Both the position numbers and the translations under genes were made by a program. The notes beneath the pieces are model-generated. The model saw nothing but the letters and a program-made list of their open reading frames with translations. It was not told the origin of the DNA and made no database searches. 64,000 nt of DNA from an uncultured Bacteroidales bacterium (GTDB taxonomy: Bacteria; Bacteroidota; Bacteroidia; Bacteroidales; Paludibacteraceae), in the NCBI GenBank assembly GCA_902762355.1, contig CACWNR010000005.1, positions 1 through 64,000 of the forward strand. Reading direction: 5' to 3'. Below, in pieces: positions 1-64,000 of this stretch. Within the stretch, counting starts at the first letter, position 1. Every line of letters begins with the position of its first letter.

Positions 1-86
1 ATGGAAGCGATACCGTTAGCGTTCAGAGCGGCGAGAATCTGTTTCTCGCGGCGGTCTTGCGACTCAAATTTTACTTCACGAATCAT
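1..86 (-). CDS. GGGtGRT-family protein, N-terminal fragment
   Basis: Only the first 28 codons lie in the window; the gene runs off the left edge. The start ATG is preceded by a strong ribosome binding site (GGAGGAGA) and the peptide begins MIREVKFESQDRREKQILAA. This opening, directly downstream of a NifU-like scaffold gene with a 12-nt gap, matches the usual Bacteroidales pair of an Fe-S scaffold-like protein followed by a GGGtGRT protein. The assignment rests on gene order and the N-terminus; the defining GGGtGRT motif is outside the window. Its role is unknown; a link with Fe-S metabolism is inferred from the constant partnership. Confidence 0.6.
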   Translation of the reverse strand, partial: MIREVKFESQDRREKQILAALNANGIAS

Positions 87-98
87 AGTCTCTCCTCC

Positions 99-800
99 TT
101 AGTTTTTGCGTGGATCAATCGATTTAACTGCACCTTGCTCTTTGGTTGTGCGGCCGTACGTACCGGTAACGCTCTTCAGCGCTTCGTCTGCCGGAACACC
201 TTTCTTAATGGCGTCCATGAACTTGCCCATGTGCACGTACTCGTATCCGCAAACCTCATTGTCCTCATCGAGGAACTCCTTGGTGATGTAACCTTCGGTT
301 AACTGCAGGTAACGAACGCCTTTAGCCTTGGTCGAGTAGAGTGTACCGCACTGGCTAACGAGACCCTTACCGAGGTCTTCCAGACCTGCACCGATAGTCA
401 GACCGCCCTCCGAGAACGCACTCTGCGTACGACCGTAAACGATCTGCAGGAACAACTCGCGCATAGCGGTGTTGATAGCGTCGCAAACGAGGTCGGTGTT
501 GAGGGCTTCGAGAATCGTCTTGCCCGGCAGGATCTCAGCAGCCATAGCAGCCGAGTGCGTCATACCCGAGCAACCGATGGTCTCTACGAGTGCCTCCTCG
601 ATAATTCCGTCTTTTACGTTCAGACTCAGCTTGCAGCAACCCTGTTGCGGTGCACACCAGCCGATACCGTGCGTCATACCCGAGATGTCCTTGATCTCAG
701 TAGCCTTCACCCATTTGCCCTCTTCGGGAATCGGTGCCGGTCCGTGTTTCGGACCCTTCGCTACAACGCACATTTCTTGTACTTCTTTCGAATAAATCAT
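99..800 (-). CDS. NifU-like iron-sulfur cluster assembly scaffold protein
   Basis: A 233-residue cytoplasmic protein with the layout of the NifU_N/IscU-like family found beside GGGtGRT genes. Cysteines that could ligate a cluster are visible: C49 in GWCAPQQGCC, C55/C56, C77 in ETIGCSGMTH and C151 in LVSQCGT. The stretch EGGLTIGAG near residue 131 is typical of this subfamily, which is longer than classical IscU (about 130 residues). It is first in an operon with the GGGtGRT gene and has a sigma-ABfr promoter about 60 bp upstream. Building or carrying Fe-S clusters is family knowledge; the client proteins are unknown. Confidence 0.8.
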   Translation of the reverse strand: MIYSKEVQEMCVVAKGPKHGPAPIPEEGKWVKATEIKDISGMTHGIGWCAPQQGCCKLSLNVKDGIIEEALVETIGCSGMTHSAAMAAEILPGKTILEALNTDLVCDAINTAMRELFLQIVYGRTQSAFSEGGLTIGAGLEDLGKGLVSQCGTLYSTKAKGVRYLQLTEGYITKEFLDEDNEVCGYEYVHMGKFMDAIKKGVPADEALKSVTGTYGRTTKEQGAVKSIDPRKN

Positions 801-856
801 GTGTTTTAGTATTGTTTGTTGTTAATTATTTTTTATGTTTCACATAAATGACGGCG

Positions 857-888
857 CAAAATTACTACAAAAAAATCAAATATGCAAG
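857..888 (-). promoter_or_regulatory. Bacteroidota-type promoter of the NifU-like operon
   Basis: On the minus strand TTG is followed after 20 nt by TAATTTTG, the -33/-7 pair of the Bacteroidota primary sigma factor. The start point should fall near 850, giving a leader of about 50 nt. Confidence 0.7.
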
Positions 889-1019
889 ATTTTTTGAAAA
901 AAAATCAATAATGCTTGCATGATTTGATGTTTTTTTAGAAAATGTTGTTGTTTGCACGTTAGTGCGAACGTAATTTCGGGGGAATTGCGTAGCAAGGCGG
1001 AGTCCGAAGTTACATATTT

Positions 1020-2222
1020 TTATTCCCAGGGTAAAAATTCTGCCCCATCGTCTTTGTAAATCAACCGAATTGTATCGCAGACCCCTCGTGGATTTCTGAG
1101 CAGCGGCCTTGTCGAGTAGAAACACTCGCCGCTGATCTCAGGGATGGTGCGGTTGAGTTCCATCTGCCGGCCGATCTCGTTGCCTTGTCCCCAAGGCGTC
1201 TTTGGACTCGCGTTCTCCAACCGGTACGGCGCCATGCCGATATAGAGCTTACAATTCGTGCCCTTCACCTCATTCGCCCACCAATGCGCCAACACCTCGT
1301 AGTCCGCGACCTTTTTACCGATCTCCCAATACAACTGCGGCAGCACGTAGTCGATCCATCCGTTTTTAATCCATAGACGTATATCTGCGTACAAATCGTC
1401 ATAATTGGTGATACCGGCTTGGGTCGCGCTACCCGTACTGTCCACGCTCGCGTTCCGCCAAACGCCGAAAGGCGAGATGCCGAATTGCACCTCCGGCTTA
1501 CACTCTTTGATAGTCTCGCTGATGGCTTGAATCGCCAAATTAACATTATCCCTTCGCCAATCACGGATGTCCGTAAAACCGCGCGGATATTTGGCAAAAG
1601 TAGCCTCGTCAGGAAGAGCCTGTTTGCCTTGTGGATAAGGGTAGAAATAATCGTCCATATGAATGGCCTGAATATCAAAGCGATAGACGATATCTTGTAC
1701 TACAGTACAAATCCACTCTCTTGTTGCCTCCAAACCCGGGTCAAAATACCACTGTTTGGCGTAGCTCCAAAACCACTCGGGATGTTGCCGGAAAATATGA
1801 TTCGGGGCAATGATAGACGTGTCTGTTTTGGCCAAATTGACGCGATACGGATTGAGCCATACATGCACTTCCATATTCCGTTTATGCGCCTCCTCTATCG
1901 TCCATTCCAGCGGATCATAGGTGAGGGCTGCTCCTTGCGTGCCCATCAACCAATGACTCGTTGGCTCGTATTCGCTGTAATAAAGGGCGTCAGCCGTAGG
2001 CCGTACCTGAAAAATGATCGCGTTAATCCCCAAACTCTCCAGCGAATCCAGTATCCACGTCATCTCCTCTTTTTGCAGCGAGTCATTGCCCACCGCCGCC
2101 GGCGTCGGCCAATCGATATTCGCCACCGTCGCAATCCATGCCCCTCTAAACGCAATCTTGGCATATGCCGAGAGCGTCGCTAAAAGTAACAATAATATGA
2201 CTAGTTTACGCAATTTGGCCAT
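1020..2222 (-). CDS. Secreted GHL10 (DUF187) glycoside hydrolase, DigH/YddW-like
   Basis: A 400-residue protein with a signal peptide (residues 1-21, hydrophobic LVILLLLLATLSAYA) followed at once by the family hallmark RGAWIATVANIDWP. Other GHL10 signatures are INAIIFQVRP, VHVWLNPYRVN, the acidic IHMDDYFYPYP near residue 190 that probably holds catalytic carboxylates, and FGISPFGVWRN. The E. coli relative DigH cleaves denuded peptidoglycan glycan strands, so a role in cell-wall turnover in the periplasm is likely but inferred. The start overlaps the end of recF by 17 nt, suggesting translational coupling. About 220 bp downstream are empty apart from the next promoter. Confidence 0.85.
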   Translation of the reverse strand: MAKLRKLVILLLLLATLSAYAKIAFRGAWIATVANIDWPTPAAVGNDSLQKEEMTWILDSLESLGINAIIFQVRPTADALYYSEYEPTSHWLMGTQGAALTYDPLEWTIEEAHKRNMEVHVWLNPYRVNLAKTDTSIIAPNHIFRQHPEWFWSYAKQWYFDPGLEATREWICTVVQDIVYRFDIQAIHMDDYFYPYPQGKQALPDEATFAKYPRGFTDIRDWRRDNVNLAIQAISETIKECKPEVQFGISPFGVWRNASVDSTGSATQAGITNYDDLYADIRLWIKNGWIDYVLPQLYWEIGKKVADYEVLAHWWANEVKGTNCKLYIGMAPYRLENASPKTPWGQGNEIGRQMELNRTIPEISGECFYSTRPLLRNPRGVCDTIRLIYKDDGAEFLPWE

Positions 2223-3285
2223 TCTCTACATGGAATATCTTCGCATCTGCGCCGGGCTGGATGATGTCGCTCAGGTGTTGCCGGTCGGTGTCGGTGATGA
2301 AGATCTGGCCGAATTGTTCGCCTTGCACCATCGCAACAATACGCTCCACACGTTCGCTGTCGAGTCGGTCGAAGATATCGTCCAACAACAGGATCGGTGC
2401 CTCGCCCGTGCTATCAGCTAAGTACAAAGCCTGTGCCAATTTCATCGCCAGCACAAAAGTGCGCTGCTGTCCTTGGCTGCCCACTTGCTTCAACGGCCAC
2501 TCGCCCAACCGCATATCGAGGTCATCTTTGTGAGGACCTTGACTCGTCCAACCGAGTATCAAATCCCGTTGACGTGTCTTGATGTACGCTTCGCGTAACT
2601 CACGATTTTGCAGTTGGCTTATATATTTTAGCGCAGGTATTTCGGCGGAACCGCTGATGACCTTGTAGACTTCCTGAAAATACGGCTCAAACTCCGTAAA
2701 GAAATTCGTCCTTGCCTTGAAAATATACTCCGCCGGTTCCACCATCTGCCATTCCAAAACCTCCAACAAATCATCGGGAGGGGTGGGGGCATCGGCATAT
2801 TGTTTCAATAAGGCATTTCGTTGCTTCAATAGCGCATTATAATTCGCCAAACAATCCAGATATTTTCGATTCCTTTGTCCGATGACTACGTCCATAAATC
2901 GCCTTCTCTCATCCGACCCCTCTTCTATCAACTGATGATCGGCAGGACAGACCATTACAAGGGGTATCAACCCGATATGATCCAACAACCGCGGATAGTC
3001 CTTTTTGTCCTTCCGGAACTGCTTCTTGACGCCCCTTCTCAACCCGCAAGAGATGGTGAAATCATCATACACCCCTTGTACCATTGCCATCTCCTCGCCA
3101 TGCGTAATGTTCAAGGAATCCTGACTCGTATAAGCGGACTTCGTAAAACTTAGCAAGTATATTGCATCCAGCACATTCGTTTTTCCCTGCCCGTTGAGTC
3201 CCACGAAGCAATTGAGCTTGGCACTAAACTCCAAACTTGCCTCGCGGATATTGCGATAATTCAGTATGTTCAGCGACTTAAGCAT
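2206..3285 (-). CDS. recF: DNA replication and repair protein RecF
   Basis: A 359-residue SMC-like ATPase that with RecO and RecR loads RecA at single-strand gaps. Visible motifs: Walker A GLNGQGKTN at residues 29-37, the adjoining VLDAIYLLSFTKSAY, the family-typical VMVCPADHQLIEEGSDERRR, the signature-like GSQGQQRTFVLAMKLAQA, and Walker B PILLLDDIFDRLD. Length is normal for the family. It overlaps the upstream response regulator gene by 8 nt and the downstream GHL10 gene by 17 nt, so the three are probably co-transcribed. This is not the common dnaA-dnaN-recF order. Confidence 0.96.
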   Translation of the reverse strand: MLKSLNILNYRNIREASLEFSAKLNCFVGLNGQGKTNVLDAIYLLSFTKSAYTSQDSLNITHGEEMAMVQGVYDDFTISCGLRRGVKKQFRKDKKDYPRLLDHIGLIPLVMVCPADHQLIEEGSDERRRFMDVVIGQRNRKYLDCLANYNALLKQRNALLKQYADAPTPPDDLLEVLEWQMVEPAEYIFKARTNFFTEFEPYFQEVYKVISGSAEIPALKYISQLQNRELREAYIKTRQRDLILGWTSQGPHKDDLDMRLGEWPLKQVGSQGQQRTFVLAMKLAQALYLADSTGEAPILLLDDIFDRLDSERVERIVAMVQGEQFGQIFITDTDRQHLSDIIQPGADAKIFHVENGQIA

Positions 3286-4453
3286 AAGCCTCTACGTCTT
3301 CAGCTGTTATCTTGCTTCCAGCCAAAATAATCAACCGCTCTACCACATTGCGCAATTGCCGTATATTTCCCGTCCATTGTTTGTCTTGCAGCGCCTTAAT
3401 CGCCCCAGCATCGAAGGTCTTCACGGCGATACCCTGCTCGCCGCATATCTGTTCTGCGAAATGCGCCACGAGCAGCGGAATATCTTCGATTCGGTCATTC
3501 AGCGCCGGAACATGAATAGGTATCACATTCAGACGATGGAACAGGTCTTCGCGGAAGTTACCCTCCGCAATCTCTTTGGCGAGGTCTTTGTTGGTTGCAG
3601 CCAGCACGCGCACATTCACTTTGATGGCTTTGTCTGAACCCACACGCGTGATCTCGCTCTCCTGTAATGCCCGCAGCACTTTGGTCTGCGCCGCCAGACT
3701 CATGTCACCTATCTCGTCCAGGAATAACGTGCCGCCATCCGCTTGCTCGAACTTGCCCGCTCTATCCTTTACCGCACCGGTGAACGAACCTTTCATATGA
3801 CCGAACAACTCGCTCTCGATCAACTCGCTCGGTATCGCCGCGCAGTTGACCTCTACCATCGGACCATTCGCGCGGGCGGAGTTCTCGTGGATCAGGTGCG
3901 CAATCACCTCTTTGCCGGTTCCGTTCTGGCCGGTGATAAGCACGCGTGCCTCCGTGGGCGCAACCTTATTGATAATATCGCGTACGCGCATAATAGCCGC
4001 ACTCTCACCCACCATCGTGGCGCCTTTGGCAACCACCTTCTTGCGCAACTGTTTGGTCTCCTGTTTGAGGGTCTTCGACTCCAACGCATTCTTCGTTGTG
4101 ATAAGGATGCGGTTCAAATCTAACGGTTTAAGCAGAAAATCATACGCACCCATCTTTAGCGCCTGTACTGCTGTTTCCACGTCCCCATGACCGCTAATCA
4201 TCACAACCGGACATTCACCATTCGCATCATTGGCATCATTCTCATCATTCTTGAGTTTTGCCAAAAACTCCAATCCATCCATCTCCGGCATTTTGATGTC
4301 CGAGAAGATTAGATCGTACGCCTTGGCCTGAGCCATTTCGAGACCTTGCTTGCCGTTCTCTGCTACATCTACTTCATGCCCCTCATCGGCCAAAATCTCA
4401 CGTAAGGTGTTCCGAATACCGCGTTCGTCGTCTATAATAAGTAGTTTTGCCAT
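3278..4453 (-). CDS. Sigma-54-activator-type response regulator lacking the HTH domain
   Basis: A 391-residue cytoplasmic protein. Residues 1-120 form a receiver domain (acidic pair D8/D9, phospho-acceptor D52 in FSDIKMP, K109). A low-complexity patch rich in N and D lies at residues 69-78. From about 145 follows an AAA+ domain with Walker A GQNGTGKE (175-182), the sigma-54 loop as GSFTGA (222-227) instead of GAFTGA, and Walker B GGTLFLDEIGD. The chain stops at LAGSKITAEDVEAYA, right after the AAA+ lid, where NtrC-type proteins carry a Fis-like DNA-binding helix-turn-helix. I chose the internal ATG because the promoter -7 box lies just upstream of it. It may act without specific DNA binding. 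Confidence 0.88.
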   Translation of the reverse strand: MAKLLIIDDERGIRNTLREILADEGHEVDVAENGKQGLEMAQAKAYDLIFSDIKMPEMDGLEFLAKLKNDENDANDANGECPVVMISGHGDVETAVQALKMGAYDFLLKPLDLNRILITTKNALESKTLKQETKQLRKKVVAKGATMVGESAAIMRVRDIINKVAPTEARVLITGQNGTGKEVIAHLIHENSARANGPMVEVNCAAIPSELIESELFGHMKGSFTGAVKDRAGKFEQADGGTLFLDEIGDMSLAAQTKVLRALQESEITRVGSDKAIKVNVRVLAATNKDLAKEIAEGNFREDLFHRLNVIPIHVPALNDRIEDIPLLVAHFAEQICGEQGIAVKTFDAGAIKALQDKQWTGNIRQLRNVVERLIILAGSKITAEDVEAYA

Positions 4454-4471
4454 ATAAAACAAATTTGGGTG

Positions 4472-4502
4472 CAAAATTACTACAAATTTTTTAAATTTGC
4501 AA
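4472..4502 (-). promoter_or_regulatory. Promoter of the response regulator-recF-GHL10 operon
   Basis: Minus-strand TTG, 20-nt spacer, TAATTTTG. The start of transcription would be about 10 nt before the chosen ATG, so the leader is very short. Confidence 0.7.
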
Positions 4503-4537
4503 GAAAAAGATAAATTTTGTAAAAAAATGCTTTTTTA

Positions 4538-4604
4538 TTTGGTCATGTCAAAAAAAATGCCTACCTTTGCAGCGAAAACGTGAGTATCGTAACATATTAT
4601 GTTA
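4538..4604 (+). promoter_or_regulatory. Promoter and palindrome before the secreted-protein trio
   Basis: TTTG (4538-4541), 20-nt spacer, TACCTTTG (4562-4569). About 20 nt into the transcript lies a 15-bp palindrome, TAACATA-T-TATGTTA (4590-4604), which could be an operator or a small hairpin. The leader to the first ATG is about 80 nt and very AT-rich. Confidence 0.65.
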
Positions 4605-4654
4605 TACAACATATTTTAATTAACAAAATTCATTTAATTTAAAAATTTAAAATC

Positions 4655-5518
4655 ATGAAGAAATTTATCTCATTAGTGGCAGTTGCTCTGTTCACACTGC
4701 CGATTTTTGCCGAAGACGTAGTAGTCGTTCTTGACTCTATTGATTTCCGCAATGATGAAATCGTTATCAAACAAGGTGCAGCAAGCCCCGGCGACTCTGT
4801 GCTCGCAGTTAAAGAGGGTGTGACCATTGGTATTGACAAAGGTCAAAATAAAGGTTTCTGCTTAACCGCATTTGCTCATTCTAGTGTAACAATTTCTGCT
4901 ACTCAGAATATTAAGCAATTGAATTTTGAGTTTGGTCAAGCAGGTGGTTCTGCTAAAGATGGTGGCTTGGATGCTCAAATTGCTGTAGGTGCAACCGAAT
5001 GGACGGCTGTTGACCTCCCATCGCAGGCTCGTTTTGCTAAAATTACCATTACTCTTGGTGAAGGTAAGGGCGAGGGAACGACGCTGGATACCGTTACGGT
5101 AGCTGAGGCTGTTGCAATCGGTATGGCTTTGGAGGACAACGCGAAAACAACTGTGGACTATGTAGTAAAAGGTCACGTAGTTCAGGCTTACAATCCGAAT
5201 GAAGGATATACCGACCAAACTTGGTTCATGGCTGACGAGGCAGGTGCTTTCGGCGAGTTCGAGGCTTTCCGTTGTACTCCGGACTATCTGGTTGAGACAG
5301 GTGATTATGTATTTGTGAAGGGTAAAATCCAGAAGTTTGTAAAGGACGACAAGACTCAGATTGAGATCGGTAATGGTACCGCAACTCACGGTGAAGTACC
5401 GCAAGGCATCGAGAACGTTGTTCTGACCGAGAAGGCTAACAAAGTCATGGTTGACGGTGTTATGTACATCGTTCGTGACGGTAAGATGTTTGACGTTCGC
5501 GGCGCACAAGTTCGCTAA
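4655..5518 (+). CDS. Secreted OB-fold-like protein with C-terminal sorting-like motif
   Basis: A 287-residue exported protein with a clear signal peptide (MKKFISLVAVALFTLPIFA). Residues 20-145 look like a beta-sandwich. Residues 150-245 (VAEAVAIGMALEDN, VDYVVKGHVV, TWFMADEAG, GDYVFVKGKIQKF) resemble the OB-fold-like domain common in secreted Bacteroidales proteins, here without an attached enzyme. It ends with the motif shared by eight proteins in the window (DGVMYIVRDGKMFDVRGAQV plus a terminal R). It is first in a likely operon with two endonuclease I paralogues, separated from them by a terminator-like hairpin. Function unknown; ligand or surface binding is an inference from the fold. Confidence 0.7.
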   Translation: MKKFISLVAVALFTLPIFAEDVVVVLDSIDFRNDEIVIKQGAASPGDSVLAVKEGVTIGIDKGQNKGFCLTAFAHSSVTISATQNIKQLNFEFGQAGGSAKDGGLDAQIAVGATEWTAVDLPSQARFAKITITLGEGKGEGTTLDTVTVAEAVAIGMALEDNAKTTVDYVVKGHVVQAYNPNEGYTDQTWFMADEAGAFGEFEAFRCTPDYLVETGDYVFVKGKIQKFVKDDKTQIEIGNGTATHGEVPQGIENVVLTEKANKVMVDGVMYIVRDGKMFDVRGAQVR

Positions 5519-5534
5519 TTGACACATGTCTATA

Positions 5535-5570
5535 CAAAAAGGGGAGCGCGCAATGCGTTCCCCCTTTTTG
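5535..5570 (+). terminator. Intercistronic hairpin, leaky terminator or processing site
   Basis: CAAAAAGGGG (5535-5544) pairs with CCCCTTTTTG (5561-5570), with an inner CGC/GCG helix. The paired T-run makes it terminator-like. No canonical promoter follows before the next gene, so read-through is probably needed for the endonuclease genes. Confidence 0.65.
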
Positions 5571-5588
5571 ACCCCCAAAATAAGTACC

Positions 5589-6635
5589 ATGAAAAAAACA
5601 TTGATTTCTCTTCTCGCGCTACTTCTTGTCGCGCAAATCAGCCGGGCAATCGATCAATCGTATTATGTTACGATAGATAATACGCAGGGAACGATGCTTC
5701 GCGACAATCTGTATAGTATTACGATTGCCGGTCCTCAAAATATGTCCTATAAAAAATTGTGGGAGGCTTATAAGACGACAGACGTGTATCCCGCAGACTC
5801 TGCTGTAAAAGCTGGCAAAATATGGGACATGTATTCCAATGTACTCTACACACCAGGGTTAGGTCAATGTGGTACTTATTCCGATGTGGGTTCTTGTTAT
5901 AATAGAGAACACTCATTACCGAAGAGTTGGTTTGATGAAGGCCAACCCGCTTATTACGATATGGGACATATCGTTCCAACGGATGGTTATGTGAATAATC
6001 AGCGAAGCAATTATATATTTGGAGAATGTGCCAATGGTACGAGACTCGTGAATGGTAAATATCATGGTAAAGGTAAATTGGGAGCTTCTACTTTTGCGGG
6101 CTTTTCGATCTCCGATCCTGTGTTTGAACCGGACGACGAGTACAAGGGCGACTTCGCCCGCATGTACATGTACATGATCGTGCGCTATAAAAAAGGAAAC
6201 AAAGATGGCATCACGTTCACGTCTGGCCATGGAAGCGATATGTTTAATAGTTCGGACACCAACTTCGGCTTTACGAACTATTCGGTAGCCTTGCTGATGA
6301 AATGGCATAGATTGGATCCTGTTTCTGTTAAAGAGATAAATCGTAATAACGGAATGCAAAAAGTACAGGGCAATCGCAATCCGTTCATTGACTATCCTAT
6401 TTTGGCAGAGTACCTTTGGGGAACGAAAGCGAATGACATCTTCTTGTTTGTTAACGCTGTCGCTTCTTTTGATCCGGCCTTTATTCCCGGTGTGAGTGAT
6501 GGAGCGGCTAGTCAGGAAGAAGCACTTGAAGAGATACCTGTTTCCCGCGCGGCGCAAATCATCATCGAAAATGGTCAACTCCTTATTCTTCGCGAAGGAG
6601 CGGTATATTCCGTCACCGGCGCACGGATCAGATAA
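5589..6635 (+). CDS. Secreted endonuclease I family nuclease with C-terminal motif
   Basis: A 348-residue exported nuclease of the EndA/Vvn/endonuclease I family (His-Me finger, Mg-dependent, nonspecific DNA and RNA cleavage). The start chosen is the ATG before a signal peptide (MKKTLISLLALLLVAQISRA). Family signatures are VYPADS...KAGKIWDMY (67-82), NREHSLPKSW (105-114), and the catalytic MGHIVPTDG with H127 followed by NNQRSNYIFGE. KGDFARMYMYM and NGMQKVQGNRNPFIDYP are also typical. The last residues carry the shared motif ENGQLLILREGAVYSVTGAR and end IR. A larger paralogue follows 32 nt downstream. Likely role: extracellular nucleic-acid scavenging, inferred. Confidence 0.88.
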   Translation: MKKTLISLLALLLVAQISRAIDQSYYVTIDNTQGTMLRDNLYSITIAGPQNMSYKKLWEAYKTTDVYPADSAVKAGKIWDMYSNVLYTPGLGQCGTYSDVGSCYNREHSLPKSWFDEGQPAYYDMGHIVPTDGYVNNQRSNYIFGECANGTRLVNGKYHGKGKLGASTFAGFSISDPVFEPDDEYKGDFARMYMYMIVRYKKGNKDGITFTSGHGSDMFNSSDTNFGFTNYSVALLMKWHRLDPVSVKEINRNNGMQKVQGNRNPFIDYPILAEYLWGTKANDIFLFVNAVASFDPAFIPGVSDGAASQEEALEEIPVSRAAQIIIENGQLLILREGAVYSVTGARIR

Positions 6636-6667
6636 GGCTTTTGGACTATTCCAATAAAGAAAATATC

Positions 6668-8455
6668 ATGAAAAAAACAATTATTTCTTTCTTCGCGCTG
6701 CTTCTTGCCGCGCAATTCACTTGGGCTGCTGCGGTTACTCCCCCTGCAGACATCCCTGCTTATTGGGCTTCTGCAAATGGTAATTCCGGCGTGTCCTTGT
6801 GGTCGGCTATCGGAACTCAAACTCGAGTGGGATTTGGTACGCTTGGTTATAATGGCCTTTGGTCTGCGTACCAGAAGACCGATGTCTATCCTGCGGATTC
6901 ACTAGGTAAAGCCGGTAAAATATGGGATATGTACGGTGAGTGTGACTTTACGTATGAAACGGATGAGTGCCACGGAGACGGCTATCAGAATGAATGTGAT
7001 TGCTATAATCGTGAACACTCAATTCCGAAATCATGGTTCGGAGGTGGCACATCCGGTATAGGTTGCGATATCTTCCATTTGGTGCCTACCGACGGTAAGA
7101 TTAACGGTACTCGCTCCAACGATGAGTTCGGTGAGGTAGCCGGCGCAAAGAACTATTATGGCAACGGTACCGGTTCTGCCGGGTCTTGGTCAACCGATCG
7201 TCCTACCATCGCTTCCACTGCCGGTGAAGTCATTCAAGGATCCGGTAAAGTTTTTGAACCTAAAGATCAGTACAAAGGAGATTTTGCACGCGGATATATG
7301 GGAACGATCATCAAATGGCAGCTGGCTGGTATGACAACTGGTAATGACTTTTTTACCGGTAGCTATACGCCTGCCGGTTATTTTGGTTTTACCAAGAAAG
7401 CTGTTGTCTTAATGATGAAATGGCATCGCGAGGATCCTGTTTCGCAGAAAGAGATCGACCGTAACAACGGTATTCAGGAGACCCAAGGCAACCGCAATCC
7501 CTTTATCGACTACCCATACCTGGCAGAGTTTATTTGGGGTGAACATGCCGGTGAGATAGTCGATATGTCGCTCTTGATGCCTTCAACCGATCCGAACTTT
7601 ATTCCGGGAGTGAGCAACGGTTGGCGCGGCGGCGATACGCCTCCGACACCTCCGACTCCGGTCACCAAATACGGTGTTACCTGGTCGGCAAACGGCATAG
7701 AAACATCGGTAGATTCTGTTGCCGAGAACAGTAAGATTTCCGTTTTGCCTGCTACACCGGTTAGCTGCTCGTCTGAGAGCCCTATCTTCATGGGTTGGAC
7801 TACCGCTCCGATCAGTGGCACAACGGACAACGCACCTGCTGTGCTTTATACCAAACCGGCTGACTTCCCGGCAGTTGTCGAAGACGTTACCTACTATGCC
7901 GTCTTTGCACATGCCGAAATAGTCGAGTATGGCCCGCAGTTAGGAGAGGTGACCTTTACATTTACCACGACGGTAACAACGGTCGAGGACGACGGTGTGA
8001 TAGTTACCTTTGCCCAAGGAACCAATACTAATAATGCTCCGAAATACTATGAATCTGGTGCTTCCCTGCGTTGTTACGGAGGTAATACCATTACCGTCAC
8101 GGCCGATGGTATCACGAAAGTTGTATTTGCGTTTGGCACAGGTGGTAATTCCAATGCGATCTTAGCGAATGTCGGTACGTTCGAAACGGATACGTGGACA
8201 GGCAATGCCGATGAAGTTATCTTCACAATCGATGGTTCTAGTGGACACCGCCGTTTCACCGGTATGACCGTTACACGTAATGGTTCCGGCGAAGGCACTA
8301 TATACAGCCGCTATATTACTGCTTGTCAAGATCCGACGGAGGTGGTAGAGATACGCATCCCTGATGCGTCGGCGCAAAAGATCTTTATAGGAGGACAAAT
8401 CTATATCCTCCGTGAAGGAGCCGTTTATACCCTTACCGGATCGCGCGTCAAATAG
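6668..8455 (+). CDS. Secreted multidomain endonuclease I with C-terminal motif
   Basis: A 595-residue paralogue of the preceding nuclease. Signal peptide at 1-20, then the endonuclease I domain with VYPADS/KAGKIWDMY, NREHSIPKSW (about 114-123) and the catalytic FHLVPTDGKINGTRS with H137. It has extra cysteines (C92, C101, C110, C112) missing from its sister. A proline/threonine linker (TPPTPPTPV) leads to a B-repeat-like domain (about 345-425, containing FMGWTTAPI and VTYYAVFAHAE), then a beta-sandwich rich in T and V (about 430-545), and the shared C-terminal motif GGQIYILREGAVYTLTGSR ending VK. A probable tandem duplication followed by domain gain. The start was chosen for the signal peptide. 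Confidence 0.88.
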   Translation: MKKTIISFFALLLAAQFTWAAAVTPPADIPAYWASANGNSGVSLWSAIGTQTRVGFGTLGYNGLWSAYQKTDVYPADSLGKAGKIWDMYGECDFTYETDECHGDGYQNECDCYNREHSIPKSWFGGGTSGIGCDIFHLVPTDGKINGTRSNDEFGEVAGAKNYYGNGTGSAGSWSTDRPTIASTAGEVIQGSGKVFEPKDQYKGDFARGYMGTIIKWQLAGMTTGNDFFTGSYTPAGYFGFTKKAVVLMMKWHREDPVSQKEIDRNNGIQETQGNRNPFIDYPYLAEFIWGEHAGEIVDMSLLMPSTDPNFIPGVSNGWRGGDTPPTPPTPVTKYGVTWSANGIETSVDSVAENSKISVLPATPVSCSSESPIFMGWTTAPISGTTDNAPAVLYTKPADFPAVVEDVTYYAVFAHAEIVEYGPQLGEVTFTFTTTVTTVEDDGVIVTFAQGTNTNNAPKYYESGASLRCYGGNTITVTADGITKVVFAFGTGGNSNAILANVGTFETDTWTGNADEVIFTIDGSSGHRRFTGMTVTRNGSGEGTIYSRYITACQDPTEVVEIRIPDASAQKIFIGGQIYILREGAVYTLTGSRVK

Positions 8456-8480
8456 TCGAATTTTGACAACTTTGGTTTAC

Positions 8481-8516
8481 AAGGAAACTTTTTCAGTGCA
8501 AAAAGTTTCCTTTTTT
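8481..8516 (+). terminator. Rho-independent terminator of the secreted-protein operon
   Basis: A perfect 13-bp stem AAGGAAACTTTTT / AAAAAGTTTCCTT with a 6-nt loop (CAGTGC), followed by a run of T. It ends the operon just before the tetR promoter. Confidence 0.9.
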
Positions 8517-8517
8517 C

Positions 8518-8548
8518 TTGCATATATCATTTTTTTGTTGTACCTTTG
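8518..8548 (+). promoter_or_regulatory. Promoter of the tetR-efflux operon
   Basis: TTG (8518-8520), 20-nt spacer, TACCTTTG (8541-8548). It overlaps the terminator tail of the preceding operon. Predicted transcription start is near 8555. Confidence 0.75.
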
Positions 8549-8556
8549 CAGCCGTT

Positions 8557-9174
8557 TTGAGTCAAGACCAAAAGAAAAATATTATTAAGACCGCCGGCGA
8601 GATGTTCTTTCGCCTTGGTATTCGGTCGGTTTCCATCGACGATATATGCCGTGAAATAGGCATGTCCAAGAAGACGTTCTACGTCTATTTCGGCTCCAAA
8701 GACGAACTCATCGAGCAGATGTTGCAGGCTAATATTGACTACATGGCCGGTAAGATGCAAGAGTTATTGGATCTGCGTAACTTCCGGCAGTTGGTGAAGA
8801 AATTTATCAAGCATCAGGAAGCGGAGAAGAACGACGTCCGTCGTGTGCCGCAGTTGGTCTATGACCTCAAGAAATACTATCCCCGTCAGTTCGCGGATTT
8901 CCAGATCAAATGTTTTGAGACGCAGAAAGAGTTCATCAAGCATTACCTGGAGTTGGGTGTCGATCAAGGCCTCGTGCGCGCGAACCTTAATATAGAATTA
9001 ACAGCAGTCCTTTTTGCCAAGATTCACAACGATGCTATTCGTGACTTCGAGGTCATCGAGGCGCATAACCATAACATGCATCAGTTGGGCCATACCGCAA
9101 TGGACGTGTTTGTGCGCGGCGTCCTTTCCGATGAGGGGCTGAAATTATTTAATGAAAAACAAAAACAACAATAA
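8557..9174 (+). CDS. TetR/AcrR family transcriptional regulator
   Basis: About 205 residues. The N-terminal three-helix DNA-binding domain is clear: helix 1 KKNIIKTAGEMFFRLGIRSV, HTH SIDDICREIGMSKKTFYVYF and the following GSKDELIEQML. The rest is a helical ligand-binding domain with no predictable ligand. There is no ATG or GTG upstream of helix 1 after the promoter, so the best start is a TTG just 9 nt after the -7 box, implying an almost leaderless mRNA; this start is uncertain. The stop codon overlaps the tolC-like ATG (TAATG). It is probably the local repressor of the efflux genes, as in many RND operons. Confidence 0.85.
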   Translation: MSQDQKKNIIKTAGEMFFRLGIRSVSIDDICREIGMSKKTFYVYFGSKDELIEQMLQANIDYMAGKMQELLDLRNFRQLVKKFIKHQEAEKNDVRRVPQLVYDLKKYYPRQFADFQIKCFETQKEFIKHYLELGVDQGLVRANLNIELTAVLFAKIHNDAIRDFEVIEAHNHNMHQLGHTAMDVFVRGVLSDEGLKLFNEKQKQQ

Positions 9175-10520
9175 TGAGAAAAGCAATTTTATTTTTCGCC
9201 GCGATGCTCGCGATGAGTACAGCGGTAATGGCGGAAGACCATGTGATGGCAGCTACGCACGGCTCGAAGAAATCGGCCGATGAGGCAGCGCCCAAGGTGC
9301 TGAGTCTCTCGCTCAAGGAGGCGCAGGATTATGCCATCCAACAGAACCGATCCCTTAAGAACGCCTCGCTGGCGGTGCAAGAAGCTTATGCTGCCCGCTG
9401 GCAGACTATCGCATCTCTGTTGCCGCAAGTGGATGGTTCGTATAGTTACAGCAACTATCTCGGTTACAGCGCAACGCTTTCTATGATGGGCAAAGATGTG
9501 AATATCAACATGCCGAATGTCGGCGCGCTCGGAGTGACGGCTTCGATGGGTCTCAACGGACAAGGCATCGTGGGCGTGTTGCTCAATAATATCGCCATCG
9601 ACATGAAAAAACTCTCGCTCGAGAAATCGGAGTCGGAGCTTCGCGGAAACGTTATGGGCAGTTATGTCTCTGTTTTGGCGTTACAAAGTATCACCAATCT
9701 GTTGGATTCCAGTTTGGCGAATATCCAGGGCTTGGAACAAATGACACAATATGCTGTCGAGGCAGGAGCTGCTGAGCAAACGGCAGCTGACCAGATCCGT
9801 GTACGTGTCAATGCATTGAAGACCTCCATTAACAACCAGAAATTCTCTATTGAGTTGGCCACGAACAGCCTCAAAGTGCTGCTCGATGTACCGGTGGAGA
9901 CCGAACTGGTTCTGACCGAGAGTCTGGAGACCTTGCTTTCTCCGGAACGTGTCATCAGCCTTCTGGGTGAGAATTTTGCCATAGAGAACAACCTCAACTA
10001 CCAGTTGCTCCAAAAACAAGTGGATCTCGCTAAGAAAAACGTCCACATGGCAGGTTGGGCGTATGGCCCGACGCTCAGCGTGGGATATAATTACATCAAC
10101 CAGCATTACTACGGCGAAGGTGGTATGCGTATGACGCCGCCGAACACCGTCCAACTCAGCGTACGAATGCCGCTCTGGTCGAGCGGTAAACGTGCTGCAG
10201 GTGTTGTAGAGAAGAAAATCGCACTCGAAGAGGCAAAGAACACCCTCTCAGAGACCACCGACAATCTCGCTATCCAATACCGCCAACTGTGCTTCAACCT
10301 CACCAATGCCTACGAGACCTATCTCAACGAGAAAGATAACATGGAGGTAGCGAAGCGTGTGTTCGCCTCGGCTACGAACAAATACAAATACGGCGCAAGC
10401 TCCAATATGGAACTCACCAATGCCTCCAACGACCTGATAAACGTGCAATCGAGTTATATACAGTCCATCCTGTCGCTCGTGAACGCGCAAGTTGAACTCG
10501 AAGAATTTTTGAACAATTGA
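9174..10520 (+). CDS. TolC-family outer membrane efflux channel
   Basis: A 448-residue protein with signal peptide (MRKAILFFAAMLAMSTAVMA) and the TolC fold: two long coiled-coil halves beginning LSLKEAQDYAIQQNRSLKNA (about 45-65), beta-strand sequences such as LGYSATLSMMGKDVNINMP and ASMGLNGQGIVGVLL, then the second repeat with LQKQVDLAKKNVHMAGWAYG and the strand pair VQLSVRMPLWSSGKRAAGV. It forms the outer-membrane exit duct for the RND pump encoded next. It overlaps tetR by 1 nt and lies 4 nt from the membrane fusion gene. Confidence 0.92.
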   Translation: MRKAILFFAAMLAMSTAVMAEDHVMAATHGSKKSADEAAPKVLSLSLKEAQDYAIQQNRSLKNASLAVQEAYAARWQTIASLLPQVDGSYSYSNYLGYSATLSMMGKDVNINMPNVGALGVTASMGLNGQGIVGVLLNNIAIDMKKLSLEKSESELRGNVMGSYVSVLALQSITNLLDSSLANIQGLEQMTQYAVEAGAAEQTAADQIRVRVNALKTSINNQKFSIELATNSLKVLLDVPVETELVLTESLETLLSPERVISLLGENFAIENNLNYQLLQKQVDLAKKNVHMAGWAYGPTLSVGYNYINQHYYGEGGMRMTPPNTVQLSVRMPLWSSGKRAAGVVEKKIALEEAKNTLSETTDNLAIQYRQLCFNLTNAYETYLNEKDNMEVAKRVFASATNKYKYGASSNMELTNASNDLINVQSSYIQSILSLVNAQVELEEFLNN

Positions 10521-10524
10521 TAAT

Positions 10525-11529
10525 ATGAAAAAGATCGTTTTGTATTCCCTCGCTGCATTAGCCTTCATCGGCTGCAGCAAAACCACTACTACGGAGCAGG
10601 AAGAGCGTGTAGAACAAGTGCGCACACAGGTGCTCCAACCGCGTGAGATAGAGCGCGAGATTAGTGTTTCCACCAACCTGCAGGGCTACCTCACACTCAA
10701 CGTAGCACCCTCTCTCACCGGCAAGATAGAGCATATCTACCGCGAGGTGGGCGATCGCGTTTCTGCCGGTAGTGACCTCGTGCGCATGGATCAGACCCAG
10801 TACAAGACTACGAAGATCACTATGGCGAACCTCGAGATCGAGAAGAACCGTATAGAGATGCTGCTCAAGACCGGTTCGGCTACCCAGCAGCAGTACGACC
10901 AGATCACAACCCAGTATAACTCCACCAAGGAGCAGCTGGAGTTCCTCGAGCAGAATACCTACGTCAAGGCACCGTTCGCCGGCGTGATCTCTGCCAAGAA
11001 CTACGAGGACGGCGAGCTCTATAGCGGCCAGCCTATCATGGTCTTGACCCAGATCGACAAACTCAAAGCGCTCGTGGCTATCCCGGAGAAGTACTTCCCG
11101 AAATTCAAAGAGGGCATGAAGCTGACCCTCACCTCGGAGATCTATCCCGACCAAGTATTCCCGGCTACCGTAGAAGTCGTTTATCCGACTATCGACGCTA
11201 CCAGCCACACGTTCCAAGTCAAGATCGTTATCCCGAACGGTAAGAACCTTCTCCGCCCGGGTATGTACGTCACGACCACAATCGGTCTGGGCAAAGCTAA
11301 CACAATCGTAGCGCCGTACCAAGCCGTTGAGAAACTCGTCGGTGCGAATGACCGCTATATTTTCCTCAACGAGAACGGCCGTGCCAAACGTGTAGCCGTT
11401 GAACTCGGTCAGCGCTTTGACCAGGATATCGAACTCATCTCGCCGGAGATCGTTCCGGGCGTAGAGATGGTCGTTGTCGGCCAGCACAAACTCGTAGATG
11501 GTGTTAAACTCAATGTAGTAACAGATTAA
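10525..11529 (+). CDS. RND efflux membrane fusion (periplasmic adaptor) lipoprotein
   Basis: A 334-residue adaptor of the AcrA/HlyD type. The lipobox is AFIGC with C17, so it is anchored in the inner membrane by lipid. Visible parts: first lipoyl half (LTLNVAPSLTGKIEHIYREV, GDRVSAGSDLVRMD), a short alpha-hairpin (about 90-135, rich in Q and E), second lipoyl half (TYVKAPFAGVISAKNYEDGE), a beta-barrel and a membrane-proximal domain. It bridges the RND pump and the TolC-like channel. Eleven nt separate it from the pump gene. Confidence 0.92.
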   Translation: MKKIVLYSLAALAFIGCSKTTTTEQEERVEQVRTQVLQPREIEREISVSTNLQGYLTLNVAPSLTGKIEHIYREVGDRVSAGSDLVRMDQTQYKTTKITMANLEIEKNRIEMLLKTGSATQQQYDQITTQYNSTKEQLEFLEQNTYVKAPFAGVISAKNYEDGELYSGQPIMVLTQIDKLKALVAIPEKYFPKFKEGMKLTLTSEIYPDQVFPATVEVVYPTIDATSHTFQVKIVIPNGKNLLRPGMYVTTTIGLGKANTIVAPYQAVEKLVGANDRYIFLNENGRAKRVAVELGQRFDQDIELISPEIVPGVEMVVVGQHKLVDGVKLNVVTD

Positions 11530-11540
11530 TCCAGCGCGAT

Positions 11541-14500
11541 ATGGCTATATACAAAACAGCGATACAAAAACCGGTTACGACAGCGTTGATTTTCGTTGCC
11601 GTCATCGTGGTCGGCATTTACAGCTTTATGAAGCTGCCGATCGATATGTTCCCGCAGATGGATCCGCCGTATATCACGGTCATGACCACCTATCCGGGTG
11701 CCTCGGCTTCTGAGATGGAGACGAACGTCACCAAGTACATGGAGAACGCCCTCACCTCCGTCGATCACCTCAAGCATATTACCTCGCAATCGAAGGATAA
11801 CATGTCCATGGTGGTGCTCGAACTGGAGTGGGGAGCGAACATGGACGAAGCCGTTAATGACGTGCGCTCGTACGTCGATATGACCAAATCCAATCTGCCC
11901 GACAACTGCGGAACGCCGATGATCTTCAAGCTCTCGACATCCGCCATGCCTGTCGCCCAGTACTCCATCACCGCCGACGAGACTTATGCCGGTCTGGATA
12001 AGATCCTCAATGACGAAGTCATTCCGCAACTCAACCAGGTCGATGGTATCGGTAACATCTCCCTGTCGGGTGCACCGGATCGATATGTTTATATCAATAT
12101 CGACCAGCAAAAACTCGATGCCTATGGTCTGACAATCGAGCAGGTAGGACAAGTCGTTCAGGCGAACAACCTCAACCTCTCCTCGGGTACCATCAAGATG
12201 CCGACCGAGCAATACCAGATGCAGGTGCGCTCGGAGTATATCGAGTCCTCCGAGATCGAAGATCTTATGGTTACCATGACCCCTGCCGGACAACAGGTCT
12301 TCATTCGCGACATCGCAACCGTCAAGGATACGATCAAAGACCTCTCGTTGGATGAGAAGACCAACGGTCGTGAAGCCGTCCGACTCATCATCGCCAAGCA
12401 GACCGGCGCCAATACGGTGAAGATCTGTCATCAGGTGCGTGATGAATTGGCGAAGATTCAGAAACAGTTACCTTCTGACGTCAAGATCGAAAAGATCTAC
12501 GACCTCTCGGAGACCATCCAGAACTCCATCAACTCGCTCGAAGAGTCCGTCATGTACGCGCTCCTCTTCGTCGTACTCGTTGTGCTCTTCTTCCTCGGAA
12601 AATGGCGCGCGACGCTCATCATCGGTATCACCATCCCGATCGCCCTTATCGTGGCATTCATCTACCTCGGTGTAGCCGATTCGTCGCTCAACATCATCTC
12701 CCTCTGTTCGCTGACTATCGCCATCGGTATGGTGGTGGACGATGCGATCGTGGTCTTGGAGAACATCACGCGTCACGTCGAACGTGGAGAAGACCCGCAC
12801 GAGGCAGCTATATACGCCACCAACGAGGTCTGGGTATCTGTCATCGCTACAACCCTTGTGCTCGTAGCGGTATTCGTGCCGCTGACCATGCTCAACGGCA
12901 TGGCGGGTATCATGTTCCATGAACTCGGTTGGATAGTGACAGTCGTTTGCTGTACCTCCACTCTCGTAGCGATTTCCCTCACCCCGATGCTCTGCTCCAA
13001 GCTCCTCAAAGCGAAGAAAGTGCATGTGGACGAGAACGGAAACCTCATCGACGATGAGGCGGGTAAGAAGACTTGGTACGACAAGACGGTTGTGCGAATG
13101 CTCGATGTTATCGACGCTTATTACGAGCGTGCACTCGGCTGGTGTCTGAATCATAAAACGATAACAATCTTAGCCATCTTCGGTATTTTCGGCCTCTCGC
13201 TGCTACCGGTTATTACCAAGCAGATTGGTACCGACTTTATGCAAGAGCAGGATAACGGCCGTCTTTCGGTTACGGTCAAACTGCAGCGTGGTACGCGTAT
13301 CGAAGAGACCCTCAAGACCGCGCGTGCCCTCGAGACCCGTTTCATGGTGCTCGTGCCGGAGATAGAACTGATCAACACCTCCGCCGGTTCCAATGACGAT
13401 GCCACCATCGCAGCCCTCTTCTCATCGACGATGAACAACAAGATCCAGATGACCGTTCGTCTGCCGAAGAAATGGCAACGTGATAAGACCATCTGGGAGA
13501 TCGCCGAGATTCTCCGTCAGGAGATGGCGCGTTATCCGGAGATCGTTGAGTACCAGTGTACGGTAGCTTCCAACGGCCCTGGTGGCGGAGGAGGTAGTAC
13601 GGTTAACGTCGAGATATACGGTTATGACTTCGATAAGACATCTCAACTCGCCGAGCAGACACGTCGTCTCTGTATGGCTCTGCCCGGTGCGCGTGATGTC
13701 AATATCAGCCGTGAGGATGACCGCCCGGATATCAAGATCACCGTGGATAAAGAGAAAGCATCGCGTCTCGGTCTCTCCTCGGCAACCATCTCTACCTATC
13801 TGCGTAACCGCGTAGCGGGTATGTCCTGTGGCTACCTCAAGGACGATGGCTCGGAGCACGATATCGTCGTGCGCCTTCAGGAAGAAGACCGTAACTCGAT
13901 CTCCGACATCTTGGATCTCACTATCCCGACGCCCTCCGGCAAGAAAGTCAAACTCTCCGAAGTAGCTTCTATCGGTGAGTATTGGGCACCGCCTACTATC
14001 GAACGTAAGTCGCGTCAGCGTATCGTGACCGTCAAAGTAACGCCGTACAACACCTCCCTCGGTGAACTCGCGGCGGATATCGAAGCGAATGTACTGCCGC
14101 AATTGGATCTGCCGGCCGGTTACTCAACCAACCTTGCCGGTAACTACGAAGACCAACAGGAGACTTTCAGTGACATGATTTTGCTGATGGCACTCATCAT
14201 CCTGCTCGTCTATATCACTATGGCTTCGCAGTTTGAGTCGCTCCTGATGCCGTTCATCATCATGCTCACCATCTTCCCCGCCTTCACGGGTGTCATCCTC
14301 GCCTTATGGATGACCGGTCGAAGCCTCGATATGGTCGGTGCACTTGGTGTCGTACTCCTTGTCGGTATCGTCGTCAAGAATGGTATCGTGCTGGTAGATT
14401 ACATCAACCTGATGCGCGAGCGTGGCTACGAACTCAATAAGGCTATCACGATGTCCGGTCGCTCGCGTATCCGCCCGATCCTCATGACCGCGTTCACCAC

Positions 14501-14729
14501 CATCCTTGGTATGGTGCCGATGGCTGTCAGCTCAGGTGAAGGTGCCGAGATGTGGCAACCGCTGGGTATCGTCGTCATCGGTGGTCTCACCGTCTCGACC
14601 TTCCTCACCCTCTTCCTTGTGCCCGTCCTCTACGGTGCAATGACCAAGCATGGTGACCGCGATAAACTCGAAGCCATCCGCAAGAAATTCATCTTCATGG
14701 ATATCAAAGTCAAAAAAACTGAAAACTGA
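11541..14729 (+). CDS. RND efflux pump, AcrB/HAE1 type
   Basis: A 1062-residue inner-membrane proton antiporter. TM1 starts at VTTALIFVAVIVVGIYSF and is followed by the periplasmic porter opening PIDMFPQMDPPYITVMTTYP. The proton-relay Asp pair is in TM4 (VVDDAIVVLENITRH, about residues 398-412), and the TM10 Lys is in VVKNGIVLVDYINL. SGRSRIRPILMTAFTTILGM near the end is typical of HAE1 pumps. Together with the adaptor and channel it makes a complete tripartite drug or bile-salt type exporter; the substrate cannot be read from the sequence. Its last codons run into a 7-nt repeat array. Confidence 0.94.
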   Translation: MAIYKTAIQKPVTTALIFVAVIVVGIYSFMKLPIDMFPQMDPPYITVMTTYPGASASEMETNVTKYMENALTSVDHLKHITSQSKDNMSMVVLELEWGANMDEAVNDVRSYVDMTKSNLPDNCGTPMIFKLSTSAMPVAQYSITADETYAGLDKILNDEVIPQLNQVDGIGNISLSGAPDRYVYINIDQQKLDAYGLTIEQVGQVVQANNLNLSSGTIKMPTEQYQMQVRSEYIESSEIEDLMVTMTPAGQQVFIRDIATVKDTIKDLSLDEKTNGREAVRLIIAKQTGANTVKICHQVRDELAKIQKQLPSDVKIEKIYDLSETIQNSINSLEESVMYALLFVVLVVLFFLGKWRATLIIGITIPIALIVAFIYLGVADSSLNIISLCSLTIAIGMVVDDAIVVLENITRHVERGEDPHEAAIYATNEVWVSVIATTLVLVAVFVPLTMLNGMAGIMFHELGWIVTVVCCTSTLVAISLTPMLCSKLLKAKKVHVDENGNLIDDEAGKKTWYDKTVVRMLDVIDAYYERALGWCLNHKTITILAIFGIFGLSLLPVITKQIGTDFMQEQDNGRLSVTVKLQRGTRIEETLKTARALETRFMVLVPEIELINTSAGSNDDATIAALFSSTMNNKIQMTVRLPKKWQRDKTIWEIAEILRQEMARYPEIVEYQCTVASNGPGGGGGSTVNVEIYGYDFDKTSQLAEQTRRLCMALPGARDVNISREDDRPDIKITVDKEKASRLGLSSATISTYLRNRVAGMSCGYLKDDGSEHDIVVRLQEEDRNSISDILDLTIPTPSGKKVKLSEVASIGEYWAPPTIERKSRQRIVTVKVTPYNTSLGELAADIEANVLPQLDLPAGYSTNLAGNYEDQQETFSDMILLMALIILLVYITMASQFESLLMPFIIMLTIFPAFTGVILALWMTGRSLDMVGALGVVLLVGIVVKNGIVLVDYINLMRERGYELNKAITMSGRSRIRPILMTAFTTILGMVPMAVSSGEGAEMWQPLGIVVIGGLTVSTFLTLFLVPVLYGAMTKHGDRDKLEAIRKKFIFMDIKVKKTEN

Positions 14730-14746
14730 AATCTGAAATCTGAAAA
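14719..14746 (+). repeat. Heptamer array at the RND/PII-like gene border
   Basis: Four imperfect 7-nt units CTGAAA(A/T) in tandem plus a partial fifth. The array supplies the stop codon of the pump gene and ends just before the next ATG. Confidence 0.85.
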
Positions 14747-14750
14747 CTGA

Positions 14751-15050
14751 ATGCTTATGAAGTCAGTAATGATCGTATTTAACCAGGCCAATACGGGCCG
14801 TGTCGAATATATGTTGGACGTGCTGAATATCCATGGCTTCACGTTCTTTGAGCAAGTCCAAGGTCGTGGAACCAACGGAGGTGAACCTCGTCGCGGTACC
14901 CACGCATGGCCGGAGATGAACTCTTGCGTCATCACTATCGTCGAAGACGAACAGGTACCTGCGCTCCTGGAGTCCATCAAGAAACTCGACCTCCGTAACG
15001 AAGAAGTGGGTGTCCGCGCTTTCGTTTGGGACATCGTAGCAACGGTATGA
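14751..15050 (+). CDS. Small PII-like protein of the efflux operon
   Basis: A 99-residue cytoplasmic protein. The pattern MKSVMIVFNQANTGRVEYML, then a loop with GRGTNGGEPRRGTHAWPEMN, then SCVITIVEDEQVPALLESIK and [13 protein letters not shown] fits the ferredoxin-like beta-alpha-beta fold of PII-like/DUF3240-type proteins, with the variable loop in the T-loop position. Such genes often accompany RND pumps, where a regulatory or sensor role is suspected but not established. A second in-frame ATG lies two codons downstream. Its stop overlaps the start of the next gene (ATGA). Confidence 0.6.
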   Translation: MLMKSVMIVFNQANTGRVEYMLDVLNIHGFTFFEQVQGRGTNGGEPRRGTHAWPEMNSCVITIVEDEQVPALLESIKKLDLRNEEVGVRAFVWDIVATV

Positions 15051-15751
15051 TAACCATCGAACATATCAACAAATCTTTTGGCACCCAACAGGTGCTCAAA
15101 GATGTCTCGCTCGAGATTCCGGCAGGTCAGGTGCTTGGCCTGCTGGGACCTAACGGTGCCGGCAAATCGACCCTGATGAAGATCCTCATCGGTCTCTGGA
15201 AAGCCGACAGCGGCTCGGTATCTGTGCCCCTGCGGATCGGTTACCTCCCCGAGAACAATCCCCTCTACGAGGAGATGTACGTCACCGAGTATCTCCGGTT
15301 CATGGCATCTCTTACAGCGAGCAAAGCGAGCGGTCTTACAGGCGAAGCCGGTCTTACAGCAAAGCGGTCTTACAGCGCAGCGGTCAACGAGCTCATCGAG
15401 CGAGTTATGTTAACTCCCGAACGCCACAAGCATATCCGTGAACTCAGCAAAGGTTACCGCCAGCGTGTAGGCCTTGCACAAGCCCTCCTCGGCGACCCGC
15501 AGTTACTCATCCTCGATGAACCCACCACCGGTCTTGACCCCAACCAACTCGTCGAGATCCGTGCCCTCATTCGTTCGCTCGGCAAAGACCGCACAGTCAT
15601 CCTCTCTACCCACATCATGCAGGAAGTCCGCGAGATGTGCGATAGAGTAGTGATACTTGATCATGGCCAAATTAAAGCGGATAAACCCATCAACGAAATA
15701 AACGATTTGGAAGCCCTCTTCCATGAATCTACAATAACCAATCACCAATAA
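15047..15751 (+). CDS. ABC transporter ATP-binding protein with repeat-derived insertion
   Basis: A 234-residue ATPase resembling the GldA/CcmA type. Walker A is GPNGAGKST (34-42), signature [13 protein letters not shown], Walker [15 protein letters not shown]-loop STHIMQEV. I started at the ATG overlapping the upstream stop. No membrane partner is next to it, so its permease is encoded elsewhere. Between residues 85 and 112 it carries an insertion ([20 protein letters not shown] and a few more residues) encoded by four near-copies of CTTACAG plus AGC-rich filler, absent from typical relatives. Its 3-prime end lies in another heptamer array. Confidence 0.85.
15311..15385 (+). repeat. Short degenerate repeats inside the ABC ATPase gene
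   Basis: (GGT)CTTACAG recurs at 15311, 15335, 15353 and 15369, each followed by a variant of GCGAAGC. The repeats stay in frame and add about 20 residues between Walker A and the signature motif. Confidence 0.75.
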
Positions 15752-15760
15752 CCAATCACC
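15733..15760 (+). repeat. Heptamer array between the ABC ATPase and ruvB
   Basis: Four 7-nt units alternating AATAACC and AATCACC. The stop codon TAA of the ATPase lies inside the array, and ruvB starts 8 nt after it. Confidence 0.88.
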
Positions 15761-15767
15761 ATTATAA

Positions 15768-16781
15768 ATGGAATTTGATATACGTCAACAAATGTCCGAG
15801 AAGGAACAGGACAACGCGCTTCGCCCCTTATGCTTCGCCGACTTTGCCGGACAATCCAAGGTCACCTCTAACCTCAAGATCTTCGTGGAGGCCGCTAAGA
15901 TGCGTGGCGAGAGTCTCGATCACGTCCTCCTTTTTGGCCCTCCGGGACTTGGCAAAACAACCCTCTCCAACATCATCGCCAATGAACTTGGAGTAGGCTT
16001 CAAAGTGACTTCAGGCCCGGTGCTCGACAAACCCGGTGACCTCGCAGGTCTCCTTACCTCGCTTGAGCCCAACGATGTCCTTTTCATCGATGAGATCCAT
16101 CGGCTCTCGCCCATCGTGGAGGAGTACCTCTACTCCGCCATGGAGGACTATCGCATCGATATCATGATCGACAAAGGTCCTTCGGCGCGTACCATCCAGA
16201 TCGACCTCAACCACTTCACCCTCATCGGAGCAACCACCCGTTCAGGCCTCTTGACCTCACCGCTCCGCGCACGATTTGGTATCAACTGCCACCTCGAGTA
16301 CTACGATGCCGACATCCTCGCCGGTATCGTCAAGCGCTCCGCACGACTCCTCAATGTCGAGATCAACGAGAAAGCCGCCGGTGAGATAGCCCGTCGTTCG
16401 CGTGGTACGCCCCGTATAGCGAACGCGCTCCTGCGTCGCGTACGTGACTTCGCGCAGGTCAAAGGAGATGGCAAGATCGACCTCGAGATCGCCCAATACG
16501 CCCTCGAAGCACTCAATATAGATACCTTCGGTCTCGATCAAATCGATAACAAACTCCTGTTGACCATCATCGATAAGTTCCGTGGTGGACCGGTCGGACT
16601 CAATACGATTGCAACCGCCATGGGCGAAGATGCCGGCACCATCGAGGACGTCTATGAACCGTACCTCATCAAAGAAGGCTTCATCAAACGCACCCCTCGT
16701 GGCCGTGAGGCAACGCCTCTTGCCTACCAACACCTCGGCAAGACCCCCCTCACCCCCGACGGCCAGCAAGCCATGTTCTGA
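15768..16781 (+). CDS. ruvB: Holliday junction branch migration helicase RuvB
   Basis: A 337-residue AAA+ ATPase that drives branch migration with RuvA. Family motifs: [15 protein letters not shown], Walker [10 protein letters not shown] (57-65), Walker [12 protein letters not shown], sensor 1 [18 protein letters not shown], and the C-terminal winged helix ending with [20 protein letters not shown]. Length is standard. It is last in the tetR-efflux operon and is followed by a strong hairpin terminator. Confidence 0.97.
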
Positions 16782-16806
16782 TTGCCTGTCCTCTCATCGT
16801 GCATTT

Positions 16807-16833
16807 TGGGCGCATTTTTGCGCCCATTATTTG
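16807..16833 (+). terminator. Terminator after ruvB
   Basis: An 8-bp stem TGGGCGCA / TGCGCCCA with a TTTT loop, followed by a T-rich stretch. It is also the first hairpin of the island described next. Confidence 0.8.
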
Positions 16834-16890
16834 TTTTGCCCTCCTGGTGTCTGGCTCGCGGTGTGTAGCTCCTGCGGTCTGTTCGTTCCT

Positions 16891-17226
16891 TGCCGGCGGA
16901 TTCTATCCGCCCTTTTAGCTCGTTCCATGCTCCGCGTGTTAGCGCGGAGTTTTTCTTTCTTCTATTACAGGGCAATCCGATTGCCCGCTCTTGTTGGTCT
17001 CTTGTGTGGCTCGCGGTGTAGGCGGTTTACCGCTTCGCCGTCCGCTCTTTACGTGCGGACGATTCGCCCTCGCGTCCGTCATTTTCTCTTGTATCCGTCC
17101 AATCTTGGCGGATAGAAAATGCCGCCCCGCCCGCGAGGCCTCAATGCGGGTGTAGCGCCATGCGTGAGCGAGGCCTCTATGTCAATTACGCGGGATACTA
17201 TCCCGCATGTTGATTCTTTTTGGGGC
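16891..17226 (+). repeat. Intergenic island of short perfect hairpins
   Basis: No credible gene lies between ruvB and the RNA at 17.3 kb. Instead there is a series of short stem-loops. Three have exactly 7-bp stems and 3-nt loops: GGCGGAT-TCT-ATCCGCC (16895-16911), GGGCAAT-CCG-ATTGCCC (16970-16986), GCGGGAT-ACT-ATCCCGC (17190-17206). Others are CTCCGCG/CGCGGAG (16930-16949), CGTCCGC/GCGGACG (17039-17061), and TATCCG-CCAA/TTGG-CGGATA (17092-17114). GCGAGGCCTC occurs twice, 35 bp apart (17133, 17168). CGCCCC (17123) could pair with GGGGCG (17221) around the last group. Nature unknown; REP/BIME-like elements or a stack of transcription stops are possible. Confidence 0.7.
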
Positions 17227-17264
17227 GATTAGAGGGTACCTTCGGTGAGTTTTTTCTCATTTTA

Positions 17265-17296
17265 TTTGCATATATCATTTTTTTATTGTAATTTTG
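17265..17296 (+). promoter_or_regulatory. Promoter of the structured RNA or leader
   Basis: TTTG (17265-17268), 20-nt spacer, TAATTTTG (17289-17296); predicted transcription start near 17303. No other canonical promoter is found between here and the giant gene. Confidence 0.75.
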
Positions 17297-17302
17297 CACC
17301 GC

Positions 17303-17606
17303 AAAATCAAATCGCTGCCACCGACAGCGTAAAAACCCCTCGTCGCTTGCCGACGTAAAACAGCAAGGACATATTAAAAGGCGTTTATTGACGTTGTTTG
17401 TGACTTCTCAGAATCTTCGCAAAATTCAGCATTAAGTCCGAACAGCAACAATGAATGTCCCGTGGATATGTAATTTATGGTCCTCGCCCGTATTATGGGC
17501 GGGTGGGCTGTACATATCGGGCGTGGACTTCGGTTGTTTTTCTACTTAATGCGGGGATTGCGAAGCCCTTGAGAAGCGTGAGGAACAGACGGACTTCACG
17601 CTTTTG
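17303..17606 (+). ncRNA. Structured non-coding RNA or long 5-prime leader (candidate)
   Basis: Two small hairpins come first (CGCTG/CAGCG; CGTCG/CGACG at 17341). Then a 173-nt imperfect hairpin: CTTCTCA (17404) with TGAGAAG (17570); CTTCGCAA (17415) with TTGCGAAG (17558); GCATTAAGT (17429) with ACTTAATGC (17544); CCGAA with TTCGG; CCCG-ATATGTA (17459-17472) with TACATAT-CGGG (17511-17521); tip CGCCC/GGGCG. Large internal loops lie between helices. A terminator-like stem AAGCGTGA/TTCACGCTT (17574-17603) with TTTTG closes it. Size and rod shape recall 6S RNA, but homology was not tested. Alternatively it is an attenuating leader of the giant gene, whose ATG is 46 nt further on. Confidence 0.5.
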
Positions 17607-17648
17607 TTGTATATATGCGCACGAACGATATTAAAATATAATAACATT

Positions 17649-20600
17649 ATGAAACACAAACTATTGACTCTTTTGCTTGCGATGATTGCAAGTACAAGTA
17701 TGTTATTCGCCGCAAGCGGCACATGTGGAGACAATCTGACATGGGATTTAACCAATGGTGTACTAACCATCAGCGGAACTGGAGTAATGTCGGATTACAG
17801 ACTTTTAACCCACTCTAGTTCTTTGGAAGGTGATGAATACTTTACCACAGATGCTCCGTGGTGTGGAAAAATAATGCAAATTGTTATAAGTAATGGAGTC
17901 ACAAGCATAGGAAGGGATGCTTTTGCTGGTTGTACAGGTTTGACTTCTATTACAATCCCTAATAGCATCACAAGCATTGGAAGGGAAGCTTTTGCTGGTT
18001 GTACAGTTTTGACTTCTATTACTATCCCTAATAGCGTTACAAGCATTGAAAGTAGTGTTTTTTGTGGTTGCAAAGGTTTGACTTCTATTACTATCCCTAA
18101 TAGCGTTACAAGCATTGGAAGTAAGGCTTTCTATGGTTGCAAAGGTTTGACTTCTATTACTATCCCCAATAGTGTCGCAAGCATTGGAAATAATGCTTTC
18201 TCTAATTGTACTAAGTTAACAAGGTTAAACATTTCTGACATAGCTGCTTGGTGTGCAATTAATTTTGCATCTTCTAGTAGCAATCCATTAAGTTACATAC
18301 AAGATTTATATGTCAATGATGTATTAATTACTGATTTGATTATTCCGTATGGTGTTACTAAGATAGGGAATTATGCTTTCTATGGTTGCAGCGGTTTGAC
18401 TTCTGTGACAATCCCCAGTAGTGTTACAAGCTTTGGAGATAATGCTTTCTATAATTGTAGTAAATTAACAAAGATAAATATTTCTGACATAGCTGCTTGG
18501 TGTGCAATTAATTTTGCATCTTCTGGTAGCAATCCCATAAGTTATATACAAAATTTATATGTCAATGATGAATTAATCACTGATTTGGTTATTCCTGATG
18601 GAGTCACCAAAATAGGGAATTATGCCTTTTACGGTTATAACCGTTTAACCTCAGTAACTATTTCCAGTAGTGTCACAAGCATTGGAAATAATGCTTTCTC
18701 TAATTGTACAAATCTACTGTCTGTGACTATTAATGGTAATATCTCTAATATGGGTAATAATGTATTCTTAGGTTGCAGCAATTTGAATAAGGTTTATTGG
18801 AATGTTTTAAACGCTGATATTTCAGAATCATTATTCCCTGCTAATTTGGATTCTTTGATTATTGGAGAGAACGTAGAGGAAGTAGGGTTCACTTCTCAAC
18901 CTCAATACTATTTTACATTCCGTAGCCCCATAACCAGAGTGCGTTTGCATGCTGCGCCCAAATTGGCATCTTTCTACGATTATAACCATGATGGGGTAAT
19001 GGAGTTTGTTGATACAGTGAAATATAAGTCTAATGGATCAAATAATTACAATGTACGATTCAAAAATCTATTGGGATTTTATGATTCCGATAATCTTTTG
19101 GATGGTGCTTATCCAGATCTACAAACCATCAACCTCAATAACGATACCCTCGTTGATTTCATAAATGGTTTCACCTTGTATCAAGCCAATAGCAATGGCG
19201 CATATGACAAGATGGAGTTGGATTATACCAAATCTGAAAATACTGACCATTTGTTTGCATTAGATGCTGATTTGAACGGTACAACAGATTTCTATTCCAA
19301 TGAAGGCGGAACTCATTATCTGCACTTACGACAGTTTGACGGAAGTTATCAAAAGATTAAAATGAATGTTATTTCCGAAACAGCGGAAGTCGATAGTGCT
19401 ATTTATGCCAAATGGGACAAACCTAAAACAGGAATAGATGCTATTATCATCGTAGAAGACCACTTCCCTTCTCTCAAAGAAGATATGTTTTTACCAAATG
19501 TGTCTAATTCCGATGATTTTAAAACAATTGATGTCGCCGTGGACTTAGACAAGAATGGTTTGGTGGATTTGCTTTCTACTTCTACTGGCGCCGTGTTGTA
19601 TAACTTAGGAAATAATAAATATCTTAGAGGACGTTTCCCAGGAGCAGTAACCATCAAAGATATGAACAATGACGGTATTGAAGACTTTGTGATCTATGAC
19701 GAAAGTACTAAGACGGTCTCACTACAGATATACAGCAACGAAGGTTCATACCAAACAATTACTCTCATGCAAAACATGAATATATCGAATGTTTGGTGTT
19801 TTGATTTTGATAATGATGGAGATGTTGATATTTTACTTCCTTTTGACTGGACAAGTACTTCAGGGTATGCATATCTTGTTTTCTTCCGCAATGATGGGAA
19901 TAATACGTTTAAGAAGGTAGAAACTGCATTTGATGATCCTATCAAACATTTCCAGTTCCTGGAATGTCGTGATGTGGACAATGACAACAAATATGAGATT
20001 ATTGCAAGGGATTCTCTTTATGGTTCAAATTCTATCGTAAAAGGTAATTATTACCTCATCCGATACAATAATCGTATGAAAGCCACAATGGACGCTACTC
20101 CTTTAGTTTCCAATACTTTAGCGAATTCGACAAATAATTTCCCCTTTATCTATGGAGATTTTGACAATGATGGAAATAATGATTGTTATTATTACTGCCG
20201 CCAAAATATAAAGAATAATCAATATGATAATTATGTAGTTCTTTCCCACTTTGCCAATACGAAAATTAATACCGCACCTCAGAAGATGTCTGCCCCTCAA
20301 ATTGTAGAAGACGCAGCATCAGGAAAACTATTGGTTAGTTGGAATCAAGGAAACGATGCTGAAACTCCCGACATTGACCTTGCGTATTCTTTGCGTATTG
20401 GTTCAGCACCCGGATCGGGGGACATGTGGTATGCAAGTGCCTTAAATGACGGCAGACAAACATCTCTTAATGCAGCAAATATCGGTTCGCGTTTGAGCCA
20501 AATTGTAAATGTTTCTGGATGGAAGTCAGGAGATTACTATATCTGTGTTCAAGCCATAGATCCGAATGGTTTAGGTGGACAATGGAGTGACGAAGTTGTA

Positions 20601-23600
20601 TATCACCATTCACTTCCATCAGCAACTTTCAATACAAATACGACAGAGTTAACAACCGCAGACACATTGTTTGTGCAATATGCGGGTATGGTGGATAATA
20701 CTGTTTCTTATATATGGAATTTCGGAGATAGTGCTACTATCCTTTCTTCCGATGAGCAAAGACAAGTGTATGAGATTGTTTATAATACTGCAGGTATCAA
20801 AACAATTTCTTTGCAACTTGCCACCACTGATGGTCGCACCTCTGGTATCTATTCGGTGGAACTTACAGTTTATCCGATGAAATTAGAAAAGGAAATTGAC
20901 TACTATCCGGGCTTAAACTATATGTCATACTTTGACATGGATATGGATGGTCAAATGGATGCTTTGGGGTACTATAGTATCAACACAACTCAACAAGGTT
21001 TCTTTAAGGGGAAATCAGACGGCTCTTTCGTTAAACTAGCCAAGACATATAACTCGGATTTGACGATTAATAATCGTTCTTATTTGCGCGATAGTTGTAT
21101 ATTTGCAGATTTTAACATGGATGGACTGCCGGATGTACAATGGAGTACGAATAAAGGCACTGTTATGTACAACATGGAAGATTTTGATGTAGAGTTCTCT
21201 AATGAAACATTTACTCTTCCTTATACTGAAGAGAAATATGATTTCAACGGAGACGGTATCGATGATGAGGTAAAAATTAAGAATTCGTATGCGTTGGCAA
21301 TCATTCTTAACGGAGAGATGAAAGATACGATAGAATTGGATCTTCCAAATGGATATACACTTCAGAGAGACCACTCTTGGGGACAAAGAAATCCGCATGT
21401 TCAAGATGTAAACAATGATGGTTTCTTGGATTTCATAGTAATTCAGGATCCAAATATCTCCTATGATCGAAGCCCATATATAATCTACCTCAACGAAGAT
21501 TGGTCTTTTTATTGCCAAGATATACCGCAGGAATACGATAATGATTTCTATGGGTTATTGCTCGGTTATCCTTTTGTGGACCTAAACAATGATGGGACAC
21601 CTGATTTTAGAGCAGGATACTTTATGAAATCGCGTATCTCGAACGAAGTGCCATCTGTGCCTACTAACTTACGCGTAGTACAGGAAAATGAAGGTGTGTT
21701 CCTTTATTGGGATGCGGCTAAGGATAAAGAAACTCCGGCAACAAGAATGCGGTATAATATCAGCGTCAAGAAACAAGGTGTGGCTGTGGGAACAGATAAT
21801 GCCTTTATCGTTTCTCCTATGAACGGTCTATATGACGAGGCAAATATCGTTCCCGGACATGTGTATCCTCATGGCACTAGTTATTTCATCCCGATAGACA
21901 AATTCGCCGGCGGACAGACCTATGAGTTCCAAATTCAGTCTATTGACCTTTGGAACGCCCATAGTCCTATGTCCGCGGCATACACTTTCACGGTTCAACC
22001 GCAAGTACTAATTTCCATGCCAGCCAATACGTGTATCAACGAGCCTGTTACAGTTGCTTATATAGGTACGAACAATGGTGCCATTTCATGGAACTTTAAT
22101 GGAGGAACAGCTTCTCAAAACAGCGATGGAACATACTCTGTTTCTTGGTCAACGGAAGGGATAAAGACTGTTACTGCTACCATCGGAGGTAAAACATCGT
22201 CACGGGTTATCTATGTGCAGAATGCAGAAAAAGATCTTACCTTCAGTCTTCCCGAAAGAGTACTGAATAATTCTTGGGTTGATGTTACTTTACCGGAAAA
22301 CTACTTGAATTTGGAGAACTTGGCTATCCGTACTTCTGACAACTGCACAGGATATATATTGCCGAAGAAAGATTCCCATATCTTCCGAGTTCGTTTTAGT
22401 GGAACTTCTCCCAATGATTCCGAGATAGGTTGGATTGAATTCTACCAGAATAATCTTGTTTGCGGAGAGGTGAATACATTCCGTGATTCCACAACCATTG
22501 TAGGGAACGGTAATGCACCTGCTATCTCTTTGGTAATGGTGGACGCTACTACCGGAAAGAATATGGTTACTTGGGATGCACCGGCGAACCTGCCTGCATA
22601 TGTAGATAGCGTGATTGTCTATAAAGAAGAAGGTAAAACCAACAACTGGGTAAAACAAGCCAAGCTTCCTGTTTCCATCGGACAATGGATAGACAATGCT
22701 TCTGATCCATCGGTAAAGAGCAATTCCTATTGCATAGCGTACACCTCTATATACGGAGGCGAAAGTCCTAAGAGTAAACCGCATAAAACGCCGCATTTGC
22801 AGACTAACTATGGTCTAAATGGCACCATTAACCTCTATTGGACATCTTATGAAGGCGATGTAGTAGATTCATACCAAATCATGAGAGGTTCTTCTGCTTC
22901 CAGCCTGCAAGTTCTTGCTACAGTTGCAGGGAACGAGTGTACCTATACCGATAATAGTCCTTTAGAAGACGGATATTATGCTATTGCCTATTCCAATGAG
23001 GCGTTTACGGAAGAGTGGATAAGTGATGGCGGTGCAGCTAATGCTCCGGCTCATAAAGCAATGGCTCAGGCACGGCAGATACGTACCGGACAAAGTAATA
23101 TCAAGTCCTCTGCATCTTCTATCCGCGCAACATTAGCTCAATCGCTTAACATCCTATCTATGGAGCGCACATACACGCTATCACCGGCTAAAACCACCTT
23201 GCATCTCTATGCCGAGTTTACACCAATGCAGGCTACCTACAAACAGGTCAACTGGACAATTGTTAGCGGTACTGAATTAGCTTCGATCAATAGCAACGGA
23301 TTGGTGGTTGCCAATACTGCAGGATTAAACGGTACTGTCACGGTTCGCGCAACGGCTATTGATGGTTCCGGAGTTTATGCAGAACGGGATATTACTGTAG
23401 GCGGCATGGTTGTATATTATACCATTCGTTTCATTAACTGGAACGGCGAAGTATTACAGAGCAGCCAAGTAGTAGGAGGTGATATGCCAACTTATAATGG
23501 TGCAACGCCGGTACGTGCGGGAGAAGGGCAGTATGTCTTTTCTTTCCGCGGCTGGTCCCCTGATATTGTTATTGCCACAGCAGATGCAGACTACATCGCG

Positions 23601-25733
23601 CAGTATGATACGACTGCCTATTATACCATCCGCTTCCTCAATTGGGACGGTACGGTACTCCAATCAGGATTACTGAAAGAAGGCTCAATACCTGCTTATA
23701 ATGGCGAGACACCGACGCGGGAAGAGAATGAAACATATACCTATACATTCAAGGAATGGGAGCCATCTATTGCTGCGGTTACAACTAATGCGGACTATAC
23801 AGCGCAATATGATTCGGTAGCGATACAGTATTATACCATCCGCTTCCTTAACTGGGACGGGACTGTACTGCAATCAGAAAGACTTAGAGAAGGTACCTAC
23901 CCTGAATATAAAGGAGAAACACCTACGCGTGCGGACGACGAGTATTATACCTATACCTTTAGAGCATGGTCTCCGTGGCCAACCGTTGTTACCAAAGATG
24001 CGGACTATACAGCCATATACTATGATACCATGATTCCGCATTTCACTATCCGATTCCTTGACTGGAATGGAGATGTTCTTCAGAGAGACCGTCTGAAAGA
24101 GGGTGTAATGCCTATCTATAGAGGAGAAACGCCCATACATGAGGAGAATGATTATTACACCTATACTTTCAAAGGCTGGGAACCTGAAATCGTTGCGGTT
24201 ACTACAGACGCTGACTATATTGCGCAATATGATTCCGTAGCCATTCCTTATTACACTATCCGCTTCCTCAATTGGGACGGAACAGTACTCCAATCGGAAT
24301 CGCTTAAAATAGGCACTACACCGGAATATAAAGGCGAAACACCTATTCATGGAGAGGAAGGATATTATTTCAGCCGGTGGTCACCCACTATTGTCGCTGC
24401 GACAGCCAATGCGGATTATATAGCGATATACAAGACGTGCGAGGATCTGCATGCTATATGGTTGCAGACAGGTGAAGGTAGTGGTGGTTATGGTAACTTG
24501 GGAGAAATGGAAAAAGACAGCTATAAATGGACTTTCGATATCTATCGTGGCGCGTATATATCCGGTTCGGGTTATGACTTCTTGCGTACTCCTGCAAAAG
24601 ATTTAACCAATATGACATCTATTACATTGTCGTTCAGTCATTTGTATTCAGATGTAAATAATCCGTCATACGATTTGTCACTCTGGGTTTGTGCGAATTA
24701 CCAAAACAATGACGATGATATATGGCAGGAACTTACTATCCCATCGTACGGTAACTGGAAATATGTAGATGTAATTATTGATGTCCCTGATAACTATGTA
24801 GGAAAGAATACTGTATTCGGATTTCAATATGACACAGAAGATACAGATGCAAGATGGCAGATAAAAGATCTTCAATTAGATGCTGAATGTATTGAATCTA
24901 CATCTCCTGACCCGACGTATTACACCATTCGATTCCTTAACTGGGATGGAGAAGTATTGCAGAGTAGCCAAGTAGAAGAAGGTAGTACTCCTTCCTATGA
25001 AGGTTCAACTCCTATACGTCCGGATGATGAACAATACACATATTCGTTCAGCGGATGGACACCTACTATCGCAGCGGCTACTGCTGACGCAGACTATATC
25101 GCGCAATATACCGCTACTGCAAAAAACATAGGTGGATGTCAGGATATACATGATTTATGGTTAGTTACGGGAAGCAATGATTTCGGGGAAATTACTACCA
25201 ATAATGCGGAAGTATGGACATGGGATTCCAGATATGGAGCCGTTGCTTCAAAGAGTGGTGGCATTACCAGTTGGTTACTTACACCGCAAAGAGATCTAAT
25301 GGGTAAAGAAAACATCACACTTTCATTCAGCCATGTACATCGGTATGCTGTTGATTTCGAAAGCGAAATGACACTTTGGGTATCAGCGGAATATCAAGGC
25401 AGCGTAGAAGCTTCCTCATGGCAGCAACTTCCCATCTCGCCTTATGCATCCAACACCAGTTGGACTTATGTAGCAGTAACCATCGATGTCCCAGAAGACA
25501 AAGTGGGTGAACATACTGTCTTTGGCTTTAAGTACACGAGTACGGCATCAAACTATGCCAAGTGGGAAATAGAGAATCTACATTTGGACGCTCAGTGTAC
25601 CGAGGTTACTACAAATATAGATAACACTTCATTTCAAAAGAGAGACGTTGTTCGTAAGATCCTCATCAACGGCCAAATCTTCATCCTCCGCGGAGACAAG
25701 ACCTACACCCTCACCGGCGCCGAGGTAAAATAA
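17649..25733 (+). CDS. Giant modular surface protein (BspA-LRR, VCBS, PKD, B-repeats)
   Basis: A 2694-residue exported protein; the ATG was chosen for the signal peptide MKHKLLTLLLAMIASTSMLF. Order: BspA opening SGTCGDNLTWDLTNGVLTIS; BspA-type leucine-rich repeats (about 75-395, TSITIPNSVTSIG...AFYGC), with one block duplicated around SDIAAWCAINFASS; two sets of FG-GAP/VCBS-like repeats (DFDNDGDVDILLP, DVDNDNKYEI, DFNMDGLPDVQWS); a PKD domain (about 990-1075, YIWNFGDS); Fn3/Ig-like domains; five tandem B-repeats of about 70 residues (YYTIRFLNWDG..., about 1920-2260) and a sixth later, alternating with two jelly-roll domains (LSFSH, FGF). It ends with the shared motif NGQIFILRGDKTYTLTGAE plus VK. 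Visibly more AT-rich than its neighbours. Likely adhesin or glycan binder. Confidence 0.88.
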   Translation: MKHKLLTLLLAMIASTSMLFAASGTCGDNLTWDLTNGVLTISGTGVMSDYRLLTHSSSLEGDEYFTTDAPWCGKIMQIVISNGVTSIGRDAFAGCTGLTSITIPNSITSIGREAFAGCTVLTSITIPNSVTSIESSVFCGCKGLTSITIPNSVTSIGSKAFYGCKGLTSITIPNSVASIGNNAFSNCTKLTRLNISDIAAWCAINFASSSSNPLSYIQDLYVNDVLITDLIIPYGVTKIGNYAFYGCSGLTSVTIPSSVTSFGDNAFYNCSKLTKINISDIAAWCAINFASSGSNPISYIQNLYVNDELITDLVIPDGVTKIGNYAFYGYNRLTSVTISSSVTSIGNNAFSNCTNLLSVTINGNISNMGNNVFLGCSNLNKVYWNVLNADISESLFPANLDSLIIGENVEEVGFTSQPQYYFTFRSPITRVRLHAAPKLASFYDYNHDGVMEFVDTVKYKSNGSNNYNVRFKNLLGFYDSDNLLDGAYPDLQTINLNNDTLVDFINGFTLYQANSNGAYDKMELDYTKSENTDHLFALDADLNGTTDFYSNEGGTHYLHLRQFDGSYQKIKMNVISETAEVDSAIYAKWDKPKTGIDAIIIVEDHFPSLKEDMFLPNVSNSDDFKTIDVAVDLDKNGLVDLLSTSTGAVLYNLGNNKYLRGRFPGAVTIKDMNNDGIEDFVIYDESTKTVSLQIYSNEGSYQTITLMQNMNISNVWCFDFDNDGDVDILLPFDWTSTSGYAYLVFFRNDGNNTFKKVETAFDDPIKHFQFLECRDVDNDNKYEIIARDSLYGSNSIVKGNYYLIRYNNRMKATMDATPLVSNTLANSTNNFPFIYGDFDNDGNNDCYYYCRQNIKNNQYDNYVVLSHFANTKINTAPQKMSAPQIVEDAASGKLLVSWNQGNDAETPDIDLAYSLRIGSAPGSGDMWYASALNDGRQTSLNAANIGSRLSQIVNVSGWKSGDYYICVQAIDPNGLGGQWSDEVVYHHSLPSATFNTNTTELTTADTLFVQYAGMVDNTVSYIWNFGDSATILSSDEQRQVYEIVYNTAGIKTISLQLATTDGRTSGIYSVELTVYPMKLEKEIDYYPGLNYMSYFDMDMDGQMDALGYYSINTTQQGFFKGKSDGSFVKLAKTYNSDLTINNRSYLRDSCIFADFNMDGLPDVQWSTNKGTVMYNMEDFDVEFSNETFTLPYTEEKYDFNGDGIDDEVKIKNSYALAIILNGEMKDTIELDLPNGYTLQRDHSWGQRNPHVQDVNNDGFLDFIVIQDPNISYDRSPYIIYLNEDWSFYCQDIPQEYDNDFYGLLLGYPFVDLNNDGTPDFRAGYFMKSRISNEVPSVPTNLRVVQENEGVFLYWDAAKDKETPATRMRYNISVKKQGVAVGTDNAFIVSPMNGLYDEANIVPGHVYPHGTSYFIPIDKFAGGQTYEFQIQSIDLWNAHSPMSAAYTFTVQPQVLISMPANTCINEPVTVAYIGTNNGAISWNFNGGTASQNSDGTYSVSWSTEGIKTVTATIGGKTSSRVIYVQNAEKDLTFSLPERVLNNSWVDVTLPENYLNLENLAIRTSDNCTGYILPKKDSHIFRVRFSGTSPNDSEIGWIEFYQNNLVCGEVNTFRDSTTIVGNGNAPAISLVMVDATTGKNMVTWDAPANLPAYVDSVIVYKEEGKTNNWVKQAKLPVSIGQWIDNASDPSVKSNSYCIAYTSIYGGESPKSKPHKTPHLQTNYGLNGTINLYWTSYEGDVVDSYQIMRGSSASSLQVLATVAGNECTYTDNSPLEDGYYAIAYSNEAFTEEWISDGGAANAPAHKAMAQARQIRTGQSNIKSSASSIRATLAQSLNILSMERTYTLSPAKTTLHLYAEFTPMQATYKQVNWTIVSGTELASINSNGLVVANTAGLNGTVTVRATAIDGSGVYAERDITVGGMVVYYTIRFINWNGEVLQSSQVVGGDMPTYNGATPVRAGEGQYVFSFRGWSPDIVIATADADYIAQYDTTAYYTIRFLNWDGTVLQSGLLKEGSIPAYNGETPTREENETYTYTFKEWEPSIAAVTTNADYTAQYDSVAIQYYTIRFLNWDGTVLQSERLREGTYPEYKGETPTRADDEYYTYTFRAWSPWPTVVTKDADYTAIYYDTMIPHFTIRFLDWNGDVLQRDRLKEGVMPIYRGETPIHEENDYYTYTFKGWEPEIVAVTTDADYIAQYDSVAIPYYTIRFLNWDGTVLQSESLKIGTTPEYKGETPIHGEEGYYFSRWSPTIVAATANADYIAIYKTCEDLHAIWLQTGEGSGGYGNLGEMEKDSYKWTFDIYRGAYISGSGYDFLRTPAKDLTNMTSITLSFSHLYSDVNNPSYDLSLWVCANYQNNDDDIWQELTIPSYGNWKYVDVIIDVPDNYVGKNTVFGFQYDTEDTDARWQIKDLQLDAECIESTSPDPTYYTIRFLNWDGEVLQSSQVEEGSTPSYEGSTPIRPDDEQYTYSFSGWTPTIAAATADADYIAQYTATAKNIGGCQDIHDLWLVTGSNDFGEITTNNAEVWTWDSRYGAVASKSGGITSWLLTPQRDLMGKENITLSFSHVHRYAVDFESEMTLWVSAEYQGSVEASSWQQLPISPYASNTSWTYVAVTIDVPEDKVGEHTVFGFKYTSTASNYAKWEIENLHLDAQCTEVTTNIDNTSFQKRDVVRKILINGQIFILRGDKTYTLTGAEVK

Positions 25734-25746
25734 TCTCCAATCACCC

Positions 25747-25979
25747 TTGTCGCATCCTTGCGACAACCATCCGCCTTACATGGCGTGATCCCCAATCCCT
25801 CTCTCTTTTATAGAGCAGGGGGATTTTTTCTTTAGCCTGTATTATTTTTAGCCTGTATTATTTTTTCAAACTCTGTTTAAAACGTTTGTCCATTTCAGGG
25901 CAATTGTATTGCCCGCTCATCCTCTTCAACTTGCTCCTTTTTTTGAATTCTTCGTCCTTTTCCCGCAATTTTATGCGGG
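25747..25979 (+). repeat. Second hairpin-rich island after the giant gene
   Basis: TTGTCGCA-TCCT-TGCGACAA (25747-25766); a terminator-like stem AATCCC.../...GGGATT with T-run (25794-25830) that probably ends the giant gene; GGGCAAT-TGT-ATTGCCC (25898-25914), the same stem and following GCTC as at 16970 but with a different loop; and CCCGCA/TGCGGG (25962-25979). TTTAGCCTGTATTATTTTT is repeated directly at about 25832 and 25850. No gene is seen. Confidence 0.7.
25794..25830 (+). terminator. Terminator of the giant surface-protein gene
   Basis: AATCCC-T-CTCT pairs with AGAG-CA-GGGGGATT, followed by TTTTT. It is the only hairpin of this island with a long T-run. Confidence 0.75.
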
Positions 25980-26002
25980 TCGTCTTATATTTTGCATAAA
26001 TA

Positions 26003-26034
26003 TTTGCATATATCAAAGAAAAGCAGTACCTTTG
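26003..26034 (+). promoter_or_regulatory. Promoter of the 115-residue unknown gene
   Basis: TTTG (26003-26006), 20-nt spacer, TACCTTTG (26027-26034). The leader is about 160 nt and contains the tandem repeat described next. Confidence 0.75.
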
Positions 26035-26053
26035 CCACCGATTTAGGTATGTT

Positions 26054-26120
26054 GAACGACGGTCGAACGACGGTCAAGCGACGGTGAAGCGACAGTCAAA
26101 GCCAACGTGAAGCCAATGTC
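26054..26120 (+). repeat. Six-unit 11-bp tandem repeat in a leader
   Basis: Units GAACGACGGTC (twice identical), AAGCGACGGTG, AAGCGACAGTC, AAAGCCAACGTG and AAGCCAATGTC decay progressively in the 3-prime direction. They lie in the untranslated leader; the only ATG-led frame covers 12 codons and then stops. Confidence 0.85.
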
Positions 26121-26201
26121 GACCCGAAAATAAGCCCAAATTTATGTACAATACTATATTATATATTTATATATAATATACTTTTTAAAACCATCTTTTT
26201 T

Positions 26202-26549
26202 ATGTCAAGAATAATAGCATCTTCAGGTATCGAACAAATCCACGGTAAGACGTATAACCGCGACAGAGGTTATTTTTACATGCGAAATGGCAGACAATTC
26301 TATCGTGAACGCGATGAAGACTATCAAAAAAATCAGTCTCCTCGCCAGAAATGGAACTCTGCTGCCTTCAAGTACGCGAACTCCCAACTCAAACTCCTGA
26401 CCTCTCCGGAAGCCAAAGCTCAATTGGAAGCCGACTTCGAGGCCGCCAAGCACATTGCCTCCAACGGCAAAACATACACCACCGTTCGTGCATGGAAATA
26501 CAATTCCCTCATTCATGAGTACAAACAATCGCATCCCTTTGAACAATAA
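26202..26549 (+). CDS. Conserved-looking 115-residue protein of unknown function
   Basis: A small basic soluble protein without signal peptide or membrane segment. It opens MSRIIASSGIEQIHGKTYNR, followed by YFYMRNGRQFYRERDEDY and QSPRQKWNSAAFKYANSQ, then a helical middle (SPEAKAQLEADFEAAKHIAS). The general plan (MxRIIASxGIE, RNGR, QKWNSA) recalls small Bacteroidales proteins annotated only as hypothetical. It has its own promoter and a 160-nt leader, and precedes the grpE promoter, so it looks like an independent transcription unit. No function can be assigned. Confidence 0.75.
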   Translation: MSRIIASSGIEQIHGKTYNRDRGYFYMRNGRQFYRERDEDYQKNQSPRQKWNSAAFKYANSQLKLLTSPEAKAQLEADFEAAKHIASNGKTYTTVRAWKYNSLIHEYKQSHPFEQ

Positions 26550-26562
26550 ATTGCGATTTTTC

Positions 26563-26593
26563 TTGCATATATCTAAAAAAAGCAGTACCTTTG
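26563..26593 (+). promoter_or_regulatory. Promoter of grpE-dnaJ
   Basis: TTG (26563-26565), 20-nt spacer, TACCTTTG (26586-26593). The leader of about 70 nt holds two hairpins: CTGCCA-AAA-TGGCAG (26603-26617) and TGGCA/TGCCA around TATTTGACGA. No CIRCE element is visible. Confidence 0.75.
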
Positions 26594-26610
26594 CGCGGTT
26601 ATCTGCCAAA

Positions 26611-26655
26611 ATGGCAGTGCTTCACTCTTTGGCACGTTATTTGACGATGCCATAG
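26611..26655 (+). CDS. Possible 14-codon upstream reading frame in the grpE leader
   Basis: ATG to TAG encodes MAVLHSLARYLTMP, ending 17 nt before the grpE ATG. It has no clear ribosome binding site and its ATG sits in a hairpin, so translation is doubtful. It could act as a leader peptide or simply be part of the two hairpins. Confidence 0.25.
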   Translation: MAVLHSLARYLTMP

Positions 26656-26672
26656 TGTAAAACTATGTAAGT

Positions 26673-27191
26673 ATGAAAGAAGAAAAGAAGATAGAAGAAC
26701 AAATCGAAGAACAAGTAGAACAACCGATTGAAGAAGAAGTTCAGGAACAAGTTCAGGAAGAAGCAGCCCCGAGTATTGAGGAGTTGGAGGCCCGTATAGC
26801 TGAACTCGAGGACAAGAACCTGCGCATGATGGCGGAGTTTGACAACTATCGTCGTCGTACGAACAAGGAGAAACTCGAGCTCATGGCAACTGCCGGTGAG
26901 CGAATTTTCACCGATATGCTGCCCCTCGTGGACGATTTCGAGCGCGCGTTGGCGGTCATTGATGACGAAGGCGTACGCCTGATCTATAATAAGTTCCTTG
27001 CTTTCCTCGACAAGAATGACGTTCATCCCATCGAGACCGAGGGCGTGGACTTCAATACGGACGAGCATGAGGCCGTTACGACTTTTGCCGCCGGCGAAGA
27101 CCAAAAAGGCAAAGTGATCGACTGCACGCAAAAAGGATACAAACTAGGCGACAAAGTGATTCGCTTCGCGAAGGTCGTTGTGGGTGAATAA
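26673..27191 (+). CDS. grpE: Nucleotide exchange factor GrpE
   Basis: A 172-residue co-chaperone that releases ADP from DnaK. The first 45 residues are a Glu/Gln-rich helix (KIEEQIEEQVEQPIEEEVQE); next come the long dimerisation coiled coil (LEARIAELEDKNLRMMAEFD) and the signature NYRRRTNKEKLELM, then the beta-wing ending GYKLGDKVIRFAKVVVGE. Typical length. dnaJ follows 56 nt downstream after a decamer repeat, giving the common grpE-dnaJ unit; dnaK is not in the window. Confidence 0.95.
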   Translation: MKEEKKIEEQIEEQVEQPIEEEVQEQVQEEAAPSIEELEARIAELEDKNLRMMAEFDNYRRRTNKEKLELMATAGERIFTDMLPLVDDFERALAVIDDEGVRLIYNKFLAFLDKNDVHPIETEGVDFNTDEHEAVTTFAAGEDQKGKVIDCTQKGYKLGDKVIRFAKVVVGE

Positions 27192-27236
27192 CTAGGAGAT
27201 TCTAGGAAGACCTAGGTAATCCTAGGAATCCTATAA
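27192..27236 (+). repeat. CTAGG decamer repeat between grpE and dnaJ
   Basis: CTAGG recurs four times with a 10-nt period (CTAGGAGATT, CTAGGAAGAC, CTAGGTAATC, CTAGGAATC) and a decayed fifth copy CTATA. CCTAGG is itself palindromic, so neighbouring units can pair. Confidence 0.85.
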
Positions 27237-27247
27237 AATATATTATT

Positions 27248-28411
27248 ATGGCAGAGAAACGTGATTATTATGAAGTGCTGGAGGTCCCTAAGACCGCAAC
27301 AGCCGAAGAGATAAAAAAGGCTTACCGCAAGAAAGCCATTCAGTATCACCCGGATAAGAACCCGGGCGACAAGGCCGCTGAGGAGAAATTCAAAGAGGCT
27401 GCTGAGGCCTATGAAGTGCTGTCTGACCCGCAGAAACGTCAACGTTATGACCAGTTCGGTATGGCCGGTATGCAGGGCGCAAGCGGATTCAGTGGAGGCG
27501 GTATGTCGATGGAGGATATCTTCACCCATTTCGGTGATATCTTCCAAGGTGCAGGTTTCGACCTCGGCGATATCGGTGAGATGTTCATGGGCGGTGGCCG
27601 CAGTCGTGGACCGCGTCAACGCCGTGGCTCTGACCTCCGTGGCCGTGTCACCCTTACCCTCGAAGAGATTGCGACGGGCTGTGAGAAGAAGATCAAAGTG
27701 CGTCGTTTGATAGAGTGTAAGGACTGTCACGGAACGGGTAGCGCCGACGGTCAGACAGAGACCTGTCCGACCTGTAAAGGCTCCGGACGTGTCACTCGCG
27801 CACAACGCGGTATTTTCGGTATGATGCAGATGCAGAGTGAGTGCGAGACCTGCGGAGGCGAAGGACGAATCATCAGGAACAAATGTCCGAAATGTGGTGG
27901 TCAAGGTGTAGTTCGCGCAGAAGATGTGATCACCGTCACCATCCCCGCCGGCGTTATGGGCGGTATGCAACTCACCGTACCCGGCAAGGGTAACGCCGCA
28001 CCGCACGGAGGCGTTCCTGGCGATCTGCTCGTTCTCATCGAAGAGGAGGAACACAAAGATTTCGTGCGTCAGGAGAGCGATCTGATCTACAACCTGTTGC
28101 TCGACATGCCGACAGCTGTCTTAGGTGGACAAGTACAGATCCCGACGCTCACAGGAGACGTTAAGATCACCATTACGCCGGGTACCCAACCGGGCAAAGT
28201 GCTCCGAATGCGAGGCAAAGGCCTGCCGCGTATCGACCAATACGGACGCCGTTATGGCGAAGGCGACTTGCTCATCAACGTAGGCGTTTATATCCCCGAG
28301 CACCTCAGTAAGGACGAACGCAAACTCATTGAGCAGTTGCAGAGCAGTCCTAACATTGCCCCCGGCTCGGCAGATAAGAAGAATTTCTTTAGAAACCTGT
28401 TTGGCATTTGA
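27248..28411 (+). CDS. dnaJ: Chaperone protein DnaJ
   Basis: A 387-residue class A J-protein stimulating DnaK ATPase. The J domain (1-70) contains the HPD motif in [11 protein letters not shown] Gly/Met/Phe-rich linker with [10 protein letters not shown] follows. Four CxxCxGxG zinc-finger repeats lie around residues 152-220: [32 protein letters not shown]. Then come the substrate-binding beta domains ([20 protein letters not shown]). Length and order are standard. The stop shares a base with the ATG of the next gene. Confidence 0.97.
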
Positions 28412-29259
28412 TGAAGAGGTTAAAGGTTATAGGCTATAGGTTATTGGTGATAGTTTTGTTACTCTCACCTCTCACCTCTCACCTCTCATCTTTACCTGCG
28501 CAAGTGCCATGCTCGCCGGCTAACTTCGGCCCGAACGCTTTTCCGATACCGGACATGTCCGACGGATTAACCTATGACCATCTGCGCCTTGAATTGGCCG
28601 CGGATGGTTATTTCGGTTTTAAAGGCGACAAGACCGCCGATCTTTTTGTACGCGCGCAGGTGCCCCTGTTCACGCGCTGGGCGAATCTATCCGTCTGGAT
28701 GCCTGTCTATGAGTGGTACAACCAGTTCGATGGCACAGGAAACGGCGCTGGCGATGTCTATATATCCACGGACATCCAAGTGCTCTATAACGAGTGGTTC
28801 CATTCCGATAAAGCCAAATATATCCCGCAGATGACCATCCGCGCCGGTATGAAGACCGCCAGCGGCGGACAATACGACCGTTTGCGTCATTATGACTGCC
28901 CGGGTTATTTCTTTGATGGTACGATAGGCCAATCCATCCCCCTCAAACAAATCACCCTTCGCTTTGCGGGTTCACTCGGCTTCCTTTGCTGGCAGACCGA
29001 TAACGGACGGCAGAACGATGCCGTCATGTACGGCCTGCAAGCCCAACTCAAGCACGAATATATCTCTGTAGCTGCTACGTGGAGCGGATACGTAGGCTGG
29101 CAGCGCAACGGTGACCGCCCCATGAGTATCAAAGCGCGTGTCGCCGGACATGTCAAAGGTTTCGAACCCTACGTACAATACCAATACGGAATCAAGGATT
29201 ACCCCTTCCACCAAGTCCGCCTCGGATTGGTCTATAACCTCAATATATTAAAGAAATGA
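28411..29259 (+). CDS. Probable outer-membrane protein, signal peptide built on heptamers
   Basis: A 282-residue exported protein of unknown function. The signal peptide (residues 1-31: KRLKVIGYRLLVIVLLLSPL then TSHLSSLPA) is encoded mostly by two 7-nt repeat arrays. The mature part alternates aromatic and polar residues (LRLELAADGYFGFKGD, WANLSVWMPVYEWYNQF, VRLGLVYNLNI), as in outer-membrane beta-barrels, and ends in a strand. The ATG overlaps the dnaJ stop by one base; the TGA overlaps the next gene. It forms a set with the next two genes, possibly for envelope glycan or lipid work, but nothing proves this. Confidence 0.65.
   Translation: MKRLKVIGYRLLVIVLLLSPLTSHLSSLPAQVPCSPANFGPNAFPIPDMSDGLTYDHLRLELAADGYFGFKGDKTADLFVRAQVPLFTRWANLSVWMPVYEWYNQFDGTGNGAGDVYISTDIQVLYNEWFHSDKAKYIPQMTIRAGMKTASGGQYDRLRHYDCPGYFFDGTIGQSIPLKQITLRFAGSLGFLCWQTDNGRQNDAVMYGLQAQLKHEYISVAATWSGYVGWQRNGDRPMSIKARVAGHVKGFEPYVQYQYGIKDYPFHQVRLGLVYNLNILKK
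28417..28489 (+). repeat. Two heptamer arrays inside a signal-peptide coding region
   Basis: First array: AGGTTAA, AGGTTAT, AGGCTAT, AGGTTAT, TGGTGAT (28417-28451). Second: CTCTCAC three times exactly, then CTCTCAT (28462-28489). Gain or loss of one unit would shift the reading frame. Confidence 0.88.
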
Positions 29260-30392
29260 CGCAACTCTTATTGATATTAGCCGTCGGCTTCTGGACGCGG
29301 TTTGCCAAAGAACCGCGCGAACTGCCGCTCGATTCGGCATACGTTGCCAAACAGGAAGCGAAGATGCAGAAACCTGTGCAGTTCATCTATGATGTCGATT
29401 TCACGACCTATTTTGACAATCGCGAGTACTCTTCCCCCTACCAAGAGGCGCAGACAATCCTCAATTTCCGTCTCAGCCCGCAAATAGGTGTGCGTATCCT
29501 CGATCGTATCGGCGGACGTCATGAACTGGTAGCCGGTGTCAACTATACCCAGCGCTTAGGCGGTTACTGGCGCGATGTGCAGTTCAACCCCATCGCTTAC
29601 TACCATTTCAACTACCGCGGTTTTGACCTCGGTATGGGTGCTATCCCATATACACGCCGTATCATGCCGATGCCTGAGTGGTTGATGTACGACTCACTCA
29701 CTTACATGCACCCTAATATCCAAGGCGCGCTCTTCCAATACCGCGATGAGCGCGGATTCGTGGAGATGATGTGCGATTGGCGCGGCGCGCAGACTCCTAC
29801 GCGGCAAGAGATGTTCCGCTTGCTCATCAACGGACAATACCAATACAAAGCCCTGCAAGTGGGTGGTTTAGCGCACTTGAACCACAAAGCCTCATTCGCC
29901 GCACCGAACCATGAGTTCGTCATGGACGATATCCACGCACATGCTTTCGTGGGTGCTGATGTGACTAAATATACTCCCTTTGACTCGCTTTCTATCCGTG
30001 CCGGATATATCTTCGGCTGGCAACGAGACCGCGAGATCAATGAGAGTTTCTTTAACCACGCTCTCATCGTCGAGCTATACGCCAACTGGTGGTTCCTCGG
30101 ACTTAAAAACACTTTCTATTACGGTGATAACCTCCAGCCGCTGAAGACGCGCAATGCCTTCATCTGCCTCGGAGACCCCTTCTACCAATCGCGTATATAC
30201 AACCGCACGGATATATTTGCATACCTCTACCGCAGTAGTTTCGTTAATTTCTACTTCTCGTGGAATATGCACTATGACGGCATCCGTCTCCAACACCAGC
30301 AGCAGATGATCGTACGCTTCGAACTCGAACCGCTCATGCAAGAATTGGCTGGTCGCAAACAACCGTACCTACGCGGCTTATTCGATAAGTAA
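29256..30392 (+). CDS. Unknown protein, probably outer-membrane beta-structured
   Basis: 378 residues starting with a short hydrophobic segment (MTQLLLILAVGFWTRFA) that may be a signal sequence. The body has repeated amphipathic strands with many aromatics (NFRLSPQIGVRI, FNPIAYYHFNYRGFDLGMG, YQYKALQVGGLAHLN, SIRAGYIFGWQRD, LYANWWFLGLKNTFYYGD, FYFSWNMHYDGI). No known domain is recognised. It overlaps the preceding gene by ATGA and is followed after 1 nt by a sulfatase-type phosphotransferase, so the three probably act together at the cell envelope. A barrel or outer-membrane-attached protein is the best guess. Confidence 0.6.
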   Translation: MTQLLLILAVGFWTRFAKEPRELPLDSAYVAKQEAKMQKPVQFIYDVDFTTYFDNREYSSPYQEAQTILNFRLSPQIGVRILDRIGGRHELVAGVNYTQRLGGYWRDVQFNPIAYYHFNYRGFDLGMGAIPYTRRIMPMPEWLMYDSLTYMHPNIQGALFQYRDERGFVEMMCDWRGAQTPTRQEMFRLLINGQYQYKALQVGGLAHLNHKASFAAPNHEFVMDDIHAHAFVGADVTKYTPFDSLSIRAGYIFGWQRDREINESFFNHALIVELYANWWFLGLKNTFYYGDNLQPLKTRNAFICLGDPFYQSRIYNRTDIFAYLYRSSFVNFYFSWNMHYDGIRLQHQQQMIVRFELEPLMQELAGRKQPYLRGLFDK

Positions 30393-30393
30393 G

Positions 30394-32196
30394 ATGAAGC
30401 AGTGCCTGATATATTTTCTCAAGTACTACGTCTTCTGGTTGGCAATCATGCTACTCCAGAAGCCGCTTTTTATGCTGTCGCAACACGCGCAGTTAGGCGA
30501 TGTACAAGCGCTCGATTGGTTGCGTGTCATTGCACACGCTTTCCCGCTCGACCTCAGCGTAGCCTCCTATATCATGGTGCTCTTCGGTCTGCTCTTGACA
30601 GCCTCTTTCTTTGCGCCCGCGCGTATCGTCGCGCGCATAGGCGATATATATACATATGTGTTACTGCTCGTCACCGTTGCGGTCTTCGGAACGGACATCG
30701 GTGTCTTCCCGTCTTGGGGTTTCCATCCCGATAAGACGCTCTTTATCTATCTTGCCTCGCCCAAAGAAGTACTTGCCTGTGCTCCTTGGTACGTGTGGGT
30801 CTTCGGTATCGCTGCGATGTTGCTCGTTTGGTTGCTTTTATGTCTCGCATATCGTCGTTGGATGAGAGGTCTGGACGTGATGCCTGTGCAAGAGACTTGG
30901 CCCAAACGCTGCGGCTACACCTTCGCAATGTTCCTCATCACAGGTGCGCTCTTCCTGCCTATCCGCGGGAGTGTGACCACCTCCACGATGAACACCGGAC
31001 GCGTCTATTTCTCCGATAACCAACTGCTCAACCAATCTGCTATCAATCCGATCTTCAATATCATCGAGTCGATGAGCGTGCAGCCGTTCGACACGCAGCG
31101 TTATACCTATATGCCTACCGAAGAGGCGGAGCAAATCGTCGCAGAACTCTTGCCCCCGACTTCCGCACCGCAGAAAGTGCTGACTTGCGATCGACCGAAC
31201 ATTATCTTCTTTATCTTGGAGAGTTTCTCCCAGAACGCGTGGAATGCCATGCCCTGCTTACGCCAATTAGCCGGCGAAGGCATCTATTTCTCGCAGGTAG
31301 CAGCATCCTCTTTCCGTACGGATCGTGGTGTGGTAGCTGCCTTAAGCGGTTTCCCCGGCCAACCTACCTCTTCACTCATGGTGGTACCCGGCAAAACGAA
31401 AAACCTTCCGCAACTCGGTAAAAGTCTCCTCGCCGAAGGTTACCAACTCAAATTCTGGTACGGCGGAGACGAGGACTTCACCTCGATGCGTTCGTACCTT
31501 ATAGACGGTGGATTCGTAGAGCGTGTGAGCGATCATTCCTTCCCGGTTTCCCAGCGTCTCTCCAAATGGGGCGTACCCGATCATGTGCTCCTTCCTTTAG
31601 CTGCAGACGAGATAGCGCACCGCAGCACCTCTGCGCCAACCCTCGATGTCATCTTGACGCTCAGCAGTCACGAACCTTTCGAGGTACCCACCACCGATCG
31701 TTTCCACGATCTCTATCTCAACTCGATCGCTTACACCGACAGTTGTCTCGGTGCGTTCGTTGACACCCTGCGTCGCAGCCCGCAGTGGAGCAACATCCTG
31801 CTTGTCTTCGTAGCCGACCACGGCTATCCGTATCCTTATGATGTCCAAAATCACGAACCACGCCGTTATGCTATTCCGGTGGTATGGGCAGGCGGAGCTG
31901 TTGCAGAGCATCATGAGATAACCACCCTCTGTTCACAGATAGATATCGTGCCGACGCTCTTATCCCAAATGGATATCGATCGTTCAGAGTATTGGTTCGC
32001 AAAAGATATATTGGACTCTACCGCCGTTCCTTTCGCTTTCTATAGCTTCAACGACGGTTTTGGCATGCTCACGTCCCAAGACACCGTGGTCATCGATGCC
32101 AAGGCCGATCAATGTATCATCGGGCAAGAAGGGGAAACCGAAACGCGTGCCCGCGCTTTCATGCAGCGTGTGATGGAGACGATAGAAAAGCTATAG
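30394..32196 (+). CDS. LTA-synthase-like membrane sulfatase/phosphotransferase
   Basis: A 600-residue inner-membrane enzyme of the LTA synthase/phosphoglycerol transferase type. Five hydrophobic segments occupy about residues 5-190 (for example LDLSVASYIMVLFGLLLTAS and YVWVFGIAAMLLVWLLLCLA). The periplasmic sulfatase-fold domain has PNIIFFILESFSQNAW, the nucleophile Thr in SSFRTDRGVVAALSGFP (about 308), KFWYGGDEDFTSM, LSSHEPF and the metal ligands VFVADHGYPYP. In Bacteroidota such enzymes probably add phosphoglycerol or phosphoethanolamine to surface glycans or lipids; the acceptor is unknown. Its last 38 bp overlap the convergent ligase gene. Confidence 0.85.
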   Translation: MKQCLIYFLKYYVFWLAIMLLQKPLFMLSQHAQLGDVQALDWLRVIAHAFPLDLSVASYIMVLFGLLLTASFFAPARIVARIGDIYTYVLLLVTVAVFGTDIGVFPSWGFHPDKTLFIYLASPKEVLACAPWYVWVFGIAAMLLVWLLLCLAYRRWMRGLDVMPVQETWPKRCGYTFAMFLITGALFLPIRGSVTTSTMNTGRVYFSDNQLLNQSAINPIFNIIESMSVQPFDTQRYTYMPTEEAEQIVAELLPPTSAPQKVLTCDRPNIIFFILESFSQNAWNAMPCLRQLAGEGIYFSQVAASSFRTDRGVVAALSGFPGQPTSSLMVVPGKTKNLPQLGKSLLAEGYQLKFWYGGDEDFTSMRSYLIDGGFVERVSDHSFPVSQRLSKWGVPDHVLLPLAADEIAHRSTSAPTLDVILTLSSHEPFEVPTTDRFHDLYLNSIAYTDSCLGAFVDTLRRSPQWSNILLVFVADHGYPYPYDVQNHEPRRYAIPVVWAGGAVAEHHEITTLCSQIDIVPTLLSQMDIDRSEYWFAKDILDSTAVPFAFYSFNDGFGMLTSQDTVVIDAKADQCIIGQEGETETRARAFMQRVMETIEKL

Positions 32197-33400
32197 GAGT
32201 ATAGTCCCGCGGCATTCGCATCACCATCAAGAACAGCAGACAATAGATGATACTGAATTGTCCTGTGATGAACACGTCGAATAGCGATTGTCCCATACTG
32301 ATGAGCGTGATAAAGAAGGCCATCCCCCATACTTTTCGCCAGCATAGCCACAACGGCAACAGGTAGATAGTCAGCAGCAATATCAATCCGATAAAACCGA
32401 ATTCCAACGTCGTTTGGATATATTGGCTGTGACAATCGACATAACGGTGGTGTAGCACGGTCCAATAATGAATAGCGGTTTCCGGCGCATATTTCATATT
32501 CACCTGATCGAATTGTTCCTGCGCATTACTCATTCCGTAACCCAATACCGGCTTCTCACGAATCAACTCTATCGCCGATTTCCAATAACAATACCTCAGG
32601 TCATGGGATACCTTCTGCGTGTTGATACGCGGATGCAGCGTACAGACAGTCAAGAGTGCAGCCAAAGCAAACACAGAAAAACCAAGACTTAACCATTTAT
32701 GACGACGATAGATCTCCGCAAACCCCATCATTCCGAGGATAACAAACCCCATGAAAAAGCCCGAACGACCGTCCGAAAGAAGTAATGCGACAAGGATAAC
32801 CAACGCACAAATCGGGTAGGTGACCTTCTGCCATAAAGCTGGCTTTCGATCACTATGAAACAGCAACCACCACAAGCCAATAAGCGTGGCGTTCAAGAAG
32901 AAATTATACCCCATATGGGCATTGAGATACTTTATGCGCGTGTGGGCCAAATACGTCACGCGTTCGGGGCTGAGTAGCTGTTCCCATCCTGTCGCGCAGA
33001 ATAAAAAGATCACCGAACACACACTGACCACCGCCATCGTGTGAATAATGGCTGCCCGCGAATAACGCTCGTTAAGCCCGAACAATCCCACGATTCCAAA
33101 GCCGAGCAAAGGTAATCGTTGCTCCATATGATGGTGGAAATAAGTATGCGCTCCATCCCATGGCCAATATAGAAATGCCCATAAGAAGAAAGCAATCAGC
33201 ATACCGAAAAAGAACCACTCTTTCGTCGGCTTGGTCTGCCAACGTTTTTCCATAAAGAATTCAATCAACCAAGTGGTAAAGAAGATATACAATCCTCCGT
33301 ATAACAACCATCGTGGTAAAAGAGCACTATCAAACAAACAGACACATAATGTCCATTGGAGACCAAAAATATTGGCGTAATGCAGGATGTTCTTAAACAT
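32159..33400 (-). CDS. O-antigen ligase/polymerase family membrane protein
   Basis: A 413-residue multi-spanning protein with about ten to eleven hydrophobic segments and a large periplasmic loop (about 270-335). Typical Wzy_C/WaaL features are LLSDGRSGFFMGFVILGMMG in the middle and the loop with SHDLRYCYWKSAIELIREKP, GYGMSNAQEQFD, and HHRYVDCHSQYIQTTLEFGF, where the conserved histidine of the ligase family should lie. It probably transfers a finished glycan to lipid A-core or polymerises it, with the glycosyltransferases just upstream. It is last in the long minus-strand envelope run. Its stop side overlaps a convergent sulfatase-type gene. Confidence 0.85.
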   Translation of the reverse strand: MFKNILHYANIFGLQWTLCVCLFDSALLPRWLLYGGLYIFFTTWLIEFFMEKRWQTKPTKEWFFFGMLIAFFLWAFLYWPWDGAHTYFHHHMEQRLPLLGFGIVGLFGLNERYSRAAIIHTMAVVSVCSVIFLFCATGWEQLLSPERVTYLAHTRIKYLNAHMGYNFFLNATLIGLWWLLFHSDRKPALWQKVTYPICALVILVALLLSDGRSGFFMGFVILGMMGFAEIYRRHKWLSLGFSVFALAALLTVCTLHPRINTQKVSHDLRYCYWKSAIELIREKPVLGYGMSNAQEQFDQVNMKYAPETAIHYWTVLHHRYVDCHSQYIQTTLEFGFIGLILLLTIYLLPLWLCWRKVWGMAFFITLISMGQSLFDVFITGQFSIIYCLLFLMVMRMPRDYTPIAFLSSPSHAA

Positions 33401-33405
33401 AAGTA

Positions 33406-34245
33406 TTAGTGGTTAAATTGGTTCATGTGGTGGTGCTTGTAATCATAGAGTGCCCATAGACACATCTTGATTTTATGCCATTTGTCGTGCCAATCGTATA
33501 GGCATAAGCGCTTGATGCGTTTGCGTAATTGCTTTCGGTAGTATGCCTTTCGCTCCGGATATTCGCGGATAAGCACGAGTGTGTTGCGCACAATATAATA
33601 ATGACGCAGTGCATTGTGCTCGATAAACTGGTGGTGGAGGAGAGGCGTTGTTACAAAGCCGTTGCCTAAATGATGCTCCATCACAATACGATTGACGATC
33701 ACGATCTCTTTACCCAAACGTTTCACGCGCAAACAATACTCATCGTCCACCAAGTCAATAAAAAACTCATCCCTAAAATCACCCGTTACTCGGTAGGTAT
33801 CTGCGTGCATCAACGCACCGGAGGTGATCACACACTCTCGCTTTTGATACGGGATGTTTTGATCCGGAAGACTATTGCCGTATGAAGGATACGGAGCATA
33901 AATACCGACGTTTGGTATCGGACATGCTTCGCATAAGTGCATGTATTTCGTCAACAAGGATGCCGTGATATGACTATCTTGATCGAATGAAACAATCCAT
34001 TCTGCGCTGTCTTCTATAGCGCGTTGGTACCCCACATTCAGTGCGTAAGCAATGCCTTTATTGCTGAGGTTGGCGATATAAATGGCATTCGGGATCCCTT
34101 TGGCCAGATCACCGTTATCTATATCCGAATTATCAACGATATAGACACGTTTCAAGGCACTCGCGTACGCTGCGATATAGTCGACCTGTTGTTCGGTAGG
34201 ATGATACCAAACGACGACAGCTACTGTGTTGTGGGAATCGATCAT
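33406..34245 (-). CDS. Family 2 glycosyltransferase, rhamnosyltransferase-like
   Basis: A 279-residue GT-A enzyme. The nucleotide-sugar half is visible in VVVWYHPTEQQVDYIAAY, VYIVDNSDI, SNKGIAYALNVGYQRA and the DxD-like metal motif SFDQDS. IDLVDDEYCLRVKRLG near residue 165 is typical of the WbbL/rhamnosyltransferase branch. It acts on the cytoplasmic face during surface-glycan assembly; donor and acceptor sugars are inferred only at family level. Four-base overlap with the upstream GT4 gene and a 5-nt gap to the ligase gene indicate one operon. Confidence 0.85.
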   Translation of the reverse strand: MIDSHNTVAVVVWYHPTEQQVDYIAAYASALKRVYIVDNSDIDNGDLAKGIPNAIYIANLSNKGIAYALNVGYQRAIEDSAEWIVSFDQDSHITASLLTKYMHLCEACPIPNVGIYAPYPSYGNSLPDQNIPYQKRECVITSGALMHADTYRVTGDFRDEFFIDLVDDEYCLRVKRLGKEIVIVNRIVMEHHLGNGFVTTPLLHHQFIEHNALRHYYIVRNTLVLIREYPERKAYYRKQLRKRIKRLCLYDWHDKWHKIKMCLWALYDYKHHHMNQFNH

Positions 34246-35378
34246 ACTAACGATTGATAAATGTCCATCATACTGCGCGCAATATGCTCTGCGCGGAATC
34301 TCTCGGTATTATGTAGCGCCATGCCGATGCGCTTTTGCGTCAATTCGCTATCATCAAGGGTGCTTCGAATAGCAGCGCCAATTGCCTCCGGATCGGTAGG
34401 CGAGACATACAGTGCCCCTTCGCCGGCAATCTCTTCGAAACAAGTTCCTGTACTGGCCACCACGGGAACACCGCAACGCACTGCCTCCAGAATAGGAATC
34501 CCGAATCCTTCGAACAACGACGGATAAGCGAACACACTGGCCATATGGTATATAGCCGGCAAATCCTCTAACGCGGCATTCTCAATCACTCGTACGTCCA
34601 CGCCATACCGCTTAGCCTGTGCGTACAGCTCTTGTTTGTATCCTGCGTTGCCCCGACCTACAAGTACCAATGGCATGGCTATCTTAGCACTCGCCATCGC
34701 TTCAATCAGACCCTTCTGGTTCTTGCGCTCTTCCAGCGCCCCGACACACAGGATATAGGAGGACGGTAGGGCGAAGGTGCTCCGTACACGTGCGATCTCC
34801 GTTGGCTCCACCGGCTTCCAGAACAACTCATGGCAACCTTGATACACCACACTGATACGGCTTTCCTCAACGCCGAAAAACTCCATATAGTCCCGCTTGG
34901 TCCGCTCTGAAATGGCGATAATACGGTCTGCGCGGCGACAAGCCGACTCATTGCGGCGGATAAACGAACGGCGATACGTCGCGCTGTACAACTCCGGATA
35001 ACGCAGGAAAATAGCATCGTGCATCGTCACTACCGTCTTACATCCCAACCGCTCAATGCCTTCCGGTAATTCCTGACTCAAACCGTGATAGATGTCGATC
35101 TTCTTGCTCTCCAGTGCATAAGGGATGCCGTATCTGCGCCATACAGAAGGTGCTAACATCCATAGACCGCTTGGTAACACGCGCTCGAACGGTGCCTCGC
35201 TCAACCAGGAATAAGCCCCCTTGTCTTTAGGCGTACACAACACATATCGGTTCTCACCATAGTACTGCGCCAACTGACCGAATAGATTTCGGCAGTAATT
35301 ACCTAAGCCTCGGTAGTTGAGAAAGGCTCGCTTGGCATCGTAGGCAATCGTTAACGGATATGTCGTATTCGTGTCCAT
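34242..35378 (-). CDS. Family 4 glycosyltransferase
   Basis: A 378-residue GT-B enzyme. N-terminal acceptor half: LTIAYDAKRAFLNYRGLGNY, IDIYHGLSQELP, TVVTMHDAIFLRYPELY, DRIIAISERTKRDYMEFFGV. C-terminal donor half: YILCVGALEERKNQKGLIEA and the E-x7-E motif SLFEGFGIPILEAVRCGVPV. Retaining transferases of this type use UDP- or GDP-sugars in lipopolysaccharide or capsule synthesis. Its start overlaps the end of the neighbouring GT2 gene by 28 nt, a fairly large overlap for this cluster; the first residues (MDTNTTYPLT) could be replaced by a later start. Confidence 0.88.
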   Translation of the reverse strand: MDTNTTYPLTIAYDAKRAFLNYRGLGNYCRNLFGQLAQYYGENRYVLCTPKDKGAYSWLSEAPFERVLPSGLWMLAPSVWRRYGIPYALESKKIDIYHGLSQELPEGIERLGCKTVVTMHDAIFLRYPELYSATYRRSFIRRNESACRRADRIIAISERTKRDYMEFFGVEESRISVVYQGCHELFWKPVEPTEIARVRSTFALPSSYILCVGALEERKNQKGLIEAMASAKIAMPLVLVGRGNAGYKQELYAQAKRYGVDVRVIENAALEDLPAIYHMASVFAYPSLFEGFGIPILEAVRCGVPVVASTGTCFEEIAGEGALYVSPTDPEAIGAAIRSTLDDSELTQKRIGMALHNTERFRAEHIARSMMDIYQSLV

Positions 35379-36076
35379 AGGATCTTAAATTGTAAACGGA
35401 AAATAAAGCACAAACGTTCCCAACGATTCGTGTCCACTTCCCGTATGACAGCTATATTATCTTCCAAACCGTCCGTCAATCGCGTGTTACTTACGCCGTG
35501 CGTGTCAAAGCACGCAATCACCTGCGGTACGTACCGCATAGGAACGGATTTCAGATACATCTGTTTGACAAACTTGAAGTCTGCGGATAACTTATGCGTG
35601 GTATCAAACGGAGTCTCGCGTAACAAGTCTGTGCGTGTGAAGAGGGCTTGATGGCAAAAGAACATCCGATGACTGTTATGAGGCAACTCAGCATGCTTAA
35701 TAACCTCTTGTCCTTTCCGTTCTTTCACAATATCACCATAAACCAATCCGTATTCGGTTTCCAAGTATGGCGCGATACGATGCAGTACATCCTTGTCGTA
35801 GAACGTATCACCGGCGTTCATAAAGATAATCCATTCGCCTTTGGCCAGCCGCACACCTTTGTTCATCGCGTCGTAGATCCCCTTATCGGGTTCCGAGCAC
35901 CAAATAATCCCGTTCTGCTCCTTCAACCATTCTACGGTGCCATCCGTGGAAGCACCATCCACGAAGATATACTCGTAGTTGGTGTAAGTCTGTTCCCTTA
36001 CACTCGCCGCGGTGCGCTGTACATCGGCCAAGACATTGCGGCAAACAGTTATGACGGATATTCTCGGATTACACAT
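35351..36076 (-). CDS. Family 2 glycosyltransferase (WcaA-like)
   Basis: A 241-residue GT-A enzyme. Motifs are PRISVITVCRNVLADVQRT, YEYIFVDGASTDGTVEWL, SEPDKGIYDAMNKGVRLAKG and GEWIIFMNAGDTFYD, all characteristic of small Bacteroidales GT2 enzymes; the C-terminus has HQALFTRTDLL and SADFKFVKQMYL. The internal ATG (MCNPRIS) was chosen since it directly precedes the first beta-strand and overlaps the upstream gene by only 8 nt. It adds one sugar in the surface-glycan pathway; the sugar is unknown. Confidence 0.88.
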   Translation of the reverse strand: MCNPRISVITVCRNVLADVQRTAASVREQTYTNYEYIFVDGASTDGTVEWLKEQNGIIWCSEPDKGIYDAMNKGVRLAKGEWIIFMNAGDTFYDKDVLHRIAPYLETEYGLVYGDIVKERKGQEVIKHAELPHNSHRMFFCHQALFTRTDLLRETPFDTTHKLSADFKFVKQMYLKSVPMRYVPQVIACFDTHGVSNTRLTDGLEDNIAVIREVDTNRWERLCFIFRLQFKILWTRIRHIR

Positions 36077-37943
36077 ATTGGCTGTATATTTGGCGGTAAA
36101 CACTAGCAATCTTTTCGGCGGCCTTATCCCACGAATAGGTTTGTAAACGAGCCTTCCCTCGTTCGATTAGTTCTTGGCGCGCTTCTTCCGAACGAAGAAG
36201 ATCCAAGGTCCTCTTTGCCAAATCATCGGCGTTATTCTCCTTGAAATAAGCGGCAGCCTCACCGGCTATCTCCGGGAAACACGAACTGTGGGACAGAATC
36301 AACGGACAATCCGCTGACCATGCTTCCAAGATCGGCAGTCCGAAACCCTCGTAGCATGATGGATAGACAAAGCACTGTGCGTGGTGGTAGATATAGTACA
36401 ACTGGTCATCTTCGGCAAACAGAGAACGTACACATTGTTCCAGCTCATATGTCTGAATAACGGCCTTCTCTTTTTCTGTGAACGGCGTTCCGACACACAC
36501 GATCTCCACTTTCTCTTCTTTTTCTACCGACTGCATCGCACGGAGGAACAACTCAAAATTCTTATACTTGCGTTGCCTGCCACCCACATACAGCACATAT
36601 CGCTCCGGTAGAACCGGCAGCCGCTGCGGCTCAACGGCGGTAACACTGTTGCCATGATAGACTACACTGATCTTATCATCCTCCACATGCAAAATCTGCA
36701 TGACATCTTTCTTCGTGTGCTCCGAAACAGCGATAATATGCGTCGCATGCTTAGCCAACAGCGCTTTGCGCCGCGGCGTCGTATGCCCTTCCTGCATCAC
36801 CTCATCGATCATGTCGTGTATCGTGATGACCAGCGGACGCTGATGCTTGTTGGCTGACAAAACATACGGATCGAAGTACGTAGCATGAATCAAATCAAAT
36901 TGTCCCGCGGCAATCGCTTGACGGCAATAACGTCGATTAAGTCGTTTGGCTATTTTGCGATTTTGAACCGGCTCTACATCGATATGCAACGCACGAAGGT
37001 GTGTGTTGTTCGAATATCGAAGCCCCACAATCGGCTCAATACCATACTGCGGAAGACGGGCAATGATTTCCGTGAAATAACGCGAAACCCCGCCAAAAGT
37101 CTGATGACTAAAAGCTTGGTAATCCAGATAAACCCGAAGCGGTTGAATACCCGCTTGTCGTTCGATAATAGGTCGCCAGAAAGTCTCTGCCTTCGCTTTG
37201 CACCATCCGTGACAACCGAAGGGTAGGGCATGGTTTGTCTGTCTTAGACACTCTTCCGGGTACAGATCGAAAGCAAACTGCAATGCCGTGCGTACGTCCG
37301 GATAGCGAAAATCGGAACGTGTCGCCCAGAAGGCATCTTCGTTATACTCTGACCACCGCTCGCTTTTCTCCAAATAGTCCTGAATCGTGGCCTGCTCCGT
37401 TTCGCAGGTGCGAATGAATTCAGCCGTCTTACGTAACGACAATCCACCGTTACCTGTCTTGTCGCCTAATAACAGCGGCCGGAACGGTATACCACGCAAG
37501 TGGTATCTCAATCCGCGCAACTGCAATACCAAGCGTCCCCACCAGGTACGGTATTTGGCTTTCAAGATCCACGGTGCACCCACATAGGAATAGCCCGCTT
37601 GTGCCCAAGACAACAGTTCATCGCGGAAGACAAATGCATCCGGTTGGTATATCAGGATATAGGCATACTCCGCAAAGCACTCGTAGAAGTCTTTGGACAA
37701 CATCAGCCGATTGTAACTGGCTACACTTTGGAAATACGCATCCTCAAAATGAACCACGCTAATATGCTCAAACCCCTCCATCTTACGCACGGCTTTCGGT
37801 GCTACAAATCGGATAGTATAGCGTCCCAACACGCGCTCGCATTGCGCGATAGAAAGCCGCTCGTCCGCTGTCAACTGTGCTCGATGAACAGGGATAACGA
37901 TGATAATATCTTTCGTTTGAATTGTCATAACCTTATTAGTCAT
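36069..37943 (-). CDS. Two-domain glycosyltransferase: DUF5672 fused to GT4
   Basis: 624 residues from the chosen ATG. Residues 1 to about 255 match the DUF5672 glycosyltransferase-like type: IIIVIPVHRAQLTADERLSI, FVAPKAVRKMEGFEH, SVASYNRLMLSKDFYECFAE, YILIYQPDAFVFRDELLSWA, GYSYVGAPW, GNGGLSLRKT. From about 268 a complete GT4 enzyme follows: RVYLDYQAFSHQTFGGVSRY, FDLIHATYFDPYVLS, ITIHDMIDEV, IIAVSEHTKKDVMQIL, YVLYVGGRQRKYKNFELFLR, and E-x7-E in SCYEGFGLPILEAWSADCP. Probably two successive transfer steps in one chain. A second ATG five codons later is also possible. It overlaps both neighbours by 8 nt. Confidence 0.86.
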   Translation of the reverse strand: MTNKVMTIQTKDIIIVIPVHRAQLTADERLSIAQCERVLGRYTIRFVAPKAVRKMEGFEHISVVHFEDAYFQSVASYNRLMLSKDFYECFAEYAYILIYQPDAFVFRDELLSWAQAGYSYVGAPWILKAKYRTWWGRLVLQLRGLRYHLRGIPFRPLLLGDKTGNGGLSLRKTAEFIRTCETEQATIQDYLEKSERWSEYNEDAFWATRSDFRYPDVRTALQFAFDLYPEECLRQTNHALPFGCHGWCKAKAETFWRPIIERQAGIQPLRVYLDYQAFSHQTFGGVSRYFTEIIARLPQYGIEPIVGLRYSNNTHLRALHIDVEPVQNRKIAKRLNRRYCRQAIAAGQFDLIHATYFDPYVLSANKHQRPLVITIHDMIDEVMQEGHTTPRRKALLAKHATHIIAVSEHTKKDVMQILHVEDDKISVVYHGNSVTAVEPQRLPVLPERYVLYVGGRQRKYKNFELFLRAMQSVEKEEKVEIVCVGTPFTEKEKAVIQTYELEQCVRSLFAEDDQLYYIYHHAQCFVYPSCYEGFGLPILEAWSADCPLILSHSSCFPEIAGEAAAYFKENNADDLAKRTLDLLRSEEARQELIERGKARLQTYSWDKAAEKIASVYRQIYSQYV

Positions 37944-38670
37944 ATACGAAGAACGGGTGGGGGCGATGTCTCCAGAATCGTTCCCGAGCAAGCAACGCCA
38001 CCTGTTGGCATTGAGCACGGTCGAATCCCCGGGCATCAGCATACTCCTGAGCTATGATTAGATGCAAGTCTGCCTTTCCCCATAGCCGTGCGAAATTAGA
38101 GCAGCCCCTGCGTAGCCCGATCAACGAATGCGTCGTTAACCGGTTAATATCAATCATCTCAAAACACCATTCTCCTTCTACGCGGTCAAATAAGATATTT
38201 CCCGGTGAGTAGTCCAAATGATAGATCTTCGCTTCATGAGCAGCGGCAGTATAACGCGCAAAAGCACGGAGGATATCCTCTTTTCCTTCCACTACACCGT
38301 CTCCGAACTCATAAAAATTGCGCGTGAGTTTACTCTGTCTGGTAATCAAATACGATTCTTCCAACAAACCCTCTCCGCATAGTATATACGCAATCGGTTC
38401 CGGTGTTGCAATGCCGCGCTCTAACAATGTCAAGGCATTCTCATAGGCGCGCTTGGCTTTCGGGGCACGGAAAAAAGTGTACCCGATACGGTTTAGGAAA
38501 CGCGGAGCATGAAAACGCTTCACGCACACTTCCGTTCCGTCCGGTGCAGTGATAAGGCGGATCTGATTGCGGGCATCGTAAACCACTTTGCCCTGAGAAG
38601 CAAAGCAACCCGGAATGGACTCTATCCATTCCCGCAAGGACTCATATTTAGCATTAATCACACGCTTCAC
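37936..38670 (-). CDS. Lipopolysaccharide kinase (InaA/KdkA-like) family protein
   Basis: A 244-residue small kinase of the protein-kinase-like fold used on LPS core sugars. Features: Gly-rich start replaced by RNQIRLITAPDGTEVCVKRF with the ATP-anchoring Lys in VCVKRF, an AYENALTLLERGIATPEPIA helix with the conserved Glu, catalytic loop IYHLDYSPGNILF (HxDxxxxN) and a metal-binding MIDINR in place of DFG. Phosphorylating a Kdo or heptose of the core is the family role; the actual acceptor here is unknown. Overlaps neighbours by 4 nt (GT9) and 8 nt (fusion GT). Confidence 0.85.
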   Translation of the reverse strand: MKRVINAKYESLREWIESIPGCFASQGKVVYDARNQIRLITAPDGTEVCVKRFHAPRFLNRIGYTFFRAPKAKRAYENALTLLERGIATPEPIAYILCGEGLLEESYLITRQSKLTRNFYEFGDGVVEGKEDILRAFARYTAAAHEAKIYHLDYSPGNILFDRVEGEWCFEMIDINRLTTHSLIGLRRGCSNFARLWGKADLHLIIAQEYADARGFDRAQCQQVALLARERFWRHRPHPFFVYD

Positions 38671-39620
38671 TTTTCACTTTTCACTCGTTCAACTATTTCT
38701 TCCGGCGCGATATCCATGCATCGGTAGTCGCCGAATTGGCAGGGCTTATTACCGTAGATAGAGCACGGCCGGCAGTCCAGATCGCGCTGAATACAATCGC
38801 ACTCTTGTTGCCCGTACCCTAAGAATCCTGCGTATGGATGAGTTGCTCCCCAGATGGACACCACCCGTGTGCCGACCAGCGAGGCCAGATGCATGTTGCC
38901 CGAGTCCATGGTCACCATCACGCGCAGCCCACGCATGATCTCCAACTCCTCCCGCATCGTCTTCTTCCCGGCAATCGATTCAACTTCCGGGTACTTAGCC
39001 GCCCAACTCTCCAAAATCACTTGCTCCTTTTTTCCTCCTCCGAAGAGAATCACTTTCTCTCCCCGTTCACTCAGCATCGCCACCACGCGCTCCATACGCT
39101 CTATCGGATAGATCTTCCCTTGGTGCGCAGCAAAAGGCGCGATGCCTACGCCGGAGCGATTCAAATCCGGTGCATTATCGGTCAAAAGTCGGTCCGTTAT
39201 CGGAAGATCAAGTGCTGCAAACACATCGGCGTAGCGCTCCGTGGTATGTTTCAACGGTGCATGTACCTTTCCTTGTGTCAAACGACGTTTGTCCCAGCGA
39301 CCTTTGTCTATTGATGCAATATTCGCGCCCTTTAGACGTAACGCCATACGGATATAGAACGAACGAAGGACGCTATGCATGTCCGCCACGCAGTCATACA
39401 AACCCAACCGGGCAACAATCTCATGCAGCGACTGCTTCTTGAGATCGACACCATGGAACCTTACGTTCGCCGGCATCTCCGAGAATAAGTCCGCAAAACG
39501 TTGCTGAGACAGCATCGTAAATTCCACCTCCGGATACTGCTCCGCTGCGGTACGCAGGATGGGGACGAGCATCGCTACGTCGCCCAAGGCCGAGAATCGT
39601 ATGACAAGGACTCGTTTCAC
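38667..39620 (-). CDS. Family 9 glycosyltransferase, heptosyltransferase-like
   Basis: 317 residues from a GTG start that overlaps the upstream stop (GTGA) and gives the expected opening KRVLVIRFSALGDVAMLVP. The longer frame upstream has no sensible homology and is rejected. Other GT9 features are GIAPFAAHQGKIYPIERMER (donor half), VILFGGGKKEQ and VMVTMDSGNMHLASLVGTRV, SIWGATHPYAGFLGYGQQ. Four cysteines near the end (CDCIQRDLDCRPCSIYGNKP) form the small C-terminal patch common in Bacteroidales members. Acts in LPS inner-core synthesis. Confidence 0.9.
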   Translation of the reverse strand: MKRVLVIRFSALGDVAMLVPILRTAAEQYPEVEFTMLSQQRFADLFSEMPANVRFHGVDLKKQSLHEIVARLGLYDCVADMHSVLRSFYIRMALRLKGANIASIDKGRWDKRRLTQGKVHAPLKHTTERYADVFAALDLPITDRLLTDNAPDLNRSGVGIAPFAAHQGKIYPIERMERVVAMLSERGEKVILFGGGKKEQVILESWAAKYPEVESIAGKKTMREELEIMRGLRVMVTMDSGNMHLASLVGTRVVSIWGATHPYAGFLGYGQQECDCIQRDLDCRPCSIYGNKPCQFGDYRCMDIAPEEIVERVKSEK

Positions 39621-40222
39621 TTTTTGCCGTATAGAACCGGATTTAGATTCGGGTCGTTGTACATCTTCATTTGGCGATAGACCTTCATAATACGTGTGCC
39701 GGTTTCGTAATCTGCCAACAACTGACCGATAGAGGTCGTCATGTCCACCAACTGCTCTTTGAGCACCGCCATCTTCGCCTCGCATTGTGCATGTTGTGCC
39801 TCGCTCACGTCCTTGCGATCGACCTGTTCCTGCATGTGCCATAACTTGACATGCAGAATACTCAAGCGATCAATCGCCCACGCGGGACTCTCCGTATTGA
39901 TACGTGCATCTTTCTGCGGCTGAACGTCATGAAACTTCTCCCAGAAATAACTGTCAATACGCTCCACCAAGTCCGTACGATCCTGATTGCTGTGATCAAT
40001 ACGACGCTTCAATGCCAATGCCTCCAGCGGATCAATATTCGGGTCACGAATAATGTCCTCCAAATGCCATTGAACGGTGTCAATCCAGTTCTTGAGATAC
40101 AGATCGTACTCAATAGTGCCCGCCTCATACGGGTTGTGAATAGGAGCATCTACATCGTCCGTGCGATGATAGTCCTTCACTGCTTGTGCAAAAATGCGAT
40201 TACTTAATTCTACAAAATTCAT
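39617..40222 (-). CDS. DUF4254 protein of the LPS core cluster
   Basis: 201 residues, mostly helical, no signal peptide. The pattern MNFVELSNRIFAQAVKDYH, DAPIHNPYEAGTIEYDLYLK, WHLEDIIRDPNIDPLEALAL, KRRIDHSNQDRTDLVERID matches the DUF4254 family, which in Bacteroidota regularly sits next to GT9 heptosyltransferases. Biochemical function is unknown; a role in LPS core assembly is inferred from this constant position. The ATG after the 2-nt gap from the Wzi-like stop is preferred over an upstream TTG. Confidence 0.82.
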   Translation of the reverse strand: MNFVELSNRIFAQAVKDYHRTDDVDAPIHNPYEAGTIEYDLYLKNWIDTVQWHLEDIIRDPNIDPLEALALKRRIDHSNQDRTDLVERIDSYFWEKFHDVQPQKDARINTESPAWAIDRLSILHVKLWHMQEQVDRKDVSEAQHAQCEAKMAVLKEQLVDMTTSIGQLLADYETGTRIMKVYRQMKMYNDPNLNPVLYGKK

Positions 40223-40224
40223 AT

Positions 40225-41652
40225 TTACCAAGTTTTAATTATATCTCTCTTTGTGATTGTTATCATTCCTCCAAAGGTGTTCCCGAACTGCGTTCCGAAA
40301 TCGCCTCCTAAAGCCAACCCGAACTCCAGCCCCCATGCCTGCGGAATGGTTTTCTTAACCTCCAGCAGCACGGCTGTGTTATGACTTCTCACGGGTGTCT
40401 TATAGGTTCCATAATTATCCGCATAGGTCACCATCGCGCGATACCGAAAACCGTATATATCACCCTTCACGCCTACGTGGTGCGCCATCACACGGCTGTT
40501 GTGCATACTCAGCAGCGGTGAACCGATAATCCTTCCGTAATACGTCCAACCCTGCGTATAGATACTATTGGAATAGTAACTGTCATTACCTCCATATACC
40601 ACGCCGTCGCGGTCATGAAAAGGACCGCTCTGGTCGGTCGTATTCACAAACTCATAGGTCACCCCCGCGATAAACGGCCAACGACTCTGCTGCATACTCA
40701 CGCCCCATAAGCCGTCTTTATTATTCATCCCGAATCCGATAAAGCGAATCGGACCGTCTTCATTCATAGCCTGCCAGTACGCACTCACTTTCCAGCCTTC
40801 GCCCTTTACGTCCAGCGCAACTTGCTGAAAACCGATATGATTGCCCTGCGCATTAAGCTGATCGTTTTTCATCGTGCCGCCCGATTGAACCAAGAAAGCA
40901 CTCTTGAAAGCAGCCCAACTGTTTCCCAAATCACCATACACTTGCGAGTGCCCACCCCATTGTGCTACGTGATGAAACTCATAACTGAGGTTCACCGGCA
41001 ACTTGCCGCCAATTCGCCCACCGATAAATTTATGGTGCAGCAGTGTACCCTTCACCGGTTGATAGTTGTCAGCCAACCACCCATGTGTCAAACCGCCCTT
41101 CACCTCCACATATCCGAACAATCCCGGCACTGCCGTCCAGCGTTCTATCCCCACGCGAATCTGCGGAATAGGGTGGGCGTTGTTCGAGAACAACAGACTG
41201 CCGCTACTCAACTCCGCATCGCCGGCTCCCCAATAACGCGGCTGAATACCTGCCGTGATATCAAAAATATACAACCGCACATGTGCGTAGAGCTGATTAA
41301 AATAGCCACCTATAAAAATCTGATTGTGTTCCGGTGCCCGCAGAGTCAACTGCACACCGAAATCATAGTCCCACCACCGCTCACTATGTACTGCCTCTTT
41401 GTATATGCCTCCGCTTAAGTTACCGCTGATCGGATATAGACTCACATCGCCGTACGTGTTGGCGTGCATCAAACTCGGAGTGTAGTCTCCGGAACTTACT
41501 GCAAAACGGATCCCCGCCGTCCACCGAAGCGTATCTTCGCCCGCCGACACGCTGTCTTGGATGCCCGTCGGCCACCAGTTCCAGCTAAGTTCTCGCGCCG
41601 ATAATTGCGAGCAGAGAAGTATCAATCCTATAACCCGTAACCTATAACCCAT
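40225..41652 (-). CDS. Capsule-assembly Wzi-like outer-membrane beta-barrel
   Basis: A 475-residue protein with signal peptide (MGYRLRVIGLILLCSQLSA), partly encoded by 7-nt repeats. The mature chain is a run of amphipathic strands (WTAGIRFAVSSGDYTPSLM, DFGVQLTLRAPEHNQIFIGG, FYLYGR-like IQPRYWGAGD, QIRVGIERWTAVPG, GLEFGLALGGDFGTQFGN) with the family hallmark of an RYWGxG turn. Wzi-like barrels help attach capsule or other glycans to the outer membrane, which fits the neighbouring transferases. Assignment is from pattern and context. Confidence 0.78.
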   Translation of the reverse strand: MGYRLRVIGLILLCSQLSARELSWNWWPTGIQDSVSAGEDTLRWTAGIRFAVSSGDYTPSLMHANTYGDVSLYPISGNLSGGIYKEAVHSERWWDYDFGVQLTLRAPEHNQIFIGGYFNQLYAHVRLYIFDITAGIQPRYWGAGDAELSSGSLLFSNNAHPIPQIRVGIERWTAVPGLFGYVEVKGGLTHGWLADNYQPVKGTLLHHKFIGGRIGGKLPVNLSYEFHHVAQWGGHSQVYGDLGNSWAAFKSAFLVQSGGTMKNDQLNAQGNHIGFQQVALDVKGEGWKVSAYWQAMNEDGPIRFIGFGMNNKDGLWGVSMQQSRWPFIAGVTYEFVNTTDQSGPFHDRDGVVYGGNDSYYSNSIYTQGWTYYGRIIGSPLLSMHNSRVMAHHVGVKGDIYGFRYRAMVTYADNYGTYKTPVRSHNTAVLLEVKKTIPQAWGLEFGLALGGDFGTQFGNTFGGMITITKRDIIKTW

Positions 41653-41659
41653 AACCTCT
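41632..41659 (-). repeat. Heptamer array at the kelch/Wzi-like gene border
   Basis: On the plus strand: AACCCGT, AACCTAT, AACCCAT, AACCTCT. It covers the stop of the kelch gene, the ATG of the barrel gene and the first codons of its signal peptide. Confidence 0.85.
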
Positions 41660-42638
41660 ACTCCTCAATCCGATACCAATTATTCAATATCGTCCCCTCT
41701 GCACTTTCGCCTAAACCGAAGTACACCTTACCGTCAATCGTCAAGGCAATCATATTCTCTGCCCTTCCGCAAGGCATCGCCCCGCACCATTCCCACGCAT
41801 CCTTTGCCGGCGCATAGCGCAGATAACTCTCAAAAACTTCTCCACCTGTCAGCTCCCCCGCGAAATGACGTCCGCCAAACAGATAAATATATTCCTTTCC
41901 TGCTGTGCAGGCACTAAACTGACGTCCTTTCCCGGGCACCGATTGTCGTTCGATCCATTCATTGTGTGTGAGATCAGCGGCCCACCATTCCGTCAAGTTA
42001 TGCGTATCATAACCCGTTCCGAAATAAACGATTCCGTCTTTCATCGCCCCGCATGCGCCGGCGCAAGCACTTGCACGCACACGTTTATCCTCTTGTTGGC
42101 TCCAACCGTCCGTGGCAATATCATAAACATAGATATCTCGCGTGAAACCGTACCCAAATCCGTATAGCACATAAATCTGTCCGTTCATCGCAAACGAGCT
42201 CGCTGCCACTGTATTGCCATTCGGAAAATCCGCTAACTTTTTCCATACTCCGCTTGCCGGCGTATAGGCCCACCAATCGCGTTGGTATGCCGTGTCATTA
42301 TAGGCCCGCAGCGCTGAATAGCCCAAACCCATATAGAGCGTTCCTCCATCGGCTGCCATCGTGGCATTCACACGCCCGTTCATCGGTGCGTTCCCTACCT
42401 TCAGCCAACTATCTGTCTTCGGATCATACTCCCATAGGTCATTCAGGTACGTACCCGTCGCGTCTCTTCCGCTGAACACATACCCCTTGCCATCCAGCGC
42501 ACAAGCACACGCACTGGCTCGACCGCTCGGACACACAGCGCATGGGTGCGCGGTAATACTGACCTCCGGCGTGTTCTGACAACTTGCCATCAGCCCCACC
42601 GCCAACAAGAGTACTATGAACCTATGACCCCTAATCAC
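41658..42638 (-). CDS. Kelch-repeat beta-propeller lipoprotein
   Basis: A 326-residue exported lipoprotein: hydrophobic FIVLLLAVGLMAS followed by C20. Kelch-type repeats follow (GKGYVFSGRDATGTYLNDLW, EYDPKTDSWLKVGN, GGTLYMGLGYS, GQIYVLYGFGYGFTRDIYVY, IVYFGTGYD, EYIYLFGGRHFAGELTGGEV, GKVYFGLGES), enough for about six blades. The start is GTG: no ATG exists before the signal peptide, and this GTG lies in a heptamer array that also ends the upstream gene. The propeller probably binds another envelope component. It sits between an LTA-synthase-like enzyme and a Wzi-like barrel. Confidence 0.8.
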   Translation of the reverse strand: MIRGHRFIVLLLAVGLMASCQNTPEVSITAHPCAVCPSGRASACACALDGKGYVFSGRDATGTYLNDLWEYDPKTDSWLKVGNAPMNGRVNATMAADGGTLYMGLGYSALRAYNDTAYQRDWWAYTPASGVWKKLADFPNGNTVAASSFAMNGQIYVLYGFGYGFTRDIYVYDIATDGWSQQEDKRVRASACAGACGAMKDGIVYFGTGYDTHNLTEWWAADLTHNEWIERQSVPGKGRQFSACTAGKEYIYLFGGRHFAGELTGGEVFESYLRYAPAKDAWEWCGAMPCGRAENMIALTIDGKVYFGLGESAEGTILNNWYRIEE

Positions 42639-42665
42639 TAATCCCTAATCCCTAATCACTAATTC
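42631..42665 (-). repeat. Heptamer array providing a stop and a start codon
   Basis: Five plus-strand units CTAATCA, CTAATCC, CTAATCC, CTAATCA, CTAATTC. Read on the minus strand the array encodes the last residues and TAG stop of the sulfatase-type gene and the GTG start of the kelch gene. Confidence 0.9.
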
Positions 42666-44573
42666 GTTATTCACCATTCGATGAATATACTGCTGTATAT
42701 ACGCCTTCAGGTAATCCAACATCGGCGCAATCTCTTCCGGATCAATCGTCTGTGCCAAGTTGTCCTTTACGTACCGATCCTTTTGATAGTTATACACGCC
42801 GGTCACGTTCTCGCCGTCGTACTGAACGAGCAGACTATCCGAGAAAATCTGATAAACCGGTGCGTTATAGCACACAGCGTACGGATGTTTCTTCTTTGCC
42901 GTCAATATATTCTCACCGAAAGCGAAATACGGTTCGTCATAATTCACCCACGCCAAAACCGACGGCATAATATCCGTTTGGCTCACTACCTCCGCACGCT
43001 TCTCAGGCGTTAACTGCGGGTGGTAGAACGCGATAGGAATAGCATACAATCCCTTCGAGTTGGTGTATTCTGGCAAGATCAATTCATTCGTGTGATCCGC
43101 CAGAATCACAAACAACGTGTGGTCAAACCACGGCTGTTGTTTGGCGTTCTCAAAGAATCTCCTCAATGCATGATCGGCATAACCCAGCGGCTCGTGGATA
43201 GGCAGCGGACCTTTCGGGAAGGTGTCCTTATACTGTGCCGGCACTTTAAACGGATGGTGACTCGAGGCCGTGAAAACCGCCGTCATGAACGGCTCCTGCA
43301 TCGTACTCATCGTGTTCGCATAATACTGCAGGAACGGCTCGTCCCAGATTGCCCAAGTACCATCGAACTCATCGGGATTATTGAACTCCGTCATGCCGTA
43401 GTATGCATCAAAACCCGCGCTCCGCGCATAGGCTTGGAAGCCCATACTGCCGTTCGGCGCACCGTGGAAGAAAGCCGTCGTATAGCCTTTCTTTCTCAGC
43501 CGCTCGGCGATAGACGACACCTCATTCGTTGAGTACGGACTCAGCGTATACGGCTCGATCAGCATCGGGATAGATGACAAGGCCGACGGCATCGCGTCCA
43601 CGCTCTTACGTCCCGAGGCGTACGAGTAGTCGAACGTCACGCATTGTGTCAACAGCGAATCCAGGAACGGCGTATAACTGATGTGTCCCTCCAAGTCATG
43701 GTTATAGAATCCCACGTACTCCTTGCTGCACGACTCCCAGATGATCACCACCACATTGTCCGTCCGCAGCGGACCCTCATAGGCCTCGTGAATAGGACTC
43801 ATATGTTGCTCCAATTCCTCTGCTTGGAAATAATTGCGCTCCACATAGGTCGTGTTCTCAATCGTTTTCATCACCGAGAACGGCGTGTTCAACACCAGCG
43901 CACTCTCGCGCGGGACGTTCGTGTACTGCAGCGCGTTACTCAAGGTGATCGGACGCGTGTAACTGCCGAAACCACCGCGGATACCAATCACACTCATGTA
44001 GATCGACACCACAAAGAGCACCACCTCCACCGGATAGTAAACATACCATTTCGTGCGGGGCAGACTGTACGTGCGGCGAGTTAACCAGAAGAATGCCACC
44101 AGCAGCGCAATTAGCATTATTACTGCGTACCAGTATTCCAATACGCCGTTCGCAATCACGATACCCATGTTGTCGTCATTTGACACCTCCGTAAAGAACG
44201 CACAGGTCGCGCGGCGGTCCACAAATTGAATATACACGCTGTCCGCCATGTTGACGATGATACCCGCTGCATTCGGGATCCAATAGAACCACAGCAGCAC
44301 TTTTTGGTATATTGTATTCTCGCGCCAACTGGCCGGTAACGGCAGTAACATTCCGATTACATAAACCGAACTCAGATACAGTATCGCTGTCAGATCGAAT
44401 CGCATACCACCCAATAGAATCTCAATCAGGTGCGCCGTGTCAATATTTGGGAAAATAGCACGATCCATGTAGTAGCAGAACACGCGCATAATAGTGTAGA
44501 TCAGCATGATCCACGCGATATTACATGCCGCCACCGTCCACGGATGCTTCCAAAAAATCTTCAATTTATCCAT
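42645..44573 (-). CDS. LTA-synthase-like membrane sulfatase/phosphotransferase
   Basis: A 642-residue inner-membrane enzyme, second of its kind in the window. Five hydrophobic segments span about residues 10-210 (TVAACNIAWIMLIYTIMRVF, LSSVYVIGMLLPLPASW, YWYAVIMLIALLVAFFWL, VEVVLFVVSIYMSVIGIRGG). The periplasmic domain has NVVVIIWESCSKEYVGFYNH, nucleophile Thr/Ser region YASGRKSVDAMPSALSSIP, AFFHGAPNGSMGF, FTASSHHPFKVP and metal ligands VILADHTNEL. In KSVDAMPSALSSIP the usual Thr is replaced by Ser or lies nearby. Likely phosphoglycerol- or phosphoethanolamine-type transfer to a surface molecule. It lies between lptB and the kelch gene. Confidence 0.85.
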   Translation of the reverse strand: MDKLKIFWKHPWTVAACNIAWIMLIYTIMRVFCYYMDRAIFPNIDTAHLIEILLGGMRFDLTAILYLSSVYVIGMLLPLPASWRENTIYQKVLLWFYWIPNAAGIIVNMADSVYIQFVDRRATCAFFTEVSNDDNMGIVIANGVLEYWYAVIMLIALLVAFFWLTRRTYSLPRTKWYVYYPVEVVLFVVSIYMSVIGIRGGFGSYTRPITLSNALQYTNVPRESALVLNTPFSVMKTIENTTYVERNYFQAEELEQHMSPIHEAYEGPLRTDNVVVIIWESCSKEYVGFYNHDLEGHISYTPFLDSLLTQCVTFDYSYASGRKSVDAMPSALSSIPMLIEPYTLSPYSTNEVSSIAERLRKKGYTTAFFHGAPNGSMGFQAYARSAGFDAYYGMTEFNNPDEFDGTWAIWDEPFLQYYANTMSTMQEPFMTAVFTASSHHPFKVPAQYKDTFPKGPLPIHEPLGYADHALRRFFENAKQQPWFDHTLFVILADHTNELILPEYTNSKGLYAIPIAFYHPQLTPEKRAEVVSQTDIMPSVLAWVNYDEPYFAFGENILTAKKKHPYAVCYNAPVYQIFSDSLLVQYDGENVTGVYNYQKDRYVKDNLAQTIDPEEIAPMLDYLKAYIQQYIHRMVNNELVIRD

Positions 44574-44579
44574 ACCTCT

Positions 44580-45323
44580 TTATTCAACTTTTGTCTTTTT
44601 CTTTAGTTCAAAATCACGTCCCAGATAGTTCTGCCGTACCACAGGATTAGCCGCCAACTCTTCCGGCGTACCATGGAACAAGATCTTTCCTTCAAACAGC
44701 AAATACGCCCGGTCGGTGATCATCAGCGTCTCGTCCACGTTGTGGTCGGTGATCAGAATGCCGATGTTCTTGTCCTTCAGCCGCCATACGACGTCCTGAA
44801 TCTCCTGTACCGCAATCGGATCGACACCTGCAAAAGGTTCGTCCAGCATCACGAACTTCGGCTCAATCGCCAGGCACCGCGCAATCTCCGTACGACGTCT
44901 TTCTCCACCGCTCAAGCGGTCACCGAGGTTCTTGCGTACATGCGCCAGGTTGAACTCCTTGATCAGACTCTCTAATTTCTCTGCCTGATATTCCTTGCTG
45001 AAATCCGTCAACTCGAGCACCGAGCGGATATTGTCCTCCACCGTCATCTTGCGGAATACACTCGCTTCCTGCGGCAAGTACCCGATACCCATCTTCGCAC
45101 GTTTGTACATCGGGAACGACGTGATATCCTGGTCATTAAGGAAAATCTTTCCGTTATTCGCCGCCACCAGACCGGTTGTCATGTAGAACGTGGTTGTCTT
45201 ACCGGCTCCGTTCGGACCTAACAATCCCACGATCTCACCTTGCTCCAGCTCAATCGATACATCATTCACTACGGTCCTCTTCCCGTATTTCTTAATCAGA
45301 TGTTCTGTTCTTAATTTATCCAT
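44580..45323 (-). CDS. lptB: LPS export ABC transporter ATPase LptB
   Basis: A 247-residue ATPase powering extraction of LPS from the inner membrane with LptFG. Motifs: Walker [11 protein letters not shown]-loop with [20 protein letters not shown] (typical LptB), [17 protein letters not shown], signature [16 protein letters not shown], Walker [19 protein letters not shown]-loop [11 protein letters not shown]. The internal ATG ([14 protein letters not shown]) was chosen as the usual start. It overlaps the end of xth by 13 nt. Confidence 0.94.
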
Positions 45324-46072
45324 AATGCTACCGGGCAATGGTCAGAATGCACTGCCTCTGTTAAAATTTTTCCGTCTTTTAGTCTGCCACGCAAACTTTC
45401 AGTCACCCAAAGATAGTCAATGCGCCAGCCGACATTGCGTGCACGTGCACCTGCCCGCCAACTCCACCAACTGTACCGCTCCGCACTCTGGTCGAACACG
45501 CGGAAAGAGTCCACCAGCCCGCTCGCTTCCCAGCGATCCATCCATTCCCGCTCTTCCGGCAAGAAACCACTCACGCCGATCTGGCGCTCCGGGTGGTTGA
45601 TGTCAATCGGCTTGTGGCAGATGTTATAATCGCCGCAGATCACCAGATTCGGCCGCTCCTTGCGCAACTCATTCACCCACACAAGGAAATCCTCCAAAAA
45701 CTCCATCTTGAACTCCTGCCGAATACCACCTGTAGTACCACTCGGTATATACGCATCGACAATCGTCAGGTCGCCAAAATCCACGCGCAGCACACGCCCC
45801 TCGCGGTCGTATTTGGGATTGCCCATGCCGACCACTACCTTGTCCGGCTCCTGTTTCGTGAATACGCATACGCCCGAGTATCCTTTCTTCTCGGCCGAGT
45901 GAATAAAACTCCGATATCCGAGCTCCTGCATCGCCATCACATCGATCTGTTCCGGCTGAGCCTTGCTCTCCTGAATACAGAATACATCCGGATTCTCCTC
46001 CTTCAACCAATCCAGCAATCCTTTGCCGATGGCTGAACGGATTCCATTCAAATTATAACTGATGATTTTCAT
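45311..46072 (-). CDS. xth: Exodeoxyribonuclease III (AP endonuclease)
   Basis: A 253-residue base-excision repair enzyme of the ExoA/Xth family. Motifs: [34 protein letters not shown] with the metal-binding Glu, [34 protein letters not shown] with the catalytic Asp-Asn, [12 protein letters not shown], and the terminal HSDHCPVAL. The ATG at this position is the canonical start; the long upstream extension is the antisense-free tail of the protease frame and is rejected. The start codon lies inside the 3-prime end of the M6 protease gene. Confidence 0.96.
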
Positions 46073-47672
46073 GTCCCAAAATCGTATATTCTTTGTTGTC
46101 ACGGATGATGTATATGTTGCCGTTACGCAATATTTTGGTATACGGCTTGTTGTTGTCCTGTACGTCTTCCACGCCGGCAGGATTTCCGCCACGATAGAGG
46201 AATGTGATACTTCCGTCCGGTTGTTGTGCAATATTGGTTACGGCATGTTCCGACAATCCCGTCCACTGGTTTCCGCCGGCGGGATAAACATCGGTTGGGG
46301 CACCGTAAATCGTGCTATTGGGCGTGGCTTCCATGATTTGAATGCCTTGAGACTCGGCATCGTTATTCACCGAGTTACCGCTCCATTTAGAGGGATCGTA
46401 TGCCACCTTGGTGATCAGCAAACCCGCCCCGGGGAGGTATTCGTCCCATTCGGTTAGCGTACGTGCTTCCAGCAGATAGAAAGTGGTGGGATACGGGTCG
46501 TAACCAACCAGATTGTGCTGGTCGGTCGAACTGATGAGTAACGATTGCCCGTTTCCTTCGTTGATTGGTCGGAGAGTTACGTTTTCCGGTACGGTCAACA
46601 CACGCGGCGTCAACCATCCGCAGTAGAATCGCTCGTAGGCAGAGTAGGCGGGTGGGGTATTGCCGTCGTTGCTGTAACAGCCGTAGTCCATGATATCCCA
46701 TTCGTTCAGCGTGTGGGGCGGATTGTCCATTTCAACCGTCACATACAGATCGGGCAGACCAATCACATGACCAAACTCATGCACAAATGTACCTATACCG
46801 GTATAAACCTGGCTGAGGTAATTTATCTCGTTGGAGCAGGCATAATTATCGACTCTTTTGCCATCTGCATAATAAGATATGCCCCATTTGGACAAGTACC
46901 AATTGTGCGGCCAAATGGTATTTTTGATATAGCTATCGGCTTCTCCGTATCCGGCATAGAGCACATAGACAAAGTCCACTTTGCCGTCATCGTTATTGTC
47001 ATAGCGCGTGAAATCTACTCCATCTGCATCTGCCAGCTCACATGCCTTCTTAATCATTTGACCAACGTTGTTGTCGTCGTATCCGCCCACATTCTTATCG
47101 AGCGTATAAGGGCCTACCACATCAAACTCCGGATTATACTGACCGTAACTCTGGTCGTAGAAATACTGCCGCGCGCTACCGTGAGAAATCGTTGTACCCT
47201 CGTAGTGCTTGCCTTTCCAGTCATAGTTATAGTCGTATCGGCGTGAGTAGTTGATGCCGTTCAGCATGCTGTCAACGGTGTCGCGAGGTGTCTGGAAGGC
47301 TTGGTCTTTGAAATTAACCATGATGAGCAATCCTCGCGGCGCGATATTGGGTACGCCTCCCACCTTGATTTGCTGTGCCGCACGACGTTCTGTCACGCGT
47401 GCTTTGCCTTGTTGACGACGGACGCTCTTCTGCTCCTCGCTCAGCGGCAGCAATGTCTCTTCGTCTAACCAGAGACCCGCTTCGTCTGTCAAATAGTGAA
47501 AAGCCTCGTCACCATGCATATACACCATTTTCTCTGTCCCGTCAGCTGCGGTGCATAACTTACCATCGCGCCGTGCCGGAATGGCCATCGCGCTCATTGC
47601 AACAGCCAATACGGACAATAAGGCAATACCTCTCGCCTTTAACCGTTTATCGTTCACCTTTAAAAATGCCAT
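46053..47672 (-). CDS. Secreted M6-family metalloprotease with altered C-terminal motif
   Basis: A 539-residue exported zinc protease. Signal peptide within residues 1-29 ([14 protein letters not shown]), an inhibitor-like pro-region ([28 protein letters not shown]), [20 protein letters not shown] at the start of the catalytic domain and the zinc motif [14 protein letters not shown] (HEFGH about 297-301). A beta-sandwich follows, then the window-wide C-terminal motif in altered form: [18 protein letters not shown], but the usual ending VK is replaced by HENHQL because the last 20 nt overlap the xth start. The ATG was chosen for the signal peptide. Confidence 0.9.
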
Positions 47673-47985
47673 ATTTGTTAATCCATTTATTTTCTCGTTT
47701 TGTACGTTTCGCCGCATCGTGCGCCTTGCGACAACTGATAACCGCCAGGCCTTTGCGATTAAGCTTGGCATATTTCAGCCATCCGCGTTTGTTCTCTATG
47801 ATTTGCCACCCGTCTTCGGTCATGGCAAAATGGCTATGTTCGTCCCCGCGCAGGTATATGTGCAGTGTGTCCCCGTTAGGTTGCACGCGCGCGATGAGTC
47901 CTCTATACGCGGGCACGCGTTGGGGCGCTTGCGCCCATACCCCCGCGCACGCGAAGATCATTCCTATCAAAAATATCTTTTTCAT
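47647..47985 (-). CDS. Secreted orphan M6-protease pro-region-like protein
   Basis: A 112-residue protein with signal peptide MKKIFLIGMIFACAGVWA. RVPAYRGLIARVQPNGDTLH, IYLRGDEHSHFAMTEDGWQI and IENKRGWLKYAKLNRKG closely follow the pattern of the pro-region found at the N-terminus of secreted M6 proteases (GDExxHyxxTxDGyxi), yet it stops after a basic tail ([14 protein letters not shown]) without any catalytic domain. The next gene is a full M6 protease with its own pro-region, overlapping by 26 nt. It may be a separate inhibitor or chaperone for the protease, or a remnant of a duplicated protease. Confidence 0.7.
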   Translation of the reverse strand: MKKIFLIGMIFACAGVWAQAPQRVPAYRGLIARVQPNGDTLHIYLRGDEHSHFAMTEDGWQIIENKRGWLKYAKLNRKGLAVISCRKAHDAAKRTKRENKWINKYGIFKGER

Positions 47986-48740
47986 CTATTCGCCTCTTTA
48001 ACCTTTTTAAATAGCTCGCTCGCAAACACGAAGTCATTCAGCGCCTCATTATCGCTCGTCATGATATCGTGCCGGCTCCCCTGCCATTCCAACTTCCCTC
48101 CTTTGAGGAACACGATATTATCCCCGATCTCCATGATCGAGTTCATGTCATGGCTGTTGACGATCGTGCAGATATTATACTCCTTTGTGATGTCCTGAAT
48201 CAACGCATCGATCACCAGACTCGTCTTCGGATCCAAACCCGAGTTCGGCTCGTCGCAGAACAGGTACTTCGGCTCCAGCACAATCGCCCGCGCGATCGCC
48301 ACACGTTTCTGCTGACCACCCGATATCTCACTCGGCATCAGGTTCCACACCCGCTCCGGCATCTCCACGCGTCGCAGACAAAACTCCGCCCTTTCTTTCA
48401 TCTCCTTCTGACTCTTGTTGCTGAACATCTCCATCGGGAACAGCACGTTCTCCATTACCGTCATCGAGTCGAACAGCGCCGAGCCCTGGAACAACATACC
48501 TACCTCACGGTGCAACATGCGGATATCCTTACTCCGCATCTCCGCGATATCCCGTCCGTCGTACAGAATCTGTCCGCTGTCCAGCGCGTGAAGGCCGATC
48601 ATACTCTTCATCAGCACGGTCTTTCCGGAACCCGATTGGCCGATGATCATATTCACCTCACCGTCCCGCATCTCCGTACTCACATGGTTCAACACCACAT
48701 TCCCATCAAAACTCTTTACTATATCCTTAACTTCGATCAT
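47982..48740 (-). CDS. Phospholipid-transport ABC ATPase, MlaF-like
   Basis: A 252-residue ATPase of the Mla/Mce-type lipid transporter family. Motifs: Walker A GQSGSGKTVLMKSM, Q-loop HREVGMLFQGSALFDSMTVM (characteristic of MlaF), signature ISGGQQKRVAIARAI, Walker B KYLFCDEPNSGLDPKTSL, H-loop VNSHDMNSIMEIGD. It pairs with the MlaE-like permease gene, which it overlaps by 4 nt. A MlaD/Mce substrate-binding gene is not adjacent. Probably moves phospholipid between the membranes. Confidence 0.9.
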   Translation of the reverse strand: MIEVKDIVKSFDGNVVLNHVSTEMRDGEVNMIIGQSGSGKTVLMKSMIGLHALDSGQILYDGRDIAEMRSKDIRMLHREVGMLFQGSALFDSMTVMENVLFPMEMFSNKSQKEMKERAEFCLRRVEMPERVWNLMPSEISGGQQKRVAIARAIVLEPKYLFCDEPNSGLDPKTSLVIDALIQDITKEYNICTIVNSHDMNSIMEIGDNIVFLKGGKLEWQGSRHDIMTSDNEALNDFVFASELFKKVKEANR

Positions 48741-49474
48741 AACAGCAACTTACTTAAAATGAGATCCAGGAACAGAATCATGATATTGGAATTTACGACC
48801 GCGTTCGTACTCGCTCGCCCGACATCGAGCGCCCCGCCTTTGGCGTAATACCCGTAATAACTCGCCATACTGGTGATCACAAACGCAAACACCAGCGCCT
48901 TAATAATCGCGTACCATACGAAATACGGGTTGAACGCATATTGTACACCTAACAGATAGTCGTGTATCGTAATGATATCTGTGAACGCACCGACACCCCA
49001 GCCGCCGATCAGACCCGCCGCCGTTGAGATAATGAACAAAAACGGCATGATGCTCATAAACGCCAGAATCTTCGGCAGAATCAGATAGTTCGCACTATTG
49101 ACACCCATGATCTCCATGGCATCGATCTGCTCCGTGATACGCATCGTACCAATCTCCGACGCGATATTCGAGCCTACCTTACCCGCTAAGATCAAGCACA
49201 AAATCGTACTCGAGAACTCGAGCAGCAACGTATCACGCGTCAGCAGACCCGTGATATACGTCGGCAATAACGGGTTTTCCGTGTTCGTCTTCGCCTGAAT
49301 CGTCAGGATCGCTCCGATAAACACCGATATCAACAGCACGATCGGCAGACTCTGCAGACCCTGTTTCTCCAACTCCCGGCTATACTGCCGCCAGAACATC
49401 CTCTGCCTATCCGGTAACCGCAGTACCTTACCCATCAATAGGACGTATTCTCCTGTATGTTGTAAAATATGCAT
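48737..49474 (-). CDS. Phospholipid-transport permease, MlaE-like
   Basis: A 245-residue integral membrane protein with the MlaE/DUF140 pattern: VLRLPDRQRMFWRQYSRELE, QSLPIVLLISVFIGAILTIQ, GKVGSNIASEIGTMRITEQI, DAMEIMGVNSANYLILPKIL, then two further membrane segments ending VGRASTNAVVNSNIMILFLD. The ATG MHILQHTGEY was preferred because the promoter lies between it and the longer upstream frame. First gene of the 17-kb minus-strand envelope run. Confidence 0.92.
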   Translation of the reverse strand: MHILQHTGEYVLLMGKVLRLPDRQRMFWRQYSRELEKQGLQSLPIVLLISVFIGAILTIQAKTNTENPLLPTYITGLLTRDTLLLEFSSTILCLILAGKVGSNIASEIGTMRITEQIDAMEIMGVNSANYLILPKILAFMSIMPFLFIISTAAGLIGGWGVGAFTDIITIHDYLLGVQYAFNPYFVWYAIIKALVFAFVITSMASYYGYYAKGGALDVGRASTNAVVNSNIMILFLDLILSKLLL

Positions 49475-49497
49475 ACTAACGCAAATTAAATCGGGCG

Positions 49498-49528
49498 CAA
49501 AGGTACAAAAAAAAATCGACATACGCAA
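49498..49528 (-). promoter_or_regulatory. Promoter of the 17-kb envelope gene run
   Basis: Minus-strand TTG (49526-49528), 20-nt spacer, TACCTTTG (49498-49505). The TTG element lies in the loop of the preceding operon's terminator hairpin. Confidence 0.8.
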
Positions 49529-49547
49529 GTGTATGCCGATTTTTTTG
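49506..49547 (-). terminator. Terminator of the acetylesterase operon, bidirectional in form
   Basis: ATCG-A-CATAC (49515-49524) and GTATG-C-CGAT (49531-49540) form a 9-bp stem with one mismatch and the loop GCAAGT, flanked by A-runs and T-runs on both sides, so it can terminate in either direction. Confidence 0.85.
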
Positions 49548-49562
49548 CTATTTTCGTAAAAT

Positions 49563-51431
49563 TTATTTTACGATTGCACCCTGTGCATTGTAGATAACGC
49601 CATTCTTCTCGATCATCAACTGACCGTTTTGGAAGAACTTAACAGCCTTAACTGCCTCTTCTGCGTTCTCAATGCCTTCTTCGCCCGGCTCAACGGCTAC
49701 GCCTTCAATAACTACGTTTTGTACACCGAGATATTTATTGTTAGCTGCAGTTGAGACGTTGTTCAACCACGGTAATACACGAACATGAAGTGTCTCTCCT
49801 GCGGGGATAACGAGAAGCGGAGTGAATTGTAAATGGTTAACCTCAAAATTGGTCATATTTTTCAATTCTACCAATTCTGCAAAGTTCTCCACACCTGCGC
49901 GAACGCGGCAACACATGGAAGATATACTATGTGCAGCGACATCCAACTTAATGCCGGTGATACGAACGTTTAACGTAGCAGGAGCGGTCAACGAGAAATC
50001 AATATACCGAGTCGCGTTCTCATCCAACTCTTCGGCAGGCCATGCTACCTTGCTGGCACAGCCCTCATCCGAGTTGTGGAACCGAACCATGACGATACCG
50101 GTGCTCTCGCTATCGTAGAACTCATTCTTAGCGCTGTTATAGTCGATAGCGGCCATGTTACTCAGCGTCATCTGTCCGCAAATCGGACCTTCACATACTG
50201 CCGCCAGAGGAGCAGTAGGCAATGCCTTCAGTTCCCAAGTTGCACTTACCGCACTACCGCCATCCAATGAGATAACGGTCGCTGTTACCGGAATGACGAT
50301 GCGGATATCACCCGATTCAACCACCACCGAATCCGTCTTTTCTCCTGCTTCTGAATAGAGTGCGCGGATATATAATTTCTGGAATAAACTACCTTCCGAA
50401 TAAGCCAAAGACGCCGTGGAACCATATACCTCTTTGTCCAGACTTACTTGTAAATTCTCGCTCGCTGTGATGGTGAGTGTACCCGAAGCTGGCGCTAAAC
50501 CGGAACCCGATAATATGGTTTCGCGATCTTGCGTTATGCCGCTATAGGTCTCGCCTATCACTATACTCGTCGGGTTAGCAATCACAGTGGTCGGAATATC
50601 AATATACTCCGCTAAGATGCCGGCATTTTTCATCAACTGTGCTGCTTCACGGGCTACTAAATTCGCCGCTAATGCGTTCAAGTGCGTGTTATCGCCCGTC
50701 GTGAATAGTTGTGAATTGCAGTTACTCTGACCGTACTGCACATACAGCGCACGCGTAGCCTCTGTCAGATCCAGGAATGGCACGTTCTCTTCCTGACCCA
50801 CAATACGCATGGCCTCTACATAACTCATGGACTTATCCGTAGCCGGCACACTCTGGTTGGTCAATAGGGTAGTGCCTTCGATTTTGCTAAAACTGTCTCC
50901 TAAATCGTGTTGACCCTTGCGAGTTATGTCGCCGTTTTTCCAATAGTTACGGCATATAGGACCTACTAAAATAGGTGTAACACCCTTTGCGCGCGCCTCG
51001 CTGATAAACAGACGTAAATAATCACGGAACGTGGTTTGGGGATTCGTTCCGCGGTTTTCAGAGGGAACAGCTATCCCATTTGCTTCACAATAGGCTGCGT
51101 AATCCAGATTGTCGGTACCATTGGTGTGGATACCCTCGTCATTGTGAGCAAATTGAATAATAAGATAGTCACCCGTGTTCATGGCGTCCTTTACTGCTTT
51201 CCAATCTTCGTTCGCTAAATAGAACTGGCGCGTGTCTCGTCCTGAATGACCGGCATTGTTAACCGTTACAATGCTCGGATCAAAAAATGCTCCTAAGAAC
51301 ATTCCCCAGCCGCGCTTAGGATTCGAATCGGCATACCACGACATCGTGCTGTCACCAATCGTGTGCACCTTGATTGCGCCCATAGGTAGGCTTAATAGCG
51401 CTGCCAAGGCAATAGATAATATCTTTTTCAT
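49563..51431 (-). CDS. Secreted SGNH rhamnogalacturonan-acetylesterase-like protein with C-terminal motif
   Basis: A 622-residue exported protein. After a signal peptide (residues 1-19) comes an SGNH hydrolase domain: block I TIGDSTMSWYAD with S28, NAGHSGRDTRQFYL, IIQFAHNDEG, and block V GDNTHLNALAANLV with the catalytic Asp and His near 255. This fits CE12-type rhamnogalacturonan acetylesterases, which remove acetyl groups from pectin. Residues about 285-385 are a beta-sandwich (SGSGLAPASGTLTITASENL), about 390-590 a second one. It ends with the shared motif FFQNGQLMIEKNGVIYNAQG and AIVK. Co-transcribed with the preceding gene through a hairpin. Confidence 0.87.
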   Translation of the reverse strand: MKKILSIALAALLSLPMGAIKVHTIGDSTMSWYADSNPKRGWGMFLGAFFDPSIVTVNNAGHSGRDTRQFYLANEDWKAVKDAMNTGDYLIIQFAHNDEGIHTNGTDNLDYAAYCEANGIAVPSENRGTNPQTTFRDYLRLFISEARAKGVTPILVGPICRNYWKNGDITRKGQHDLGDSFSKIEGTTLLTNQSVPATDKSMSYVEAMRIVGQEENVPFLDLTEATRALYVQYGQSNCNSQLFTTGDNTHLNALAANLVAREAAQLMKNAGILAEYIDIPTTVIANPTSIVIGETYSGITQDRETILSGSGLAPASGTLTITASENLQVSLDKEVYGSTASLAYSEGSLFQKLYIRALYSEAGEKTDSVVVESGDIRIVIPVTATVISLDGGSAVSATWELKALPTAPLAAVCEGPICGQMTLSNMAAIDYNSAKNEFYDSESTGIVMVRFHNSDEGCASKVAWPAEELDENATRYIDFSLTAPATLNVRITGIKLDVAAHSISSMCCRVRAGVENFAELVELKNMTNFEVNHLQFTPLLVIPAGETLHVRVLPWLNNVSTAANNKYLGVQNVVIEGVAVEPGEEGIENAEEAVKAVKFFQNGQLMIEKNGVIYNAQGAIVK

Positions 51432-51446
51432 ACCTTATAATTACAA

Positions 51447-51475
51447 AAGAGGGCTCGCTATGTGCGCGCCCTCTT
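51447..51475 (-). terminator. Intercistronic hairpin between two motif-bearing genes
   Basis: AAGAGGGC (51447-51454) pairs with GCCCTCTT (51468-51475), with an inner CGC/GCG helix. On the minus strand it is followed by TTTTG, so it may be a partial terminator, as at 5535-5570. No promoter follows before the next gene. Confidence 0.65.
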
Positions 51476-51492
51476 GTTTGTATGAACGTTTT

Positions 51493-52944
51493 TTACTTTA
51501 CGATTGCACCCTGTGCATTGTAGATAACGCCGTTCTTCTCGATCATCAACTGACCGTTCTGGAAGAACTTCACAGCCTTTACTGCTGCATCGGTGTTCTC
51601 GATAGCGGTCTCGCCACCTTCTGCACAACCGGAAACGATAATGTGCTCAATGATAGCAGAGTTGCTACGTGCAAGAATAAATGCATTGTTGCCTGCCAGA
51701 CCGTCGCCTTCAACTACATCATAGGTGAAGATTTTCTCCATGACAGCCTCTGATTCTTCGGTCGGTTTCGGTGCCCAAACAGCAGCTAATTTCGTTTTCT
51801 TTGATAAGTTCTGCAGGGCGAAGCCGCGTTCCTTCTCGTCTGCCATAGCAGCATAAATCTTGAGTTCGATGGTAGAACCAGCCTCTAACGCTCTGTCCAA
51901 GATAACGCGAACGGAGTCTGCGCCACCTTTGCACATTTGCAATCCATAATCGGTGTACAGGAAGGATTCTACATAGTTGTCACTTTTCGCACCAGCAAAA
52001 ATCATGCTACCACCATAACTTGCTTCTGTCAAAGCAACCTCTGCATGGAACGCAGGTTCCGGACCGGATGTTGCTGGATAGAGTTCTGCGCAAACAGTTG
52101 CAGCCGGCTTAACACTTGCTACAAGTGCAATTGCCTCAGAAGCAACCCAATCAGTGTTGTTAGCGTTCTTTGCTTTGCAAACGATATTGAAAGTACCCTC
52201 AGCCTCCGGAGTAAACTCGAAGTTCTTGGTCTCTGCACCTTCTTGCTCTACATCGTTAACGAACCACTTGTATTCGTCAGCTTTTACATCGGTAGTAGCG
52301 GCGTAAGCAGCAGCCTTACCTACATAAACAGCCTCCGGACCATCAATAACTACAGAAGTAACAGGGTTGGATACAGGAACTGCTCCACCAATTTTGATAG
52401 CATATACGTAAACAGAGTTGTTGCAGGAAATGTATCCTAAACCTGCGGTGCCTTCATATCCATTTGCAATGTGATCGATATCCTCTGCTGTAAGTGCAGG
52501 GAGAACAGATGCATAAACAGTCTTTGCTACCGGAGTTACTGGGTCGCTGTCATATAATTTGGTTCCTTTTGCGGCTTGATGAGCGTAGGATAAGGTGATT
52601 GTTGATGTGGTGGTGTTGGTGGCAAACCAATATACGGTAATTACATCTCCTTCTGCCAAATTTTTAATAGTGGAACGCTTTGTGGTGGCAAGTTTAGCAC
52701 CAAGGTCACCGGTACCATTCATTTTAAAATAGTTAGCAGCGGTTTGTGTGCCGGTCGGGAAACCGGGCTCCATCTCTTCGTCAGGGAAAATCACGCTGGA
52801 TTGGCTGCTAGCGGCATTGTCAGGACCAGTAACAATCCAATTACCATCATTGATGACTTGAGCCTGCTCTGTAAAAACATTTACGCCGGCCATCATTGCT
52901 ACGCTTGCCAGAATGGCAGCTGCGAATGTGAATAATTTTTTCAT
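51493..52944 (-). CDS. Secreted beta-sandwich protein with C-terminal motif
   Basis: A 483-residue exported protein, signal peptide MKKLFTFAAAILASVAMMAG. Residues about 20-190 look like a jelly-roll (YFKMNGTGDLGAKLATTKRS, GLGYISCNNSVYVYAIKIGG). Residues 195-285 are an Ig/PKD-like domain (PEAVYVGKAAAYAATTDVKA, YKWFVNDVEQEGAETKNFEF). A second beta-sandwich follows, then the motif FFQNGQLMIEKNGVIYNAQG-AIVK. The last 84 bp differ at only about four positions from those of the next gene. No enzyme motif is visible; carbohydrate binding is possible. It leads the acetylesterase operon. Confidence 0.72.
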   Translation of the reverse strand: MKKLFTFAAAILASVAMMAGVNVFTEQAQVINDGNWIVTGPDNAASSQSSVIFPDEEMEPGFPTGTQTAANYFKMNGTGDLGAKLATTKRSTIKNLAEGDVITVYWFATNTTTSTITLSYAHQAAKGTKLYDSDPVTPVAKTVYASVLPALTAEDIDHIANGYEGTAGLGYISCNNSVYVYAIKIGGAVPVSNPVTSVVIDGPEAVYVGKAAAYAATTDVKADEYKWFVNDVEQEGAETKNFEFTPEAEGTFNIVCKAKNANNTDWVASEAIALVASVKPAATVCAELYPATSGPEPAFHAEVALTEASYGGSMIFAGAKSDNYVESFLYTDYGLQMCKGGADSVRVILDRALEAGSTIELKIYAAMADEKERGFALQNLSKKTKLAAVWAPKPTEESEAVMEKIFTYDVVEGDGLAGNNAFILARSNSAIIEHIIVSGCAEGGETAIENTDAAVKAVKFFQNGQLMIEKNGVIYNAQGAIVK

Positions 52945-53023
52945 GTGTTTTTGTTTTTTTAGTTAAACGAAAATTTTGGGTTTTTATATAGCGTTTTGCT
53001 AATTGTACTTTGCAAAAATCGCA

Positions 53024-53055
53024 CAAAATTACAACATTTCGCGCATATATGCAAA
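53024..53055 (-). promoter_or_regulatory. Promoter of the beta-sandwich/acetylesterase operon
   Basis: Minus-strand TTTG (53052-53055), 20-nt spacer, TAATTTTG (53024-53031); leader of about 70 nt. Confidence 0.75.
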
Positions 53056-53112
53056 TAATTAAGGTCCAAAAACTGATTTTGTGCAAAAAACGTCAATTTT
53101 TACACATCCAGA

Positions 53113-53198
53113 TTTGCATAAATCAAATAATTGTAGTATCTTCGACCACCTCCCCCAAGGATGGGGACCCCTTCGAAGCTACGTTCGCACAGTTGTGC
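53113..53198 (+). promoter_or_regulatory. Possible second promoter and hairpins in the 53-kb intergenic region
   Basis: TTTG (53113-53116), 20-nt spacer, TATCTTCG (53137-53144) matches the promoter pattern with one mismatch. Just downstream are CTTCG...CGAAG (53140-53178) enclosing CCCCA-AGGA-TGGGG, and GCACA-GT-TGTGC (53187-53198). It could give a small RNA or a longer leader for the 53307 operon. The rest of the 360-bp gap holds only the divergent promoters. Confidence 0.35.
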
Positions 53199-53255
53199 AA
53201 ACAACAAGTGTTTACCGCTCAAAATTCAAATAAATTCGATTTTAACCGTTAAATA

Positions 53256-53287
53256 CTTGTATATTTCAAATATTTGTTGTACCTTTG
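53256..53287 (+). promoter_or_regulatory. Promoter of the small secreted protein/S26 peptidase/PqqD operon
   Basis: CTTG (53256-53259), 20-nt spacer, TACCTTTG (53280-53287); leader of about 13-15 nt to the ATG. Confidence 0.78.
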
Positions 53288-53306
53288 CAGAAATTTTGTG
53301 AGACCT

Positions 53307-53831
53307 ATGAATCGCATCTTTTCATATATCCTGATTTCTGCCCTGCTGACCACCGCATCAGCCTCTTTCGCTACAGATGTTCCCCATAATTTCGGCATCA
53401 AAATAGCGGACAATACGCTGACCCGCTCCAATGCTAACAAAGTAGGCAGAACGGACGACGGACTCGTTTATACCTGTCGCGGAAATGCTATATTTAGATA
53501 TGTGGATTCTCCGGGATATATGTGCCTTCGCCTGCCTAACGGGACAGGTGATTCCGTTATTATTTCTCCTCCGTTAACGAAACTCTCAGAATTGAAAATT
53601 TATCCGTACTCTCATACAGCAAAAGTAGTAGATGTCAAAGTCGCTATCTCAACGGATGGGGCCACATGGAGAGAAGACCTTGTTACAATGGATTATTCGA
53701 ATAGTACTTTTGTTAGGGCGACCATTCCCGTCCGGGCGTACTATCTCAAAATATATGCAGTCAGGAGCACGGATATCCTAAGTATAACTTATACGTATCT
53801 GGACTGTAACTGTTTCTCCGTCACGCCTTAA
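53307..53831 (+). CDS. Small secreted beta-rich protein of unknown function
   Basis: 174 residues with a signal peptide (IFSYILISALLTTASASFA). The mature part looks like a single beta-sandwich: YTCRGNAIFRYVDSPGYMCL, ISPPLTKLSELKIYPYSHTA, VDVKVAISTDGATWREDLV, YYLKIYAVRSTDILSITYTY, ending LDCNCFSVTP. It lacks the C-terminal motif carried by other secreted proteins here. The ATG after the promoter was chosen; an upstream TTG would sit on the -7 box. Its TAA overlaps the ATG of the S26 peptidase, so the two are coupled, which suggests a possible substrate or partner. Confidence 0.7.
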   Translation: MNRIFSYILISALLTTASASFATDVPHNFGIKIADNTLTRSNANKVGRTDDGLVYTCRGNAIFRYVDSPGYMCLRLPNGTGDSVIISPPLTKLSELKIYPYSHTAKVVDVKVAISTDGATWREDLVTMDYSNSTFVRATIPVRAYYLKIYAVRSTDILSITYTYLDCNCFSVTP

Positions 53832-54289
53832 TGAAGATTGCGAACGACATATTGATTCCTGAGTTGGCGCGACTTTTGGCCGAAGGCAAAGAGGTTCGTT
53901 TTACCCCTTCCGGCGTGAGTATGCGGCCGTTCATAGAAGGTGACCGGGATAGTGTCATTCTTAAGGCACTCACACGCCCGCCTCGCCTCGGAGACATCCT
54001 CTTGGCGCAGACCCAAACGCTATGCGGACAAACGACGTACGTTCTCCATCGTCTCATTCGCATTGAAGGCGATACGTACGTTCTCCAAGGCGACGGAAAC
54101 CTTGCCGGCGAAGAGCGTTGTGTCCTCGGCGACATCATTGGCCGCGTCACACGCATTGAGACTCCGTCTGGCCGCCGTAAACCCCTCACTCGCGGCTATT
54201 TATGGCACTTACTTAAACCCGTCCGCAACTATCTCTTAAAGCTCTATCGTCATTCCATTTTGAAATTATATAAAAATGAGAACAATTGA
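53831..54289 (+). CDS. ER-type (S26B) signal-peptidase-like serine peptidase
   Basis: 152 residues. The Ser motif is PSGVSMRPFIEGD with S30; GDILLAQ lies at 54-60; YVLHRLIRIEGD places a His (H73) where bacterial type I peptidases have Lys, as in SipW and eukaryotic-type enzymes; VLQGDGN (84-90) and LGDIIGRV complete the fold. There is no N-terminal membrane anchor, only an amphipathic basic C-terminus (WHLLKPVRNYLLKLYRHS). Annotated relatives are called S24/S26 peptidases and often lie beside PqqD genes in Bacteroidales. It overlaps both neighbours (1 and 14 nt). Cleavage of a dedicated peptide is inferred. Confidence 0.8.
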   Translation: MKIANDILIPELARLLAEGKEVRFTPSGVSMRPFIEGDRDSVILKALTRPPRLGDILLAQTQTLCGQTTYVLHRLIRIEGDTYVLQGDGNLAGEERCVLGDIIGRVTRIETPSGRRKPLTRGYLWHLLKPVRNYLLKLYRHSILKLYKNENN

Positions 54290-54557
54290 AGGATTTCGCC
54301 TCCGTAAGTTAGGCAACGAATATATTCTCGTCGGAGAATCAATGGCGCTCATCAATTTTAACAAGATGATCACCCTCAATGAAACCGCTGCTTTCCTCTG
54401 GGAGAAGGCCGCTGAATTATCCTCTTCTCACGGCTCTTTTGACGCCGCTTCCCTCACCAAAGCCCTCTGCGCCGAGTACGACGTCGCTCCCGAACAGGCC
54501 ATGACCGACGTCACCGCTACCATCGATTCCTGGCTCGATGCCGGCGTAATTGAATAA
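54276..54557 (+). CDS. PqqD-like peptide-recognition protein
   Basis: 93 residues with the PqqD/RRE pattern: FRLRKLGNEYILVGES (beta hairpin), ALINFNKMITLNETAAFLWE (strand plus first helix), TKALCAEYDVAPEQAMTDVT and the closing TIDSWLDAGVIE. Such domains hold the leader of a ribosomally made peptide and present it to a modifying enzyme. No radical SAM, ATP-grasp, YcaO or transporter gene lies nearby, so its partner must be elsewhere or the protein works with the peptidase alone. Overlaps the peptidase gene by 14 nt and is followed by a terminator. Confidence 0.82.
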   Translation: MRTIEGFRLRKLGNEYILVGESMALINFNKMITLNETAAFLWEKAAELSSSHGSFDAASLTKALCAEYDVAPEQAMTDVTATIDSWLDAGVIE

Positions 54558-54569
54558 ATAATTCTTACT

Positions 54570-54613
54570 TGGCACTTTGAATATGTTTTATAGCATAAAA
54601 AGTGTCATTTTTT
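54570..54613 (+). terminator. Terminator after the PqqD-like gene
   Basis: TGGCACTTT (54570-54578) pairs with AAAGTGTCA (54599-54607) with one G-T pair, followed by six T. ATG/CAT pairing extends into the loop. Confidence 0.8.
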
Positions 54614-54663
54614 AAGAAACGGCTACACCTTATTATTAATTGCGCGCGTAAGTGTGCGATTTT

Positions 54664-54695
54664 TTTGCGTATTTCAAAGAAATATATTAATTTTG
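54664..54695 (+). promoter_or_regulatory. Promoter of the 2030-residue surface protein
   Basis: TTTG (54664-54667), 20-nt spacer, TAATTTTG (54688-54695); leader of about 105 nt starting CCGATTTTGAGTGAA, resembling the starts of two other transcripts in the window. Confidence 0.75.
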
Positions 54696-54810
54696 CACCC
54701 GATTTTGAGTGAATATGTTAAACAAATGTTCAGAAAATATTAATAATAGGACATTTTGCAAAATTCACTTAGCAAATTAGTCAAACAATCGAAAAGAAAG
54801 GTACAAAAAT

Positions 54811-57800
54811 ATGAAAAAGATTTACATGTTACATAAATCAACCGATAAGGGTACGGTAAACATAGGGATAAAGTCTAGGATTCCTACGATAAACACCCGT
54901 ATTTGGTCTGTCATTGCCCCGATGCTTTTTGTAGTGTTTGGGCTTTTTGGCGTAAATGAGAGTGCGTGGGGAGCAGGAAATACATGGACAGTTCGAGTTG
55001 GTGTCGGAACTGGTTCTGTTGGACGCGGAGAGGCTTATGCTCAGATATATAGCGATGCTGTAGTTGGCGGTGGTGTACAGGTAACAACAACTACTGCCAC
55101 AACAACGACTCTAGAGACTGAGTCTTGGACATCGTCTTTGACTTCTACTAAGGCGCATTGTATCTATACAGCCACTGCTTATGCAGGCTATCATTTTGCG
55201 GCATGGTATACTAATGCGGAGTGTAATAGCGGGGAGAAAACTGGCTCTACATATACTGGTACATCTGAAGGTGGAGGTCCAGGGAAACATTGGGAGGGAA
55301 TCATAAGGGTTCTTGATGCAACTGATATTACCTATACATATTATGCAAAATTTGATGCGAATACATACTCCGTTAAGTTTCATGCGAATGGAGGAACCGG
55401 TTCTGATGTTACTCAGACCGGATTCACCTATGGTACTTTGAAAAGTCTAAGGGCAAACACTTTCACAAAAACAGGATATACATTTGCAGGTTGGGCTGTG
55501 ACAAGCGACGGTGATGTTACGTACTCTGATAAGCAACAAGTTTCCATTGCAACCACAACAAATGGTGCGACAGTGGATTTGTTCGCTAAATGGACGGCAA
55601 ATCAATACGATGTTACCCTGAATGCGAACGGCGGAAGTAGTAGTGATCAGACGGTTCTGGCTACCTTTGATGCCGCAATGCCCACTACGCTCAAAGCTGG
55701 AGGTGCTATAGCTACTCCTGAAAGAACCGACTATACGTTTGTGGGTTATTTTGATGCTCAGACGGGCGGTACTAAGTATTACAATGCGGACCTGACTTCC
55801 GCACGCACGTGGAACTATGCATCCAATAAGACTTTGTACGCACACTGGGAGGCAACCTATTACGGACGTGCCGAATCGTATTCCAACCCGGCCGTGGCTG
55901 GTGGCACTTGGGTAAGTTGCAACGGCAATAAGCCAAGCAAACCGGAAGATTACAAGGCTCAGGATTATTCCAACTGGCAATCGGCTACGATACTGGCTGC
56001 TGCTCCTACGTGTAGCGCATATTTCGAGGAATCACAAGCCGATGGATATAAGTTCATGGGTTGGTACACCGGTGCTAACGGAACAGGAGAACTAAAGAGC
56101 AGTGCCGTTTCTTATACCGAAGAATTTACAGTGACCGCTGTAAACATGAATCCTCGCACAACGATTACTCGTTACGCATATTTCGTGCCGGTAACCGTGA
56201 ATTCGGTTAGTCCGGCGACTACTACTTTGACCTTTACTCAACCGGAGACGAAGTCCGTTACGTTGACCTTCGGTGTATCGAACGCAGACGAGGCAGCAGA
56301 CTTTAATGAGCCGGTTATAAGCAATACCGCCGATTGGTCGTTGACCTCTTGGTCGTACGCCAATAATCAAGTGACGGTAGTTGTTGCGATGACCGTAACC
56401 GGCAATGTGACTGCCTCGGGCGACCACAACACCACTGTTACCCTGACCTCCAAAGGAACGTCTGACAACCAGTCGAAGTCGGCTACGATTAACGCAACGG
56501 TAAACATGGATCCGGTGATTACATGTACTATCGGCGATAATTACATGGTGGACGCTCCGGCTTTGGACTTGAATACCTTGTGGACCAGTACCAGCAACGG
56601 AACAAAGACTTATTCGGTAGTTTCTTTCACTCCGGCTAATAGCAACGACGTTGCAACCGCTCCTGCAGTAAATGGTAATTCGTTGAGTTTGAGCCAAGCA
56701 GGTATAGTAGTACTGAAATTGGTACAAACTGTTTCGACTAGCTACAATGCCGCTGAGGCTACCAAGACAATTACTATACATAAATATAATAGTACGTACG
56801 CGGGCGTAGAGGATTTGGATGTGAAAGTAGATGAGAATGTTGTTTCCGGTTATACGTTGACCTATGTGAAGCCTAATGAGGCTTATATCGGCGAAGATAA
56901 TATCGCCGCAGGCGTTCCGACACTGGGCGAGAACTCTGGTAACTTCTACTATACCTTGACGAATAATGTTACCACCTCAGTAACAGCGGAGAGTCCCGAT
57001 CCATCTTTGGCTATTTCCTATGTGCCCGCAACAAAGACAGCAACAGGAAAGAACCAAGGTACGGGTACGATTGTAATCACGCAAAAAGAGACCTACAAGT
57101 ACAAAGCGTCTGCAACTACATTTGTCGTACGCGTTTCGAAGCACTCCAATGTGTTTACCAATAACTGGGGTGATTGGACGAAAGACATGAATAAGAACGC
57201 AAGTAGTGACATCTCATTAACAGCGAATAATACGAATTATACTGCGTACCCGATTCAAATAACGCAGACATACGGTGAGGAAGTAGCAACAATAACCAGT
57301 AATAACGCTACTTCAAAGACTGTTACTACTAATTCGACAAACGGTTATTCTACTTGGTATATCTACCAAGCTGCTAACTACAAGTACAATGCTGCCGAGG
57401 CAGACTTGATGGTTACTGTAGGCGTGCCAGCTCCTCCTGTTTGCTACGTGGTAGAGGATTACAACACATACTCTTTTTCTACCGCGATTAATGACTGGGA
57501 AGGTCACTTTGATACACCCATTGCTATCAATGCGCCGGTAGATAAGATTTGGTTTACGGCTACCCGTCAATGGGGCGGATACGACTATTTCGTGGTAGAA
57601 TATACCGTAGATAACGGTTCTCACTGGCGTACGATAGTAGATAACCCCGGATTGAGTTATAATGATAAAGATTTCGGTCCGTATTCATTCCAAGGCTTGC
57701 AGAGCAATGAGAAAGTGACGCATATCCGTTTCGGTGCTAAGCAAGGTGCTACTCTGACCAAATGGTACAAGAATATCAAAGTTTCTCGTAAGGCATACCT

Positions 57801-60800
57801 GAATACCCAGGACGCTTCGCACAATAATATATCGACGCTGGCAATGCCGAGCAACACAATCGGTAATAGTGTTCAGGCTAAATTCTATGTGGATTATAGC
57901 ACGTGTGCCGATGAGATTCTGTTGGAGTCGAATAATGAGCACTTTACGCTGAGTAAGACGAACTTCACGGCAAATGGTGACAACCGCGACTCCCAGAAAG
58001 AGGAAATCGTTGTTACGTATACCAACAATACGGTCAGCAAAGATACAGCTATTATCTCCATTTATACCGGCTATCAACGTCGCGTATTACGTGTAACGGC
58101 GGAAACAAACAGACGTGTACAGACCCTCACCTGGCAGGAAGGCTTTGACTCCGATCCGATTACTGTTCCCGTTGGTCTGACGGTGGATAATACTCACGAA
58201 GCCGTTTTGGCGTCCAGCACGAACATGGTTAAGTATACTTCCGGTGATGAGGAGATTATTCAGATAATTAATGGTGGTTATGGTTTCCAAGTCTTAAAAG
58301 CAGGTACTACCACGATTACGGCTTCCGAGGACGGAAACAATACTTGGTCGCCTGTAAGCGAAACGAAGACAATCATCGCAACCGATAAGATTATTCAGGA
58401 AATCAGCTGGCAACAGACCCTGCCTCTCCGAATGGAAATAGGTGATGAGATTGCGTTGGAGGCTTCTGTTTATCTACGTAATACCTCCACAGGAGAGAAG
58501 ACCTACTCGGCTGCGCGTACTGCAGAACTCACCTATTCGTGCCCGATTAACAATGTTCTCTCGTTGGATGGCAATACCATTACCATTATCGGTTACGGTT
58601 CTACAACTATTACCGCAAGTGTAAATGGTAATGAGGACTATGAGCCTGCTGCTTCCGTAACGCTGACCGTAATCGTACGCGCACCTTCAACCGGTTGCGA
58701 GACTCCGCTGACGTACTATCAGAGCGAGGCTATAGAGCTCTTCTTGTTCGATTTCAGTTTTACAGACTGGGAGACTCCGCAACTTACTTCGGACGTGATA
58801 TACTTCGACCAGGCTAACGGTAAACCGGACAAATTGTCCTTCCAGCATAGTGGAGCTTCCTATACGGCGCTGAGTAGAGAATTCTACGGCGGTACTATAT
58901 TGGTTGAGGAGCATGTGAATAACGGATGGGTTGAAGTCGCTAATTCACGTATTCAGCCTACGAAAAACGCTTGGAATAGATTAGAGAACCTCCAGTTGAA
59001 TGAAAACGCAGATGCGATTCGTTTCATTCGTATAGCAGGTGGTACGGGATATCATTATATCAAAGACATCCAAGTAACGAAGCGTCAGTATCTGCGTACT
59101 GCCGAGACGGTCATTAACTTAGGCGATGTGAAAGTAGGTGAGCATCGTAAGGATACTATCGGCTTTGATTATTCCGATTTGAAAGGTGACGTGAACGCTA
59201 TACAATTGGCCGATAATAATTGGATGATGATAGCGAATAGTGGTGTAGTCGATATTACTTGTGGTAGCCACGGACATTACGACTTGCCTATCGTGTTTGC
59301 GCCTCAACAGGCCGGCGAATGGAAAGATACCATCGTTGTTGTCGATGAACTTACCCATTTGGAGATTCGTGTTCCGATGGAGGCGAACGTGCTCCAAGCA
59401 GATAGATTTATTTATACTACAGAAGGAGATTGGGGCGAAGATTCGAACTGGAGTACCGGTGCTGTTCCCGGTCCGAATGCGGATGTTACCATCAACGCCA
59501 ATGTAACTATTGTCGGAAATGTGACAGTCAATAGTTTGGCTATCGCTCAAGGCGCAACTGTAACCGTTACGAACGGTAATACGCTTTCTATCGGTTCCGG
59601 TAGCCCGCAAGAATTGCCTGCCTATGGTAATCTCTTCGTTAAGAATGGTGGTGAAGTGAATGTTGACGGTATGCTTAGAGTGAGCGACCTGACGGTGGAA
59701 ACTTCTATCGGTACTTCTAATGGAACCGGTAAGAGCGGACAGATTGCCCAAGCGGATCATATCGCTTATACGAATGCGTATATTGAGATTAACATGGACC
59801 CGACGGGAACGATGAACGATTCCAAGTGGTACGCTTTCACGGTTCCGTTTACGGTTGATGTGAATAATGGTGTTTCCCGCAAGGAAGGCAAAGTATACCG
59901 TAACTGCGTATATGGTACGCATTATAAGATTTGTGAGTACGACGCAGATAAACGTCTCACTACCGGTAAGGGCTGGAAATATATTACTACTTCTCACCTC
60001 AACCCCGGACAGTTCTATTACTTCACGGTGAACGGTTCTTATAATACGTATCGTTTCAAAGCTGCCGGAAATAGTTATAGCGCTGTTACGGAGAAATCGC
60101 TGATTACGAATGGTACGGGTTCGGATGCTAACTGGAATGGTGTAGGTAACTCCACCTTACAGTACGCAAAAGCCTCTTATTCCGGAAGTGGATATGTACA
60201 AGTATACCAGAATGGTCTCGATGCATATAAGACTGTTCCTACCAGCTCTACTACCTTTGTTGTCGGATGCCCGTTCTTTATCCAGGCTTCTACTGCATCT
60301 ACTTTGACCCTCAATCATCCGTCGGAAGGTGTTACCGCTTATTACGCACCGCGTCGTGAGCAGGCTTCGGAGAATGAAGCTGTTTGCATTAACTTTAGCG
60401 CGGTTGACGGTGATTATATGGATCCGATTTACGTTTCGGCTTCGGATAAAGAGGAGGATGCCTATATGCTTGGTCATGATTTGTCGAAAGCAGGCGAGAG
60501 TAAGATGATTCCGCAATTGTGGGTAAATGCGTATGGTAAAAAGCTGAGTGTACATGAAATGGCTTGGCAAGGCAATAATGCATATTGTACATTGGGTCTG
60601 TATGTACCTGCTAATGGCGAGTATGTTCTTTCTGCTGCTCAGCCGGAGGATGATACCAAGATTTATCTTACGATGGATGGTCAGCCTGTTTGGGATCTCA
60701 CTATGACGGATTATACCTTTACGTTATCGAAGGGAACAACTGGTTCTTACGGTCTGATGATAGTGAAAGCTCCGGCGATAACTACCGGTGTAGAACAAGC

Positions 60801-60903
60801 ACAAGCAGACAATGTACAAGAGTCCAAACTAATCATCAATGGTACCTTGTTCATCCTCCGCAATGGTGAAATGTTTGACGCAGTAGGTAGAAAAGTTAAA
60901 TAA
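54811..60903 (+). CDS. Large repeat surface protein with C-terminal motif
   Basis: 2030 residues. The signal sequence is unusually long: about 30 polar and basic residues, then IWSVIAPMLFVVFGLFGV and a cut near AWGAG. Residues about 185-350 hold Listeria-Bacteroides/InlB B-type repeats (YSVKFHANGGTGSD, GYTFAGWAVTS, YDVTLNANGGSSSD, LYAHWEA). Ig-like and choice-of-anchor-like domains follow (SVSPATTTLTFTQPETKSVT), two jelly-roll-like blocks around 890-990 and 1310-1400, and a short right-handed beta-helix-like stretch (about 1545-1620, ADVTINANVTIVGNVTVNSL). It ends with NGTLFILRNGEMFDAVGRK and VK. Probably a surface or outer-membrane-attached adhesin; no enzyme motif was seen. Confidence 0.82.
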   Translation: MKKIYMLHKSTDKGTVNIGIKSRIPTINTRIWSVIAPMLFVVFGLFGVNESAWGAGNTWTVRVGVGTGSVGRGEAYAQIYSDAVVGGGVQVTTTTATTTTLETESWTSSLTSTKAHCIYTATAYAGYHFAAWYTNAECNSGEKTGSTYTGTSEGGGPGKHWEGIIRVLDATDITYTYYAKFDANTYSVKFHANGGTGSDVTQTGFTYGTLKSLRANTFTKTGYTFAGWAVTSDGDVTYSDKQQVSIATTTNGATVDLFAKWTANQYDVTLNANGGSSSDQTVLATFDAAMPTTLKAGGAIATPERTDYTFVGYFDAQTGGTKYYNADLTSARTWNYASNKTLYAHWEATYYGRAESYSNPAVAGGTWVSCNGNKPSKPEDYKAQDYSNWQSATILAAAPTCSAYFEESQADGYKFMGWYTGANGTGELKSSAVSYTEEFTVTAVNMNPRTTITRYAYFVPVTVNSVSPATTTLTFTQPETKSVTLTFGVSNADEAADFNEPVISNTADWSLTSWSYANNQVTVVVAMTVTGNVTASGDHNTTVTLTSKGTSDNQSKSATINATVNMDPVITCTIGDNYMVDAPALDLNTLWTSTSNGTKTYSVVSFTPANSNDVATAPAVNGNSLSLSQAGIVVLKLVQTVSTSYNAAEATKTITIHKYNSTYAGVEDLDVKVDENVVSGYTLTYVKPNEAYIGEDNIAAGVPTLGENSGNFYYTLTNNVTTSVTAESPDPSLAISYVPATKTATGKNQGTGTIVITQKETYKYKASATTFVVRVSKHSNVFTNNWGDWTKDMNKNASSDISLTANNTNYTAYPIQITQTYGEEVATITSNNATSKTVTTNSTNGYSTWYIYQAANYKYNAAEADLMVTVGVPAPPVCYVVEDYNTYSFSTAINDWEGHFDTPIAINAPVDKIWFTATRQWGGYDYFVVEYTVDNGSHWRTIVDNPGLSYNDKDFGPYSFQGLQSNEKVTHIRFGAKQGATLTKWYKNIKVSRKAYLNTQDASHNNISTLAMPSNTIGNSVQAKFYVDYSTCADEILLESNNEHFTLSKTNFTANGDNRDSQKEEIVVTYTNNTVSKDTAIISIYTGYQRRVLRVTAETNRRVQTLTWQEGFDSDPITVPVGLTVDNTHEAVLASSTNMVKYTSGDEEIIQIINGGYGFQVLKAGTTTITASEDGNNTWSPVSETKTIIATDKIIQEISWQQTLPLRMEIGDEIALEASVYLRNTSTGEKTYSAARTAELTYSCPINNVLSLDGNTITIIGYGSTTITASVNGNEDYEPAASVTLTVIVRAPSTGCETPLTYYQSEAIELFLFDFSFTDWETPQLTSDVIYFDQANGKPDKLSFQHSGASYTALSREFYGGTILVEEHVNNGWVEVANSRIQPTKNAWNRLENLQLNENADAIRFIRIAGGTGYHYIKDIQVTKRQYLRTAETVINLGDVKVGEHRKDTIGFDYSDLKGDVNAIQLADNNWMMIANSGVVDITCGSHGHYDLPIVFAPQQAGEWKDTIVVVDELTHLEIRVPMEANVLQADRFIYTTEGDWGEDSNWSTGAVPGPNADVTINANVTIVGNVTVNSLAIAQGATVTVTNGNTLSIGSGSPQELPAYGNLFVKNGGEVNVDGMLRVSDLTVETSIGTSNGTGKSGQIAQADHIAYTNAYIEINMDPTGTMNDSKWYAFTVPFTVDVNNGVSRKEGKVYRNCVYGTHYKICEYDADKRLTTGKGWKYITTSHLNPGQFYYFTVNGSYNTYRFKAAGNSYSAVTEKSLITNGTGSDANWNGVGNSTLQYAKASYSGSGYVQVYQNGLDAYKTVPTSSTTFVVGCPFFIQASTASTLTLNHPSEGVTAYYAPRREQASENEAVCINFSAVDGDYMDPIYVSASDKEEDAYMLGHDLSKAGESKMIPQLWVNAYGKKLSVHEMAWQGNNAYCTLGLYVPANGEYVLSAAQPEDDTKIYLTMDGQPVWDLTMTDYTFTLSKGTTGSYGLMIVKAPAITTGVEQAQADNVQESKLIINGTLFILRNGEMFDAVGRKVK

Positions 60904-60916
60904 TTATACGAAATTG

Positions 60917-60948
60917 TTTGGTCGTTTCAAAAAAATGTAGTACCTTTG
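60917..60948 (+). promoter_or_regulatory. Promoter of the 45-codon peptide gene
   Basis: TTTG (60917-60920), 20-nt spacer, TACCTTTG (60941-60948). The transcript would start near GCCGTTTTTGAGTCAA and have a leader of about 35 nt. Confidence 0.8.
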
Positions 60949-60987
60949 TGCCGTTTTTGAGTCAAACGACCGAATAGAGTAAAAGAA

Positions 60988-61125
60988 ATGCAACAGGAAC
61001 GCAAATATATTACCCCCTCATCAAGTATCGAGCCTTGGCTTGGTAAAGAATGTTGGATGATGGCCGGTGATTCGGGATGGGTTGAGCCTACAAGTGCTCC
61101 TCCTCGTCGTGATCCGGCTTTCTAA
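60988..61125 (+). CDS. Small peptide of the KYITP...AG-S-G type, possible peptide precursor
   Basis: A 45-residue product with its own promoter and an AAAAGAA purine stretch before the ATG. It opens MQQERKYITPSSSIEPW, continues LGKECWMMAGDSGWVEP and ends TSAPPRRDPAF. The N-terminal YIxP and the central hydrophobic-AG-(D)-SG step resemble a family of short Bacteroidales peptides (MKKxYxxP...LAGSG...) of unknown role; this is from memory, not a search. No signal peptide. It may be a substrate of the PqqD-like protein and S26B peptidase encoded 6.4 kb upstream, or an unrelated small protein. Its TAA touches the convergent DUF4861 stop. Confidence 0.65.
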   Translation: MQQERKYITPSSSIEPWLGKECWMMAGDSGWVEPTSAPPRRDPAF

Positions 61126-62142
61126 TTATCGGAGATTTTTCGCCCAGCGGCGAAGATAAGCGAACCACTCCTCGGCAGTTGTTGCCACGGGGTGGTTTTC
61201 TTTTGTCGCTCCGCAACAAGTGAGGTAGAAGTGAAGGCCTACCTCCGCCCCCTCCCTTAAGGGAAGGGAGGTTAAGATACACAGATTGTTCTGTTTGTCA
61301 TGTACACATTCTCCCGCGAATTGTTTGGGGATGAAGACGGCGAGGCCGACGGTCTCTTTGGCATACTTAACACTATCGTTGACCGGCCAATCCGTTCCCC
61401 AACTGGCCAATAATACGCCGTTAGGCAGAATCATTGTTATCGTATCTTTTCCACCCTTCGCGGGAATAAACTGTACACCTGTGCAAAGGCCGGAGAGGGT
61501 GTCGGAGAGGCTGACATCGCACCGCATATCCCGATGACCCGCTTGCATCGTATAGCGCGTGGACATATCCACAACCTTACTCTCTACCTCCCATCCCTTA
61601 ACAGCAACCTCAATTGTAGCTTGGTCCTTTTTTGCCGATACAATCCGTTCGCTCCGTTCCGCAACGGGCTCGATATGAACCATCTTCTTGCCGTTCCAGT
61701 ACTTGACACTACCGACACCTACCGTTCCCGATACACGCAGTATATCATCGCCGTACCCTTCGGCCAACAGACTGTCGTTAGGGTACCAATAACTCTGCGC
61801 CAATTCGAGCTGCGGCTTTTTCTTGCAATAGGGATCGATGGTCTGTTTCTTGTCGAAATAGATCCGGTAAGCCATGAGTTCGGACTCAACGGCTACGCCG
61901 TGGTGATGAAGCGAGTGGTACGTGTCTCCTTTGCCTACATAATTAGGCATCGTGTCCGTCCATTCGGTAATAGGATAGCATTGTCGCATTTTGGTGCCCT
62001 CGTAGAGTACAGCGTAGCCCGGACGGATACTATCTGCCTCCGTTCCGATACGCCAAAAAGAAGTCGCTACCCGCGGAGAACAACCCGCGAGTAGCATACT
62101 CATCGCGAATAGATGCGCGATATGATCAATTGATCTTGACAT
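61126..62142 (-). CDS. DUF4861 lipoprotein, pectin-degradation associated
   Basis: A 338-residue exported lipoprotein with lipobox MLLAGC (C21). Motifs of DUF4861 are YHSLHHHGVAVESELMAYRI, YFDKKQTIDPYCKKKPQLEL, GYGDDILRVSGTVGVGSVKY, and the end LREGAEVGLHFYLTCCG. DUF4861 proteins cluster with pectate and rhamnogalacturonan enzymes, as here with GH28; some are thought to be sugar-active but the reaction is unproven. It overlaps the GH28 gene by 17 nt. A palindromic stretch (CCCTTAAGGG at 61254) near the 3-prime end encodes the LPLREG segment. Confidence 0.82.
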   Translation of the reverse strand: MSRSIDHIAHLFAMSMLLAGCSPRVATSFWRIGTEADSIRPGYAVLYEGTKMRQCYPITEWTDTMPNYVGKGDTYHSLHHHGVAVESELMAYRIYFDKKQTIDPYCKKKPQLELAQSYWYPNDSLLAEGYGDDILRVSGTVGVGSVKYWNGKKMVHIEPVAERSERIVSAKKDQATIEVAVKGWEVESKVVDMSTRYTMQAGHRDMRCDVSLSDTLSGLCTGVQFIPAKGGKDTITMILPNGVLLASWGTDWPVNDSVKYAKETVGLAVFIPKQFAGECVHDKQNNLCILTSLPLREGAEVGLHFYLTCCGATKENHPVATTAEEWFAYLRRWAKNLR

Positions 62143-63673
62143 TTTCTACCGTCGGGGCGAGTTGGAAGGCTTCGCCTTTCTCGGCGTGGATATTGACGTT
62201 GTCGATCACGAGACCGTTGGTCTGGCGGAAGAGGGCACCTTCGGTGGCACTGATCTCGATATTACGCAAGGTCACGTTCTGGATCTTCATTTCCGGAAGG
62301 CCGTTGAAATAGATCGCACGTTTGATATTGGCACCTTTGACATTCTCGATGACGATATTCTTGAACGCCGGCGTCTCTTCGCTTACTTGCGGAGCTTCTG
62401 CGTTCATGCGTGCTGCTAGTTCCTCTTCGGTCTCTTCGCCGGCACCCTTACCACCGTAGAAGAGGTCAAACAGCAGTCCTTCGTTGGGGATATTGACCAT
62501 GTTGACGCCGTTGATGTAGATGTTCTCTACTACACCACCGCGACCGCGGGTACTCTTGAAACGCAGACCGACATCGGTACCGATATAGAGGTTGTTGCGT
62601 ACTTCCACATTCTTGATACCACCGGACATCTCACTACCGCAAACGAATCCGCCATGACCGTGATAAACGACACAGTCGTCCACTACGACATTTTCTGTCG
62701 GGATGCCGCGGTCGCGACCGGGTTTATCCTTACCGGACTTCATACAGATGGCATCGTCGCCCACGTCAAACGAGCAGTGTGCGATCACGACGTTCTTGCA
62801 ACTCTCTACATCGACGCCGTCGCCGTTCTGGCTGTACCAGGGGTTACGGACATTGACGTTATTCATAATGAGGTTCTCGCAGCACATGGGGTGGAGGTTC
62901 CAAGCCGGGCTGTTCTCAAACGTCACGCCTTCGAGCAATATGTTTTTACAACCTACGAAATGCAGCAGCACCGGACGCAAGAACGATTTAACGACTTGCC
63001 AGAGGCTGTCATCTTCGATGACCGGTACGTTCTGGTCGAGGCAGTAACTCTGCGCGAGCAGCGATGCGCTGTCCGGATACCAGATATCATTGGCTACGAT
63101 ACCGCCTTTCTCTTTGAGGTGTTTCTTCCATTGTCCCGGAGCCATCTTGGATTTCTTAAGCGGTCTCCACCAATCGCCGTTGCCGTTGAACGTACCGTGT
63201 CCGGTGATGGCGATGTTCTCTGCGTTGAGCGCATTGAGCGGGCTCGTGCAACGCTTGGTCGGGATGCCCTCGAACCACTCGTCGTAGATCTCATACAGAT
63301 CGAGATCGTGTGAGAAAACAATAAAACTGTTCTTCTCGGTGTACAAACGCACATTGGACTTAAGCGTGATAGGTGCGGTCATATAGAGACCTTCGGGTAT
63401 AACTACCGTTCCACCGCCGGCTTCTGTGCAGGCATCGATGGCTGATTGGATAGCTTCGGTCGCGAGTGCTACACCGGTGTTGTCTGCTCCGAAGTCAAGC
63501 ACGTTGAAGGTGCGGTTCGGGAAATCCGGTACGGCTACTTTCGGCATGTCGAAGGAAGCGGATTTCGTCAAACGATTGATGTCGCTTTGCATCGTCGTTT
63601 GATACTGCGGCGCTTTCGTACAAGCGCTCATAACAGCTGCGGCAAGCAGCAAGAATGTGATTTGGCGTTTCAT
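62126..63673 (-). CDS. Glycoside hydrolase family 28 polygalacturonase-type lipoprotein
   Basis: A 515-residue exported enzyme with lipobox AVMSAC (C18). Right-handed beta-helix with all GH28 catalytic signatures: FNVLDFGADNTGVALATEAI at the start, YSQNGDGVDVESCKNV, CSFDVGDDAICMKSGKD with the paired Asp, GHGGFVCGSEMSGG with the active-site His, and LRFKSTRGRGG. It hydrolyses galacturonic acid linkages in pectin, possibly as exo-acting enzyme on unsaturated or rhamnogalacturonan ends. Operon with DUF4861 and, upstream, truA (ATGA overlap). Confidence 0.93.
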   Translation of the reverse strand: MKRQITFLLLAAAVMSACTKAPQYQTTMQSDINRLTKSASFDMPKVAVPDFPNRTFNVLDFGADNTGVALATEAIQSAIDACTEAGGGTVVIPEGLYMTAPITLKSNVRLYTEKNSFIVFSHDLDLYEIYDEWFEGIPTKRCTSPLNALNAENIAITGHGTFNGNGDWWRPLKKSKMAPGQWKKHLKEKGGIVANDIWYPDSASLLAQSYCLDQNVPVIEDDSLWQVVKSFLRPVLLHFVGCKNILLEGVTFENSPAWNLHPMCCENLIMNNVNVRNPWYSQNGDGVDVESCKNVVIAHCSFDVGDDAICMKSGKDKPGRDRGIPTENVVVDDCVVYHGHGGFVCGSEMSGGIKNVEVRNNLYIGTDVGLRFKSTRGRGGVVENIYINGVNMVNIPNEGLLFDLFYGGKGAGEETEEELAARMNAEAPQVSEETPAFKNIVIENVKGANIKRAIYFNGLPEMKIQNVTLRNIEISATEGALFRQTNGLVIDNVNIHAEKGEAFQLAPTVENVKIN

Positions 63674-64000
63674 GACAAATACGTATTTTTAGGATAAATG
63701 ATTTCTACTAAACTGAGCCCTTCTGCGGGAGCCGAATGACCGGCCTTACAACGGTCGTGGGCATCAATGACGGCTTTGAACTGCTCTGCTGTCATCTTGC
63801 CTTTCCCTACCTCAAACAATGTTCCTACAACGGCTCGAACCATATTACGCAAGAACCGATCGGCACGGATAACGAAATATGCCTCGGTCTCATTCTCTTG
63901 CACCCATCGTGCCTCTTTGACATCGCAGATAGTTGTCTTGACATCCGTGTGGGTGCGGCAGAAAGAAGCAAAGTCCTGTTTGCCAAGCAATGCTTGTGCA
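63670..64000 (-). CDS. truA: tRNA pseudouridine synthase A, C-terminal part
   Basis: About 110 codons are visible; the gene continues past the right edge. The seen part includes QALLGKQDFASFCRTHTDVK, ADRFLRNMVRAVVGTLFEVG and SAPAEGLSLVEIIYP, which are the conserved C-terminal motifs of TruA, the enzyme making pseudouridine 38-40 in tRNA anticodon arms. The catalytic Asp lies in the missing N-terminal half. The stop codon overlaps the GH28 start by 4 nt. Confidence 0.93.
   Translation of the reverse strand, partial: AQALLGKQDFASFCRTHTDVKTTICDVKEARWVQENETEAYFVIRADRFLRNMVRAVVGTLFEVGKGKMTAEQFKAVIDAHDRCKAGHSAPAEGLSLVEIIYPKNTYLS

Follow-up and report, generated by a model that had tools for sequence, protein, structure and literature searches.

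Gene arrangement around the peptide gene

We analysed a window of 64,000 nt from an uncultured Paludibacteraceae bacterium (contig CACWNR010000005.1, assembly GCA_902762355.1; source genome 75.9% complete), in which a small reading frame lies directly behind the gene of a giant surface protein and downstream of genes for an S26B-type peptidase and a PqqD-family protein. The features of this row are the following:

53274–53831, + strand: protein that looks exported and ends CNCFSVTP, weakly matching F5/8 type C below the Pfam cut-off; abuts the S26B gene
53831–54289, + strand: S26B-type serine peptidase, assigned from its Ser/His/Asp residues
54276–54557, + strand: PqqD-family discrete RRE (PF05402, 5.8e-14); overlaps the S26B gene by 14 nt
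54811–60903, + strand: giant surface protein of 2030 aa with Listeria-Bacteroides repeats and a C-terminal tail
59422–60900, + strand: C-terminal part of the giant protein, comprising partner domain and tail, from comparison of paired and unpaired tail proteins
60346–60357, + strand: APRR, which represents the AP-x-R conserved in the partner domain and recurring in the peptide C-terminus
60917–60948, + strand: sigma-ABfr-type promoter TTTG-N20-TACCTTTG, from a motif match to the published consensus
60988–61125, + strand: YxxP peptide gene, putative precursor of 45 aa, ATG to TAA
61006–61017, + strand: YITP, the YxxP leader motif by motif match, residues 7–10
61063–61074, + strand: A-G-D-S, residues 26–29, a small-residue region in which many relatives have A-x-S; possible cleavage zone
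61096–61122, + strand: conserved C-terminus APPRRDPAF, with a C-terminal F in 36/37 linked relatives

The reading frame encodes MQQERKYITPSSSIEPWLGKECWMMAGDSGWVEPTSAPPRRDPAF and is flanked by the surface-protein gene on one side and by a convergent DUF4861 gene on the other. Its promoter consists of TTTG at 60917–60920, a spacer of 20 nt and TACCTTTG at 60941–60948, leaving 39 nt to the ATG of the peptide, and coincides with the sigma-ABfr consensus as given in the available excerpts of PMC7366714. Coordinates and consensus bear out the preliminary description of a 45-codon ORF with this promoter beside a surface-protein gene, as well as its placement of PqqD and S26B-like genes some 6.4 kb upstream in the same orientation. 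Of the purine-rich ribosome site that it also described, an A-rich stretch is present and no more than that; an A-rich stretch before the ATG tells little in Bacteroidota.

With a spacer of 17–23 nt permitted, the promoter pattern precedes 29 of the 37 relatives linked to pqqD genes, compared with 114 of 7400 random windows from the same loci, and the spacer is 20 nt in all 29. The gap between promoter and ATG amounts to 8–10 nt in 12 of these 29, which would suit nearly leaderless messages. Over 11 related ORF pairs, which share sequences and are not independent, pooled pS is 0.40 and pooled pN 0.19. Taken together, the promoter pattern and the substitution figures indicate more than chance. 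The window peptide matched no family in Pfam, NCBIfam or PHROGs.

A YxxP peptide family and its linkage to S26B and PqqD genes

Judged by profile searches, the peptide gene is a member of a large, unnamed, multi-copy family in gut Paludibacteraceae, and the term 'orphan' used in the preliminary description has to be given up. A search with the single sequence returned marginal matches only; a three-sequence profile was required, which at E ≤ 0.5 matched in 126 of the 178 genomes of the genus. A 27-sequence profile found relatives in 75 of the 178 genomes at E ≤ 1e-5, with up to seven matches per genome. Comparison of 27 relatives with Pfam, NCBIfam and PHROGs gave chance-level matches, except that one of them weakly matches a lasso family, paeninodin (0.0082). 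Beyond the genus the RRDxF family is rare (4/247 genomes of the order at E ≤ 0.001, two of the four belonging to the genus itself).

Family members are laid out as a leader KKxYxxPxxE[IV], a middle that often contains A-x-S, and a C-terminus APxRRDxVF. Among the 37 linked peptides, 36 of which come from a comparison of positions with pqqD and one from the reading of loci, Tyr and Pro of YxxP are invariant (37/37). Lys or Arg stands three and two residues before the Tyr in 34/37 and 35/37, respectively, Glu three residues after the Pro in 29/37, and Val, Ile, Met or Leu two residues after the Pro in 24/37, a position occupied by Ser in the window peptide. Small residues are found at P+16 to P+20, and in many peptides a Ser falls at about P+17 to P+20, as part of A-x-S or similarly placed.

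This pattern of conservation bears on the reading of the product as a secreted peptide signal or antimicrobial that is freed by S26B and PqqD, with the surface protein as its receptor, store or immunity factor. Between two close relatives (L120 and L037), the leader is conserved, with two synonymous and no nonsynonymous changes, and the rest of the peptide is more variable, with four and 14, as this reading would have it. The C-terminus, which would be its variable core, is highly conserved across the linked set, however, and a scan of six proteins around the window locus revealed no transporter. We consider such a free signal or antimicrobial quite unlikely.

PqqD was found in 133 of the 178 genomes of the genus. 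We set 145 PqqD places against 150 listed places of the peptide (at least 150 matches exist) and obtained, among the matches listed, 37 pairs within 15 kb, all from one genus; about 2.2 such pairs, in either direction, would be expected by chance for a 2-Mb genome. In 36 of the 37 the peptide gene lies downstream of pqqD on the same strand, at a distance of 5.5–13.4 kb, and the exception is on the other strand. Among genomes that are at least 90% complete and at most 5% contaminated, the family occurs in 23 of 49 with PqqD and in 1 of 19 without (p = 8e-4, uncorrected for ancestry). Co-occurrence with PqqD/S26B pairs, which the preliminary description had proposed as a check, thus speaks in favour of a connection. 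Over all genomes of the genus the corresponding figures, likewise uncorrected for ancestry, are 68/133 and 7/45, and six of the seven peptide-bearing genomes that show no PqqD (7/75) are less than 90% complete.

We then read 63 loci, namely the window and 62 of the 145 PqqD loci. The 62 were chosen by peptide status, 34 with a known linked peptide and 28 without, one of which (L176) proved peptide-bearing, so proportions among the 63 loci are not frequencies. S26B is present in 62/63 and a protein like the PqqD of the window in 62/63. The gene order of the peptide loci is S26B, PqqD, none to a few genes, giant surface protein and peptide; in the window, PqqD and the giant ORF are the only genes between S26B and peptide.

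Such linkage could result from shared ancestry of a stable chromosomal stretch, with S26B and PqqD acting on other substrates, for example YxxP peptides elsewhere or the exported-looking protein with a CxCF-type end encoded before S26B. Three observations point in that direction: DUF4861/GH28 neighbours are common to 27 of the 36 peptide loci, seven loci (L154, L155, L160–L163, L166) keep S26B and PqqD with an ORF of 181–248 aa in place of the peptide, and the CxCF-type protein adjoins S26B in 34/63 loci, with a gap of −94 to 16 nt in 31 of them and 196–199 nt in three. Nine peptide loci are devoid of the DUF4861/GH28 neighbours, however, at least one of them (L137) ending with its contig, so the linkage is not merely one frozen neighbourhood. 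Together with the conservation of YxxP and a separate gene row in Butyrivibrio, described below, this makes mere co-inheritance very improbable. All linked cases being from one genus, they may represent one ancestral arrangement.

The seven replacement ORFs have a signal-like N-terminus and a hydrophobic C-terminal stretch. The CxCF-type proteins, encoded in the window and in 33 loci among L116–L177, are 167–239 aa long and often have a Cys-rich C-terminus (CNCFxYxP, CPNCF, CHCLRVV).

The S26B protein has no Pfam or NCBIfam match, and its profile gave no true match in the PDB. Its filing as S26B rests on the Ser-His-Asp pattern, with Ser30, His73 and Asp88 invariant in 21 of 21 aligned proteins. 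In its predicted fold (pLDDT 80) it resembles LexA and signal peptidases: LexA, UmuD, SpsB and the human signal peptidase complex are within the first 13 Foldseek folds, the best at E 2.6e-3 and none at E ≤ 0.001. Among its 570 relatives, the best 80 in named genomes are from Bacteroidales and Paludibacteraceae MAGs, many of ruminant source. For PqqD, TfuB1 (6jx3) is the only match of the profile in the PDB below E 0.01 (4.7e-4), and the top folds for the model (pLDDT 89) are 5v1u, 5v1v and 6jx3, which are lasso RREs with leader. In sequence and predicted fold, PqqD thus appears nearest to lasso RREs solved with their leaders. The leader motif that RREs of the lasso type bind is YxxP. A further weak match of PqqD is the 'HPr-rel-A system' of NCBIfam (TIGR04353).

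A leader-only profile matched in 9 of 247 genomes of the order, against a chance expectation of about 2.5 at the cut-off used; the match in G242, one of the nine, is interrupted by two stops. PqqD is present in 9/9 (p = 0.012) and S26B in 4/9 (p = 7e-4) or, with the own genus removed, in 7/7 (p = 0.03) and 2/7 (p = 0.04), respectively, all uncorrected for ancestry. An S26B relative with 37.7% identity is followed by a PqqD-like ORF of 89 aa in a named isolate, Prevotella sp. oral taxon 299 F0039, with no YxxP small ORF within the 24 kb read.

Pairing of the peptide with a surface-protein domain

The giant protein upstream of the peptide ends in a C-terminal tail (consensus VEKILRNGQLYILRDGKMYDATGRVVK) that has 67 matches in the genome of the window at E ≤ 10, for example at 60826–60900 and 51496–51570. 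Many of these end very long ORFs, and the tail looks like a sorting signal. For the domain that precedes the tail, residues 1538–2000, a Pfam scan of the whole protein matched the repeats only, and no PDB sequence matched.

The preliminary description missed that the peptide is paired with this domain, also where the copies lie far from PqqD. The domain is present in 31 of 31 proteins upstream of linked peptides at S26B loci. We read 60 of 114 unlinked peptide places, best-scoring first: YxxP occurs in 60/60, 50/60 end in F, and 56/60 follow a long ORF at −4 to 168 nt, with the promoter at 4/60. The partner domain is found in 56 of the 57 upstream proteins recovered at these places, compared with 3 of 99 tail-bearing proteins that are unpaired (3/74 at S26B loci, 0/25 in the own genome). 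Since most copies examined sit behind one kind of surface protein, the pairing suggests that peptide and protein work together. A sensitive domain profile detects diverged copies without a peptide in 10/74 and 4/25 of these unpaired proteins, respectively, so the pairing is with the close version of the domain and the idea of an exclusive pairing has to be softened. In the own genome, 30 of the 67 tail matches were read; five of the 30 proteins are followed by a YxxP ORF, and the close domain is present in one of the five, the protein of the window. Three of the four YxxP peptides behind the other proteins end in EQW or DQW.

Domain and peptide also have a short motif in common. We aligned 91 of the 93 domains, omitting two short ones. 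AP-x-R occupies a single place in this alignment, within a linker that is otherwise gappy (A in 83, P in 85 and R in 83 of 91), and among the 443 columns just one other window of the form XYxZ reaches 85% or more in each of its three columns. A simple pattern search finds the motif in 26/31 linked and 47/55 unlinked partners, and AP-x-R or APR is found near the end of 31/37 linked peptides. These sequence matches would fit mimicry, or a common site at which one protease or one binding partner acts. Unpaired tail proteins carry the motif in 1/74 cases at S26B loci and in 5/25 in the own genome; on account of the latter, AP-x-R was rejected as a mark of paired proteins only.

The pairing could also mean that the peptide is an unprocessed accessory of the C-terminal domain, such as a chaperone, an export helper or an inhibitor, and that S26B and PqqD are uninvolved neighbours. 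The domain pairing of copies far from pqqD, their position close behind a long ORF and the shared AP-x-R all agree with an accessory of this kind. Yet it would leave aside that all copies read have YxxP, which corresponds to the known RRE ligand, that peptide genes cluster with pqqD, and that PqqD is present in 68 of the 75 genomes with the family. We regard it as unlikely.

Relation to known systems and a proposed route of processing

The closest parallel is provided by the linear polyphosphorylated peptides (LPP RiPPs) of Bacillota, whose toolkit, according to the available parts of Popov et al. 2026 (PMC13381572), comprises S26B, an RRE and a YxxP leader; in vitro, LppB together with LppS cuts this leader off after T-1, the core (A-Q-S) is phosphorylated at Ser3, and LPP is stated to be restricted to Bacillota. 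The loci described here resemble LPP in the archaeal-type signal peptidase (S26B, Ser/His/Asp), the discrete RRE, the YxxP leader, which takes the form YxxPx[V/L] in LPP, and a Ser after the leader region. A-x-S compared with the A-Q-S of LPP is a likeness in sequence, for which we do not claim homology. In contrast to LPP, to which an HprK-like kinase and an NTP-transferase-like gene belong, neither gene is found at the 36 peptide loci (HprK-like, 0/36 in stretches no longer than 20 kb, that of the window being 13 kb; NTP transferase, 0/36 with one query protein). An MsbA-like transporter likewise belongs to LPP clusters; in the window, the interval from S26B to the peptide holds PqqD and the giant ORF only. 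The leader also continues otherwise, the full LPP motif YxxPxVLxHQxIxFET not being seen, and small residues lie at P+16 to P+20, whereas the LppA cut falls, by our count from the available text of PMC13381572, at P+12. Finally, the locus holds a giant surface protein, the C-terminus is conserved, many copies lie away from the S26B–PqqD pair and the host is one of the Bacteroidota. New here relative to the available account of LPP are the locus without a kinase, the Bacteroidota host and the surface-protein pairing.

Lasso systems share the YxxP leader and the discrete B1-type RRE fold, which includes the nearest structures, and add the weak paeninodin match. They appear to differ in their peptidase, which is of the B2 type in lasso loci and S26B-type here; a scan of six proteins around the window locus detected no cyclase, B2 peptidase, transporter or modifying enzyme. 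The S26B–PqqD–HprK cassettes of Bacteroidales, with which the HPr-rel-A system (TIGR04353) may be compared, have the S26B and PqqD families in common with the peptide loci, but the 13 of the 63 loci with an HprK-like kinase (L151–L153, L157, L167–L171, L173–L175, L177) show no linked peptide in the stretch read (0/13). Three of the 13 have an ORF of at least 1400 aa, none then followed by a peptide. The 13 loci, three of which also have an NTP-transferase-like gene, represent a type within this genus that is closer to LPP.

A separate gene row is found on the plasmid pNP243 of Butyrivibrio fibrisolvens (L434), where four genes succeed one another: an ORF that is HprK-like by eye and annotated as hypothetical, the gene of a 57-aa KKAYVKPEL peptide, directly behind it PqqD, and then an S24/S26 peptidase. 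The YxxP peptide of this row is Cys-rich.

Within the open-access literature searched, we recognised no account of S26B–PqqD–YxxP peptides in Bacteroidota in the text available. The available parts of a survey of Bacteroidales RiPPs (PMC10352776) mention PqqD only within a reference, and those of PMC12710340 and PMC7533575 describe no such system. Term searches of the available text found neither S26 nor signal peptidase in a paper on RiPP leader-removal proteases (PMC10885120) and no YxxP in that on RRE-Finder (PMC7470986).

Based on these comparisons, we propose that the peptide is probably a precursor that is bound by PqqD and relieved of its leader by S26B, and whose product acts with the partner surface protein. 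The ORF at 60988–61125 would encode a RiPP-type precursor with the N-terminal KxYxxP segment as its leader. PqqD, as a discrete RRE, would bind this leader and present the precursor to the S26B-type peptidase, which would remove the leader within the small-residue zone A-G-D-S. The remaining short linear peptide ending in APPRRDPAF would be exported and would act on or with the C-terminal domain of the surface protein from the gene immediately before its own. One S26B–PqqD pair may serve several surface-protein/peptide units per genome in trans.

We favour this precursor because of (i) the downstream placement in 36/37 pairs, (ii) YxxP in all linked and unlinked peptides read, (iii) the likeness of PqqD to lasso RREs, (iv) the Ser/His/Asp pattern, (v) the LPP precedent, (vi) the Butyrivibrio row and (vii) the counts of the partner domain in paired and unpaired proteins. 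Counted against it were the seven loci with another ORF in the same place, the 13 HprK-like loci, the seven genomes showing no PqqD, the offset of P+16 to P+20 from P+12, the lack of a modifying enzyme or transporter in the six-protein scan, the single close domain among five in the own genome and the diverged unpaired domains. The processed peptide of the preliminary description, which was taken for an orphan, is thereby supported in part, by the co-occurrence and by the YxxP/RRE/S26B precedent in Bacillota (PMC13381572, available parts). More tentatively, the product of this RiPP-like system might be a partner of surface proteins and not a free natural product: one RRE–S26B pair would mature a family of YxxP peptides, most of whose genes lie behind that of a surface protein with the partner domain, and the mature peptide would mimic the AP-x-R linker motif of the domain and thereby control folding, anchoring or cleavage.

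The loci point to an S26B/RRE/YxxP peptide system in Bacteroidota, beyond the range given for LPP by its authors, and to YxxP peptides tied to surface proteins. The unnamed YxxP small ORFs of Bacteroidales would thereby gain a processing route and a partner. One genome from another family of the order (G288) has 15 YxxP matches to the leader profile, four ORFs of which were read and have ends such as SLWGDDE; it also has S26B, PqqD and an ORF that is HprK-like by eye.
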